Source: Acholeplasmatales bacterium
GTDB lineage: Bacteria; Bacillota_I; Bacilli_A; Acholeplasmatales; Anaeroplasmataceae
Direction of reading: 5' to 3'
Assembly (NCBI GenBank): GCA_024697825.1
Contig: JAILEP010000048.1
Location: 1 to 48,913 of the forward strand
Length of the DNA stretch: 48,913 nucleotides
Positions 1-48,913 of this stretch are shown here, piece after piece. The first letter of the stretch is position 1; every line of letters starts with the position of its first letter. Position numbers and translations under genes: made by a program. The notes under the pieces are model-generated. The model did no database searches and was not told the DNA's origin. It saw only the letters and a program-made list of their open reading frames with translations.

Positions 1-213
1 TGATTTACCTTTAAAGCGATACATTGAAACCTTACTTGTTACAACACCCTCTATATAGCAAGCCTCTCCATTTAAAAATCTTTCTAAATCAGGCTCATAA
101 ACAATATAGTCTCTTGGAAAATGATGGATAAGATCATCAAAGGTATAAATACCATTGCTATTAAGATTTAAAAGTGTAGCCTCACCTACACCCTTTATTT
201 TAGATAAATCCAT
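1..213 (-). CDS. recG: ATP-dependent DNA helicase RecG, N-terminal fragment
   Basis: The gene starts at 213 and runs off the left edge, leaving 71 residues. An ideal AAGGAGG ribosome site at 221-227 fixes the start. The visible part contains the helix-hairpin-helix-like stretch KIKGVGEAT and then LIHHFPRDY, both typical of the start of the RecG wedge domain, which binds branched DNA. RecG remodels stalled replication forks and Holliday junctions. No helicase motif is inside the window. Its place downstream of the fakA-type gene matches Bacillus gene order, which supports the call. Confidence 0.85.
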   Translation of the reverse strand, partial: MDLSKIKGVGEATLLNLNSNGIYTFDDLIHHFPRDYIVYEPDLERFLNGEACYIEGVVTSKVSMYRFKGKS

Positions 214-235
214 GATGATCCCTCCTTATTACGTC

Positions 236-262
236 AAAAAAGGTGATATAAATATCACCTTT
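236..262 (-). terminator. Terminator between fakA and recG
   Basis: A perfect 10-bp stem (AAAGGTGATA with TATCACCTTT) and a four-base loop are followed on the minus strand by five T. It lies 20 bases after the fakA stop and just before the recG ribosome site, so recG is either read through or separately started. Confidence 0.8.
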
Positions 263-283
263 ATTTTATACTATTTTTAATAA

Positions 284-1903
284 TTATTCTACTGCAATGA
301 TGTAAGAATAAATATCCTGCTTACCTTCAATGATTTCAACATCAAGGTTAGGATTTACACTTAAGCATACATCCTCAACTGCATTTCTTTCCTCATCAGT
401 GATATCAGCACCTAAGAAGATTGTAACAATCTCAGATTCATCAGTAATGATCTTGCCAAGTAAATCCTTTAAGCAGTCAGACTTCTTTTCAGTAGAAACA
501 AGGATTTCACCATCAGCGATACCCATGAAATCACCAGAATTGATCTTAACACCCTTAATTTCTGTATCTCTAATTGAATAAGTAATTTCACCTGAAGTTA
601 CATTTTCAATCATAGCACCCATAGCTTCAACATTTTCCTCTAAAGAAGACTCTGGATTGTAATTAACTAATGATACATAGCCCTGTGCAATAGTCTTTGC
701 AGGTAATACTGCAACATTAACACCATTTACAAGACCTGCAGCCTGCTTAGCAGCCATAACAACGTTACCGTTATTAGGAATGATAATTACATTCTTAGCA
801 TTAACAGCCTTAATAGCATCAATGAATGATTCAGTAGATGGGTTCATTGTCTGACCACCTTCAATAATGTAGTCTACACCCATTTCCTTAAATGTCTGAG
901 CGATACCATCACCGAAGCAAACTGCAACAAGTGCAAATTCCTTCTTTGGCTCTTCCTTCTTTGGCTCAGCAGCCTTATGATCCTCATCTGCAATCTTAAC
1001 ATTTTCAATCTTGAATGAAATGAATTCACCCTGCTTCTGGCAGATTTCGATAACACGACCAGGTCTATCTGTATTTACAGCAGCTAGTACTCTGTTTTCT
1101 TCTCTTTCAACCTTAACATTTTCACCTAATAATGAAAGTGCAGCAGTTAATTCCTTAATTTCAAAAGAATCAGGCTTCTTTAAATCTAATACTAAATCAG
1201 TTCTATAAATATACTTAGTAGCCTTCTTCTGTTCCTTCTTTTCAGCAGTAGATGCATTAGCATCCTCAACAGTAAGAATCTTACCCTGTAAAGCAAGAAC
1301 CATACCTTCAATGAATCTGCAGAATCCAGCTCCACCTGAGTCAACTACTCCAGCTTCCTTTAAAACTGGTAATAATTCTGGTGTACGAGCTAATGACTTC
1401 TTAGCTGCCTCATAATAGAATTCTAATAATTCATCAATTGTCTTAAAGCTTTCAAGCTTAGCAGAAGTTTCTTCTGCAGCCTCTCTTACTACTGTAAGTA
1501 CTGTACCTTCAACTGGTTCCATAACTGCCTTATAAGCAATCTTTCTACCTGATACTAAGCAGTTCATGAAATCATTAATATCTAAATAATTATGCTGGAT
1601 TTCCTTTAATCCTACATATAAACCTCTAAAAAACTGAGATAAGATAACACCAGAATTACCTCTAGCACCCATTAAAGCACCTCTTGATAATACTTTTGCG
1701 TTATCGATAATTGAACTAGATTCGCAAGTTTCTAATTCTCTAATACCTGAAGTTACTGTCATTGACATATTTGTACCTGTATCTCCATCTGGAACAGGGA
1801 ATACGTTAAATGAGTCAACTTCAGCATGATGATTTTTTAAATTGATAGCTCCATTGATTACCATCTTTCTAAAAAGTGCAACATCGATCTGAACGACACC
1901 CAT
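284..1903 (-). CDS. fakA: FakA/YloV-type DAK2-domain kinase
   Basis: The protein has 539 residues, usual for the family. The N-terminal DAK2 kinase domain (about residues 10-200) carries the nucleotide and Mg2+ motif VPDGDTGTNM and the glycine-rich stretch ARGNSGVILSQFFRG. A middle linker and a C-terminal DegV-like fold (about 330-539) follow. In Staphylococcus, FakA phosphorylates fatty acids held by FakB (DegV) proteins at the membrane, feeding phospholipid synthesis. No fakB is in the window. The ATG at 1903 is chosen because GGAGG lies at 1913-1917; an in-frame start 48 bases upstream has no such site. Unlike Bacillus, no asp23-like yloU precedes it. Confidence 0.87.
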   Translation of the reverse strand: MGVVQIDVALFRKMVINGAINLKNHHAEVDSFNVFPVPDGDTGTNMSMTVTSGIRELETCESSSIIDNAKVLSRGALMGARGNSGVILSQFFRGLYVGLKEIQHNYLDINDFMNCLVSGRKIAYKAVMEPVEGTVLTVVREAAEETSAKLESFKTIDELLEFYYEAAKKSLARTPELLPVLKEAGVVDSGGAGFCRFIEGMVLALQGKILTVEDANASTAEKKEQKKATKYIYRTDLVLDLKKPDSFEIKELTAALSLLGENVKVEREENRVLAAVNTDRPGRVIEICQKQGEFISFKIENVKIADEDHKAAEPKKEEPKKEFALVAVCFGDGIAQTFKEMGVDYIIEGGQTMNPSTESFIDAIKAVNAKNVIIIPNNGNVVMAAKQAAGLVNGVNVAVLPAKTIAQGYVSLVNYNPESSLEENVEAMGAMIENVTSGEITYSIRDTEIKGVKINSGDFMGIADGEILVSTEKKSDCLKDLLGKIITDESEIVTIFLGADITDEERNAVEDVCLSVNPNLDVEIIEGKQDIYSYIIAVE

Positions 1904-1979
1904 ATGGTAATACCTCCTAATGATAATAATAAATATATGGTCTAAGGCCAAATGCCTGTATTTGTAAAAAATAATAAAC

Positions 1980-2072
1980 TTTAAAAAAAAATTAAGACTT
2001 ATTACTTATAGTAATACACCCACCAATCTCATTATCTCCCAAGCCCATTTTTGGGCAGTCTAAAAACTAGAC
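1980..2072 (-). other. Hairpin-rich leader of fakA, function unknown
   Basis: The roughly 170-base leader between the promoter and fakA holds AGTCTA/TAGACT, GCCC/GGGC and ATTACT/AGTAAT hairpins, then a run of nine T near 1983-1991. Early termination or an RNA switch is possible, but I recognise no known class. The rest of this 350-base gap to rpmB shows only the two opposing promoters. Confidence 0.3.
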
Positions 2073-2078
2073 TATTCT

Positions 2079-2107
2079 TTTATATCACTTTTTACAAGCG
2101 TTGTCAA
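2079..2107 (-). promoter_or_regulatory. fakA promoter
   Basis: On the minus strand, TTGACA (2102-2107), a 17-base spacer and TATAAA (2079-2084) form a near-consensus sigma-70-type promoter. Predicted start is about 2072. Confidence 0.75.
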
Positions 2108-2187
2108 ATTTTTCCTGACAAATGTGTGCCGATATAAGACAAATGATCTAAATTATTATATATATTACAAAAGACTTAAAAAAATTC

Positions 2188-2216
2188 TTGCAAAAACAAA
2201 TCTAATGTAGTAAAAT
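2188..2216 (+). promoter_or_regulatory. rpmB promoter
   Basis: TTGCAA (2188-2193), 17-base spacer, TAAAAT (2211-2216). It gives a leader of about 32 bases with AAGGAGG at 2240-2246 before the rpmB start. Confidence 0.8.
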
Positions 2217-2254
2217 AAACGAGCCTATTTATTGGTATCAAGGAGGTAAGAATC

Positions 2255-2443
2255 ATGGCTAGATGTTATGTAACTGGTAAGACAACAGTAACTGGTAACA
2301 AGAGATCTCATGCTTTAAATGCTACTCGCCGTACTTGGAAGGCTAATCTTCAGACAGTTCGTATTAAGGACGAAAACGGAAACGTTAAGAAGGTTAAGGT
2401 TTCTGCAAGAGCTTTAAAGAAGGGCAACATTGAAAGAGCTTAG
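2255..2443 (+). CDS. rpmB: 50S ribosomal protein L28
   Basis: The protein has 62 residues, the normal size for L28, a late-assembling protein of the large ribosomal subunit. The N-terminus [11 protein letters not shown], the central [16 protein letters not shown] and the basic tail are family hallmarks. Only one cysteine remains, so this is the zinc-free form. The gene stands alone, with its own promoter and terminator, and is divergent from fakA, as in Bacillus. Confidence 0.96.
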
Positions 2444-2476
2444 TAATAAGCTTCAATAATTGAATTACGCAACTAG

Positions 2477-2498
2477 ACAGGTTAATGCCTGTTTTTTT
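2477..2498 (+). terminator. rpmB terminator
   Basis: ACAGG (2477-2481), six-base loop, CCTGT (2488-2492), within a run of seven T. The stem is short but well placed after the rpmB stop. Confidence 0.7.
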
Positions 2499-2514
2499 GC
2501 TTTTATAAGGCAAG

Positions 2515-2541
2515 AAAAAAGACCTCGAAAGGTCTTTTTTT
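2515..2541 (-). terminator. rpe terminator, bidirectional
   Basis: AAAAAAGACCT, loop CGAA, AGGTCTTTTTTT. Symmetric A and T tails let it stop transcription from both sides. It touches the rpe stop codon at 2540 and backs up the rpmB terminator. Confidence 0.85.
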
Positions 2542-3178
2542 ACATCTTATGAAGAATTTCTAATCTTTCCTTCTTGTTATCTGCATTACATACATAAGAG
2601 CCAGATACAGCTAAATCTAAATATTCTGCAATAGCAGGTAATGTCTTATCATTGATACCACCATCTACAGAAATTAAATAATTATAATTGTTCTTCTCTC
2701 TTAATTCCTTAAGCTCCTTAGCCTTATCAATTGCACTTGGCATAAACTTCTGTCCACCAAAGCCTGGTTCAACTGACATAACTAAAACTAAATCTAAATA
2801 AGGAAGATATTTTTCAATTGCAGATACTGGAGTACCTGGCTTAATTGAAATACCTGGCTTTACACCAAAGCTCTTAATTAAATTAATTGTTTCCATTACA
2901 TCACAATCAGCTTCAACATGGAATGTAATATACTGGCTTCCTGCCTCTGCAAACTGCTTAATATAATTTTGGGGATGTAATAGCATTAAATGAGTATCAA
3001 ATGGCTTATCAGTTACAGGTCTTAAAGACTTTACTACTGCTGGTCCAAAAGAAATATTTGGAACAAATTCACCATCCATTATATCCATATGAATATAATC
3101 AACATCATTGATTACTTCCTTTAAAGAATCTGCAAATCTAATCCAATCTGCAGTTAAAATTGATAATGCAACCTTCAT
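2540..3178 (-). CDS. rpe: Ribulose-phosphate 3-epimerase
   Basis: This cytoplasmic TIM-barrel enzyme of 212 residues interconverts ribulose 5-phosphate and xylulose 5-phosphate in the pentose phosphate pathway. Metal and catalytic motifs are visible: HMDIMDG (H30, D32, D35), the H of THLML, MSVEPGFGGQ and SVDGGIN. It follows rsgA by 15 bases, with AGAGGA before the start, and is the last gene of the rlmN-rsgA-rpe operon. Confidence 0.95.
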   Translation of the reverse strand: MKVALSILTADWIRFADSLKEVINDVDYIHMDIMDGEFVPNISFGPAVVKSLRPVTDKPFDTHLMLLHPQNYIKQFAEAGSQYITFHVEADCDVMETINLIKSFGVKPGISIKPGTPVSAIEKYLPYLDLVLVMSVEPGFGGQKFMPSAIDKAKELKELREKNNYNYLISVDGGINDKTLPAIAEYLDLAVSGSYVCNADNKKERLEILHKM

Positions 3179-3193
3179 TATAATATCCTCTCA

Positions 3194-4108
3194 TTATTTG
3201 TTTTTTAGCTCATTATAAAGCTTGACATAGCTTTCGTATCTAGACTTTAAAATTTCGCCATTTTTGACCGCTTCTCTAACGCCACAGTCCTTTGAATTCT
3301 CTAAGTGATTACAATCACTAAAACGGCATTTATGACCTTTAAATTCAATGAATAAATCATTTAAATCATCCTTTGTTAATCCAAGTAGGGCTGCCTCAAG
3401 CTTCGAAAAGCCTGGAGTATCTCCTAAAAGACCACCCATAAATTGGTAAAGGCTGATTTCTCTAGTCGTATGTTTACCACGACCTAAAGCATCTGATATT
3501 TCCTGAGTTCTAAGTGTAAATCCTGGAATCAAAGTATTTACTAAGGAAGATTTACCAGCACCTGTCTGTCCAGATAAAATTGAAATCTTATCAGGAAGGC
3601 ATGATAAAACATCCTCTCTTCCTTCTCCAGACTTATTGTTAACATAGAATACCTTATACCCTAGCTCCTCATAATATTTCATATTACCCTTAAGCTCTTT
3701 AAGCTCACTATCTGTTAGCTTATCAATCTTAGTGATAACTATTACTGGAGTAATATTATTTTTAACAATATTAATTACAAATAAGTCTAATAAATAATAA
3801 GAGAAGTCAGGCTCCTTAGTTGCAAATACCAAAATGATCTGGTCTACATTTGCAATATCAGGTCTTATTAATGAATTTTTACGTGGCTCAAAATGGTCAA
3901 TCATATCATTTTCTATAACAACGATATCACCAACCTTAGGTGAAGACTTAACGATAGTTGGAGTCTTCTTTTTACTTAAGGATTTAGTATTTGCCTCATA
4001 AACCTTTTCAGCACGAAGCTTTCCTCTTGCCTTAACATCTATGATAGAACCATCCTCAAGCAATACCTTATAAACGCCACCGTTTAGGTTAATTACTCTG
4101 CCCTTCAC
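3194..4108 (-). CDS. rsgA: Ribosome small-subunit biogenesis GTPase RsgA
   Basis: A circularly permuted GTPase of 304 residues that checks late maturation of the 30S subunit. An N-terminal OB fold precedes the G domain, whose motifs come in permuted order: G4 (ITKID), then G1 (GQTGAGKSS), then G3 (DTPG). The C-terminal zinc knuckle is seen as the Cys/His cluster in CRFSDCNHLENSKDC. The start is GTG at 4108; its G is the last base of the rlmN stop (TAGTG), which implies translational coupling. Bacillus has prpC and prkC between rlmN and rsgA; they are absent here. Confidence 0.95.
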   Translation of the reverse strand: MKGRVINLNGGVYKVLLEDGSIIDVKARGKLRAEKVYEANTKSLSKKKTPTIVKSSPKVGDIVVIENDMIDHFEPRKNSLIRPDIANVDQIILVFATKEPDFSYYLLDLFVINIVKNNITPVIVITKIDKLTDSELKELKGNMKYYEELGYKVFYVNNKSGEGREDVLSCLPDKISILSGQTGAGKSSLVNTLIPGFTLRTQEISDALGRGKHTTREISLYQFMGGLLGDTPGFSKLEAALLGLTKDDLNDLFIEFKGHKCRFSDCNHLENSKDCGVREAVKNGEILKSRYESYVKLYNELKNK

Positions 4109-5145
4109 TAATTGTTTTCCTCTTTCTTCATCTGCTTACTTCTAAGCTGTCCACATGCAGCATCGATATCTCCGCCCTGCTCACGACGTAGCTGAACATT
4201 GATTCTTCTCTTCTTTAATTGATCAAAGAAGGCCTGCATTGATTCCTTTGTTGATCTCTTATAAGGCTTTTCTAATACCTCATTATAAGGGATTAAATTA
4301 ACATATACATTCATGCCATGTAATAAATCTGCAAGCTCATTAGCCTGCTCTCTTGAGTCATTGATATCTCTAAGTAGAATATATTCAATAGTAACTCTTC
4401 TATTAGTTTTAGCAATATAATACTTAATCGCCTCAATTAGCTCATCAATTGGATAAGCCTTATTTACCTGCATGATTTCAGATCTAATAGTACCATTAGG
4501 TGCATGTAATGAAATCGCAAGATTTACCTGTAAATCAAAATCAGCAAATTCCTTGATCTTAGGAACTAAGCCAGATGTAGATACAGTAATATGTCTTGCA
4601 CCGATTTCAAGACCTAGTGGATGATTTACAATCTTCATAAATCTAGTAACATTTTCATAATTATCAAAAGGCTCACCAATACCCATAATTACAATATGAG
4701 TAATCTTAACCTCTGCTAGCCTTTCAGCTGTCATAAGCTGTAACACAATTTCAGATGTATTTAAATTTCTAAGCTTCTTTTTCATACCAGAAGCGCAGAA
4801 TACACAGCCCATATTACAGCCAACCTGAGTTGTAACACAGATTGAATAGCCATAATCATTATTCATTAATACAGATTCAATTAAATTACCATCAGCTAAT
4901 CTAAATAAGAATTTTCTAGTACCATCAGATGACTTCTGCATAGTAACACATTCTAATGAATCGATTACAAAATCCTTCTTTAGCTGCTCTACGAAAGTCT
5001 TCTTCATATTTGTAATTTCATCAAATGAAGATATCTTATGTCTATAAATCCACTCCATTAGCTGTCTAGCACGGAATGGCTTTTCACCCATATCCTCAAG
5101 GTACTTCTTAAAATCTTCTTCACTTAAATCATAAATACTTCTCAT
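4108..5145 (-). CDS. rlmN: Dual-specificity 23S rRNA/tRNA methyltransferase RlmN
   Basis: A radical-SAM enzyme of 345 residues that methylates C2 of A2503 in 23S rRNA and of A37 in some tRNAs. The iron-sulfur motif CxxxCxxC appears as CNMGCVFC, near residue 110. GEPFDNY and the late cysteine in AACGQLR, the site of methyl transfer, are present. The ribosome site AAGGGGG lies upstream of the ATG. First gene of the rlmN-rsgA-rpe operon. Confidence 0.96.
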   Translation of the reverse strand: MRSIYDLSEEDFKKYLEDMGEKPFRARQLMEWIYRHKISSFDEITNMKKTFVEQLKKDFVIDSLECVTMQKSSDGTRKFLFRLADGNLIESVLMNNDYGYSICVTTQVGCNMGCVFCASGMKKKLRNLNTSEIVLQLMTAERLAEVKITHIVIMGIGEPFDNYENVTRFMKIVNHPLGLEIGARHITVSTSGLVPKIKEFADFDLQVNLAISLHAPNGTIRSEIMQVNKAYPIDELIEAIKYYIAKTNRRVTIEYILLRDINDSREQANELADLLHGMNVYVNLIPYNEVLEKPYKRSTKESMQAFFDQLKKRRINVQLRREQGGDIDAACGQLRSKQMKKEENN

Positions 5146-5175
5146 CTGAAGATACCCCCTTCTTCCACATATAAC

Positions 5176-5181
5176 ATTATA
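5176..5181 (-). promoter_or_regulatory. Possible rlmN promoter, -10 only
   Basis: A perfect TATAAT on the minus strand lies 31 bases before the rlmN start. No convincing -35 box is seen at the expected distance. Confidence 0.4.
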
Positions 5182-5202
5182 CTTTATTTTTAATAAAAAG
5201 AA

Positions 5203-5240
5203 AGCAAAAAGAAAGGGAACCGCTCTCTAAAACGGTTCCC
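5203..5240 (-). terminator. pheT terminator
   Basis: A GC-rich 8-bp stem, GGGAACCG (5215-5222) with CGGTTCCC (5233-5240), is followed on the minus strand by a T-rich run. It begins 8 bases after the pheT stop. Confidence 0.85.
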
Positions 5241-5247
5241 AGTTCGA

Positions 5248-7632
5248 TTATCCTCTTAGCTTTCCGCCTAATTCTCTTTCAACACGTGTAACAATCTTCT
5301 TGATGATCTTTTCAACATCCTCAGCTTCCATTGTCTTAGTAGTGTCTTCGAATGTAATGTTATATGCTAATGACTTTTCATCAGCTTCAACATTTTCACC
5401 AGTATAAACATCGAATAATTCAATATTTGTAATAGATGACTTACCAGTCTGCTTAATTAAATTATAAATAGATTCACTTGGTACATCCTTCTTTACAACA
5501 ATTGCAAGGTCTCTTGAAATTGTTGGGAACTTATTAATTGACTGATACTTTAGCTCCTGCTTATCAGTAATTAAATCAGTTAAATCAATTTCTAGTGCGA
5601 TTGTACCACTAACATCATGCTGCTTTGCAAATCTTGGATGTAATTCACCGATTACACCAATTCTCTTACCTGCATGCATAATAGCTGCTGTACGACCAGG
5701 ATGGAATGAATCAATGTCCTTATAAGGAACATATGATACACCAAAGTTTAGCTTTTCACATAATGCTTCAAACATACCCTTTAAAATGAAGAATGAAGCT
5801 GGATTCTTCTGTCCATTCCATAAATGAGATGCGACAAGACCATTAATTACGATACCTAAATGAAGAGTTTCAGAATCAGCTGTATGAACATTACCAATTT
5901 CAAATAATGCTAAATTTTCAATCTTTCTAGCCTTATTATATGCAATGTTTTCGATTAAACCATTTAATAATGATTCTCTCATTACAGCTCTATCCTCTGT
6001 TAAAGGCATTAATACCTTAACAGGCTCCTTAACCTCATTCTTAGGTAAATATAATCCTAAATCATTTTCGCTAATTAATGAATAATTAACTGCCTCATTT
6101 AAGCCCATATAAGCTAAAATTTGACGAACTAATCTAGTTCTCTTCTGAGAATAAGTTAAATAACCCTTATCTCTAGTCTTAGCAATAGTTGTAGGAATAT
6201 TATCATAGCCATAAATTCTTGCGACATCCTCGATAATATCCTGAACAGATTCCTCTAAATCCATTCTACGAGATGGTAATGTAATAGTATATTCTAAGCC
6301 ATTCTTAGTAAAGTCATAGGCAAGTCTATTAAATACCTCATTTACATATTCATCTGATAATGTAGTACCAAGAACTGAATTGATCTTTTCAGCTGTAATT
6401 GTTACCTGCTTAGAAGGCATTTCTACCTTAACAGCACGAGCAACACCTGAATATACCTTAGCATCTGCATACTTAACTAATAGCTCAGTTGCATAATCTA
6501 ATGCTCTTTCTACTCTATCATAGTCAATCTTTCTTTCAAAACGAATTGAAGATTCACTCTTTAAATTTAATCTAGATGATGTCTTTCTAATTGAAAGTGG
6601 CTCAAAATATGCAGCCTCAAGTGCAATATTCTTAGTGTTTGCATCAACCTCAGTTGAAAGACCACCCATAACACCACCAACACAAAGTGGAGTATCGCCA
6701 TTAGAAATAACTACATCAGTTTCCTCTAATGCTCTTTCCTGCTCATCTAATGTTACAAGCTTTTCGCCCTTCTTAGCCTGTCTAACAACAACCTTGTTAC
6801 CAAGCTTATCTGCATCAAATGAATGTAAAGGCTGACCCATTTCCATTAAAACATAGTTAGTAATATCTACTACGTTATTGATAGGTCTAATACCAGATGC
6901 GACAAGTCTTGACTTCATCCACATTGGAGATTCCTTAACTGTAACATCTGCCAAATATCTTAAATTATATTTGTAGCACTTATCAGTATCTACTGTAACA
7001 GAGATTGGGTTCTTTGTAGCTTCTTCCTTAAAAGTACCCTTCTTTACATTAACCTTCTGTGATAATACTGCACCTAAATCAAAGGCAACACCCTCAATTG
7101 ATAATAAATCAGATCTATTAGAAGTTAATTCTAAATCGATAACTGTATCATCTAAGCCTAAAGCCTTAAGTGGATCATCACCAACATTTACAGTACCAGG
7201 TGCGAAATTATAAATACCATCCTTATAGGCTGCAGGTACATACTTTTCCTCAACACCAAGCTCCTGTAATGAGCATAGCATACCATTAGATTCTACGCCT
7301 CTAATCTTAGAAGCCTTAATCTTAAAATTACCAGGTAAAACAGCCCCAACATTTGCAACGATTACAAGCTCGTCCTTATCAACATTTGGAGCACCACAAA
7401 CAATCTGCATAACTACACCAGGCTTTACCTCTACCTGACAAACATGTAGGTGGTCAGAATCTGGATGAGGAATACAATCTAAAACCTTACCAACAGTTAA
7501 ATTAGTTGCCTCAACCATCTTGCTATAAGATTCAATTTCATTAATATGAGCATTAATTTCATTGAATAATTCTTCATCACTATAAGCAGATAAATCTAAA
7601 TAATCGCTTAACCAGCTCTTAGAAACCTTCAT
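5248..7632 (-). CDS. pheT: Phenylalanine-tRNA ligase beta subunit
   Basis: The 794-residue beta chain of the alpha2-beta2 synthetase, of normal length and intact. The order is an N-terminal tRNA-binding OB domain (about 40-150), the B3/B4 editing region, the B5 domain, a catalytic-like core, and a C-terminal FDX-ACB anticodon-binding domain (about 700-794). The start is fixed by AAGGAGG at 7642-7648. Only one base separates it from the pheS stop, so the two are one T-box-controlled unit. Confidence 0.96.
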   Translation of the reverse strand: MKVSKSWLSDYLDLSAYSDEELFNEINAHINEIESYSKMVEATNLTVGKVLDCIPHPDSDHLHVCQVEVKPGVVMQIVCGAPNVDKDELVIVANVGAVLPGNFKIKASKIRGVESNGMLCSLQELGVEEKYVPAAYKDGIYNFAPGTVNVGDDPLKALGLDDTVIDLELTSNRSDLLSIEGVAFDLGAVLSQKVNVKKGTFKEEATKNPISVTVDTDKCYKYNLRYLADVTVKESPMWMKSRLVASGIRPINNVVDITNYVLMEMGQPLHSFDADKLGNKVVVRQAKKGEKLVTLDEQERALEETDVVISNGDTPLCVGGVMGGLSTEVDANTKNIALEAAYFEPLSIRKTSSRLNLKSESSIRFERKIDYDRVERALDYATELLVKYADAKVYSGVARAVKVEMPSKQVTITAEKINSVLGTTLSDEYVNEVFNRLAYDFTKNGLEYTITLPSRRMDLEESVQDIIEDVARIYGYDNIPTTIAKTRDKGYLTYSQKRTRLVRQILAYMGLNEAVNYSLISENDLGLYLPKNEVKEPVKVLMPLTEDRAVMRESLLNGLIENIAYNKARKIENLALFEIGNVHTADSETLHLGIVINGLVASHLWNGQKNPASFFILKGMFEALCEKLNFGVSYVPYKDIDSFHPGRTAAIMHAGKRIGVIGELHPRFAKQHDVSGTIALEIDLTDLITDKQELKYQSINKFPTISRDLAIVVKKDVPSESIYNLIKQTGKSSITNIELFDVYTGENVEADEKSLAYNITFEDTTKTMEAEDVEKIIKKIVTRVERELGGKLRG

Positions 7633-7633
7633 C

Positions 7634-8674
<1,041 letters not shown>

Positions 8675-8693
8675 AAATTTCCTCCTCTGACAA

Positions 8694-8933
8694 TAAAAAA
8701 ATCCTTAAAGCTTATAGCTCTAAGGACGAATTAACCGTGGTACCACCTTAGTTCAGTAATTATAAAAATGAATTACTGCACTCATTAATTCCTTAACGCA
8801 GAATATACGGGGATGATTAATCCCAGCTCTAAGGGTGAATTCGTAGACTTTATAACAGGAATATTTCACCAGCTAATTCCCTCTCTAAGTTTTAAAGATT
8901 CTACTACGGTCCTCTTCATTGCCTATTAAAAAC
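8694..8933 (-). promoter_or_regulatory. T-box leader, phenylalanine-specific
   Basis: A tRNA-sensing leader ahead of pheS. The T-box AAGGTGGTACCACGG occupies 8735-8750. The terminator pairs TCCTTA...AGCT with AGCT...TAAGGA over 8701-8726 and is followed by seven T. Stem I contains the specifier in GAATTCACC; TTC at 8837-8839 is a phenylalanine codon, matching the genes controlled. Uncharged tRNA-Phe should favour the antiterminator and switch pheST on. Confidence 0.93.
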
Positions 8934-8939
8934 ACGTAT

Positions 8940-8968
8940 ATTATAACTCAATCTAAATTAATTATCAA
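8940..8968 (-). promoter_or_regulatory. pheST promoter
   Basis: TTGATA (8963-8968), 17-base spacer, TATAAT (8940-8945) on the minus strand. Start is predicted near 8933, at the head of the T-box leader. Confidence 0.85.
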
Positions 8969-8984
8969 GTTGTCATTTAAAAAG

Positions 8985-9009
8985 AAAAAATGCCACAAAA
9001 TAGGCATTT
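8985..9009 (-). terminator. Terminator of the cca-pullulanase-yhaM operon
   Basis: AAATGCC (8988-8994) pairs with GGCATTT (9003-9009), followed on the minus strand by six T. The stem includes part of the stop codon of the preceding gene. Confidence 0.8.
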
Positions 9010-9895
9010 AAATCTTATAGAATTTAGTCTTATCTAAAACAGCGATTGGCTGAGTGAAATCGCCATCCTCAATCTTAGGTAATTCTTCCTCAAGTACTCT
9101 AAACTTAGAATCAATAGTATCAATATACCAAAGTAATAAAGCTTCTGCAATCATTGGCTTTCTTGCAGCACCATATTGTGGTACACCATGGTGAGAAATA
9201 AGCATATGCTCTAAAACTAAAGCCTCCTCAGTATCAGCAAGGCCTAGCTCAGTTGCGGCAAGCTTAACATCCATTGCACCCATAACTAAATGACCAATTA
9301 GCTGGCCCTCAGTTGAATAGGCTGGATTTATAGGGTCTGTTAGCTCCTTAGTTTTTGCAACATCATGTAAAATGATTCCTGCAAATAGGTAATCAGAATC
9401 CATATATGTATAAATTTTAAGCATAGCTTCTGCAAGCTCAAGCATACCAATTACATGGTAAGCAAGACCACCAACATAATTATGATGCATCTTAGTTGCT
9501 GCTGGATATAAGAAAAAGTCATCATGATATTTATCTAATACCTTTTCTGTAATTCTTCTTATATTTTCATTCTTAATTCTATTTAAATAATCATTAATAA
9601 TATATTCAGATTCAGAAGCTGAAATTGGAGAAGACTTAAAGAATTCTCTCATTGTATCTCTCTTCTTATCATATTCGAATTCTCTTACATTAGTAAATGT
9701 TTCAACATTATAACGGATTCTACCATCTCTATTATCTAATGTACAATTAAATTCATATACGTCTGAAATCTTAATATTTTCTCCAGCCTCTGCTGAAATC
9801 TTAAGATTAAATAAATTATTATCCTTATCCTCTACAGCTAAATTAAACATACCATCTGATGTATTAATTCCTGTAACCTTACCAATCAAAAACAT
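9008..9895 (-). CDS. yhaM: YhaM-type 3'-5' exoribonuclease (OB fold plus HD domain)
   Basis: The protein has 295 residues. An N-terminal OB-fold nucleic-acid-binding region (about 1-90) is followed by an HD phosphohydrolase domain, with the histidine pair in HHNYVGGLAYH and the metal motif HD in ILHDVAK. Homologues (YhaM, CbfI) trim RNA or DNA from the 3' end in the cytoplasm. The ATG at 9895 has AAAGGA upstream and sits one base after the pullulanase stop, so it is coupled as the last gene of the operon. A GTG 30 bases upstream lacks a ribosome site. Confidence 0.88.
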   Translation of the reverse strand: MFLIGKVTGINTSDGMFNLAVEDKDNNLFNLKISAEAGENIKISDVYEFNCTLDNRDGRIRYNVETFTNVREFEYDKKRDTMREFFKSSPISASESEYIINDYLNRIKNENIRRITEKVLDKYHDDFFLYPAATKMHHNYVGGLAYHVIGMLELAEAMLKIYTYMDSDYLFAGIILHDVAKTKELTDPINPAYSTEGQLIGHLVMGAMDVKLAATELGLADTEEALVLEHMLISHHGVPQYGAARKPMIAEALLLWYIDTIDSKFRVLEEELPKIEDGDFTQPIAVLDKTKFYKI

Positions 9896-9896
9896 C

Positions 9897-11972
9897 TTAA
9901 ATATCCTTTCTGAAAATGTAAACACCAGGATTCTTCATTGTATATCTAAATACCTGATATCCACACTTTTTAAAGCCGTCAAATAATAGCATTGTACCAC
10001 CAAAATCAACGACCTCATCTCTATAGTCCGTTTTTATTATAACAAATAATTGATATTTTTCATCATTAAAAACAAACGCAGTTCTATGTTCACCTACTAA
10101 ATTATCTAAAACCTTAACATTTTCTTCAATATCCTCACTCTTATTTAATCTTAATACTGGATATTTCTTTCTAATATTGATTAAATCCTTAAGCATATTG
10201 ACACTTTCAATATATTTATCTCGTCTTAAATAGTTGAATTTATTAACTAAGCCCTTATGACGGTAGGAATTTTCAATACCCTGCTTAGTACGGTAAAATT
10301 CCTGACCTGCATGAATAAATGGAATACCCTCACTAATCATAATAATAGATTCTGCAATTCTTGCGGCATCAATAACCTGATAATCATCAAGACCCATACT
10401 ATAATAGCCAAAATCATAGAATGTATAATTATCATGGCATTCAACATAATTAACACTTTGAGTAGGCTCATCAAATTTATAATCATTTAAGCATGAGCCT
10501 AATACTAAATTATTAATGTCATAGGCCTGAGCCTCTCTATCAAAGGCATATCCTGGAATTTTATTCCACTGGCTACCTCTTACAAAATCACGGAATTTAT
10601 CATTAAAGAAGGCATATCCTGGAATCTTTTTATAATTATCCATTGATGGTCTTTTATCCTCTGGAAGTGGGTTATGCATATTCCAGCCCTCGCCATATAG
10701 CATAACAGAATCATCATATTTTCTTAATTCCTCTTCTGCCTCATTTAATGTATCTATATCAAGTAGACCCATTAAATCAAATCTAAAGCCTGAGGCCTTA
10801 AATACTGTTTGATAATATTTTAAAGCATCCTTAACAAGCCTTGAAACAGCCTTTCTTTCTGTAGCGAGCACATTACCACAGCCAGATGCGTTAGATAGCT
10901 CACCAGAATAATCAACTCTAAAATCATAGCCTGGATTAATCTTACCAAATGCCAAATAAGGAGTTTCATATACATGATTGAATACAACATCAAAATTAAC
11001 TCTAATACCAGCTCCATGGAATTCATCAATAAGCTTTAATAGCTCATTAATTCTTGAATATGGATCATCAGGCAATTCTGAATAATATCCACATGGCACA
11101 AAGAATTGAATAGGGTTATAGCCCCAGTTATATTTAATGTTCTTATCAACATCATCTACTCCCTCAAAATCAAATACCGGAAGCAGCTGAACATGAGTAA
11201 CGCCTAATGATTTAATATATTCAAGGCCAGTAGGCCCCTTCTTTGTTGGTCTATCCTCAAGCATACCTAAAAAACAGCCACGATTGTTAGATGTTAAATC
11301 CTGAGTAAAATCTCTAATACTAGCCTCATAAATAATCGCATCAGTATACTTACCACTAAATTTAGGCATCTTATTCTTCATCTTGTAGAATTTAGATGGA
11401 TCAACTACATAATTATATTCAGCATTTGCACCACTTGATAAAGCATATGGATCTAATACTCGATTAAATTCATCATTAACTCTAATTCTATAAATATATT
11501 TATATCCTTCAATATCGCCCTGACGCTTATATTCCCAGACATTTTCATCCTCTAAATATTTTAAATAATGCTCCTCATATTTACCATTTAAGAAGATTTC
11601 AACTATTACCTCTTTAGCAACAGGTGTCCATATTCTAAATGTAGTTTCATTAGGTGTATAAATAGCACCTAATGGTCCATCATATTCATAAATTTCATCA
11701 AAGCGTGGATCTCTTACAATTGAACCACTCTTTAAATAGCCTCTATGACCAAATTCATCCTCTATATAATAATCCTTATGAAGAATTATTTCAGGTACAA
11801 ATCGTGCAACATATTTGTTGTGCTCTGATTCCTGATAATATGATATTAATTCTAATTCTATCTTAGAATCACCATCAATTAAAAAGAATCTTTTAGCCTC
11901 ATTATCGATTCCCTTATCTATTAAAATTGTAATGATATCATATGAGTCAATATATGCATCGATTTTTTCCAT
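9897..11972 (-). CDS. pulA: Type I pullulanase (GH13)
   Basis: This 691-residue debranching enzyme hydrolyses alpha-1,6 bonds in pullulan, glycogen or amylopectin fragments. An N-terminal carbohydrate-binding region precedes the GH13 barrel. All four GH13 regions are present: DVVFNH, GFRFDLMGLLD (nucleophile Asp), YGEGWN (acid/base Glu) and ECHDNY. The type I signature YNWGYNP is also present. There is no signal peptide, so it probably acts on intracellular glycogen or imported glucans. AGAGG spacing favours ATG 11972, but an ATG at 11978 overlaps the cca stop as TAATG and could be coupled. Confidence 0.93.
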   Translation of the reverse strand: MEKIDAYIDSYDIITILIDKGIDNEAKRFFLIDGDSKIELELISYYQESEHNKYVARFVPEIILHKDYYIEDEFGHRGYLKSGSIVRDPRFDEIYEYDGPLGAIYTPNETTFRIWTPVAKEVIVEIFLNGKYEEHYLKYLEDENVWEYKRQGDIEGYKYIYRIRVNDEFNRVLDPYALSSGANAEYNYVVDPSKFYKMKNKMPKFSGKYTDAIIYEASIRDFTQDLTSNNRGCFLGMLEDRPTKKGPTGLEYIKSLGVTHVQLLPVFDFEGVDDVDKNIKYNWGYNPIQFFVPCGYYSELPDDPYSRINELLKLIDEFHGAGIRVNFDVVFNHVYETPYLAFGKINPGYDFRVDYSGELSNASGCGNVLATERKAVSRLVKDALKYYQTVFKASGFRFDLMGLLDIDTLNEAEEELRKYDDSVMLYGEGWNMHNPLPEDKRPSMDNYKKIPGYAFFNDKFRDFVRGSQWNKIPGYAFDREAQAYDINNLVLGSCLNDYKFDEPTQSVNYVECHDNYTFYDFGYYSMGLDDYQVIDAARIAESIIMISEGIPFIHAGQEFYRTKQGIENSYRHKGLVNKFNYLRRDKYIESVNMLKDLINIRKKYPVLRLNKSEDIEENVKVLDNLVGEHRTAFVFNDEKYQLFVIIKTDYRDEVVDFGGTMLLFDGFKKCGYQVFRYTMKNPGVYIFRKDI

Positions 11973-11977
11973 AATCA

Positions 11978-13066
11978 TTACCTCTTAAGATATTCTAAAA
12001 TATCTTTCTTTTCATTAATAACTCTTCTATTTAATACAGCGTATAAGGCTTCCTCAAGCTTTATACCTATTTCCTTACCACTATAATAAGGCTTTAAATC
12101 ATCACCACTTATTGCAAGCTTATTATCAGCATTAAGTGGTAAATTCTTTAATCTTTCATCTATTTCATTTACATTATAGCCTAAATTTAAGAATACATTC
12201 TCACATCTTAAATAAGCATAGCTATATTTATAAAGTGAAACATTATCGAAATTATTATCTAATACCCTTTTGGCTTCCTCTGCACACTTCTTTTCACCAG
12301 ATGTTGTAACATTTAGGAATTTATTATATCTAAAATAATAATAAAATACTAGGTCTTCCTCTCGATAATTACGCTTAGCTATTGCAAGCAATTCCTTATA
12401 ATCAGGTATAAAATCAAATAAATCATAATGATTTATATATTGAATACCATAATCAGTGATTCCATAAAGAATTCTTTTAAAATAATCAAAGATTCTATCA
12501 TCTGATAAATCCTCAAGTAAATCACAGTTTCTTTCCATAGCTAAGGCTGTATTTTCTTCTATTATAAAGCCAAGCTTACCTGCAAAATTTAAAGCTCTTA
12601 AAATTCTTAAGGCATCCTCTTCAAAGCGTTCATCAGGATCTCCTATCATTTTAAGCTTTTTATTTTTTAAATCCTCTTGTCCATTATGGAAATCTAATAT
12701 TTTACCTTCACTTGTATAATATAAAGCATTGACTGTAAAATCACGTCTATAGCTATCCTCTTTAGCAGTATTTACTAAAACAACCTCAGGATGTCTATGA
12801 TCAGTATATTCAATATCACGTCTAAAGTGAGTTATTTCAAATTCATGGTCTTCATAAATAATAGTAACGCTTAAATATTTTGAGCCATTATCTCTAACCT
12901 CAAAATGATTAGCTATTTCATCTATTGGCATATTAGTAGTAATATCAATATCATTAATTGGATAATTTAGTAGCATATCTCTAACACAGCCACCTACTAA
13001 ATAGGCTTCATAGCCAAGTGATTCAATTTTCTTTAGCACTTCTATTCCTAAATCAAAATAGCTCAA
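11978..13066 (-). CDS. cca: CCA tRNA nucleotidyltransferase
   Basis: A class II nucleotidyltransferase that adds or repairs the 3' CCA of tRNAs. The head domain has YLVGGCVRDMLL and the catalytic carboxylates in NDIDITT. The neck motif DALRILRALNFA (binding ATP and CTP) is clear, and a helical body follows. I prefer TTG at 13066, because AGGTGA lies just upstream and the predicted transcript starts near 13077. A GTG at 13075 lies inside that ribosome site. First gene of the cca-pulA-yhaM operon. Confidence 0.93.
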   Translation of the reverse strand: MSYFDLGIEVLKKIESLGYEAYLVGGCVRDMLLNYPINDIDITTNMPIDEIANHFEVRDNGSKYLSVTIIYEDHEFEITHFRRDIEYTDHRHPEVVLVNTAKEDSYRRDFTVNALYYTSEGKILDFHNGQEDLKNKKLKMIGDPDERFEEDALRILRALNFAGKLGFIIEENTALAMERNCDLLEDLSDDRIFDYFKRILYGITDYGIQYINHYDLFDFIPDYKELLAIAKRNYREEDLVFYYYFRYNKFLNVTTSGEKKCAEEAKRVLDNNFDNVSLYKYSYAYLRCENVFLNLGYNVNEIDERLKNLPLNADNKLAISGDDLKPYYSGKEIGIKLEEALYAVLNRRVINEKKDILEYLKR

Positions 13067-13083
13067 CGTTATCACCTATGTTG

Positions 13084-13092
13084 ATTATACCA
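13084..13092 (-). promoter_or_regulatory. cca operon promoter, extended -10
   Basis: TGGTATAAT on the minus strand, a TGn extension plus a perfect -10. No good -35 box. The predicted start (about 13077) coincides with the first base of the AGGTGA ribosome site. Confidence 0.6.
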
Positions 13093-13099
13093 TATTTAT

Positions 13100-13128
13100 T
13101 TGCTAAAACCTAAATATTAAAGTATAAT
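13100..13128 (+). promoter_or_regulatory. Promoter of the IMPACT-family gene
   Basis: TTGCTA (13100-13105), 17-base spacer, TATAAT (13123-13128). It overlaps the divergent cca promoter region. The predicted start is at GGTGAT (13135-13140), only about nine bases before the ATG. Confidence 0.7.
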
Positions 13129-13143
13129 AATACCGGTGATTTT

Positions 13144-13776
13144 ATGTTCCGTATTCAAAAAACATACGAAAATACTATAGTAATTGAAAAAAGCCAGTTC
13201 ATAACTAGATTATTTAGAGTTAACACTGTTGAAGAGGTCAATTCTATATTAGATTTTATTAGAAAAAAGCATTATGACGCTACTCATAATTGTTATGCAT
13301 ATATATTAGGAGATAATGCCGAAATTCAAAAATGCTCTGACGATGGTGAACCTCAAAAAACTGCAGGTGCTCCTATGATTGATGTATTAAAGAAAAACAA
13401 TGTAACTAATATTTTAGCCGTTACAACTCGTTATTTTGGTGGTATTTTACTTGGGGCTGGAGGCTTAGTTAGAGCCTATAGTGAAAGTGTAGCCTCATGC
13501 TTAAAGCTTGCAGAACTTTATGATATTAAGCCTGTTAGAAAATTTACATTTACTACCTCTTATTCTGGATATAATACTATTCTTAGAGTATTACCATATG
13601 TAAAGATGGATGAAATATCATTTACTGCAAATGTTATTATTACAGGCTATTGTGATAATGATAAATATGATAGCTTAACTCAAGATTTATATAAATATAA
13701 AATCGACGCTGAAGCCTTAACAGATTTAGGTATGGAATATGTTGAAGTACCAGTAGAAAACAAAAATCAGGACTAA
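13144..13776 (+). CDS. YigZ/IMPACT family protein
   Basis: The protein has 210 residues, the normal length. The N-terminal UPF0029 domain is recognised by ATHNCYAYI, DDGEPQKTAGAPM and TTRYFGGILLGAGGLVRAY, followed by a C-terminal ferredoxin-like domain (DUF1949 type). Relatives regulate translation in eukaryotes (IMPACT binds GCN1). The bacterial role is unsettled; one proposal is ribosome or elongation-factor binding. It is divergent from cca. Confidence 0.9.
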   Translation: MFRIQKTYENTIVIEKSQFITRLFRVNTVEEVNSILDFIRKKHYDATHNCYAYILGDNAEIQKCSDDGEPQKTAGAPMIDVLKKNNVTNILAVTTRYFGGILLGAGGLVRAYSESVASCLKLAELYDIKPVRKFTFTTSYSGYNTILRVLPYVKMDEISFTANVIITGYCDNDKYDSLTQDLYKYKIDAEALTDLGMEYVEVPVENKNQD

Positions 13777-13787
13777 TCCTGATTTTT
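13762..13787. terminator. Shared terminator holding both stop codons
   Basis: An 11-bp stem (AAAAATCAGGA with TCCTGATTTTT) closes a four-base CTAA loop at 13773-13776. TAA in the loop ends the plus-strand IMPACT gene, and its complement TAG ends the minus-strand glycosyltransferase. It works in both directions. Confidence 0.88.
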
Positions 13788-14774
13788 TTCTTTATTCATC
13801 ATTTTAGCAATGAATTGATCAAATGTTAATAATATTCTAATACCCTTATAATAATTCATTACATCTCTCATTACATAATTTGTATATGCAAGCTTTTGAG
13901 AAGGATTTAAGGAATCAAATATATTCTTATGAGTCTTATATAGATTATAAACCTCATCCTCATATTTTTCCTTTTGTTCTAATAATTCTGGATAATCAAA
14001 ATATGATGATTCTAAGATACATACAAGCTCCATTGTTTGTTGGATTAAATAGAACTGGCTCTTAGGAATATTATGCTTAACAAAATAATCATATACATCG
14101 ATATATGCATGTAGCATTTCCTCATATCTTCTTACAGAGACATCATATTTATTATTTTGTAATGTTTTACTTTGGTCATTCCATTTCCATACATATGTTA
14201 GGTTTGCAATAACTACCATATCATTTCTACATGTTAAAATAGAAACATAATATGTATCTTCAAAATAATGAAGCCTTTCATTAAATCTAATATCATGTTC
14301 TAATAAATAGCTTCTTCTTACAAATACACCATGTAATGTTCTTAGCATATTAAAATTAACAGCGCTTCTTACAAGCTGTCCATTTTTCATATTTTCCTGA
14401 ACCATGGCTGTACATAAAATATTAATTTGAGGTGAATTCTTTAGTCCATGAATTATTTCTCTTAAGGAAATATCACTATAGAATTCATCATCTGCGTCAA
14501 TAAATGTTAAGAATTCTGCAGTTGATGCGTCTACTGCAGCTTGTTCAGTACGACCTGTACCTGAATTCTTTTCATTCATTTTATAGGTGATATCTAAATT
14601 AGAATAGGATTTTAAGAATTCATCTTTTAATCTATATCCACAGTCTCCTTGAATACGAATACCTATTTCATTAAAATCTATGTTCTTTTGTCTTGCGATA
14701 GAATCAAGTAAATTCTTTAATACTGATTCATCTTCCTTATACTGAGGAATAATTATATCTAAAAATTTTGCCAT
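13773..14774 (-). CDS. Family 2 glycosyltransferase
   Basis: About 333 residues, with a GT-A fold at the N-terminus. DIIIPQYKEDESVL is the nucleotide-sugar-binding start, and FIDADDEFY supplies the DxD metal motif near residue 100. The C-terminal half is helical and not recognised. Relatives transfer sugars to surface polysaccharides or teichoic-acid-like polymers; the acceptor cannot be told. ATG 14774 begins the conserved domain. An ATG at 14801 overlaps the upstream gene by 17 bases and is possible; neither has a strong ribosome site. Confidence 0.82.
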   Translation of the reverse strand: MAKFLDIIIPQYKEDESVLKNLLDSIARQKNIDFNEIGIRIQGDCGYRLKDEFLKSYSNLDITYKMNEKNSGTGRTEQAAVDASTAEFLTFIDADDEFYSDISLREIIHGLKNSPQINILCTAMVQENMKNGQLVRSAVNFNMLRTLHGVFVRRSYLLEHDIRFNERLHYFEDTYYVSILTCRNDMVVIANLTYVWKWNDQSKTLQNNKYDVSVRRYEEMLHAYIDVYDYFVKHNIPKSQFYLIQQTMELVCILESSYFDYPELLEQKEKYEDEVYNLYKTHKNIFDSLNPSQKLAYTNYVMRDVMNYYKGIRILLTFDQFIAKMMNKEKNQD

Positions 14775-14784
14775 ATTTTTATCT

Positions 14785-15000
14785 TTATACGCTCGCAGCA
14801 TTAATTAATGCTTGAACCCCTTCTGCCATAAAATATGCTAAAATAAATGCCACTACAGCCTGAGCTAGACGAATAGGCCAAATAGCTCCTTGCTTAAATA
14901 GCTTTTCAATATTTGTAAATAGCATTATAAAATAGACTAGGATAAAGCATGCGACATATACACATGTATATATTAGTCCTGAAGTATTAATTAAGAACAT
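14785..15000 (-). CDS. Small membrane protein of the DUF1146/YwzB type
   Basis: About 71 residues with two membrane segments (near 5-27 and 45-66). Between them lies a short basic stretch containing the motif WPIRL. Size, topology and a position just after atpC match the DUF1146 family, found downstream of ATP synthase operons in Bacilli. Its role is unknown. The ATG at 15000 is chosen because AGGTGA lies at 15006-15011. A TATAAT at 15018-15023 may give it its own promoter after the atp terminator. Confidence 0.65.
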   Translation of the reverse strand: MFLINTSGLIYTCVYVACFILVYFIMLFTNIEKLFKQGAIWPIRLAQAVVAFILAYFMAEGVQALINAASV

Positions 15001-15035
15001 AAATATCACCTGTAAAAATTATATAATAAATAATT

Positions 15036-15062
15036 AAAAAATGCCACAAATTGTGGCATTTT
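15036..15062 (-). terminator. atp operon terminator
   Basis: ATGCCAC pairs with GTGGCAT around a short A/T loop, followed by T residues on the minus strand. It begins 8 bases after the atpC stop. Confidence 0.85.
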
Positions 15063-15069
15063 AATTCTT

Positions 15070-15461
15070 TTATAAGCTTCCAGCACCAGTTTTTCTGATG
15101 TTGTCTCTTAATTCCTTTTCCTTCTGAGTAAAATCGACTGCTTCCTTCTTATTCTGCTCAAGGCGTTCTTTACGAAGCTCCTCAAGGTGCTGTTTAGCAG
15201 ATTCTGCAGTTCTACCGATATAAGCCTCCTGGCAAAGCATTGTGGCTACATTATCATGGAACTCAAAAATACCCTGTGAAATAACAACGAAGAACTCATT
15301 CTTTTCTTTGACAAGCTTGATATAGCCCTCGTCCATAACAGAAATGACAGGAACATGATCCTTCATGCAGGCATATTCACCATCTTTTACGCTGTGGATT
15401 ACAACGTAATCAACCTCATCATTATAAAGATTTCCTTGATGTGTTGATACAATGATTCGCA

Positions 15462-15462
<1 letters not shown>
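15070..15462 (-). CDS. atpC: F-type ATP synthase epsilon subunit
   Basis: 130 residues: an N-terminal beta-sandwich of about 85 residues that contacts the c-ring and gamma, and a C-terminal helical pair (EELRKERLEQNKKEA) that inhibits ATP hydrolysis in many bacteria. It begins at the base where atpD stops and ends the twelve-gene rpiB-upp-atp operon. Confidence 0.93.
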
Positions 15463-17746
<2,284 letters not shown>

Positions 17747-17760
17747 ATACAGACCTCCTC

Positions 17761-19269
17761 TTACATGAAGCGCTTATTGAAATCTTCAAAGTAAGCATCA
17801 AGCTTAGCTGTATCTGGTAACACCTTTGTGCTTCTGATTTCTTCTGCTAAAGCCTTACCAGCTTCATCAACCTTTAAATCTGAATATAATGATTCCTCAT
17901 ACTTTGCTAGGCTTTCAACTGGAATTACATCTAAGAAGCCATGAGTTAATGCATATAAAATCATTGTCTCCTCTTCAGCTGTAATAGTCTTATGTAAGCC
18001 CTGCTTTAAAACTTCCTGAGTTCTCTTACCTCTATCAAGCTTAGCCTTAGTAGCTGCATCAAGATCAGAACCGAACTGAGTGAATGCCTCAAGCTCACGG
18101 TAAGATGCAAGGTCAAGTCTTAGTGTACCTGAAACCTTCTTAATAGCCTTAGTCTGAGCGGCACCACCTACACGTGATACTGATAGACCGGCATTGATAG
18201 CTGGACGGATGCCCTTATAGAAATAATCACTCTGTAAGAAAATCTGACCATCTGTGATTGAAATTACGTTAGTAGGAATATATGCTGAGATATCTCCTGC
18301 CTGAGTTTCAATAATAGGAAGTGCTGTAATTGAGCCTCCACCTAATTCATCATTAAGCTTTGCAGCACGCTCAAGTAATCTTGAATGTAAATAGAATACA
18401 TCACCTGGATATGCTTCACGTCCTGGTGGTCTATGTAATAATAGTGACATTTCACGATAAGCAACTGCGTGCTTAGAAAGGTCATCATAAACAATTAATA
18501 CATCCTTGCCCTGTAGCATAAAATATTCTGCCATAGAAACACCAGCATATGGTGCTAAATATAGCATTGGGGCAGGTGATGATGCAGATGCAGAAACGAT
18601 AATTGAATATTTCATTGCATCATTAGCCTTTAATGTTTCATAAACTGAAGAAACTGTTGATTCCTTCTGTCCGATTGCAACATAGATACAGATAACACCC
18701 TTATCTGCCTGATTTAGAATAGTATCTACCGCAATAGATGTCTTACCAGTCTGACGGTCACCAATGATTAGCTCACGCTGACCACGTCCGATAGGTACTA
18801 ATGCATCTAGAACCTTGATACCAGTCTGTAATGGTGTATTTACGCTTGCACGGTCCATAACACCTGTTGCCTTTACTTCGATTGGTCTTGTAGCCTTAGC
18901 GTTTACTGGACCAATACCATCTATTGGCTGACCTAGTGGGTTAACTACTCTTCCTAAGAATTCCTCGCCTACAGGTACCTCTAGAATACGACCTGTACAC
19001 TTTACTAGGTCGCCTTCCTTAATAGCACTTGATTCACCTAAAAGGATTGCACCAACTACATCCTCTTCTAGGTTTTGAACCATACCATAAACATCATTAG
19101 GGAATAGTAATAATTCACCGGACATTGCCTTATTTAAGCCATGAACAAGGGCGATACCATCACCAACCTGTACAACATGGCCGACATTTTCAGTCTGAAT
19201 CTCTTCCTTATAAGCCTTAATCTGTTGTTTGATAAGGCTTGAAATTTCAGATAAATTGATATTTGCCAT
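17761..19269 (-). CDS. atpA: F-type ATP synthase alpha subunit
   Basis: 502 residues. Walker A is GDRQTGKTS (near residue 170). The signature [17 protein letters not shown] and the arginine finger of the SVSR motif are present. The non-catalytic nucleotide-binding subunit of F1, between atpH and atpG, with a ribosome site AAAGGAG upstream. Confidence 0.97.
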
Positions 19270-19286
19270 GAATTTATCTCCTTTTC

Positions 19287-19802
19287 CTATAGATCTTCCT
19301 TGATTCTACCAAGTGATGCCTTTAAGCTCATATCAATAGAAACTCCATTAGATACAATCTGAACACCACCGATTAAATCAGGCTTTACTATAAATTTAAA
19401 ATCTAACTTCTTATTATTATAATGCTGCTGTAAAGAAGCAGTTAGTTTCTCCTTTTGAGCAGCTGTAAGCTCTTCTGCACTTAATACGTCGATAAATAAG
19501 ATATTATTATCAGCACGTACTAATTTTCTATATTCGTGACCAATAGCGTCAAAATCATTAACTCTATTATGATCAACAAGTACATACATAAAATTTAAGA
19601 AAGTTTCATCAAAGCCATGATAAATAGTTCTTATCATTTCCTTTTTTCTTTCCTTAGCGACCATGGGTGAAACCATAATCTTTTTATAATCTGGGTCATC
19701 ATTAGTTTTATCAACAGCAATGAATAAATCCCAGAATAGATCCACCTTGTTCTCTTCTAAAGCTAATTCGTATACAGCCTTTGCATATTCTGATTCAACC
19801 AT
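19287..19802 (-). CDS. atpH: F-type ATP synthase delta subunit
   Basis: The 171-residue peripheral-stalk cap that joins the b subunits to the top of F1. An N-terminal helical domain ([14 protein letters not shown]) and the C-terminal motif [21 protein letters not shown] are typical. It overlaps the atpF stop by one base. Confidence 0.93.
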
Positions 19803-20434
19803 TACTCGTTAACTCCCTTCAAAATGTCGTCAACGACATCAAGGTATTTAGTTTGGTCAATTTCCTTAGCTACAATCTTTTCTGCAGCTGCAAATGCTAT
19901 ATCAACAATTTCTTTTCTGATTTGTTCAGACATGTTCTTCTTTTCCTGTTCAAGCTCAGCGTCAAGATTTTCCATACGAACTCTTGCTTCTTCCTTAGCC
20001 TGGTTAATAATTTCATCACGTTTAATATTTGCATTCTTTTCTGCATCATCAAGCATCTTCTTAACCTTAGTACGGGCTGCTTCAAGCTCTGCCTTAGCAT
20101 TAGATTCAATCTCAATAGCATTTGCCTTAGCTACTTCAGCGTCATTTAAATCCTTATCGATTGCATCTCTTCTAGTTTCTAAAATCTTAGTAATAGGCTT
20201 CCATAAAAAGAAACGAACAGCTAAAAATAAGAGAATAGTAGCACAAATCTGAATACCAAAATCTACTGCGAACTGAGTTGCATTAGAAACTAGCATTGTA
20301 GTATCTGATAGCATTGTAACTGGACCAAGACCAGCACTCTGGAAGGCACCTGTTTCCTGATTAACACCAGTAACTGCTTCTGTAATAGCTCTTACTGCTG
20401 CATCAAGATTTTCTGCCATACTTAAAAATAACAT
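19802..20434 (-). CDS. atpF: F-type ATP synthase b subunit
   Basis: 210 residues: one membrane helix (about 62-82), then a long charged coiled coil that forms the peripheral stalk. The start is unusual: some 55 residues lie before the membrane helix, against a few in most b subunits. An ATG at 20434 with AAAGGAG about ten bases upstream supports the extension, as does the absence of a better internal start. Confidence 0.92.
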   Translation of the reverse strand: MLFLSMAENLDAAVRAITEAVTGVNQETGAFQSAGLGPVTMLSDTTMLVSNATQFAVDFGIQICATILLFLAVRFFLWKPITKILETRRDAIDKDLNDAEVAKANAIEIESNAKAELEAARTKVKKMLDDAEKNANIKRDEIINQAKEEARVRMENLDAELEQEKKNMSEQIRKEIVDIAFAAAEKIVAKEIDQTKYLDVVDDILKGVNE

Positions 20435-20482
20435 ATGTTCTATTCTCCTTTCCTAATTATCTAACTGAAATAAAACTTAATC

Positions 20483-20761
20483 CTAGCTAAATACGATTAG
20501 GATAGCGATGATTAAACCGTAAAGACCTGTTGTTTCAGAAACGGCCTGACCGATTAACATAGATGTACGAATTGTACCTGCCATTTCAGGCTGACGAGCC
20601 ATAGCATCTACTGCGTGTGCTGCTACATTACCTTCACCGATAGCTGCAGCAAAACCTGTGAATACTGCAAGACCTGCACCAATGTACTTTAAACCATCAC
20701 CAGTTGAAAGTCCATCAGCAAGGAAATTTAATACTGTGTTTAAAATTGTTAAGAAATCCAT
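20483..20761 (-). CDS. atpE: F-type ATP synthase c subunit, two-glutamate ion site
   Basis: A 92-residue hairpin that forms the rotor ring. Helix 1 has IGEGN with Glu43, where the Na+-binding Ilyobacter ring has Gln32. The loop ARQPE follows. Helix 2 has QAVSETTGLY, with Glu76 as main carboxylate and Val74, Thr77, Thr78 and Tyr81 at positions that line Na+ sites. Two carboxylates per site match the Fusobacterium nucleatum ring, which is Na+-driven. Na+ coupling is inferred from these residues only. About 20 extra residues lie before helix 1. Confidence 0.95.
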   Translation of the reverse strand: MDFLTILNTVLNFLADGLSTGDGLKYIGAGLAVFTGFAAAIGEGNVAAHAVDAMARQPEMAGTIRTSMLIGQAVSETTGLYGLIIAILIVFS

Positions 20762-20793
20762 AATTTTAATTTTCTCCTTTTTTCTTTCTTATT

Positions 20794-21480
20794 TTAACTA
20801 TATATTTTTTCTTCATCTTTAATCTTCATAGATGTAAAGATAACAGACAGAATAACGAATACTGCTACCTGAATTAAGCCAAAGGCTATATCAAATAGAG
20901 CATTAATCAGTGGCATAATTGGAATTGCTGCCCATGATAATAAGTATTTGATTAATATCGAAATACATGTACCAGAAATAACGTTACCGAACAAACGTAA
21001 GCATAATGAGATTGGAAGTGTTAATTCACTCATTAGGTTCATTGGTAGCATAACTGGTGTTGGGTCGCAGAAACTCTTTAAATATCCACCAATACCATTT
21101 GAAGCTATACCAGTTGCCTGGATAATTACAAATGTACAGAACGCCAACGCAAATGTAACAATTACATAAGATGTTGGGTTGTTTAATAAATAAACAGCCG
21201 ATATATTCGCCATGAATATAAATATTGTAAGTGTTAGGAACCAAGGCGAATATGCTCTCCATCTCTTACCGATGTTTGCCTTGATGTAACCATTCATCAT
21301 ATCTACTAACCACATAAATGGAATAAGCCACTTTGGTGTTGGCTTGAATGGGTCAACTCTTCTTATGAAGAAATATAGCATGAAGAATAACAATATTAAG
21401 CCACCACAAATGTAGATTGTAGCAGCAATCGGGCTGGTAGGATAAAAAGTATAACCTTTTACCTCCGTAAGATACATCAC
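20794..21480 (-). CDS. atpB: F-type ATP synthase a subunit
   Basis: 228 residues with about six membrane segments. The stator half-channel for ion passage carries the essential arginine in LPISLCLRLFGNVISG. NGYIKANIGKRWRAYSPWFLTL and the C-terminal helix that faces the c-ring are recognisable. Placed before atpE, as in all Bacilli. Confidence 0.94.
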   Translation of the reverse strand: MMYLTEVKGYTFYPTSPIAATIYICGGLILLFFMLYFFIRRVDPFKPTPKWLIPFMWLVDMMNGYIKANIGKRWRAYSPWFLTLTIFIFMANISAVYLLNNPTSYVIVTFALAFCTFVIIQATGIASNGIGGYLKSFCDPTPVMLPMNLMSELTLPISLCLRLFGNVISGTCISILIKYLLSWAAIPIMPLINALFDIAFGLIQVAVFVILSVIFTSMKIKDEEKIYS

Positions 21481-21485
21481 CTATC

Positions 21486-21953
21486 TCACCCTCTTTCCTT
21501 AAATAGAAGTATTGATACAATGAACAATACCTTTATCAGCAAATATCCACCAATATAAATGAATAAGATTCTAATTGCATTAGGATCATCATATAAATCG
21601 CCTAAGATTACAATTAGAATCGTAGCCGACGCGATTATGATACCTTTAATCAAAAACCATATCAGTGAAGATAATGCTGGTCTAAACGTTGCCTTATCTA
21701 ATTCAGATTGGGAAACGTTATAGATAATTTTATTTTGAATGATCATTATTATATGAGTAATTACACCAATTACTAATCCGATAAGGAAATAATACCATTC
21801 AAGATCTACTAAAATGAGTATAACAGTTACTATGACTGCGAGTATACAAGCTGAAATGTAGAAAAATCTATTCGCCTTCAGGTTCTTCTGAATCTGTTCC
21901 TTCTGAATCTGATTCAGTTGCTCCTGATTCCTCGGCTTGTTCATTCTCTGCAT
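21486..21953 (-). CDS. AtpI-like membrane protein
   Basis: 155 residues. A basic, glutamine-rich N-terminus of about 30 residues precedes four membrane segments. Position directly before atpB and topology suggest the AtpI family, which assists c-ring assembly or Mg2+ supply; sequence likeness is weak. The first 86 bases overlap the end of the upstream gene in another frame. No ATG, GTG or TTG lies between that overlap and the first membrane helix, so the overlap seems real. An AAAGGA lies upstream of ATG 21953. Confidence 0.6.
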   Translation of the reverse strand: MQRMNKPRNQEQLNQIQKEQIQKNLKANRFFYISACILAVIVTVILILVDLEWYYFLIGLVIGVITHIIMIIQNKIIYNVSQSELDKATFRPALSSLIWFLIKGIIIASATILIVILGDLYDDPNAIRILFIYIGGYLLIKVLFIVSILLFKERG

Positions 21954-22185
21954 TTTGCTTCTTTTCCTTTGCCTGCTCTTCCTCTGCCTTCTTAAGAATG
22001 TACATCAGATTACCGACAAACATGAATAATCCAAGAATTAATCCAACGATTGCAAGGATAATTCCCCATAGAACACTATCTATTAGGAAATACCCTAAGC
22101 AGTAGCCTCCTACTGCAAATATAATCATTGAGAATATTCCTTGAGTGGCAAGTGCGTATGTATTTGCTACTTTTCCGATTTTCAT
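21868..22185 (-). CDS. AtpZ-like membrane protein with acidic tail
   Basis: 105 residues. Two membrane helices (about 12-35 and 39-62) resemble AtpZ, which with AtpI has been proposed to form a Ca2+/Mg2+ channel next to ATP synthase. The last 40 residues are highly acidic (ESGATESDSEGTDSEE). This tail is encoded over a 15-base tandem repeat shared, in another frame, with the start of the next gene. Assignment rests on topology and position. Confidence 0.6.
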   Translation of the reverse strand: MKIGKVANTYALATQGIFSMIIFAVGGYCLGYFLIDSVLWGIILAIVGLILGLFMFVGNLMYILKKAEEEQAKEKKQNAENEQAEESGATESDSEGTDSEEPEGE

Positions 22186-22809
22186 TTACTTAGTTCCAAA
22201 TAAACGGTCTCCGCAGTCTCCAAGTCCTGGAACAATATAACCATTCTCATTTAGCTTTTCATCAAGTGATGCTAAATAGATATCTACATCTGGATGAGCC
22301 TTCTGCATAGCTTCAACACCCTGAGGTGCACCAACAAGTCCTACATAACGGATATCCTTGCATCCTCTCTTCTTTAGCATATCTACTGCAGCAATAGCTG
22401 AACCGCCAGTTGCAAGCATTGGATCTACTAATAAAACAATTGAGTTTGGCATTGTATCTGGAAACTTAGCATAATACTCAACTGGCTCTAAGGTTTCTTC
22501 ATTACGATAAAGACCAATGAAGCCTACCTTAGCTGTTGGAATCATACCTCTGATACCATCAACCATGCCTAAACCAGCACGTAGGATCGGAACGATAACA
22601 ACATCCTGTGCAAGCTCATACTGCTCTGACTTACAGATAGGTGTTTCGATTTCAACCTTGCGTAAAGGGAAATCTCTAGAAATTTCATAGGCCATAAGAC
22701 CAGCGATTTCACTTACATTCTGGTAAAAGTCTCTTGTCTTAGTGTCCTTCTTTCTGATGTTAGTAAGCTTATGCTTTACTAACGAATGGTTAAGAATTGT
22801 AACTGTCAT
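22186..22809 (-). CDS. upp: Uracil phosphoribosyltransferase
   Basis: A 207-residue salvage enzyme that makes UMP from uracil and PRPP. The PRPP loop [13 protein letters not shown] and the uracil-binding end [17 protein letters not shown] are present. Its start overlaps the rpiB stop (TAATG). Linkage upp-atp is conserved in Bacilli. Confidence 0.97.
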
Positions 22810-23255
22810 TAAAACTCCTCCTCATATTTTGTTATTTTATTTATACGTCTCTGATGACGCTCATTGTGAGAGAACTCAGTATTTAACCAAATGTCAACAA
22901 TTTCCTTAGCTAATGCATAGCCAGTGTACTTTGCTGATAAAGCTAAACAATTTGAATCATTATGCTCACGAGTTAGCTGTGCTGCATCCTTAGAACCAAC
23001 AAGTGCACATCTAACACCCTTTACCTTATTAGCAATCATAGACATACCAATACCAGTAAAGCAAATAACAATACCCTTATCTGCAGCACCAGACTGAACA
23101 TCCTTTGCTACGGCATAGCCATAATCAGTATAGTCACAAGAGTCCTTAGTATAAGTACCTCTATCTGTAACCTCATGTCCCTTTTCCTTTAAATAGTCAA
23201 TTAGGACATTTTTTAAATCTAAAGCTGAATGATCACAACCAATTGAAATTTTCAT
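22809..23255 (-). CDS. rpiB: Ribose-5-phosphate isomerase B
   Basis: 148 residues of the RpiB/LacAB family, interconverting ribose and ribulose 5-phosphates. [11 protein letters not shown] opens the Rossmann fold. The catalytic cysteine is in ICFTGIGMS, where most relatives have CGTGIGMS, so a Gly is replaced by Phe. [13 protein letters not shown] supplies the substrate-binding Asn. The family also contains allose- and galactose-6-phosphate isomerases. First gene of the rpiB-upp-atp operon, as in Bacillus (ywlF). Confidence 0.9.
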
Positions 23256-23291
23256 CTTAATCTACCTCACATAAATATTCAACACGAAATC

Positions 23292-23319
23292 ATTATAATT
23301 ATATCACAATAGGTGTCAA
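23292..23319 (-). promoter_or_regulatory. Promoter of the rpiB-upp-atp operon
   Basis: TTGACA (23314-23319), 16-base spacer, TATAAT (23292-23297) on the minus strand. A second TATAAT directly adjoins it at 23298-23303, but its spacing is too short. Confidence 0.75.
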
Positions 23320-23349
23320 ATTTAAAAACACATTGAAAATTGTTATATA

Positions 23350-23363
23350 TGAAAACGCTACCG
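23350..23363. promoter_or_regulatory. cre-like site upstream of rpiB-atp
   Basis: TGAAAACGCTACCG matches 12 of 14 positions of the CcpA cre consensus TGWAANCGNTNWCA. It lies about 30 bp beyond the -35 box, where CcpA usually activates. It shares its first eleven bases with the site at the pectin operon promoter. Another LacI-family regulator is equally possible. Confidence 0.5.
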
Positions 23364-23455
23364 GTTTAAATATAAATATTTAACTTTTTTTGAATTGAGA
23401 CAAATCAATACGATATGTAATAATTTAATTAGTCTTGTTAACTGTTTTAAAGGCG

Positions 23456-23480
23456 AAAAAATGGGCCAAAACTGGCCCAT
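23456..23480 (-). terminator. Terminator of the pectin operon
   Basis: ATGGGCCA pairs with TGGCCCAT around AAAC, then five T on the minus strand. It begins 8 bases after the polygalacturonase stop. Confidence 0.88.
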
Positions 23481-23487
23481 TTCAGTT

Positions 23488-25038
23488 TTACTTTCTATTA
23501 AATTCACCAACGTGGTCAAGCTCGAATTCTTCTTCCTTTAAACCACTAAATGAAACATTTTCTATATTAGCCTTGTTAACGTTAGAGAAAATGAATCCTC
23601 TTCCCTTTAGCTTAGGAAGACCATCCATCATCGCAGCCTGTCCTTCAACTGGATTTTCTGCATAATGAAGTGATACATTCTTAACTAAAATTGAATCAAT
23701 TGGCTGTTCAGGTAATCCGAAGAATGTACCTGCAGCAACATTAACCTCTGTACAGTCAATGTCCTGGAAAACAAACTTACCTAAATAAGGTGTTCTATCA
23801 TCAACTGGAAGCTTTTCCTTTGAATAAACATATTCTGTATGACCATCTGGGTCACAGTAATAGAACATGTTAATAACAAATGGAGTAAGAACCTTTGTCA
23901 TCTTGATGTTTTCGAATGTAATACCATCAATGATAGCATCCTTACCTCTACCTCTTCTAGTCTTAATTCTTAAGCCTCTATCAGTCTGATTAAATAAGCA
24001 CTGAGAAACAGTAATATCCTTAATACCACCACTCATTTCAGAACCAAGCACGATTGCACCATGACCGAAATTCATTGAGCAGTTTCTAATATTAAATAAT
24101 TCACTTGGCTTCTTATACTTTCTACCTGTATAAATCTTACCAGACTTAATAGCGATACAGTCATCACCAACAGAGAAATAGATACCAATGATATCAACGT
24201 TTTTACAAGATTCTGGATCACATCCATCAGTATTAGGAGAATTCTTAGGATTAATGATTTTTAAATCAATAAACTTAAGATTTTCGCTAAAATATGGGTG
24301 TAAATTCCATGATGGAGTATTTGTAACAGTAACACCCTGTAAAGTAATATTCTTACAATTATTTAAGAATACACCTCTTGGACGCCATGCAATACGGCGT
24401 GTTCTTACATCAACCCACCAATCAGAGTTCTGGGCATTACCATCAATGATACCTTCACCAATGATATTAACATTTTCAACATTAATACCAGTGATAATAC
24501 TAGCGAACATATCAAGTGGGTTACCTTCCCATGAACCTAAATTATATTCATCCTTTTCATCTGATGTGTAAATTACACCAGGCAAAACAGGATAATGTGT
24601 ACGATCAGTATCACCAACTAATCTTGCACCCTTAGCAAGCTCAATAGTAATATTAGATCTTAAGAATAAAGGTCCTGTATAGTAGTCTCCCTCTGGGATA
24701 AATACACGTCCTTCATTAGGGCATGCAAGGATTGCTGCCTGAAGTGCATTTGTATCATTTGATACACCATCACCCTTAGCACCAAATCTCTTTACGTTTA
24801 ATGAAACATATTCATATTTAGTCTTAACAACTAATGTTTCATCCTTATTATCCTGCTTAAGAGTAATCTTATACTCAGTATCAGGATTTAAACCAAAGAT
24901 TGATATGACATTCTTTGTACTTTCTGCATATAGCTCATCATTTACGTATAAGCAATATGGAGCTGTTTCAACAATCTCGTTATTAGTTAATTCTAATGTG
25001 ATACTTCTAGAAGTAACAACAATTGGATTAAACTTCAT
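23488..25038 (-). CDS. GH28 polygalacturonase, cytoplasmic
   Basis: 516 residues: a fibronectin-III-like N-terminal domain (about 1-75), then the GH28 right-handed beta-helix. All four GH28 motifs are intact: NTDG (269-272), GDDC with D292 and D293, GHG (325-327) and RIK (357-359). The N-terminal domain and layout resemble exo-polygalacturonases that release galacturonate or digalacturonate from chain ends. There is no signal peptide, which with the importer upstream points to cutting of imported oligomers in the cytoplasm. Last gene of the operon. Confidence 0.92.
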   Translation of the reverse strand: MKFNPIVVTSRSITLELTNNEIVETAPYCLYVNDELYAESTKNVISIFGLNPDTEYKITLKQDNKDETLVVKTKYEYVSLNVKRFGAKGDGVSNDTNALQAAILACPNEGRVFIPEGDYYTGPLFLRSNITIELAKGARLVGDTDRTHYPVLPGVIYTSDEKDEYNLGSWEGNPLDMFASIITGINVENVNIIGEGIIDGNAQNSDWWVDVRTRRIAWRPRGVFLNNCKNITLQGVTVTNTPSWNLHPYFSENLKFIDLKIINPKNSPNTDGCDPESCKNVDIIGIYFSVGDDCIAIKSGKIYTGRKYKKPSELFNIRNCSMNFGHGAIVLGSEMSGGIKDITVSQCLFNQTDRGLRIKTRRGRGKDAIIDGITFENIKMTKVLTPFVINMFYYCDPDGHTEYVYSKEKLPVDDRTPYLGKFVFQDIDCTEVNVAAGTFFGLPEQPIDSILVKNVSLHYAENPVEGQAAMMDGLPKLKGRGFIFSNVNKANIENVSFSGLKEEEFELDHVGEFNRK

Positions 25039-25048
25039 AATTTACCTC

Positions 25049-25666
25049 CTATAACTCGACTACAATTGGACGATTATCTTTAATTTGCTTTGAGTAGCTA
25101 ACTCTATTATAAATAGCGATACATAAATTCTTAATTAATAAGAATACTGCATCAATAACAATATAATATAAACCATATGAGAATGGTTCAATACCATATC
25201 CACCTGTTGTTCCAAATGGATCAAATACTAGGCCTAAATAGCCCATATAAGAAACAACAAAATATAAAATTATAGAAAGAACAATGTTATAACCAAAATA
25301 TACTAAGAAGGCAGAAAAACCTGTTTTATTATAAATTGTAAATCTATAAGTATTGTTTCTTCTACTGTAAAGAACTCTAGAAAGAATCTTTACAACATAA
25401 TTCATAAATAATGCTAAGAATAATGCAATCAATACAACAATGGCAAGAGAGACGCTCAACTGAGTCTGAATGTCAGCATCTGCTGTTTCAGTGAAATCAA
25501 GTCCAACGTCTAATCCGCCTATTATTATAAAGAAAACGGCAGCCGCAGCTGCCCAAAACTTAACAAAAGTGATTGTGATCCATGATGGAATCTTTGAGAA
25601 TTTATCTATGCCATAAGGCTCAAATTCTTCAAATTCATTCTGTTCAGTAGTTTTCTTTTTTTTCAT
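25049..25666 (-). CDS. Unrecognised membrane protein of the pectin operon (1)
   Basis: 205 residues. A charged cytoplasmic head (MKKKKTTEQNEFEEFEPYG) is followed by about four membrane segments (near 36-52, 74-92, 118-142 and 165-185), with a basic stretch, SRRNNTYR, between the second and third. I recognise no family. Its start overlaps the previous stop as TAATG, so it is translated with its neighbour. Context suggests a transporter-associated or envelope role. Confidence 0.75.
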   Translation of the reverse strand: MKKKKTTEQNEFEEFEPYGIDKFSKIPSWITITFVKFWAAAAAVFFIIIGGLDVGLDFTETADADIQTQLSVSLAIVVLIALFLALFMNYVVKILSRVLYSRRNNTYRFTIYNKTGFSAFLVYFGYNIVLSIILYFVVSYMGYLGLVFDPFGTTGGYGIEPFSYGLYYIVIDAVFLLIKNLCIAIYNRVSYSKQIKDNRPIVVEL

Positions 25667-26358
25667 TATCTGTCAACCTTTTCGTATGTACGGTCATAGT
25701 TGATGAAGCCTAAAACTACACCAGAAATTGAGAATACATTAGAAACAATAATTGAAATCATAGAGATTAAATAATTATCGTTGAAAGTAGCAAGACCAGT
25801 AGGGTTATTTACATACTTGTATTCCCAAATTTCCTTACCACTTGATGTTACACCAGTCTGTACATAAATTGCGTTTGCTTCAGAAGAAATGCTCTTGTAA
25901 TAAAGCATAGCATAAATATAGTAAACTGATAAAAGTAGCATTAAAGCAGTTAAGATTGTTGCTGTTACAACTGAACCTAAATTCTTCTTACCAGACATAC
26001 TTACTGCTGTAAAGATATTTAAAATACCAAATAACATTAGTAAGAAAATACAAATAGCTGTTGCATCAAATGGCATACCAGGATACATTACATCATACTG
26101 AGTAAACTTCTGGTAATCACTGAATGTATAGAAGAAAGTCATCTGATTTACTGTATTTGCATGTGCAACTAAGAAGAAACCGATAATTAAACCAGGTAAT
26201 GCAGTAAGAATAGCAGCTAGCTTCATGTTGTTATACTTGAAGCTATCGATGAATCCTAAGAATACAGTCTTGAAATAACGACCGATTGCAGCGAAAACAT
26301 CGCCAGCGCCCTTCTTTTCAGGAGTCTCTTCATATCTATTATTATCCATAATTTTCAA
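25666..26358 (-). CDS. Unrecognised membrane protein of the pectin operon (2)
   Basis: About 230 residues with a short cytoplasmic head and four membrane segments. A 50-residue extracellular loop (SSEANAIYVQTG...) lies before the last segment. No family recognised. A TTG at 26358 lies 4-5 bases after AGGAGG; an ATG at 26349 is possible but 13 bases away. It lies between the ABC ATPase and membrane protein (1). Confidence 0.75.
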   Translation of the reverse strand: MKIMDNNRYEETPEKKGAGDVFAAIGRYFKTVFLGFIDSFKYNNMKLAAILTALPGLIIGFFLVAHANTVNQMTFFYTFSDYQKFTQYDVMYPGMPFDATAICIFLLMLFGILNIFTAVSMSGKKNLGSVVTATILTALMLLLSVYYIYAMLYYKSISSEANAIYVQTGVTSSGKEIWEYKYVNNPTGLATFNDNYLISMISIIVSNVFSISGVVLGFINYDRTYEKVDR

Positions 26359-26366
26359 AGAACCTC

Positions 26367-27470
26367 CTATCTAATTCTCTTTGTAGTTTCAATATCAAAG
26401 AAATGAACTCTATTCATATCAAAGCAAGCTTCAATTTCAGTAGCAGTAATTTCCTGTCTATTATAAACCTTAGAGATTAAGTTTTCTTCACCAAGCTTAC
26501 CATAAATTAGGTTATAAGCACCTAAGTACTCAGTGTAGTCAACTACTAAATGTACATGTGAATCAGGGTTCTGAGCTAATGATGCATCATCAATAGCAAT
26601 ATACTCTGCACGAATTGCACACTTAACAGCCTTACCACGGTAGTTACCTAAAATTTCTGTCTGGTGAGCAGTTAATTTTAACTTAGTATCTGTTCCTTCA
26701 TGAACGAAATACTCAAGATTTTCATCAATATAACCATCGATGAAGTTCATAGGAGGTGTACCGATGAAACCAGCAACGAATAAGTTTTCTGGATTATCGA
26801 ACATTTCCTTTGGTGTAGCAATCTGCTGAACGTAACCGTCCTTCATTACTACGATTCTAGTTGCTAAAGTTAATGCTTCAATCTGGTCATGTGTTACATA
26901 AACGAATGTAGCATTTAATCTATCGTGTAACTGCATTAATTCCTTACGCATTGATCCACGTAGCTTAGCATCTAGGTTAGAAAGTGGCTCATCTAGTAAG
27001 AATACTACTGGGTCACGAACGATAGCACGACCAACGGCAACACGCTGACGCTGACCTCCTGATAACTGCTTAGGCTTTCTGTTTAAGTATGGAACTAAAC
27101 CTAAGATTTCAGCAGCCTTCATAACTCTTGCATGAATTTCTACAGGGTCAACCTTACGAATTGTTAATGAGAATGCCATGTTATGGTAAACAGTCATATG
27201 TGCATATAGCGCATAGTTCTGGAATACCATGGCGATATCTCTATCCTTTGGAGCAACATCGTTAGCTCTCTTTCCATTAATGATTAAGTCTCCTGAAGAA
27301 ACGCCTTCAAGACCTGCAATCATACGAAGTGTTGTAGACTTACCACAACCAGAAGGACCAGCTAAAACTATGAACTCACCTTTCTGAATTTCAATGTTAA
27401 AATCATATACAGCATGGAATCCATTAGGGTATACTTTATTTACATTTTTTAATATAACGTCTGCAGCCAT
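26367..27470 (-). CDS. Sugar ABC transporter ATPase, UgpC/MsmX type
   Basis: 367 residues. Walker A is GPSGCGKSTT (about 38-47), the Q-loop follows in VFQNYALYAHMT, the signature is LSGGQRQRV, Walker B is VVFLLDEPLSNLD, and the switch is VTHDQ. The C-terminal 130 residues form the TOBE/OB regulatory domain of the CUT1 subfamily (MalK, UgpC, MsmX). It should power the two permeases of this operon. Bacillus usually keeps such an ATPase elsewhere and shares it among importers; here it is inside the operon. Confidence 0.95.
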   Translation of the reverse strand: MAADVILKNVNKVYPNGFHAVYDFNIEIQKGEFIVLAGPSGCGKSTTLRMIAGLEGVSSGDLIINGKRANDVAPKDRDIAMVFQNYALYAHMTVYHNMAFSLTIRKVDPVEIHARVMKAAEILGLVPYLNRKPKQLSGGQRQRVAVGRAIVRDPVVFLLDEPLSNLDAKLRGSMRKELMQLHDRLNATFVYVTHDQIEALTLATRIVVMKDGYVQQIATPKEMFDNPENLFVAGFIGTPPMNFIDGYIDENLEYFVHEGTDTKLKLTAHQTEILGNYRGKAVKCAIRAEYIAIDDASLAQNPDSHVHLVVDYTEYLGAYNLIYGKLGEENLISKVYNRQEITATEIEACFDMNRVHFFDIETTKRIR

Positions 27471-27487
27471 AATTTCCTTCCTCCTTC

Positions 27488-28141
27488 TTATCTCTTTACC
27501 TTGATACTATCTAAGTAAGTATATAACTTCTTAGCTCTTAAGTATCCGTATACACCAGCAGCAATGAAACATGCAGCTGATAAAATTAATAAAACCATTG
27601 CAGTAATGCCTCTAAAGTTACCGTTAGTAAATAACCAGTGAACATTATTAGCAGAACCTTCATAAATTACCTTACCAACATTAGCTGTAGCATAATCAGA
27701 TGCAGCCTTAACAGCAGCTGTGTATTCTTCTGAAGTACCAGTTGTCTTAATCTTAGCAGCTTTATCTAATAAACTCTGCCACTTGTTGTAAGTGTTAATG
27801 ATATTTAATGGTATCCAGAAAATCTGAAGTACATTAATACCACCAATAACAATTAAAGAAATTGCTCCTTGCTTAGAGTATGCTTTTGTCTTTTCGATAC
27901 ATAAGAAACCAAATAGTAATAGCACAACATTTAATAAGATTGCAAGAATAACCTGGAATGTTTCAGGGAACATACTATTTAAATAAATGAATGCACCAAA
28001 AATACTGAAACCTAAACCTAGGAAACCTAGACCGTAAGATAACTTGTTATCTCTATATCTCATCATTTCAACTGAATTTTTGCCAAACTCAAGGTCTGAC
28101 ATCTTATTCATAGTTGACTTTTCTTCCAATTTATTAATCAT
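27488..28141 (-). CDS. Unrecognised membrane protein of the pectin operon (3)
   Basis: 217 residues with four membrane segments (near 36-55, 64-84, 95-113 and 183-203). A hydrophilic loop of about 65 residues, predicted outside, lies before the last. The first 8 bases overlap the upstream gene; AAGGTGG precedes the ATG at 28141. No family recognised. Confidence 0.75.
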   Translation of the reverse strand: MINKLEEKSTMNKMSDLEFGKNSVEMMRYRDNKLSYGLGFLGLGFSIFGAFIYLNSMFPETFQVILAILLNVVLLLFGFLCIEKTKAYSKQGAISLIVIGGINVLQIFWIPLNIINTYNKWQSLLDKAAKIKTTGTSEEYTAAVKAASDYATANVGKVIYEGSANNVHWLFTNGNFRGITAMVLLILSAACFIAAGVYGYLRAKKLYTYLDSIKVKR

Positions 28142-29585
28142 TTGCAGCCACCACCTTTTCTAATTCATGTCTACGCTCTGCTGTATCCTTGAACTTTAAT
28201 AATGATAAAATGAATACAAATACAACATAAACGATAGTAAAGATAAAGAATACTAAATATCCAATAAATGTAGCTACGTTACAAGAGAAATATTCCTTAA
28301 CAGCTGACATTGAAGGGTTAGATGAACCTAAAATATCACGGAAAATTTCAATGTTAATATCAGAATTCTGCATTACATATACATAATTATATAGGTCAGA
28401 ATCAGCGCTGAAATGTGACATAGCAGATAATGTATTAACAATTAATACAACACCGAATACAACCATAACTATTGTGTAAATAGCAGAGATAATGATATTA
28501 CTCTTATAGTAAATTCTTCTTGAGTTATTTGAGAAGAAATATAAGAATGCAACACCAATTAATGAAATAACACCAAACCATAGGATTAGGTTATTAACAT
28601 CGTTTAATTCAATCTGGAAATCGTATACCTGCTTCTTATATGAATCAAAAGATCCTGCAGTATATTCGAAATCAGTTGCTCTGTTGTAGTTAGCAATTGT
28701 AACTGGAGCATATACGCTAATAGTACTTGAAGAACCATTTGTGAACTGAGTATAGTAAGCCTGAGCTGTATAATATTCAGTACCATCTACGATACCATTA
28801 GTTGTGTCATAGTAAGTATATGTACCATTCTCTAATGTATAATAATTTGTAGAATCAGCAAACTGAGTTAGTGTATCTCCACCAATACCGGCAGAAACAT
28901 ATCCAATTGGATCACCAGCTGTAGCTGCTTCATATTTGTAAGTATAATAAGTTTCATACTCTTCTCCTACCTTATGAATAGGAGCTGTATCACCTAATGT
29001 AACCTTTGTATAAGTACCATCTTCATTCTTAGTGAAATAATCAACATTTGATAACCAAACTAAGAAATCATCCTTAACATAGTAAGCATTTGATGTAAGT
29101 TCAGACTGTGTCTTATCAACCTCAACATAACTAGATCCTGAAATAGTGTAATAAGTTACGCCATCTTCAAAATCACTTTTACTAGTGATAGTAACACGTC
29201 TATATGCAGAATATGTATATGGAGTAGCTAATTCAAATTCAGTAGTTGATCTAGTGTAAGAATTAGCAGGAATAGTTAATAAAGCTATTGCTCTAACATA
29301 TCCATATTCACCATCTACAGTAATTTTTGTACTAGTAGATGCTGCTTTCATAGAGCCATCAGCATTAGTATCATATCCTGTCATATTGAATAACGCGAAT
29401 AGATATTCCTGCTTATTCTCTAAGTCATCAAGTGTTTCCTTAGTTGAAGCTTCAACTGTAGTACTTACATTTACATAGATGTAGTTGTACTGAGTCTTAA
29501 ATGGTAATGCGGCAATAATAATCGCACCAGATAAAACCAATAAGATTAAATGAAAAATTTTCATTTTAGATAAAAGCTTCTTCAT
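28134..29585 (-). CDS. Membrane protein with large Tyr/Thr-rich outer domain (4)
   Basis: 483 residues. One N-terminal membrane helix (about 12-30), a soluble region of some 290 residues predicted outside, then three more helices near residues 335-460. The outer region repeats the pattern YYT...G.Y (for example TYYTISGSSYVEVD, NYYTLENGTYTYYD, EYYTAQAYY), suggesting a repetitive beta structure that could hold glycans by aromatic stacking. No family recognised. It follows the binding-protein gene after an RNA hairpin. Confidence 0.75.
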   Translation of the reverse strand: MKKLLSKMKIFHLILLVLSGAIIIAALPFKTQYNYIYVNVSTTVEASTKETLDDLENKQEYLFALFNMTGYDTNADGSMKAASTSTKITVDGEYGYVRAIALLTIPANSYTRSTTEFELATPYTYSAYRRVTITSKSDFEDGVTYYTISGSSYVEVDKTQSELTSNAYYVKDDFLVWLSNVDYFTKNEDGTYTKVTLGDTAPIHKVGEEYETYYTYKYEAATAGDPIGYVSAGIGGDTLTQFADSTNYYTLENGTYTYYDTTNGIVDGTEYYTAQAYYTQFTNGSSSTISVYAPVTIANYNRATDFEYTAGSFDSYKKQVYDFQIELNDVNNLILWFGVISLIGVAFLYFFSNNSRRIYYKSNIIISAIYTIVMVVFGVVLIVNTLSAMSHFSADSDLYNYVYVMQNSDINIEIFRDILGSSNPSMSAVKEYFSCNVATFIGYLVFFIFTIVYVVFVFILSLLKFKDTAERRHELEKVVAAND

Positions 29586-29617
29586 TTAAAAACCTCCATT
29601 TTTAAATGTTGAATTCA

Positions 29618-29637
29618 GAGGAAGGAAACCCTTCCTC
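29618..29637 (-). other. Intergenic hairpin after the binding-protein gene
   Basis: A perfect 8-bp stem, GAGGAAGG with CCTTCCTC, and a 4-base loop, without a T run. It could protect the upstream mRNA and allow more binding protein than downstream membrane proteins. Confidence 0.6.
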
Positions 29638-29663
29638 CTTTTCAACTATAATATTTTTTTAAA

Positions 29664-32075
29664 TTAAGCTGTCTTTGCAGCATAAGATGGAACGTATGCA
29701 GCGCCAACAGAGTTTGCATATGTATATAATGCATTCTTGTTGAATGTATCCATTTCACTTAATACTGCTGAATAAGTTGTTGCAGCCTTCTGACCAGTAA
29801 TTACTGTGTAAGAAGATGAATCAGCTGTATGATCAGAGATAACTACATTAACCCAACCAGTATTAGAATCCTTCTTAGAAGCACCCCAGAAACCAGTAAT
29901 TGAATCATAAACATAGTTAGAATCCTTATATGTTGATACGAAGCCTGTAGGAGCACAAGTATCCCAAGTATAAGTTTCAAACTTATCAACCTTAGCTAAC
30001 TTTAATACTGTATCAGTAGAGATAGCTGTAGAAACGTTCTGTACACCCCACTGACCATAATGGTTAGTAGCCTGTAAGTTAATACCAGATGTTCTAACAT
30101 AACCAACACCATGAGTAGTACCTAGGTAGTTTCTGTTATATGACCAGAAATCTGAACCAGATGAAGCTAACTGTAATGAAACTGCTTCAGATAAAATAGC
30201 ATTGTATTCACCAACTACAAGTGATGTAGAAACATAAGCCTTAGTTGAATCATAATCAGTCTTGTTGCCATTTGCGTCAACAATTAAATCATCATCACCT
30301 GGCTTAGCCCAATAAGCAGTAGGACCGTAATCCTGAATTAACTTACCAAAGCTTGAGAACATGAAATCCATTAATCTAACTGCACCATCAACGTTATCAG
30401 ATGTTGCAGGAATTGCCCATGTAGTAGACTTTAATGCACGGTTAGATTCATAATATCTATTTAATGTCTTACCAGTGAAATTATTGATTGCCTGAGTATG
30501 ATCCCAAGTAGATCCTGTTGCCCAATAAGTTAATGGAGGTAATACTGCAGTAATACCAGTCTGTGAGTAGTTAGAGTCAAATACACCCTTTTCACGAGCA
30601 GATGCAGCAGTACCGATACCATTATAAATATCGTTAGCAGCGATTGTTGCAGCTGAATAGTCATACATCATGAAGCCATAACCAGAATCAGTTAAAGTCT
30701 TCTTGTAATATCTATCAAGCATACCTGTAGATCTCTTTGAATCCTTAGCGTCTGTATAGAAATCACCAACGAATAAGCCTTCATCATACATTTCTGATAA
30801 ATAATTTAATGCATCATATGAAGCCTGAGTAGTTTCAAGTGCATGTAACTTGCCATCACCTGCGAAATAGAAATTGTTCTGTTCTGCATCAAGACCCTGA
30901 ACACCCCAAACCTGTGCGAAGTCTAAAATATTTTCGATACGGTTATTAGATGCAGCTCTTGGGAAGAATGTTTCAACTTCTGCAGAAGAATCACCAGTAA
31001 TTAAGCCTGGATTAGCCTTTACAACACGCATTAAAGCAATTAATTCATCTGCATTATAAGCTGCAGCTGAAGAAATATATAAGTCTGATGGATTAGTATA
31101 GTAACCCTTAGTAAATGCATCAGCATGTGCAGTCTTAATATAATCAATTAGCTGCTCAGCTAATTCCTTACCTGTACAACCAGTTGCTAATAAAGTATTC
31201 TGCTTCTTAATGATATTTTCAGTCTTAGCAATTGTTACTTCCTTAGTTTCAGTGCCAACTAATACTGATACAGTCTGAGCATCTGCATAGTTATAATCAG
31301 CGTTAACAAATGGCTGATAGAAACCGCCCTGAAGAACGTTACTAGATGGAGCTGTACCACCATTAGTTGTAGTTGTATCCCAACCAGATGTTGCATCAAG
31401 AACTACCTTAGCCATACCTGTGTCCATAATGAACATTCTTTCGATATCATTATAACCATCGAAATATGGAGTATAGTAAATACCACCATCAATTGTAATA
31501 GCTCTAGCCATTGTTGGGTTCTTAGCTAACCAAGCTGAGAAGTTAGGCATCTTGTCTAAATAGTTAGATAAGTTAACTAAAGATGATGAATTAGACTTAA
31601 AGTTAGAAGTTGCGTTATATAATAAGTCAACCTTTCTACTAGAATCATTCTGGTTAACGAAACCGTTAGTTGTTACATCCTGCCATACAGCTGAGTCTGA
31701 AGACTGAGTATATGAAGATGCTTCAACGATTGTAGTCTTTGTATAAGATGCAAATGCCTTCCAAGCTGGTAACATAGATCCCTGAGTGATTGTTTCACCA
31801 GTGATAGGGTCCTGGAATGCCTCAGAAGAAACTCTAGTGATTCCTCCTGTACCTGAATAGTTTAATAATACATCTACTTCACCTGCGTCAGTTGAGTAGC
31901 TTGGAGCAGCTGGAGCTGCTGTAAATGTCTGGTCATAAGTAGTAGTATCTGTACTAGCTGCAGAACCAGATGTTGTTGTGTCATTCTTAGATGACTTGCT
32001 TGAACCACCATTACAGCTTGCTAAAGATAAAGCTGCTACTGCGGTAACACCAATTAATAAATACTTCTTTTTCAT
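29664..32075 (-). CDS. Extracellular solute-binding lipoprotein, unusually large
   Basis: 803 residues. The signal peptide MKKKYLLIGVTAVAALS ends in a lipobox with Cys21 (LASC), followed by a Ser/Thr-rich linker of about 40 residues. The rest resembles family 1 sugar-binding proteins used with LplB/LplC-type permeases, which commonly have 450-560 residues; the excess suggests a larger or more elongated ligand site. It should capture oligogalacturonides at the cell surface, inferred from the operon partners. Confidence 0.88.
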   Translation of the reverse strand: MKKKYLLIGVTAVAALSLASCNGGSSKSSKNDTTTSGSAASTDTTTYDQTFTAAPAAPSYSTDAGEVDVLLNYSGTGGITRVSSEAFQDPITGETITQGSMLPAWKAFASYTKTTIVEASSYTQSSDSAVWQDVTTNGFVNQNDSSRKVDLLYNATSNFKSNSSSLVNLSNYLDKMPNFSAWLAKNPTMARAITIDGGIYYTPYFDGYNDIERMFIMDTGMAKVVLDATSGWDTTTTNGGTAPSSNVLQGGFYQPFVNADYNYADAQTVSVLVGTETKEVTIAKTENIIKKQNTLLATGCTGKELAEQLIDYIKTAHADAFTKGYYTNPSDLYISSAAAYNADELIALMRVVKANPGLITGDSSAEVETFFPRAASNNRIENILDFAQVWGVQGLDAEQNNFYFAGDGKLHALETTQASYDALNYLSEMYDEGLFVGDFYTDAKDSKRSTGMLDRYYKKTLTDSGYGFMMYDYSAATIAANDIYNGIGTAASAREKGVFDSNYSQTGITAVLPPLTYWATGSTWDHTQAINNFTGKTLNRYYESNRALKSTTWAIPATSDNVDGAVRLMDFMFSSFGKLIQDYGPTAYWAKPGDDDLIVDANGNKTDYDSTKAYVSTSLVVGEYNAILSEAVSLQLASSGSDFWSYNRNYLGTTHGVGYVRTSGINLQATNHYGQWGVQNVSTAISTDTVLKLAKVDKFETYTWDTCAPTGFVSTYKDSNYVYDSITGFWGASKKDSNTGWVNVVISDHTADSSSYTVITGQKAATTYSAVLSEMDTFNKNALYTYANSVGAAYVPSYAAKTA

Positions 32076-32107
32076 TTTGTTTTTTTCTCCTTTTTTCCTT
32101 TTCTTTT

Positions 32108-32971
32108 TTATTCCTTAACTCCGCCTACGTTTACACCAGCTGCGAAATACTTCTGTAGCTTAGGATAAACCACGATGATCGGAATTATTGAGCAAACTAC
32201 GAATGCGTATCTTAATGAGTAAATTGAATAAGTAAGGTTTGATCCACCTGACGCTTCAATTTCCTTAATCTGATTCTCCATCTGCAGATTAAGGTAACAT
32301 GTTAATGGCTGGTCGTTTGTACCTAATAGCATCTGAGCCCAAATATAACCATTCCAACGAGAAACTGCATAGAACATCGCTACTGTGATGATAGATGACT
32401 TTGACATTGGAACATAGACACGCAATAATATCTGGAATTCAGTTGCGCCATCGATTGTAGCTGCTTCCTCGATTTCTGTTGGAACGCTACTAAAATAGTT
32501 TCTTAATAAGATAATGTTGAATGCGTTAAAACCTAATGCAATAATGAACATATAACGGTTTGTAACACCAAATCTTATAAAGTTCTGATATGTTGGAATC
32601 ATACCGGCATTGAACCACATTGTAAGAGTTAACATGAAGTTAAAACCACGGTGGAACATTAATCTCTTCTTTGATAATGCATATGCACCACAAATACCAA
32701 CAATCATAGATACAGCTGTACCATAGATTGTGATAAAGAATGAGTTACAGTATGATAACCAGAATTGCTTACTTGTAAATACCTCAGCATAAACATTGAA
32801 CTGTAATCCCATAGGGAATACTGATACCTGTGCGTTATCAACGTACTGCTTTGCTGAAATTGAATTCATCAAAATGAAGATGAATGGGTATAAACACATA
32901 AGACCAAAAACAGTTAATAATATGTAAGAAATAACCTTAAAAGCTATTTCAGTTCTATCGAGTCTTTTCAC
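32108..32971 (-). CDS. Sugar ABC transporter permease, LplC/YtcP type
   Basis: 287 residues and six membrane segments. The EAA loop that contacts the ATPase is EEAATIDGATEFQILLRVYVPMS, split here as EEAATIDGA and FQILLRVYVPMS. The C-terminus, KYFAAGVNVGGVKE, is typical of the LplC/YtcP branch, whose Bacillus members import pectin-derived oligosaccharides. Partner of the permease just upstream. Confidence 0.93.
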   Translation of the reverse strand: MKRLDRTEIAFKVISYILLTVFGLMCLYPFIFILMNSISAKQYVDNAQVSVFPMGLQFNVYAEVFTSKQFWLSYCNSFFITIYGTAVSMIVGICGAYALSKKRLMFHRGFNFMLTLTMWFNAGMIPTYQNFIRFGVTNRYMFIIALGFNAFNIILLRNYFSSVPTEIEEAATIDGATEFQILLRVYVPMSKSSIITVAMFYAVSRWNGYIWAQMLLGTNDQPLTCYLNLQMENQIKEIEASGGSNLTYSIYSLRYAFVVCSIIPIIVVYPKLQKYFAAGVNVGGVKE

Positions 32972-32983
32972 TGTGTTTACCTC

Positions 32984-34048
32984 CTAGAATAATGATGTAG
33001 AAGATACACGTCTACTGATTGCGTTAGCACCTAATACTAGGAACATTGCAATGATTGAGTTAAATAAGTCTGCAACGATACCAGCCTGCTTATAAACAGT
33101 ACCTGTATAGTTTACATCACGGCCTGACATACGATAAACGAATGTTGAAACTACATCTGCAGTCTCCCAAGCTGAGTCCTTATCACTAACTAATAGGATT
33201 ACCTTCTCATAACCAACATTTAAAATATGGCCAATACGCATAATAAGCATAATTGTTAATGTAGGGGCCATACCAGGGAATGTTACATAACGAATTTGCT
33301 GCATTTTTGAAGCTCCGTCGATACGAGCTGCTTCATAGCTTGTAGGTGAAATTGCAAGAATAGCTGCAAAGTAAACAATTGAGCCATAACCAGCACCTTC
33401 CCAAATACCTGAAATCTGATAGATCGGTCTGAAGAATTTAGCATGCATTAGTACACTGTCAACGTATGTTGCTGTTGTCTTAGTTCCATCTGTAGCTACT
33501 ACAGTGTAATCCATCCAACCTACTGTTTCGAAGAACTTATATACCCATCCACCTGCAGCACCACCAGCTGTACCTTCACACCATAACTTAATGATTGTTG
33601 TCATAACTGTTACAGATACGAAGTGAGGTAAGTAACATAATACCTGAACGATACTACGATACCATAATACCTTAATTTCACTGAATAGTAATGCTAGGAT
33701 AATTGGAATAGGGAATCCAATAAGTAATCCGTACATACTGTTAACGAATGTATTTCTGAATGCCTTCCAGAATGTGGCTGCCTCTTCACCGAAGAAAATT
33801 CTATTGAACCAATATAAACCACTCCATAGGTAGTTAGTTCCTGTATTATCAGCACCCCACTTAAAACCAGTAAGAATACCAGCAACTGGGATATACTTAA
33901 ATAAAATAAGGAAGACTAACATTGGTACTAATAAAACATATAATCTCCAGTCTTTAAGGAAAGTTAATCCAAAACGTTTCCATTTGCCGCGTTCAACCAC
34001 ATCAACGACATCTTGATTTGATTCGACATTTTTTTGCATTAAATACAC
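32984..34048 (-). CDS. Sugar ABC transporter permease, LplB/YteP type
   Basis: 354 residues, somewhat longer than the usual 300-320. Six membrane segments; the EAA loop reads YEAARIDGASKMQQIRYVTFPGM. The tail NAISRRVSSTSLF is common in LplB/YteP proteins. An insertion of roughly 60 residues between helices (around 155-215) contains KTTATYVDS and seems to form an extra outer loop. Confidence 0.93.
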   Translation of the reverse strand: MYLMQKNVESNQDVVDVVERGKWKRFGLTFLKDWRLYVLLVPMLVFLILFKYIPVAGILTGFKWGADNTGTNYLWSGLYWFNRIFFGEEAATFWKAFRNTFVNSMYGLLIGFPIPIILALLFSEIKVLWYRSIVQVLCYLPHFVSVTVMTTIIKLWCEGTAGGAAGGWVYKFFETVGWMDYTVVATDGTKTTATYVDSVLMHAKFFRPIYQISGIWEGAGYGSIVYFAAILAISPTSYEAARIDGASKMQQIRYVTFPGMAPTLTIMLIMRIGHILNVGYEKVILLVSDKDSAWETADVVSTFVYRMSGRDVNYTGTVYKQAGIVADLFNSIIAMFLVLGANAISRRVSSTSLF

Positions 34049-34054
34049 CGTCCT

Positions 34055-34891
34055 TTAAAACTTTTTCTCCGTTGTCTCATCCGACTCTGAATTGGATTTT
34101 TCTCCTAAATCCTCATTAGTATCGTTTGAAACATCGTTTTCAGCTTCTGCTTCTGCTTCATCTGAATCTGCATTCCCCAGACTGTTCAGATATTCAGCTT
34201 CAGCCTCAGCTAAACGTTTATCATCAACGATCTTGTCAACAGCATTATTGACAATTCCTTGTGACCTTAAAATAAAAACACCGACCAAAGCTATTATCAA
34301 TCCGAATAGATTGTAAATAAAGCCTTGCTCTATAAACTTGCAGACATTGATGACCTTTTCAACATATGCGCCATCCTCAATGTCCTGACCAAGTGATCTT
34401 TCAAACACCGTATAGGTTGCTGATATATCACCTGTTTTTAAAATATTACCTGATGTAAGTAATCTATATACTATAAACTGTATTCCACAATACAGAACAT
34501 AGTCAACTATAATTAAAGCAATCACTTTAATCGGACTAGACATTACCTTCTTCGTCTTGTGACCTCTAAAAGCAATAACATTCACACCTATTGCAAGTAA
34601 ACCTATGCATTCAGATATGAACACTCGCCAATCATACGCGTCCGCGTAGTATTGTATTTCACCAAAAATTCCACCGATCCATGTTCCTGCCGCCATAAAA
34701 GGGATTACGAGTAAACCCCATAAATTCCATCTTGCGACAGCTAAAAACGTAATAAACAATGCGAAAGCAATTGTTGGCGTACCACTTAGAACCGTTGAAG
34801 CAAATCTCTGCACTAAAGCTTCGAGAATCGCGCCGATGATAGCAAGTAATGCTAGATCTTGTAACATATAAACCTTAACGCTTTTCTTCAT
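34055..34891 (-). CDS. Unrecognised membrane protein with acidic tail, first gene of pectin operon (5)
   Basis: 278 residues. About six membrane segments fill residues 8-210; the first part (LLAIIGAILEAL, TFLAVARWNLWGLLVIP) vaguely recalls ECF-transporter S components, but I would not assign it. The last 65 residues are a charged, Glu/Asp/Ser/Asn-rich tail. It is not the DUF624 type (YesL/YteU) found with pectin importers in Bacillus. First in the operon, 6 bases before the permease gene. Confidence 0.75.
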   Translation of the reverse strand: MKKSVKVYMLQDLALLAIIGAILEALVQRFASTVLSGTPTIAFALFITFLAVARWNLWGLLVIPFMAAGTWIGGIFGEIQYYADAYDWRVFISECIGLLAIGVNVIAFRGHKTKKVMSSPIKVIALIIVDYVLYCGIQFIVYRLLTSGNILKTGDISATYTVFERSLGQDIEDGAYVEKVINVCKFIEQGFIYNLFGLIIALVGVFILRSQGIVNNAVDKIVDDKRLAEAEAEYLNSLGNADSDEAEAEAENDVSNDTNEDLGEKSNSESDETTEKKF

Positions 34892-34950
34892 AAATCTTCG
34901 CTCCTCAAGTAGACTCCCACAAACGTTTTCCCGACAAAAAATGGGCGTAC

Positions 34951-34964
34951 TAATAGCGTTTTCA
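34951..34964 (-). promoter_or_regulatory. cre-like operator of the pectin operon
   Basis: TGAAAACGCTATTA on the minus strand matches 13 of 14 cre positions. It lies about 9-22 bases downstream of the predicted start, a classic roadblock position for repression. A related AAAACGTTT motif follows at about 34921-34929. Confidence 0.6.
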
Positions 34965-34979
34965 CAATTCTATACATAG

Positions 34980-35008
34980 ATTTTAGCATTATTAACCTAC
35001 ATAGTCAA
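34980..35008 (-). promoter_or_regulatory. Promoter of the pectin importer operon
   Basis: TTGACT (35003-35008), 17-base spacer, TAAAAT (34980-34985) preceded by TGC, on the minus strand. Start is predicted near 34973, giving an 80-base leader before the first gene. Confidence 0.8.
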
Positions 35009-35027
35009 TATAAAAGTTCAGTTTTTT

Positions 35028-35042
35028 TGTGCAATTTGCACA
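35028..35042. promoter_or_regulatory. Palindromic operator candidate between divergent promoters
   Basis: TGTGCAATTTGCACA is a perfect palindrome with a single central base. It sits 20 bp upstream of the importer -35 box and about 55 bp upstream of the pectinesterase -10, well placed to control both. Confidence 0.55.
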
Positions 35043-35095
35043 TTTATGTAGCGTATGTATTTTTTACCAAAACAGAGGATTTTTTAAGTCAGATA

Positions 35096-35104
35096 TGTTA
35101 TAAT
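35096..35104 (+). promoter_or_regulatory. Pectinesterase promoter, extended -10
   Basis: TGTTATAAT, a TGn plus a perfect -10; no -35 is visible. The transcript should start near 35111, right at the GGAGG ribosome site. Confidence 0.6.
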
Positions 35105-35123
35105 TTTTATGGAGGTTTTAGCT

Positions 35124-36056
35124 ATGAAATATACAATAAACGCAACTAAATCAATTAATGAAACATTAAAATCTATGAAGTATGGTGACACTCTTTTCCT
35201 AGAAAACGGAGTTTATAAGGAAAAGGTCGTTATCCTTATTAATAATATAACTATTGAAGGTGAAAGTAAGGATGGTGTAATCATTACAAATCATGACTGG
35301 TTCACTAAAATTATGCCAGATTTCAATGAATGTAATACATTTAGAACCTATACACTACTAGCAGGTGGTGAAAATATAACAATTAAGAACCTTACAATTG
35401 AGAATTCTTCTGTTCCATCTTCAAGATATGGCCAGGCATTAGCATTATATGCAGAAGGTGATGGCTTTAAGGCATATAATGTAGCCCTAAAGAGTGCCCA
35501 GGATACATTATTTACTGGTCCATTATCACTTGATCTTATCGAAAGACATCAAGGATTCCTTCCTGAATATCAGCTAAGAGGCAAAAAATCTAGACAAATT
35601 TACGAAAACTGCGATATTTGTGGTGATGTTGATTTCATCTTTGGTGCAGCACAGGCATTATTTATTAATTGTAATATTATATCTATTGCACGAGAAGGAA
35701 AGGATGGTATTGATGGCTTCCTATGTGCTCCATCTACTTACCAAGAGGATAAATATGGTTATTTATTCTATAAGTGTAATCTAATTAAGGAAAATGGAGT
35801 AAAGAATGTTTATCTAGGTAGACCATGGAGAGATTATGGTTCTGCAGCATTTATTGATTGTAAGATGGATGACCATATTAACCCAGAGGGATTTAATCCT
35901 TGGGGAAATAGTGGTAGAGATAAAACATCTAGATTCTATGAATATAACGAAAATGCCGATTTATCTAAGAGAGTTAAATGGGCACATATATTAAATAAGG
36001 ATGAGGCAACTAAGCTAGTTAATGAATTCTTTGAATTAGTAGGATATAAAAAATAA
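35124..36056 (+). CDS. CE8 pectinesterase, cytoplasmic
   Basis: 310 residues. It removes methyl esters from galacturonan, giving methanol and free acid groups. Right-handed beta-helix with all CE8 motifs: GQALALYAEGD (Q104), AQDTLF (Q126, D127), GDVDFIFG (nucleophile D170) and LGRPWR. There is no signal peptide, so it should act on imported oligomers before GH28 cutting. ATG 35124 lies 8 bases after GGAGG (35111-35115); an ATG at 35109 overlaps that site and is unlikely. Confidence 0.94.
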   Translation: MKYTINATKSINETLKSMKYGDTLFLENGVYKEKVVILINNITIEGESKDGVIITNHDWFTKIMPDFNECNTFRTYTLLAGGENITIKNLTIENSSVPSSRYGQALALYAEGDGFKAYNVALKSAQDTLFTGPLSLDLIERHQGFLPEYQLRGKKSRQIYENCDICGDVDFIFGAAQALFINCNIISIAREGKDGIDGFLCAPSTYQEDKYGYLFYKCNLIKENGVKNVYLGRPWRDYGSAAFIDCKMDDHINPEGFNPWGNSGRDKTSRFYEYNENADLSKRVKWAHILNKDEATKLVNEFFELVGYKK

Positions 36057-36080
36057 GGAAGAGGTTAATCTTCCTTATTA
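36051..36080. terminator. Shared terminator carrying stop codons of both convergent genes
   Basis: An 11-bp stem AATAAGGAAGA with TCTTCCTTATT, loop GGTTAA. The pectinesterase TAA (36054-36056) is in the left arm, and the minus-strand stop (36065-36067) is in the loop. The T run is better on the minus strand. Confidence 0.75.
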
Positions 36081-37192
36081 AATAGCAGTTCATATAGCTT
36101 CTGCTTTACATCAAGCATATTAAGAAGAGAGTCAATCTCTTCTTTTATTTTTTCGTTTTTTGGTAAGTTCTTATATTCAGCTCTAATTAGAAGGTTCTTT
36201 GGAGAATTTTCAATATCAACAAACTCCATAACCTGAGTCTTATAACCAAAATATTGTAAAATATTTGCTCTAATAGCATCTGTAGTAAGAGCTGAGAATC
36301 TTTCCTTTAATATACCAAACTTATTAATAACATGTAGCTTATCTGATTCAAGCTCTGCATTTATTTCATGCTGGCAGCAAGGAACAGAGAAAATATATTT
36401 ACACTTCATATTTACTGCATGATATAAAGCATAATCAGTTGCAGTATCACAAGCATGAAGGGTAATAATCATATCGACATTTGAATCCTTATACTGGGCA
36501 ACATCACCCTTAAAGAATTTTAAATGATCATAACCATACTTTTCAGCAATCTTATTACAATTATCAATAACATCTTCCTTTAAATCTAAGCCAATGATAT
36601 CACAATCCATATGCTTAAGCTCTACTAAATAATAATAGAGGATAAATGTTAAATAGCTCTTTCCACATCCAAAATCGATAATCTTTAAATATTTCTCATT
36701 TTTGATTTCATCATCAATTGTTTCTAAGAATCTATTTATTTGTTTATATTTGTCATAACTAGATTTAACAACTCTACCATCTGGAGTCATAACACCTAAA
36801 TCAACTAGGGCTGGTACCATAATACCCTCTTCAAGAATATAAGCCTTCTTACGATTTTGTTCAGTAACGCATACGAAGCATTCTTCCTTATTCTTCTTGC
36901 GATTAGATAACACCTTACCCTTAGATGTTATTCTATAGCTATATGTGAAATCAGATGTTACTAATTCCATATTATTAAATTCATTAGATAATAATTCAAT
37001 TAGCTTATCATTAATATCATCATCACTACAATTAGTATGAAATACCTGTTTTTGTGTAAATAATGATACCTGAATAATATCCTTATTATCATTAGCTATT
37101 CTTTGAATCTTAGCCTTTTCATATTTTTGGTCCTTTTTCTTTTTACCAGAAATAGTACCCTTTAATATATTAGAAGGAATATTAATATCCAT
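36065..37192 (-). CDS. SAM-dependent methyltransferase, Methyltransf_32-like
   Basis: 375 residues. The middle holds a Rossmann methyltransferase domain: IIDFGCGKSYLTF (SAM motif I), DIIGLDLKEDVI (motif II), FFKGDVAQYKD and ITLHACDTATDYAL, then VPCCQHE. This pattern fits the Methyltransf_32 group (METTL25/RRNAD1-like). Substrate unknown; RNA is a guess. The ATG at 37192 has GAGGAG upstream; a TTG 18 bases earlier overlaps that region. Last gene of a three-gene unit. Confidence 0.82.
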   Translation of the reverse strand: MDINIPSNILKGTISGKKKKDQKYEKAKIQRIANDNKDIIQVSLFTQKQVFHTNCSDDDINDKLIELLSNEFNNMELVTSDFTYSYRITSKGKVLSNRKKNKEECFVCVTEQNRKKAYILEEGIMVPALVDLGVMTPDGRVVKSSYDKYKQINRFLETIDDEIKNEKYLKIIDFGCGKSYLTFILYYYLVELKHMDCDIIGLDLKEDVIDNCNKIAEKYGYDHLKFFKGDVAQYKDSNVDMIITLHACDTATDYALYHAVNMKCKYIFSVPCCQHEINAELESDKLHVINKFGILKERFSALTTDAIRANILQYFGYKTQVMEFVDIENSPKNLLIRAEYKNLPKNEKIKEEIDSLLNMLDVKQKLYELLFNKED

Positions 37193-37216
37193 AGTAACTC
37201 CTCTTTCCAAAACTAG

Positions 37217-37237
37217 AGGGGGTAAAAGCTACCCCCT
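37217..37237 (-). terminator. GC-rich hairpin before the methyltransferase gene
   Basis: AGGGGGTA with TACCCCCT, loop AAAGC, followed on the minus strand by only four T, then the next ribosome site. Probably a partial terminator. Confidence 0.5.
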
Positions 37238-37242
37238 AATAA

Positions 37243-38268
37243 TTAATCTTTGATTTCAACAGTTTCAGCAAGTGCAATAAATGATACAACTGAATTTGCA
37301 GCTGATTCTGCAGAACCCTTAGTTGTATAAGATTCACCTACTGCACATACACGTCCAGCTGGAGTGTATAGCTTATAGCAGTACTGACCATTCTTATCCT
37401 TAACAGCCTTAAATGTACCTTCAACTGCATTCTTCTTGAATGATTCAATTGAATTTAATACACCAGCCTTAGATGTATAACCATCAGCCTGACATAGAAT
37501 CTGTCCATTAGATGCCTTTAAATCCCAGCTGTATTCGCCATCGTACTTTTCGATTTCGAACTTACCGCCGTCCTTATCCTCATCCTTAGTAATCTTAATA
37601 GGTGTTGCAGTCTTTAAATCTGCATCCTGATAATCAATATCAACAATATCAGCCTTTACTGCGAACTTCTTAAATGATTCAGAAGCTCTTACAGCACCAC
37701 TTTCCTGTGGATAGCTTGAAGAAATTGCAAGTACACGGTAATTCTTAGAAATAAGCTTGAACTTATATCTTTCCTTCTTATCCTTAGTGATTCTTAATTC
37801 ACCAGTTTCAATATTTCTCTTTAATGCATCAATTGCCTTAGTTACACCTTCTCTTGAAGTATAAACCTCAGATACAAATAGGATTTCTCCATTAGATGCC
37901 TTTAAATGATACTGGAATCCATCACCAATTTCATAAACCTCATACTTACCATTATATGATCTACCCTTAGGCTTATCATCTTCCTTAGCTGTTGTCTTCT
38001 TAGCTGCAGCCTTAGTTGTAGTTTTCTTGGCAGTTTCTTTCTTTTCTGCAGGCTTCTTTGTAGTAGCCTTCTTAGCTACTGGCTTTTTAGAAGGTGCCTT
38101 AGCTGGAGCTTCCTCTGCAGGCTCAGCCTTCTTAGCTTCAACCTCATTTAAAGCATCCTGATATTTTGCAAGGATTGCATCGACTTCTTCATCATTCTTA
38201 GCATTCTTTAATGCTTCGATATCCTTCTTTAATTCTTCCTTATCTACGTTTGAATTAAGCTTTGCCAT
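37243..38268 (-). CDS. DUF1508 protein with Lys/Ala-rich H1-like linker
   Basis: 341 residues. A helical charged start (1-45), then a Lys/Ala/Thr/Pro-rich linker (about 46-100, with repeats like KKTTAKE and KKPVAKKA) resembling histone H1 tails. Four copies of the DUF1508/YegP fold follow, in two pairs; the best preserved read YHLKASNGEILFVSEVYTSRE and SWDLKASNGQILCQADGYTSKAG, shown here only as KASNG and YTS cores. Function unknown; the basic linker suggests nucleic-acid or polyanion binding. Co-transcribed with the acidic-repeat protein upstream. Confidence 0.85.
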   Translation of the reverse strand: MAKLNSNVDKEELKKDIEALKNAKNDEEVDAILAKYQDALNEVEAKKAEPAEEAPAKAPSKKPVAKKATTKKPAEKKETAKKTTTKAAAKKTTAKEDDKPKGRSYNGKYEVYEIGDGFQYHLKASNGEILFVSEVYTSREGVTKAIDALKRNIETGELRITKDKKERYKFKLISKNYRVLAISSSYPQESGAVRASESFKKFAVKADIVDIDYQDADLKTATPIKITKDEDKDGGKFEIEKYDGEYSWDLKASNGQILCQADGYTSKAGVLNSIESFKKNAVEGTFKAVKDKNGQYCYKLYTPAGRVCAVGESYTTKGSAESAANSVVSFIALAETVEIKD

Positions 38269-38280
38269 AATCGATACCTC

Positions 38281-39213
38281 CTATTCCTCATCTAAATACT
38301 TTAATAATTCTTCTAGAGAATTTAAAGCATCGTTCTTTTTATTTTCAAATGCTGCTACAGCTTCAGAATCAACTTCCTCTTCAGCTTCTGCCTCTGTATC
38401 AGCTGGTGCATCTTCTACAACAGGTGCTACAACAACATCTGGAGTTTCAGTATTCTCATCCTCAGTTGGTGTCTCTTCCTCAGCTGTTGGTTCTTCAGTT
38501 GTTTCTTCCTCTGCTGGAGTTTCATCAGCTACTGGTTCTTCAGCTGTTTTCTCCTCAACCGGAGTCTCTTCTTCAACTACTGGTTCTTCAGCTGTTTCCT
38601 CCTCAACCGGAGTCTCTTCAGCTACTGGTTCTTCAGCTGTTTCTTCCTCTACTGGAGTTTCATCAGCTACTGGTTCTTCAGTTGTTTTTTCCTCTACTGG
38701 AGTCTCTTCAGCAACTACTGGCTCTTCAGCTGGTTCTTCTTCAACTGGAGTCTCTTCTTCAGCTTCTGGCTCTTCAGTTGGTTCTTCCTCTGCTGGAGTT
38801 TCTTCTGCAGCTTCTGGCTCTTCAGTTGTTTCTTCCTCTGCTGGAGTTTCTTCAGCAACTACTGGCTCTTCAGTTGTTTCTTCCTCTGCTGGAGTTTCTT
38901 CAGCAACTACTGGTTCTTCAGTTGGTTCTTCCTCTGCTGGAGTTTCTTCAGCAACTACAGGAGCTTCTTCCTTTGTAGCTTCAGCCTCTGCCTGCTTAGC
39001 CTCTGCAGCCTTAGCTGCTCTTGCTTCTCTTTCAGCCTCTTCAGCTAAGATCTTCTTACCCTTAGACTTACTGATAATCTTATCAACTAACCACCAGATA
39101 ATAACAATTAAGATTAAAAAGATAATCGCAGAAAAGAAAATAATATCCTTATCGCTGATACCTGTCTTATCTGATAATGTTTTTAATAAACCTGATAATC
39201 CACTTAAAATCAT
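38281..39213 (-). CDS. Single-pass membrane protein with acidic tandem repeats
   Basis: 310 residues. One membrane helix (about 24-43) is followed by the basic KIISKSKGKK, implying a cytoplasmic tail. The next part is Ala/Glu coiled coil (44-70), then about eleven copies of a 15-16-residue repeat of the form PVVAEETPAEEETTEE, and a charged C-terminal helix. The tail is strongly acidic, while the next gene's linker is strongly basic, so the two may bind each other. ATG 39213 has GAGGTGG upstream. Family unknown. Confidence 0.8.
   Translation of the reverse strand: MILSGLSGLLKTLSDKTGISDKDIIFFSAIIFLILIVIIWWLVDKIISKSKGKKILAEEAEREARAAKAAEAKQAEAEATKEEAPVVAEETPAEEEPTEEPVVAEETPAEEETTEEPVVAEETPAEEETTEEPEAAEETPAEEEPTEEPEAEEETPVEEEPAEEPVVAEETPVEEKTTEEPVADETPVEEETAEEPVAEETPVEEETAEEPVVEEETPVEEKTAEEPVADETPAEEETTEEPTAEEETPTEDENTETPDVVVAPVVEDAPADTEAEAEEEVDSEAVAAFENKKNDALNSLEELLKYLDEE
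38440..38963 (-). repeat. Tandem 45/48-bp coding repeats
   Basis: About eleven imperfect units encode E-E-T-P-A/V-E-E-E-T/P-T/A-E-E-P-V. Unit length varies between 15 and 16 codons. Copy number could change by slippage or recombination without shifting the frame. Confidence 0.88.
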
Positions 39214-39250
39214 ATTTCCACCTCGAAATGTCAATAAATATCTATTTATT

Positions 39251-39279
39251 ATTATAAAATAATTAAACATAATATTCAA
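39251..39279 (-). promoter_or_regulatory. Promoter of the acidic-repeat/DUF1508/methyltransferase unit
   Basis: TTGAAT (39274-39279), 17-base spacer, TATAAT (39251-39256). Start is predicted near 39244, 31 bases before the ATG. Confidence 0.8.
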
Positions 39280-39302
39280 GGAACTAATTCTCCCAAAAAT
39301 TA

Positions 39303-39330
39303 TAAAAAAAACTGACATTTGCATGTCAGT
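39303..39330 (-). terminator. Terminator after tRNA-Pro and tRNA-Gly
   Basis: ACTGACAT with ATGTCAGT, loop TTGC, then seven T on the minus strand. Confidence 0.88.
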
Positions 39331-39346
39331 TGTAAAATCATCTTTA

Positions 39347-39421
39347 TGGAGCGAGTGATGGGAGTCGAACCCACGTCATCAGCTTGGAGGGCTGAGGTTC
39401 TAGCCATTGAACTACACTCGC
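39347..39421 (-). tRNA. tRNA-Gly (anticodon TCC)
   Basis: A cloverleaf folds on the minus strand: acceptor GCGAGTG/CACTCGC, anticodon loop CCTCCAA, T loop GGTTCGACTCC. The CCA end is encoded. 75 bases. It follows tRNA-Pro and shares its promoter. Confidence 0.95.
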
Positions 39422-39430
39422 ATATAAAAA

Positions 39431-39507
39431 TGGTCGGGAAAACAGGATTCGAACCTGCGACATCTTGGTCCCAAACCAAGCGCTCTACCAAGCTGAGCTA
39501 TTTCCCG
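39431..39507 (-). tRNA. tRNA-Pro (anticodon TGG)
   Basis: Acceptor CGGGAAA/TTTCCCG, anticodon loop TTTGGGA, T arm CAGGTTCGAATCCTG, encoded CCA. 77 bases. First tRNA of the Pro-Gly pair. Confidence 0.95.
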
Positions 39508-39537
39508 ATCTTTATACGTTACATCGAACGCCCGTTT

Positions 39538-39566
39538 ATTATAGCATACCAAAATTATTTATTCAA
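39538..39566 (-). promoter_or_regulatory. Promoter of tRNA-Pro/Gly
   Basis: TTGAAT (39561-39566), 17-base spacer, TATAAT (39538-39543) preceded by TGC, giving an extended -10. Confidence 0.85.
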
Positions 39567-39593
39567 TACCCTTTTTTACATTTTTTAAACAAA

Positions 39594-39623
39594 ATTTTAA
39601 GAAGGCCAGAGAGCCTGGCCTTC
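39594..39623 (-). terminator. pyk terminator
   Basis: GAAGGCCAG with CTGGCCTTC, loop AGAGC. The downstream T run is interrupted (TTAAAATTTT), so it may be leaky into the tRNA promoter region. Confidence 0.75.
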
Positions 39624-39637
39624 AATGAATTTTACTA

Positions 39638-41059
39638 TTATAAAATGTGTACCTTAATAGTATCTGTAATAGCATTACCAACTGATGATGCACCTGTGAT
39701 AACTACTGTATCTCCGTGCTTAACAATACCAGTTTCAAGTGCCTTTTCGATAGCATACTTGAATAATTCATCTGTTGAATTCTTATGCTCTGCATATACA
39801 GGATATACGTTCCATGCAAGATTTAACTGACGACATGCCTTTTCATTAACTGTTACAGCAATGATTGGACATACAGGACGATATGCAGAAAGCTTGAATG
39901 CAGTTGCACCATGACCTGTTACAGAAATGATAGCCTTAGCTTCAACCTGATTTGCACATCTTACTGCTGCATTACAAATAGATGATAAGAAGTCTTCACC
40001 TAATTCAAGGTCCTCCTGATCATATAAATCTCTATAGTCGATATCTGATTCAGTAAATTCAGCAATATCTCTCATAGCTGTAACTGATTCAACTGGATAC
40101 TTACCAGCTGCAGATTCACCTGAAAGCATGATAGCTGTTGTCTTATCATAAATAGCATTGGCAACATCTGAAATTTCAGCTCTTGTAGGTCTTGGGTTCT
40201 GCTGCATAGAATCTAGCATCTGTGTTGCAGTAACTACAATCTTACCTGCCTTATAGCACTTATTGATAATTTCCTTTTGAATCTTAGGTAGCTGAACGAA
40301 TGGAACCTCAACACCCATATCACCACGGGCAACCATTACACCATCAGATGCTTCAATGATTTCATCCATCTTAGCAATACCTTCAGTATTTTCAATCTTA
40401 GAAATAATCTTAATTTTACCAGATGTATCATATTCATCGATTAGCTTTCTAACCTCGTATACATCTTCCTTTCTTCTAACGAAGGATGCAGCGATATAAT
40501 CAACACATTCCTGAATACCAAAAATAATATCCTCACGGTCAACCTTAGAAATATATGGCATATCAACAATTACATTAGGAATGTTGATAGACTTTCTATT
40601 TGATAATGTAGCGTCATTTAATACCTTAGTAACAATATTCTTACCTTCAATTCTTAATACCTCAAATGATACCTTACCATCATCAGCTAGAATAATAATA
40701 CCTGGCTTATTAACATATTTTGCTAAATCAGGATATGTTAAACCGATATGAGTTTCATCTCCTAATTCATCAAAGTTGTCAGTGAATGTAAATTCCTGAC
40801 CCTTCTTTAAGCTCACCTTACCATCCTTAAATAATCTAACACGGATTTCAGGTCCCTTTGTATCTAATAAAATAGGTAATGGAATATTAAGCTCTGTTCT
40901 AAGCTTCTTAACCCTTTCCATTCTTACCTTCTGCTCCTCATGTGTACCATGTGAGAAATTTAAACGAGCACAGTCAAGGCCGTTCTTCATCATCTTTCTT
41001 AAGATTTCTTCATCGTCACTAGCTGGACCAAGAGTACAGATAATTTTTGTTTTACGCAT
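39638..41059 (-). CDS. pyk: Pyruvate kinase
   Basis: 473 residues. It converts phosphoenolpyruvate and ADP to pyruvate and ATP at the end of glycolysis. NFSHGTHEEQ, the K+/Mg2+ region IISKIENTEG, VARGDMGVEVP and the signature MLDSM...TRAEISDVANAI are present. It lacks the extra C-terminal PEP-utiliser-like domain found in Bacillus enzymes, so it is the short form. ATG 41059 is preceded by AGGAGG. I see only weak promoter matches upstream. Confidence 0.96.
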   Translation of the reverse strand: MRKTKIICTLGPASDDEEILRKMMKNGLDCARLNFSHGTHEEQKVRMERVKKLRTELNIPLPILLDTKGPEIRVRLFKDGKVSLKKGQEFTFTDNFDELGDETHIGLTYPDLAKYVNKPGIIILADDGKVSFEVLRIEGKNIVTKVLNDATLSNRKSINIPNVIVDMPYISKVDREDIIFGIQECVDYIAASFVRRKEDVYEVRKLIDEYDTSGKIKIISKIENTEGIAKMDEIIEASDGVMVARGDMGVEVPFVQLPKIQKEIINKCYKAGKIVVTATQMLDSMQQNPRPTRAEISDVANAIYDKTTAIMLSGESAAGKYPVESVTAMRDIAEFTESDIDYRDLYDQEDLELGEDFLSSICNAAVRCANQVEAKAIISVTGHGATAFKLSAYRPVCPIIAVTVNEKACRQLNLAWNVYPVYAEHKNSTDELFKYAIEKALETGIVKHGDTVVITGASSVGNAITDTIKVHIL

Positions 41060-41197
41060 ATAATAACCTCCTGATATAACTTACTTTCCCTTAACATAAA
41101 TTTTAACACAAATACGCTATAATTTAAAATGAATTCGAAAAAAATAAAAACATATTGAATAATTATTATATTTATAAGACAAATTACGAATAAATGT

Positions 41198-41224
41198 AAA
41201 AAAAGCCCAGGCCTAAACCTGAGC
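41198..41224 (-). terminator. Terminator after tRNA-Val and tRNA-Thr
   Basis: GCTCAGG pairs with CCTGGGC on the minus strand (one G-T pair), followed by seven T. Confidence 0.85.
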
Positions 41225-41237
41225 ATTTGTCCATAAA

Positions 41238-41313
<76 letters not shown>

Positions 41314-41315
41314 AA

Positions 41316-41391
41316 TGGTGGAGGACAACGGGCTCGAACCGCTGACCCTCTGCTTGTAAGGCAGATGCTCTCCCAACTGAGCTAGTCCTCC
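41316..41391 (-). tRNA. tRNA-Val (anticodon TAC)
   Basis: Acceptor GGAGGAC/GTCCTCC, anticodon loop CTTACAA, T loop GGTTCGAGCC, encoded CCA. 76 bases. First of the Val-Thr pair. Confidence 0.95.
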
Positions 41392-41410
41392 ATCGGATAC
41401 GAACAAGACA

Positions 41411-41439
41411 ATTTTACACTAATAATCATTCCTTGTCAA
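41411..41439 (-). promoter_or_regulatory. Promoter of tRNA-Val/Thr
   Basis: TTGACA (41434-41439), 17-base spacer, TAAAAT (41411-41416). Confidence 0.88.
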
Positions 41440-41452
41440 TCAAATTTATAAG

Positions 41453-41485
41453 AAAAAAGCACGGATTTTAAGCAGACCCGTGCTT
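41453..41485 (-). terminator. Flotillin terminator
   Basis: AAGCACGG pairs with CCGTGCTT across a 13-base loop, then six A/T on the minus strand. Confidence 0.8.
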
Positions 41486-41507
41486 CTTATTACTTAGTAA
41501 GTATTAA

Positions 41508-43064
41508 TTACTTAGTTTCCTTATCTTCAGCTGTATTCTTCTTATCAGAAATTAGCTTTCCACCTAAGAAGCCTGCAAGTAATGACTTAATATCTAAGCC
41601 TGTAGCCTTTTCAAGACCTGCGAAGATCTGAGTACCATTCTTAGTAATTTCCTCATTTAACTTAGCAGTGTTACCTTCACCGTACATAGTGATAGAATCA
41701 ATCTTAGACATTGCAGAAGCCATTGGCTCACTGTATGCCTTAATCATTTCTGGTAATACATTAGAATCTAAGATTAACTGTAATGTTGCAGCCTCACCAT
41801 ACTGCTTCATAGCCTCAGCCTTAGCTAAGATAGCATCAGCTTCAGCCTTACCCTTTGCTTCAATACCCTTTGCTTCTGCAAGAGCAGCTTCCTTAGCAGC
41901 GTTAGCACGTGCGACCTGTGCAGCAGCCTCTGCTTCTGCCTGGATCTTTAATGCTTCAGCCTGCTTCTGCTTCTGAACCTTTTCAGCTTCTGCAGCAATC
42001 TTCTTCATTTCAGCTTCCTGCTCTAATTCGTACTTCTTAGCTTCTGCAGCCTTCTGACGTGCGAATAAGTCAGCTTCTGCAGCCTGGCTCTTAGCATACT
42101 TTTCAGCATCTGCCTGCTTGTTGATAGAAGCCTGTAGCTTTCTTTCCTGAAGTTCAACTTCCTTCTGTCCTAATTCAACCTCGCGCTCACGCTTAGCAAT
42201 ATCGGCATTAATCTGTGCAATATTGATTTCCTGCTGTCTCTTCTGCTCCTCAATTGCATATGCAGCATCGGCAGTAGCCTTTGCAGTATCTGTCTGCTGC
42301 TTTAATGAAGACTGCTTTAAAGATAATTCAGTGTTCTGTTCAATAATCTTCTGATTAGCTTCAACTCTAGAACGGTTAGCTGATTCTTCAGCCTGAGACT
42401 TAGCGATTGTTACATCTCTATCAGCGTTTGCCTTAGCAATAGCTGCGTCCTTAGAAATCTGAGAAATATTATCGATACCTAAGTTTTCAATAACATGATT
42501 GTCATCAGAGAATGACTGAATGTTGAAGTTTACAACCTCAATACCCATCTTAGCCATGTCAGGAACTACATTTTCCTTAACAGACTGAGCAACACCCTGA
42601 CGATCCTGAACTAATCTCTTGATATCAACAGTACCGATGATTTCACGCATATTACCCTGTAATACCTGCTGAACCTGGGCAATTAATTCATGCTCGTTCA
42701 TGTTTAAGATTGCTTCTGCAGCTCTATCTAGTAATTCTGGATCAGAAGAAATCTTTAAATTTGCAACACCATCTACACGGATGTTGATGAAGTTAGATGT
42801 AGGAATTGCCTCATCTGTCTTGATATCAACCTGGAATACACGTAAAGAAAGCTTATCTAATCTCTGTAAGAATGGAATTCTAAATCCAGCCTTACCAATT
42901 AAAATCTTTCTCTTTCCCATACCGGAAATGATGAATGCTGTGTCTGGTGCAGCTTTAACGTAACCAGCCACGAAGAATAAAATTAATAATACTACTACAG
43001 CAGCAATACCAACTATTAAGCCGATAGTTGCATTCTGTGACATTAAAAACATTAAAATATTCAC
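41508..43064 (-). CDS. floT: Flotillin-like SPFH protein
   Basis: 518 residues. A membrane helix (about 15-38), an SPFH domain (about 40-200), a long Ala/Glu/Lys-rich coiled coil (about 210-430) and a flotillin tail (GEAATLQLILDSNVLPEMIKA, seen as LQLIL and LPEMIKAYSEP). Flotillins scaffold ordered membrane patches and affect signalling and wall synthesis. The start is GTG at 43064, with GGGAGG eight bases upstream. No NfeD-like partner (YuaF) adjoins it, unlike in Bacillus. Expression may be controlled by the structured leader. Confidence 0.93.
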   Translation of the reverse strand: MNILMFLMSQNATIGLIVGIAAVVVLLILFFVAGYVKAAPDTAFIISGMGKRKILIGKAGFRIPFLQRLDKLSLRVFQVDIKTDEAIPTSNFINIRVDGVANLKISSDPELLDRAAEAILNMNEHELIAQVQQVLQGNMREIIGTVDIKRLVQDRQGVAQSVKENVVPDMAKMGIEVVNFNIQSFSDDNHVIENLGIDNISQISKDAAIAKANADRDVTIAKSQAEESANRSRVEANQKIIEQNTELSLKQSSLKQQTDTAKATADAAYAIEEQKRQQEINIAQINADIAKREREVELGQKEVELQERKLQASINKQADAEKYAKSQAAEADLFARQKAAEAKKYELEQEAEMKKIAAEAEKVQKQKQAEALKIQAEAEAAAQVARANAAKEAALAEAKGIEAKGKAEADAILAKAEAMKQYGEAATLQLILDSNVLPEMIKAYSEPMASAMSKIDSITMYGEGNTAKLNEEITKNGTQIFAGLEKATGLDIKSLLAGFLGGKLISDKKNTAEDKETK

Positions 43065-43238
43065 TTGTTAACCTCCCGTAATGTTTTTATTTATACCTTC
43101 AAGAGCTTTCATAAAAAAAGACTCTTGGTAACAAACCAAAAGTCTTGAATTTTAAAATGAATCCGGATTAAATCGTATTGACGAATTTCATTCCCATTTC
43201 TGGGTCCTACTCCCTTTTGTAAGGTATATTTTGTTTAC
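43065..43238 (-). promoter_or_regulatory. Structured leader with terminator, possible yybP-ykoY-like riboswitch
   Basis: The flotillin leader is about 174 bases. Near its end, AAGACTTTTGG pairs with CCAAGAGTCTT (43118-43146), followed by seven T: an intrinsic terminator inside the leader. The first bases of the leader (TTGTAAACAAA) can pair with GGTTTGTTAC in this terminator, giving an alternative fold. Between them lie AAGGGAGTAGG, the tetraloop hairpin CCCA-GAAA-TGGG, GTCAATA and CCGG. GGGAGTAG and CCGG recall the Mn2+-sensing yybP-ykoY class; that match is from memory and weak. Confidence 0.5.
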
Positions 43239-43244
43239 AATTTA

Positions 43245-43272
43245 ATAATATCACATTTGGGGGACTTTTCAA
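43245..43272 (-). promoter_or_regulatory. Flotillin promoter
   Basis: TTGAAA (43267-43272), 16-base spacer, TATTAT (43245-43250). Start near 43238, matching the 5' end of the structured leader. Confidence 0.65.
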
Positions 43273-43408
43273 TAAAAATCGTAAAAAATCGTACATTCAC
43301 ATATTTGTAAACAAAAAATACTCATATATAAATATTGAAGAATTACCAGAACATTTAGAAGGAAAGCTATTATTTCAACATGTCTAGAAACATAACATTT
43401 AATACAAT

Positions 43409-43446
43409 TTCGGACACCCTCAAAAAAGTTCGGACACCTGGACACC
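43409..43446. repeat. Direct repeats TTCGGACACC, possible IS end
   Basis: TTCGGACACC occurs at 43409-43418 and 43429-43438, and TGGACACC follows at 43439-43446. Repeated motifs at an element end are known in IS21-like elements. No transposase is recognised nearby. Confidence 0.4.
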
Positions 43447-43455
43447 TTACAAAGC

Positions 43456-43582
43456 AAAAGAAAAGCCACCCTCTAAGGATGACTTATTTCTACAGGTTGC
43501 CTACCTGCAAGCGTAAAGCTATCTACTACGGCCCATAGGTACTTGAATGCCGGGCACACACGTACGTATTCGGCTACCTTTC
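43456..43582 (-). ncRNA. Candidate structured non-coding RNA
   Basis: This gene-free stretch is richer in G and C than its surroundings. On the minus strand it has a perfect TATAAT at 43591-43596 (no clear -35), a hairpin CAGGT-AGGCA-ACCTG, GCCC/GGGC pairing, and a final hairpin GTCATCC/GGGTGGC followed by TTTTCTTTT. The ends GAAA..AGCC and GGCTTTTC can also pair with each other. I do not recognise 6S, SRP, tmRNA or RNase P RNA. Confidence 0.4.
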
Positions 43583-43591
43583 AAATAAAAA

Positions 43592-43798
43592 TTATATTAT
43601 TTTGACAACAATATCATCATTTTTCATTCTTACTATTGCTCTAGTATTCTTGTCTTCATTTATTTCGTTAAAGAGCCTATCCCAATCTTTCACTTCTATT
43701 CCAAGCTCTTTAAAATATTTTTTAAATGCCTTTTGAAATCTAATATCTAAAAAATCTGTAATTACAAAATCTTCATAATTCAATATAATATCCTCCAA
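43592..43798 (-). pseudogene. Short ORF, probably the N-terminal stump of a GNAT acetyltransferase
   Basis: 68 residues (MEDIILNYEDFVITDFLD... to ...RMKNDDIVVKII). The pattern resembles the first beta-alpha-alpha-beta part of GNAT acetyltransferases and stops where the acetyl-CoA-binding half should follow. That recognition is from memory, so a complete small protein is not excluded. It lies 11 bases after the AAA/DUF4143 gene and is probably co-transcribed with it. The gene-free stretch between here and flotillin holds the candidate RNA and IS-like repeats. Confidence 0.45.
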
Positions 43799-43809
43799 AA
43801 TTATTGCGC

Positions 43810-45072
43810 TTAAATGTATTCAATTGGAAGTGCATAAAGATTATCTCTTAATTTTAATTTATAATCTCCTCTGCAAATGATTGCACCAATTCCTCTCTTT
43901 TTGCTTAAATCTTTGTCTAAAACATCAAATGCGGATGCCATTTCTGATTTTGGATTGGTTGTTTTTTTGATTTCAATTGGATACAAAACACCATTTTCTT
44001 CAATAATCAAATCAATTTCACTATCTTCAAATGTATCTATACCTTTTTGTGTCTTCGTCACTTTATCTTTACCACGATAATAGAATATTCTCTTTTTGTA
44101 ATCTTTTCCTTGATTAATATATGATTTAATTATTTCATTAATTACAAATGTCTCAAAGAATGCACCATTCATTGCACCATTTTCAAGTGTTTCTGGTGTT
44201 AACCAAGAAGTTAAATAAGCAGCTAAACCAGTATCCCTAAAATATACTTTAGGCGTCTTAATTGCTCTACTCAAATGAGAATTATAATAAGGCTCTAAAA
44301 GATAAATAATATCTGTTTTTTCTAGAACTGAAATCCAATTTCTAATTGTTTCAAGTGATACGCCTACATCTTTTGAAATACTACTATAATCAAGCATATT
44401 CCCTGTTCTTGCAGCTACAGATACCATAAACCTATAAAATAAATTATTATCCCTTATTTTCGTAATATCATAAACATCTCTTTCAATATAAGTCTTTACA
44501 TATGAAGAATAGTATTCTTCCCAGTCTCTTGGATTATCTTCATATAATTCAGGGTATCCACCTCTATGAATTACCTTCCATAGATTTTTATACTTCTTAA
44601 TACATTTTTCACGTTCTTTAAAATAGTCTAAGGTTGGAATAAAAGGTGTATTAAAAGAAATGTTATTTATTTCTCTTAGAGATAATGTTCCTAACTCTAA
44701 AATAGAAACCATTCCAGCTAAGGATTCAGATAAACCTTTCATTAATTCCCATTTTTGTGATCCTGAAAATAAATAATTACTTCTAGTAGAAACTTCATCA
44801 AGTATTGTCTTTGTTGCACCAATCAATTCAGGAACCATTTGAACTTCATCTATAAAAAGAGGTCTTTCAAAATTTTCTAAAAATCCTTGAGGATCTTCTT
44901 TTGCATTATTTAAAAGAACTAAATTCTTTAGATTTATTCTCCTTATATTAGGAAACATATGCGTTGTCATGGTTGTTTTACCAACTTGTCTGGCTCCAGT
45001 AATTGCTACAGACTTAGAAGTATCAAATCTATTTTTTAGGATATCTTCAATCGCTCTATTGATGTATGTCAT
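43810..45072 (-). CDS. AAA-family ATPase with DUF4143
   Basis: About 420 residues. Walker A is GARQVGKTT (about 24-32) and Walker B PLFIDEVQ; the sensor region SGSQKWEL follows. The C-terminal DUF4143 part has EIDLII...YPIEIKKT, a pattern like PD-(D/E)xK folds. Such proteins are common and patchily spread, and their role is unknown. The ATG at 45072 (or 45075) is set by GGAGG at 45080-45084. The frame opens further upstream, but that part lies before the predicted transcript start. Confidence 0.9.
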   Translation of the reverse strand: MTYINRAIEDILKNRFDTSKSVAITGARQVGKTTMTTHMFPNIRRINLKNLVLLNNAKEDPQGFLENFERPLFIDEVQMVPELIGATKTILDEVSTRSNYLFSGSQKWELMKGLSESLAGMVSILELGTLSLREINNISFNTPFIPTLDYFKEREKCIKKYKNLWKVIHRGGYPELYEDNPRDWEEYYSSYVKTYIERDVYDITKIRDNNLFYRFMVSVAARTGNMLDYSSISKDVGVSLETIRNWISVLEKTDIIYLLEPYYNSHLSRAIKTPKVYFRDTGLAAYLTSWLTPETLENGAMNGAFFETFVINEIIKSYINQGKDYKKRIFYYRGKDKVTKTQKGIDTFEDSEIDLIIEENGVLYPIEIKKTTNPKSEMASAFDVLDKDLSKKRGIGAIICRGDYKLKLRDNLYALPIEYI

Positions 45073-45106
45073 CATACCACCTCCGACTATTCTCAATTTC
45101 AATTTG

Positions 45107-45135
45107 ATTATAGCCAAAAGTACTTCTCTTGTCAA
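45107..45135 (-). promoter_or_regulatory. Promoter of the AAA/DUF4143 gene
   Basis: A perfect consensus on the minus strand: TTGACA (45130-45135), 17-base spacer, TATAAT (45107-45112). Confidence 0.88.
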
Positions 45136-45240
45136 TATTCAAATGATACATTTCAAATCAAAAAAACTATACCATTAAATAAATTTACATAATTTACATC
45201 ACAAAATTTTACATAAATATTACACCAAATTTCTGAGACA

Positions 45241-45322
45241 GATATTGAAAGATATACAAGATATAGAAGATATCAAACGAAAATATGCAAGATATGGAAG
45301 ATATTTGACGATATAGAAGATA
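45241..45322. repeat. Degenerate GATATAGAA-type short repeats
   Basis: GATATTGAAA, GATATACAA, GATATAGAA, GATATCAAA, GATATGGAA, GATATTTGAC and GATATAGAA follow each other at 9-11-base steps, with one gap. Function unknown. The rest of the roughly 300-base gap (45136-45438) holds ATTTACAT repeats, a short GC-rich stretch (45330-45390) and a terminator. Confidence 0.55.
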
Positions 45323-45396
45323 ATCGAGCATGATGCCTTAACTCCTAAGGGAAAGGCCCCCAGTTAGAGTCTGGGTAAGTGCGCCAGATAAGCAAT

Positions 45397-45430
45397 AAAA
45401 TCATCCCGTAATAAGGATGATTTTTTTTAT
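45397..45430 (-). terminator. Terminator of the AbiE-phosphorylase operon, bidirectional
   Basis: AATCATCC pairs with GGATGATT, loop CGTAATAA; eight T follow on the plus strand and four on the minus strand. It may also end an unknown plus-strand transcript. Confidence 0.75.
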
Positions 45431-45438
45431 ATCTATTA

Positions 45439-46218
45439 CTAATTATTATTCATTATTTTCATTCCAAGTTCAAACGCTAAAAACATAATTTTAATTTTAT
45501 CATCAAGTCTCGCACCACCAGCTAAGCTTCTTGGGTCCCAATTAGAATGATCTAAATTATCACCTGCATAAAAGAATTGAAAAAATTCGGTTCCTCTAAA
45601 ATCGCATAGAGCTTGCATAGCGGAACATTCCATTTCAACACATATTGCACCTTGTTCCTTTCTTTTTGCTACTTTATCTTTAGTTTCTCTATATGGTGCA
45701 TCTATTGTCCATGTTCTACCTTCAACATAAGGATACCCATATTCTTTTAAAACTTCTTTGAATTCTTCTTTATATTTTTTATTAACCTCAATTGTATCTT
45801 TTGGTTTAGCATAATGATAACTTGTGCCTTCATCTCTTAAAGCACTTGTAGGTATAATAATACCACAATCTTCAATAGATTTATCAAGAACTCCACAATT
45901 ACCAAGTAATATGAGTTTTTTACTTCCCATAACCATTATATCTTCATATTGATTAACACAAAGAGATGCCCCAACCATAGAATGAAATAACGCAAATCTT
46001 TTACCTTTATATTCAACTTCATAGATATAATTTAATCCTACTGCCGAATGAACATGACCAATTTCTTTAGCATCAAATGTTTGAAGTACGTTATTGAATA
46101 ATTTTTCAGAGAAACAAGAGATTGTTACCTCAGGAAAATTTTCAATTATTTTAGCGCACATTTCAGGCATAATTATAGCTTCTTTATTTTCATCAAAATC
46201 ATTTAACAACATAATCAT
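45439..46218 (-). CDS. Nucleoside phosphorylase coupled to AbiE
   Basis: 259 residues of the PNP/UDP phosphorylase superfamily, which splits nucleosides with phosphate into base and ribose 1-phosphate. The family motif GAICVEMECSAMQAL (ribose binding, Glu-Met-Glu) is clear, and ILLGNCGVLD matches the phosphate/base loop. The start overlaps the upstream toxin stop as ATGA, so translation is coupled. Substrate unknown: purine or uridine types are both possible. Lying third in a toxin-antitoxin operon is unusual. Confidence 0.88.
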   Translation of the reverse strand: MIMLLNDFDENKEAIIMPEMCAKIIENFPEVTISCFSEKLFNNVLQTFDAKEIGHVHSAVGLNYIYEVEYKGKRFALFHSMVGASLCVNQYEDIMVMGSKKLILLGNCGVLDKSIEDCGIIIPTSALRDEGTSYHYAKPKDTIEVNKKYKEEFKEVLKEYGYPYVEGRTWTIDAPYRETKDKVAKRKEQGAICVEMECSAMQALCDFRGTEFFQFFYAGDNLDHSNWDPRSLAGGARLDDKIKIMFLAFELGMKIMNNN

Positions 46219-47204
46219 ACTACTCCATTAATTTCATTTTCTAATTTTTCTAATACTTTTACTATCTCATCAAAAGATGGATAGTCCTTAAAAAACATTG
46301 GTTCCATCATTTTATAATCATTCTTCAAATCATCAAGATTCTTTGGAATCAACTTAAATGTCCCTGGCCTTGCCTCTTCAAATTTAGCCCATGGTCTATT
46401 GTAGAATGTCATTGTAAAGAGTCTAACATCTTCTAATATGCCCAAATTATTCAATGCGTCACTTTTTACATTAGAATAGTACATTTTAAATAAATCATAA
46501 TAATGTCTTGAATATCTTTGAGGAATTTTACCATTTTCTCTATTAGCTTCTTGATGTAGTATTACTGCTTTTTCCCAAAATGTTCTAACTGGTAAAGTTA
46601 CTCTCACATTGAAACTTACATTATTAAATAGACTAGGATAATATGTAGAAGCATAACTTTTTATAGTTTTTGTCTCATAAGGCGTCCAAGACGCAACTGG
46701 TCCAATCTCAATTTTTACAGCATTTTTTATGTATGCTGTATTATAGCTAGATGGATATTCTACATAGATAGCTAATTCTTCATCACTTAGAGTGATTTTT
46801 AATTGTTTATTAATTTCATTTGATAAATCATTGGTTATTACCTGTAATAATTTGCCTTTATAAAACTCTAGTGCTCTATTATTTAATTCATCTACTAATT
46901 TATTCTTTTGATTATTTGAAATACTAAATAAATCTTTCGAAAAATTAAAATCAATTATTCTGCTATTTAATACAATATCAATATCTTCAGACATTCTATC
47001 TATAAGATTATATGCCTTAGATAATGATGTTCCACCCTTAAATTCAAAAAAATCTTTATATTCACATCTATTGAATAAATAATCTAAAATATAACAAACC
47101 CATAAATCTTTTTCTACTATTGAAGAAGCAAGTCCGCTTTTTCTTGATGTTGCTTCAACAACTTCATTTATTTCATCTATACTTCTATTTAATAATTTAA
47201 TCAT
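46215..47204 (-). CDS. AbiEii-family nucleotidyltransferase toxin
   Basis: 329 residues. FEFKGGTSLSKAY and SEDIDIVL are the GGTSLS and DxD motifs of AbiEii/MenA-type nucleotidyltransferases; EKDLW near residue 32 is also typical. Characterised members (MenT) add nucleotides to tRNA acceptor ends and halt translation, serving in phage defence. The start overlaps the antitoxin gene by 8 bases. Confidence 0.92.
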   Translation of the reverse strand: MIKLLNRSIDEINEVVEATSRKSGLASSIVEKDLWVCYILDYLFNRCEYKDFFEFKGGTSLSKAYNLIDRMSEDIDIVLNSRIIDFNFSKDLFSISNNQKNKLVDELNNRALEFYKGKLLQVITNDLSNEINKQLKITLSDEELAIYVEYPSSYNTAYIKNAVKIEIGPVASWTPYETKTIKSYASTYYPSLFNNVSFNVRVTLPVRTFWEKAVILHQEANRENGKIPQRYSRHYYDLFKMYYSNVKSDALNNLGILEDVRLFTMTFYNRPWAKFEEARPGTFKLIPKNLDDLKNDYKMMEPMFFKDYPSFDEIVKVLEKLENEINGVV

Positions 47205-47805
47205 TATGCTTTAACTCCTTCAATTCTTTAATTAGTTCATATATCCATTTATCAACTGACTTTGCTTGAATTAACGCGTCATCTATTATTTTATTTGATA
47301 CATTATTAGCTAAAATTCTTTTAGATTTATCATCAAAATTATCTTTTCCATAGTAATTTATTGCTTGAATTAAATACTGAACCATTTTATCCATATTAAA
47401 CATTTTCTTTGTAGATGAATGTTTAAAATTAATAATCTTCCCATCAATATTATATTTTTTATATGGACCAGTTGATGAATATGTATATGTTTGTGGCAAT
47501 TGAGTAGATAATCCAAAATAGTTAATCGCAACTTCTCCAGTTGGAACTATATCCCACCCAAATTTTCTTGCTATACATTCTGATAGTTCAAAAACATTAC
47601 ATGGGAGATATTCATTTAATAAAGAAGAGTATTTAGGTTTCATATAAATACCATCAAGTATTTTTATAATTACACCCTTATTAATTAGTCTTTGAATTAT
47701 TTTTTTTATATTTTCATAGTTAGTTAAATCTATAAAATCGTTAAGAATAAAAATAGATCCGTCACTAAGGTTATTAATTCTAAACTCTACTTCTTTAGAT
47801 AACAT
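47197..47805 (-). CDS. AbiEi-type antitoxin/transcription regulator
   Basis: 202 residues. An N-terminal winged-helix region (1-70) contains GSIFILNDFIDLTNYENIKK-like helices and the wing LINKGVIIKILDGIYMKPKY, shown here in part. The remainder matches AbiEi/DUF6088 proteins. Such antitoxins bind inverted repeats at their own promoter, and one is present at 47820-47851. AGGTGG lies before the ATG at 47805. Confidence 0.87.
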   Translation of the reverse strand: MLSKEVEFRINNLSDGSIFILNDFIDLTNYENIKKIIQRLINKGVIIKILDGIYMKPKYSSLLNEYLPCNVFELSECIARKFGWDIVPTGEVAINYFGLSTQLPQTYTYSSTGPYKKYNIDGKIINFKHSSTKKMFNMDKMVQYLIQAINYYGKDNFDDKSKRILANNVSNKIIDDALIQAKSVDKWIYELIKELKELKHND

Positions 47806-47819
47806 GTTATCACCACCTG

Positions 47820-47851
47820 TTGTCCCTTTTATTATATAGTTTTAGGGACAA
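47820..47851. promoter_or_regulatory. Inverted-repeat operator of the AbiE operon
   Basis: TTGTCCCT (47820-47827) and AGGGACAA (47844-47851) flank the -10 box. One arm lies in the promoter spacer, the other at the transcript start, so a bound regulator would block RNA polymerase. Confidence 0.75.
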
Positions 47852-47859
47852 AAAGTAAA
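47831..47859 (-). promoter_or_regulatory. Promoter of the AbiE-phosphorylase operon
   Basis: TTTACT (47854-47859), 17-base spacer, TATAAT (47831-47836). Confidence 0.75.
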
Positions 47860-47987
47860 TAATATAATTCATAAAAGCAAAAAATATTTAGTTGATTCTA
47901 ATTATAATTGTTTAGATAAATGACTCCAACTCCTAGTATGTTCGTGAAAGCAAATTTAAAAAATCAAAAGACAAATTTAGGAAACAT

Positions 47988-48035
47988 AAAAAGTCACCAC
48001 CAAACCAATTTTTAAGGCCAAAAAGTCACCACCAA
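47988..48035. repeat. Two direct copies of AAAAAGTCACCACCAA
   Basis: Copies at 47988-48003 and 48020-48035, exactly 32 bases apart; a third partial copy, CGCCACCAAAA, follows at about 48042. They lie 140 bases from the tRNA-Arg half, where arm-type integrase sites would be expected. The rest of the gap from 47860 to 48172 shows no gene. Confidence 0.6.
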
Positions 48036-48172
48036 CAAACTCGCCACCAAAATGATATCGAAGAACTACAAAAACTGCACGAAATAGACGTTTTGTACAA
48101 AATAAGGCAACAAACTGAACGATATTTAACAGTATAGATAAACAAAAAGATATTTTTCTTAAATTTTCAAAA

Positions 48173-48216
48173 TCCTAAGCGAAAGGTCGTGCGTTCGAAT
48201 CGCATCGGGAACGCCA
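48173..48216 (+). other. 3' half of tRNA-Arg(CCT): probable att site
   Basis: TCCTAAGC matches the end of a CCT anticodon loop, followed by the T arm GTGCGTTCGAATCGCAT, the acceptor strand CGGGAAC and GCCA. No 5' half (expected to begin GTTCCCG) lies upstream. tRNA-Arg(CCT) is a frequent target of tyrosine integrases that cut in the anticodon loop and leave such a 3' remnant at one element end. Confidence 0.85.
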
Positions 48217-48226
48217 TTTTGATGTT

Positions 48227-48263
48227 AAAACAGCCTCAGAATTATTAACTCTGAAGCTGTTTT
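48227..48263 (+). terminator. Terminator after the tRNA-Arg remnant
   Basis: AAAACAGC pairs with GCTGTTTT and CAGA with TCTG inside, followed by T. It is likely the original tRNA terminator, which also places native chromosome to the right. Confidence 0.8.
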
Positions 48264-48278
48264 TTATCATTATAAACA

Positions 48279-48443
48279 TTATGAGATTCTTAATTCAACT
48301 TTATATATAAATGTTTCAATGTCATCAATAATAGTATCAAAATTCTTATTTAGGTGTTTTTGAAAAACTATGCTCAAAACATATTTCTCTCTACCATTGC
48401 TTATATCAAAAATATAGAACTGATTATTCTGATCTATTTTCAT
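48279..48443 (-). CDS. Small ORF overlapping the surface-protein end, maybe its frameshifted tail
   Basis: 54 residues, MKIDQNNQFYIFDISNGREK... to ...IETFIYKVELRIS. It overlaps the preceding frame by 20 bases and has no ribosome site. The peptide reads like a natural protein end, so it may be the true C-terminus of the surface protein, split by a frameshift, rather than a separate gene. Confidence 0.4.
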   Translation of the reverse strand: MKIDQNNQFYIFDISNGREKYVLSIVFQKHLNKNFDTIIDDIETFIYKVELRIS

Positions 48444-48913
48444 AATAACAAGCAAATATGCTTACTTCAGATAAAATACTAGGAGATAAAGTAACTCCAT
48501 AAGTAAACTTACCTACAGAACTATAAGTATAATTTAGAATTATATCATCTTTTAGTAAATCACTTTTTATTACAATGGTATTATAGCCTTTTATACCTTC
48601 TGCCCTTAATACAATTGTTGAATCATCATCATAACAAAAGCTTAATTTCACATAGCATTTAGTGCTTGCTTCAGAAATCATTTTTTCTACTTTAATTTCA
48701 AGTTCAGGAATCGTATCTAGCATAGCAACATTTTCTGTTTTAAATTCAATTACAAATTCCTTGGGCTTATATATAGGAACTAGCTTCATATCCTTATTTA
48801 ATACAGTATTTTGATCTATAGCTTTAGTTAATTTATTACTATCAGCCCATCCAATAAATTCATAGCCATGCTTCTTAGGTTTTCCTAAATCGTTAACTGT
48901 TTTTACATTATCT
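48424..48913 (-). CDS. Surface protein with InlB-type repeat, partial
   Basis: The frame is open from the right edge to the stop at 48424 (162 residues visible); the start lies outside the window. The part HGYEFIGWADSNKL...TVLNKDMKLVPIY matches the Listeria-Bacteroides (InlB B) repeat, a small extracellular beta domain. A beta-rich domain of about 110 residues follows. No anchor such as LPxTG is seen in this frame. Function probably adhesion or glycan binding, by family. Confidence 0.7.
   Translation of the reverse strand, partial: DNVKTVNDLGKPKKHGYEFIGWADSNKLTKAIDQNTVLNKDMKLVPIYKPKEFVIEFKTENVAMLDTIPELEIKVEKMISEASTKCYVKLSFCYDDDSTIVLRAEGIKGYNTIVIKSDLLKDDIILNYTYSSVGKFTYGVTLSPSILSEVSIFACYYENRSE

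Follow-up and report, generated by a model that had tools for sequence, protein, structure and literature searches.

The window analyzed here, a stretch of 48,913 nucleotides from an Acholeplasmatales bacterium, carries three genes on its minus strand between positions 45439 and 47805. An earlier note had read them as an AbiEi-type antitoxin, an AbiEii toxin, and a nucleoside phosphorylase, and the open reading frames and family matches agree with these assignments at the level of family. The first gene (47197..47805) encodes a DUF6088/AbiEi-like protein of 202 residues, the putative antitoxin and autorepressor (PF19570, E 3e-32; PADLOC AbiEi PDLC02226, E 2.3e-49); against the NCBIfam model TAA_AbiEi it scores 18.4 bits, with a cut-off of 150. 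The second (46215..47204) encodes an AbiEii nucleotidyltransferase toxin of 329 residues with a GGTSLSK...DID motif (PF08843, E 7e-31; PADLOC AbiEii, 2.5e-94), and its PF08843 match spans positions 5-237 of the 238 in the profile. The third (45439..46212) encodes 257 residues, counted from the start conserved in its relatives, and belongs to the NP-I (PNP_UDP_1) superfamily (PF01048, E 1.2e-24).

Organization and control signals of the operon

The three genes had been described as overlapping, which holds for the antitoxin and toxin genes (8 bp in the window, and also overlapping in G001, a genome of one other species of the genus) but depends on the choice of start codon for the toxin and third genes. 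Read from its first ATG, the third open reading frame occupies 45439-46218 and overlaps the toxin gene by 4 bp, an overlap that is not conserved; the second ATG (46212) is the start found in relatives and in G001, and it leaves a 2-base gap. A GGAG ribosome-binding site common to the window and G001 precedes the third gene. Since order, 2-base gap, and ribosome-binding site agree between the two species, selection may favor co-expression of the third gene with its neighbors.

Upstream of the antitoxin gene, a promoter-like site (TTTACT-17-TATAAT; 47831..47859, minus strand) matches the consensus at the expected place and sits across an operator-like inverted repeat, TTGTCCCT-N16-AGGGACAA (47820..47851), which surrounds the -10 element. 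This repeat is nearly unchanged in G001, though the DNA farther upstream diverges. At the other end, the operon is closed by a terminator hairpin (45397..45424, minus strand, scored on the plus strand too). The proposal of one operator for all three genes fits a single promoter-like site with its inverted repeat upstream, tight packing, and a terminator downstream. Pairwise dN/dS values between the window and its relatives were 0.08 for the antitoxin, 0.12 for the toxin, and 0.11-0.15 for the third gene, indicating purifying selection on all three. The locus is a genuine, operon-like association of gene types already known, and two species retain it.

Distribution of the third gene relative to AbiE

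To see how often the third gene accompanies AbiE, searches covered 199 relatives together with 395 genomes from the class and 392 from the phylum, and they yielded many DUF6088-AbiEii pairs. Both antitoxin and toxin were recognized at 40 loci, counting those of the window, G001, and G029; at 37 of these the third gene was not found in the inspected flank, which mostly measured about 1.5 kb and in some cases stopped at a contig end. The three-gene order is known from two congeneric species, represented by the window and by G001, where order, spacing, and operator are the same and the contig ends 26 codons into the third gene. Of these 26 residues, 20 are identical to the window protein and 24 to the free-standing protein of G022. 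The coupling that the earlier note had reported is thus real but rare: its check across other genomes returned one further species, with the third gene partial, against 37 loci that have the AbiE pair without it. In one small genome, G619, we observed five copies of this AbiEii type (L180 and L185-L188) with TGA codons within their frames, which would fit a genetic code with TGA as Trp in that genome.

Apart from the AbiE-linked cases, third-gene relatives occur widely and stand free among unrelated genes. Close copies occur in three of 27 genomes of the genus (G000, G001, and G022), which marks the gene as accessory. The closest relative of the encoded protein is 83% identical (G022), followed elsewhere by proteins at 82, 72, 65, 61, 54, and 51%, and no AbiE gene adjoins those at 72-83% identity. 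The neighbors, read by eye from translations, include kinase-like, ASCH-like, GNAT, and tryptophan-synthase-like genes. Viral contigs contained no relative of the toxin or of the third protein, and phage records gave five partial matches to the third protein, none reaching 80% coverage. On plasmids, the inspected third-gene relatives (from Enterococcus and, beside tet(O), from Campylobacter) had no adjoining AbiE, and the inspected AbiE pairs (Anaerococcus, Lysinibacillus) had no third gene. One such relative, 36% identical, lies on the Campylobacter coli plasmid pCCDM183 (L078:4968-5738) near tet(O) and aminoglycoside resistance genes. In the available literature, no paper was found that names nucleoside phosphorylase along with AbiE and toxin-antitoxin.

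In G029 the gene order is purF, third-gene relative, antitoxin, toxin, purM, and we had considered this locus as independent support for the linkage. It was dropped, because its relatives G042 and G046 have purF, the third-gene relative, and purM without AbiE; the arrangement is most simply explained by insertion of an AbiE pair behind a gene of the purF operon. Adjacency of the third gene and AbiE can therefore arise by insertion. In several genomes of a sister genus (L084 (G029), L012, and L015), purF and purM enclose a third-gene relative, a setting that tentatively suggests a substrate related to purines in that branch of the family.

Fold and predicted activity of the third protein

The AlphaFold2 model of the third protein (pLDDT 95) has the NP-I fold and consists of a single domain with no extra sensor. 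Compared by VIA-align with phosphorylases and with AMP nucleosidase 1ybf, it gave Z of about 25-26 and rmsd of 2.2-2.9 over 219-236 residues, and it is about equally near to MTA phosphorylase, DeoD, uridine phosphorylase, and AMP nucleosidase. As a result, the fold cannot tell a phosphorylase from a nucleosidase. Structural alignments put the third protein at 13-20% identity to these NP-I enzymes (DeoD, MTA phosphorylase 1jds, uridine phosphorylase 4lnh, and AMP nucleosidase 1ybf), with which it shares the fold, the V-E-M-E ribose motif, and the acid Asp218. Every NCBIfam match was far below its cut-off (deoD, 46.7 bits versus 232), and the protein had no match in PADLOC, a library that perhaps includes no model for a nucleotide-depleting NP-I effector.

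DeoD residues G20, R24, R43, and R87 take part in phosphate binding. In a profile alignment of 35 members of the third-protein family, in which N-terminal positions are less certain, the phosphate-binding Gly and Arg residues of DeoD and uridine phosphorylase are not conserved: the Gly position is occupied by an invariant F34, the R43 position (residue 58) is Arg in a single member, and all 35 have a hydrophobic or small residue at the R87 position (residue 102). The ribose-site residues M194 and E195 and the catalytic Asp D218 are invariant in 35/35, and the family alignment also shows an invariant R-x-E-G-x-S-x-H-Y loop (R126, E128, G129, S131, H133, and Y134). With the Gly and Arg of the NP-I phosphate site replaced across the family, the third protein is probably a nucleosidase that hydrolyzes a nucleoside or nucleotide. 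The suggestion that a phosphorylase acts on nucleosides here probably names the wrong activity, as the phosphate-site residues of phosphorylases are missing; nothing was found to tie the protein to the toxin's substrate supply or product, as had also been proposed.

Displaced tRNA halves enclosing the three genes

The three genes are enclosed by two displaced 3' halves of tRNA-Arg(CCU), 45 bases each and 2.8 kb apart, which the earlier note had not reported. Each reads from the anticodon loop via the T arm to CCA. The left half (45342..45386, plus strand) matches, at 45/45 bases, the 3' part of an intact tRNA-Arg(CCT) gene of a sister species, G012. The terminator that follows this half has a homologous hairpin behind the intact gene of G012, and it is also the one that closes the operon. 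The right half (48172..48216, plus strand) is identical, from TCCTAA to CCA, to the intact tRNA-Arg(CCT) of the sister species G011, G022, G026, and G019. The two halves differ from each other in their stems. A pattern describing these halves has no other match in the 1.9-Mb genome, a draft in 142 contigs whose own intact tRNA-Arg(CCT) lies on contig C104.

Since integration at a tRNA gene leaves displaced halves, the trio can be read as the cargo of one cassette with att-like ends. Between the halves lie only the three genes, with no integrase. The plus strand of the window has no intact tRNA gene that could mark a cassette end, no intact tRNA-Arg 5' half precedes the left-hand 3' half, and the G001 contig has no match to the tRNA-half pattern. 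The insertion history is incomplete, given the lack of a left 5' half here and of any tRNA half in the G001 contig, and the missing 5' half makes rearrangement or misassembly possible.

Other genomes carry related arrangements. A tyrosine recombinase gene adjoins the intact tRNA-Arg(CCT) in G012. In G026 (L173:8132-10541), 2.4 kb separate the intact tRNA-Arg(CCT) from a displaced 3' half and contain an AAA_14/DUF4143 gene and no integrase, which by its sequence appears to be a comparable cassette. An AAA_14/DUF4143 gene also lies beside the trio in the window (43810-45135) and is perhaps part of the next cassette in a small array; a 95%-identical copy adjoins tRNA-Asn at L094:1651-2862 (contig C115). 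In G001, too, the contig carrying the trio opens with what looks like the end of an AAA_14/DUF4143-type gene. Judging from sequence, the trio is most simply placed on an integrase-less cassette within a small array, the cassette is likely mobile, and in this genus the tRNA-Arg(CCU) gene appears to be a hot spot for insertions.

Comparison with known systems

Tycheposons are tRNA-targeted, helper-dependent integrative elements. The helper-dependent "hitchers", as presented in the available part of PMC11389934, resemble the window in having cargo between tRNA 3' halves and no internal integrase; unlike them, the window cassette has no intact tRNA adjoining it in the contig, and its mobility is a prediction. 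In type IV toxin-antitoxin systems, toxicity is neutralized with no contact of the two proteins. For AbiE itself, the type IV system of Streptococcus agalactiae is among the nearest known counterparts, its antitoxin repressing the operon and countering AbiEii (PMC3985639). As in the window, its regulator gene overlaps an AbiEii/DUF1814 nucleotidyltransferase gene and an inverted repeat lies at a promoter with -10/-35 spacing of 17; the arms of the repeat are 8 bp and 16 apart in the window versus 11 bp and 27 apart in S. agalactiae (PMC3985639). The window also differs in that its antitoxin is a DUF6088 protein rather than the AbiEi equivalog, and in having a third gene. In Streptococcus suis, an ICE-borne AbiE stabilizes the ICE (PMC11062541). 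The MenT toxins, members of the AbiEii family like the window toxin, transfer nucleotides to tRNA 3' ends, and the available part of that account mentions no third gene of the window's kind in MenAT (PMC10435456). A PDB sequence search with the window toxin gave no match at E up to 1, indicating that it is only distantly related to MenT.

Interpretation of the three-gene cassette

With moderate confidence, we favor the view that the DUF6088-AbiEii pair is an addiction and possibly also phage-defence module of a small, integrase-less cassette targeted to tRNA-Arg(CCU), and that the third gene is its cargo. The AbiEi-like protein would repress the operator and neutralize AbiEii, which in turn would attach nucleotides to an RNA, most likely tRNA. 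The third gene would be co-expressed with the pair under AbiE control, and its product would cut an N-glycosidic bond by hydrolysis rather than phosphorolysis. An integrase acting in trans would have moved the cassette, e.g. one like the tyrosine recombinase that adjoins this tRNA gene in G012, and the AbiE pair would help to retain the element.

Alternatively, the third protein could be a functional partner of AbiE, one that takes the added nucleotide off again, depletes or replenishes the nucleotide used by the toxin, or acts as a second, nucleotide-destroying effector once the operator is relieved. NP-I domains serve as nucleotide-depleting effectors in some phage-defence systems, the third protein has its fold in common with AMP nucleosidase 1ybf, and the co-directional genes with their 2-base gap and single operator in two species, together with purifying selection on the third gene, fit such a role. 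Against it, the gene is missing at 37 other loci with AbiE of this kind, its nearest relatives (72-83%) have no adjoining AbiE, and the protein is a single domain with no added sensor. We consider a role of this kind fairly unlikely; a partnership with the toxin is possible, and nothing in the evidence here requires it. Its most specific form, a tripartite AbiE whose nucleosidase, lacking a phosphate site, is released together with the toxin as a second nucleotide-destroying effector or as the eraser of the tRNA product, seems quite unlikely.

The third gene might instead be an ordinary resident metabolic gene, upstream of which an AbiE pair merely inserted, as G029 illustrates with AbiE behind a relative in the purF operon. 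This is also unlikely, given a close copy in only three of 27 genomes of the genus, an exact junction common to two species, tRNA halves that enclose all three genes, and a degenerate phosphate site. An assembly artefact, in which the trio or its flanks were misjoined, could be suspected from the 142 contigs and from the second, 95%-identical copy of the adjoining AAA/DUF4143 gene. We give it almost no weight, as the junction of antitoxin, toxin, and third gene recurs in the independent genome G001, which confines the doubt to the flanks.

Should the third gene be only cargo, as the cassette reading holds, the locus would still illustrate how metabolic genes can move with toxin-antitoxin pairs on short cassettes that use a tRNA-Arg hot spot. 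Should it be a functioning part of the system, nucleotidyltransferase toxins would be linked to a nucleosidase effector.

Follow-up and report, generated by a model that had tools for sequence, protein, structure and literature searches.

The window analysed here, 48,913 nucleotides long, is the entire contig C58 of a 1.91-Mb genome in 142 contigs from a rumen Mollicutes placed in Anaeroplasma. Near its right end lies an orphan 3' half of a tRNA-Arg(CCT) gene (half B, 48173–48216, + strand; TCCTAAGCGAAAGGTCGTGCGTTCGAATCGCATCGGGAACGCCA), which begins at T33 in the anticodon loop with the core TCCTAAG (48173–48179) and ends at CCA. Half B is identical at 44/44 positions to the 3'-terminal 44 nt of the 77-nt tRNA-Arg(CCT) of three congeners (G011, G033 and G036), and a chance match is negligible. 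It occurs once in its own genome, ARAGORN called no tRNA at 48173–48216, and no adjoining 5' half was found nearby in the window. To its right, a hairpin and T-run (48229–48266, + strand) form the terminator; G033 has similar terminators, and an intact tRNA in G035 has a downstream flank that starts in the same way. An earlier note made from the sequence had taken this fragment for an orphan half marking an integration boundary at the anticodon loop, with the tRNA's own terminator still in place, and all three points hold. A Rfam search of the window's end gave no convincing match. Rightward of half B, the gene at 48401–48913 (List_Bact_rpt/Flg_new match) has copies with 93–94% identity in G009 C26 and in G008 C14, and near each of them lies an additional 71% copy; this similarity to relatives is far above that of the rest of the region and perhaps reflects a recent transfer.

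Half B is not the window's lone orphan. A second 3' half, missed in the note and from a different tRNA-Arg(CCT), lies at 45343–45386 (half A, + strand; (T)CCTAAGGGAAAGGCCCCCAGTTAGAGTCTGGGTAAGTGCGCCA) and is identical (43/43) to that of a whole, element-borne tRNA-Arg(CCT) that abuts the gene of a 530-aa tyrosine integrase in G012. Half A is followed by a terminator of its own (45398–45431, + strand), and 45342–45431 is 90% identical to the G012 tRNA 3' half and terminator beside that integrase. The two halves thus come from different source tRNAs, with the same orientation, the same start base and a terminator each.

Cargo and arms of the two units

Halves A and B bracket a 2.8-kb unit, element 2, which carries three genes on the minus strand: a PNP_UDP_1 family gene (45439–46218, Pfam), an AbiEii nucleotidyltransferase toxin gene (46215–47204, Pfam and PADLOC) and an AbiEi-like gene (DUF6088, 47197–47805, Pfam and PADLOC). 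To the left of half A, which forms the boundary between the two units, element 3 carries an AAA_14/DUF4143 gene (43810–45135, minus strand, Pfam; PADLOC candidate defence PDC-S01). Both cargo types are present elsewhere in the genus, with a different order in G001: an 86% copy of the AbiEii operon in G001 C157, an 84% copy of the PNP_UDP_1 gene in G035 C160, and copies of the AAA_14/DUF4143 gene in G002 (91%) and beside a tRNA-Asn on contig C115 of the same genome (96%). The C115 copy (1770–3133) begins some 130 bp beyond tRNA-Asn(GTT) and reaches the contig end.

Half B forms the right junction of the PNP-AbiE unit. Just before it, comparison with the right ends of relatives' elements places a conserved arm with putative integrase sites (47993–48063, + strand): GTCACCACC at 47993 and 48025, and CGCCACC at 48042, in the position occupied by GCCAACA repeats in G003. 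The right arm from 47994 to 48276 is 78% identical to the right end of the element in the isolate A. bactoclasticum ATCC 27112 (G030), and 48029–48179 matches part of G009 C42 at 82% identity. For element 3, the repeats TTTACAT at 45184, 45193 and 45208 (45184–45214, + strand) are weak candidates for right-arm sites, in the same position relative to the core as at other right ends. Judged by its sequence, the PNP-AbiE unit may be classed as a CIME, since it has a half-tRNA att core at both ends and lacks integrase and relaxase. An element lying to the left of half B with the AbiE and AAA/DUF4143 genes as its cargo, as the note had predicted, is thus supported. Its idea of a single classical element ending in a rebuilt intact tRNA is not; the window has two right ends, one nested in the other.

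The left boundary is imprecise. Homology to relatives, which covers the leader of a Band_7 gene, stops near 43306; no conserved neighbour was found upstream of the Band_7 gene in relatives, so the end of homology serves as the boundary. The boundary zone (43307–43809) holds neither an att core nor a 5' half, and its GGACACC repeats at 43412–43446 may be what remains of an arm. In the interval from the Band_7 leader to the AAA/DUF4143 gene, 43450–43600 (minus strand) is rich in hairpins, ends in a terminator-like hairpin and is possibly transcribed; it matched no Rfam family, and its folding energy is ordinary (z −1.2). An assembly chimera, with a false join of a nested array's right side to the chromosomal Band_7 region, would also account for this abrupt end. 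Relatives' contigs do end within such sites (G036 C142, G038 C38, G035 C69, G008 C69 and G037 C16), and the 96% AAA/DUF4143 copy stands at a contig end. We consider a chimera quite improbable: that copy differs from the window's at 52/1196 dispersed sites, and there is no long exact repeat at its end. Moreover, a misjoin would bear on the left boundary alone, and the halves would remain real att sites.

Split tRNAs and whole replacement tRNAs in relatives

We mapped the core CCTAAG across the relatives, which include A. bactoclasticum ATCC 27112 and rumen MAGs; most of the genomes compared are MAGs whose contigs end at these sites. Relatives carry orphan 5' halves, alone or several in a row. 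After each comes a leader of 180–265 bp, mostly with obvious paired direct repeats, which ends in a whole tRNA-Arg(CCT); beyond this tRNA lie its terminator and, convergent with it, the integrase gene. This layout, with the whole tRNA adjoining the integrase, is found in G012, G003, G030, G008 and G009; it also appears in G037, where the contig end cuts it. PF00589 was found in the 530- and 540-aa integrases. One leader type follows four different 5' halves (G012, G003, G030 and G008 C69), and in G012, G003 and G030 neither the kind of tRNA nor the integrase that follows it changes; of the integrase, G030 retains the C-terminal part only. Leader, tRNA and integrase therefore travel together.

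A complete element of 8,237 bp is present in G009. It starts after the 5' half of a tRNA, X, with a leader, a whole tRNA-Arg(CCT), the integrase and a MobL relaxase, continues with an ArsR-type regulator, a DUF5714 gene and an antiporter, and ends in a right arm followed by the 3' half of X. G009 alone has both split halves on one contig; rejoined, they reproduce the X tRNA found intact in G037, without a mismatch over 78 nt and with four in the terminator. In G003 and G012 the halves lie on two contigs and pair at 12/12 positions. Across these three genomes, element and target share only TCCTAAG/CTCCTAAG, about 7–8 bp, and the left and right arms of one element have repeats in common (GCCAACA in G003, ATCGGAA in G009). 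The split-tRNA element with tyrosine integrase in the isolate A. bactoclasticum is flanked by halves of two different tRNAs, and rearrangements therefore occur.

These elements leave their target split and bring a whole tRNA of their own, whereas the note had expected a rebuilt tRNA at the junction. What follows the left target half in G009 is the leader and no tRNA 3' half, unlike in a classical island. The note had also named two findings that would count against an integration boundary: a relative with the same half tRNA and no island, and a complete tRNA at the site. Neither was encountered; relatives' orphan halves adjoin element right-arm DNA, and no complete tRNA appears there.

The same data bear on an integrase-free origin, in which tRNA fragments were scattered by transposition or by decay of a duplicated tRNA cluster. 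By inspection, an IS-like transposase end lies upstream of a tRNA in G033 and another appears beside an AAA/DUF4143 copy in G030 C42. Such scattering would have to produce halves A and B with a common anticodon-loop start base, a common orientation and retained terminators, adjoining repeat-bearing arm DNA as in integrase-bearing relatives. The fixed start point at many loci already largely refutes it, and we give it very little credence.

Two further readings of the split genes were rejected. For a group I intron in the anticodon loop, the whole second tRNA that follows is out of place, and Rfam reported no group I intron there. For an element carrying a 5' half, as in 159 Islander islands, the integrase should lie between two 5' halves; it lies beyond the whole tRNA, and the halves co-vary. 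The integrase had no match in IMG/VR, and its GenBank phage matches reach at most about 31% identity among the matches listed.

Additional variation was seen at these loci. A hybrid tRNA-Arg in G010 (C53 6333–6408), which ARAGORN did not call, joins halves of two types with a mismatched anticodon stem and looks like a scar of recombination between cores. In G003 (C7, about 8005–9145), an insertion of about 1.1 kb separates the element tRNA from its terminator exactly at the tRNA's 3' end; this is perhaps another element, one that uses the tRNA 3' end. In a second genus of this family, integrases related at 29–43% identity lie beside tRNA-Arg(TCT): in G140 and G143 an orphan 5' half precedes a repeat-bearing leader (TGCGGGATAATGTGCGGGATTG) and a whole tRNA-Arg(TCT) whose 5' half is identical to the orphan, and G147 has a similar tRNA and integrase layout from which the 5' orphan is absent.

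Co-adaptation of tRNA halves

Among 12 tRNA-Arg(CCT) sequences, two-sided changes were found in 18 of the 21 stem pairs, with 98.4% of cells pairing. Own halves pair at 11–12 of the 12 acceptor and anticodon positions, swapped halves at a mean of 6.7/12. The anticodon stems change in concert (ATGCC/GGCAT in G003 versus GACCC/GGGTC in G012), with 2–3/5 pairs when the halves are swapped. Additionally, three related tRNAs have replaced G19–C56 by U19–A56, a change of one base in each half, and kept A20. These patterns suggest that a borrowed 3' half would rarely yield a working tRNA here.

Taken by itself, the window's row of orphan 3' halves with terminators would be explained equally well by classical accretion. 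With a tRNA 3' half in their attP, elements would integrate serially in one tRNA-Arg(CCT), each rebuilding the tRNA at its left end and pushing the previous 3' half rightward, and the window's units would be ordinary CIMEs. This is the commonest layout, with a 3' fragment in 3760/3919 Islander islands (PMC4383910), and it is suggested in G033 by a whole tRNA and an orphan half, 2.4 kb apart, with identical 3' parts; the phage-labelled record MT836781 resembles it as well. We nevertheless regard it as unlikely. Half A joined to the 5' half that fits B would make a poor rebuilt tRNA, with 9/12 pairs and a G19–A56 clash, and on these sequences one 5' half could not have served both halves well. 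The integrase-bearing relatives, in turn, have whole tRNAs together with orphan 5' halves, which are foreign to the classical layout.

In MT836781.1, a human-gut record, a tyrosine integrase is followed by an orphan tRNA-Arg(CCT) 3' half and then by dynamin-like genes that look chromosomal (1568–3722). It appears to be an independent element using the same site, a parallel; its 87% match reflects only the conserved tRNA half.

Missing partners in the same genome

The note had proposed that an intact tRNA-Arg(CCT) might be found elsewhere in the genome. One exists, the only intact copy (C104:361–437), but it shares just 79% identity with the congener gene that half B matches and is therefore not that half's partner. 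Beside it lies the only trace of a cognate integrase in this genome, a broken C-terminal piece with 81% identity and two stops, in agreement with the suggestion that the system has decayed. A search of this genome for the 5' halves of A and B found neither: 41 CYTCCTAAG sites were listed, and among those whose flanks were read (most, not all) only the C104 site was tRNA-like.

The C104 tRNA has the U19–A56 swap typical of element-borne tRNAs and sits after an aminotransferase gene that precedes a different tRNA-Arg(CCT) in G011; the broken integrase C-terminus follows it (C104 144–314). Here, an element tRNA perhaps replaced the host tRNA wholesale. The genome also has a tRNA-Arg(TCT), which might read AGG too.

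A probable nest of elements that split and replace tRNA-Arg

Tyrosine-integrase phages that do not rebuild the tRNA they enter are known from actinobacteriophages. In tRNA-dependent lysogeny, described for Fionnbharth, Gabriela and Gaia (Guerrero-Bustamante and Hatfull, mBio 2024, PMC10865867), the common core is short, the target tRNA is not rebuilt and the phage genome supplies the cognate tRNA; a possible earlier case cited there is prophage Lj965 of Lactobacillus johnsonii. We put the probability at roughly three in four that half B is the attR of an integrated element of this tRNA-dependent family and that the window is the right side of a nest. Against this reading stands the fact that the window lacks the left end with its whole tRNA, leader and integrase, and that the split is seen in relatives only.

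In the proposed mechanism, a lambda-type tyrosine integrase would carry out strand exchange within a tRNA-Arg(CCT) gene, in its 7-bp anticodon loop (TCCTAAG). Since target and element share only about 7–8 bp, the tRNA would stay cut in two, with its 5' half on the left and its 3' half and terminator on the right, and would not be rebuilt. Beside the element's left arm would stand a whole tRNA-Arg(CCT), followed by a terminator and the convergent integrase gene, and this replacement would presumably work in translation. It contains the same core, so the next element may insert there, giving a nest with trains of 5' halves to its left and of 3' halves to its right. Applied to the window, this means that element 2 (PNP-AbiEii-AbiEi, its integrase lost) would have split tRNA B, and element 3 (AAA/DUF4143) would later have split element 2's tRNA A, giving the order element 3, half A, element 2, half B. 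Homology on the left ends near 43306 without an att core, so a deletion or an assembly gap must be assumed to have removed the left side of the nest, with its 5' halves, whole tRNA and integrase; what is left would now be immobile.

Discussion

The Anaeroplasma elements match the mechanism of tRNA-dependent lysogeny in their tyrosine integrase, an attB in the anticodon region of a tRNA that is not rebuilt, a very short common core (about 10 bp in the actinobacteriophages), and paired arm-type repeats. They differ in a tRNA that lies at most about 250 bp from the attP core. Their hosts are Mollicutes, and a phage nature is not implied: one complete element has a MobL relaxase, and the window's units carry AbiE and AAA/DUF4143 genes. 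The phage tRNA was proved necessary in actinobacteriophages, whereas those of the Anaeroplasma elements are known from their genes. Natural nesting is repeated here; for the actinobacterial system it was only speculated that a second plasmid could take a first plasmid's tRNA as attB (PMC10865867).

Other tRNA-associated elements share part of this organization. CIMEs and tandem ICE/IME accretions are likewise integrase-less units bounded by att sites and stacked at one tRNA (PMC5704250), but in tandem at one rebuilt target end, whereas the units here appear nested in each element's own tRNA and their boundary halves come from different tRNA genes. In Islander islands, a displaced tRNA fragment also marks the endpoint and crossover lies in the anticodon loop; there the tRNA is rebuilt and one fragment, 3' (3760) or 5' (159), is left (PMC4383910), whereas the element here has one fragment of the same split tRNA at each end and encloses a third, whole tRNA. 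A border tRNA, a tyrosine recombinase and cargo islands are also features of tycheposons in the description of PMC10872708; hosts and cargo differ, and split tRNAs with carried replacements were not found in the parts of that description available to us. No description of tRNA-dependent integration in Mollicutes was found in the open-licence literature searched.

More broadly, and with less assurance than for the window itself, we favour the view that small, non-phage mobilizable or defence elements of the Anaeroplasmataceae integrate serially, each newcomer breaking its predecessor's tRNA-Arg and supplying its own. The working tRNA-Arg(CCU) would then always be that of the newest element, the halves of each tRNA would be co-adapted, and orphan halves would record the order of insertion. 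For annotators, this means that a tRNA gene may be an element's own, and that tools expecting one rebuilt tRNA and one fragment misplace the ends. The spread of tRNA-dependent lysogeny outside actinobacteriophages was said in 2024 to need investigation (PMC10865867); tRNA-dependent integration as seen on two isoacceptors (CCT and TCT) in the Anaeroplasmataceae addresses that question.
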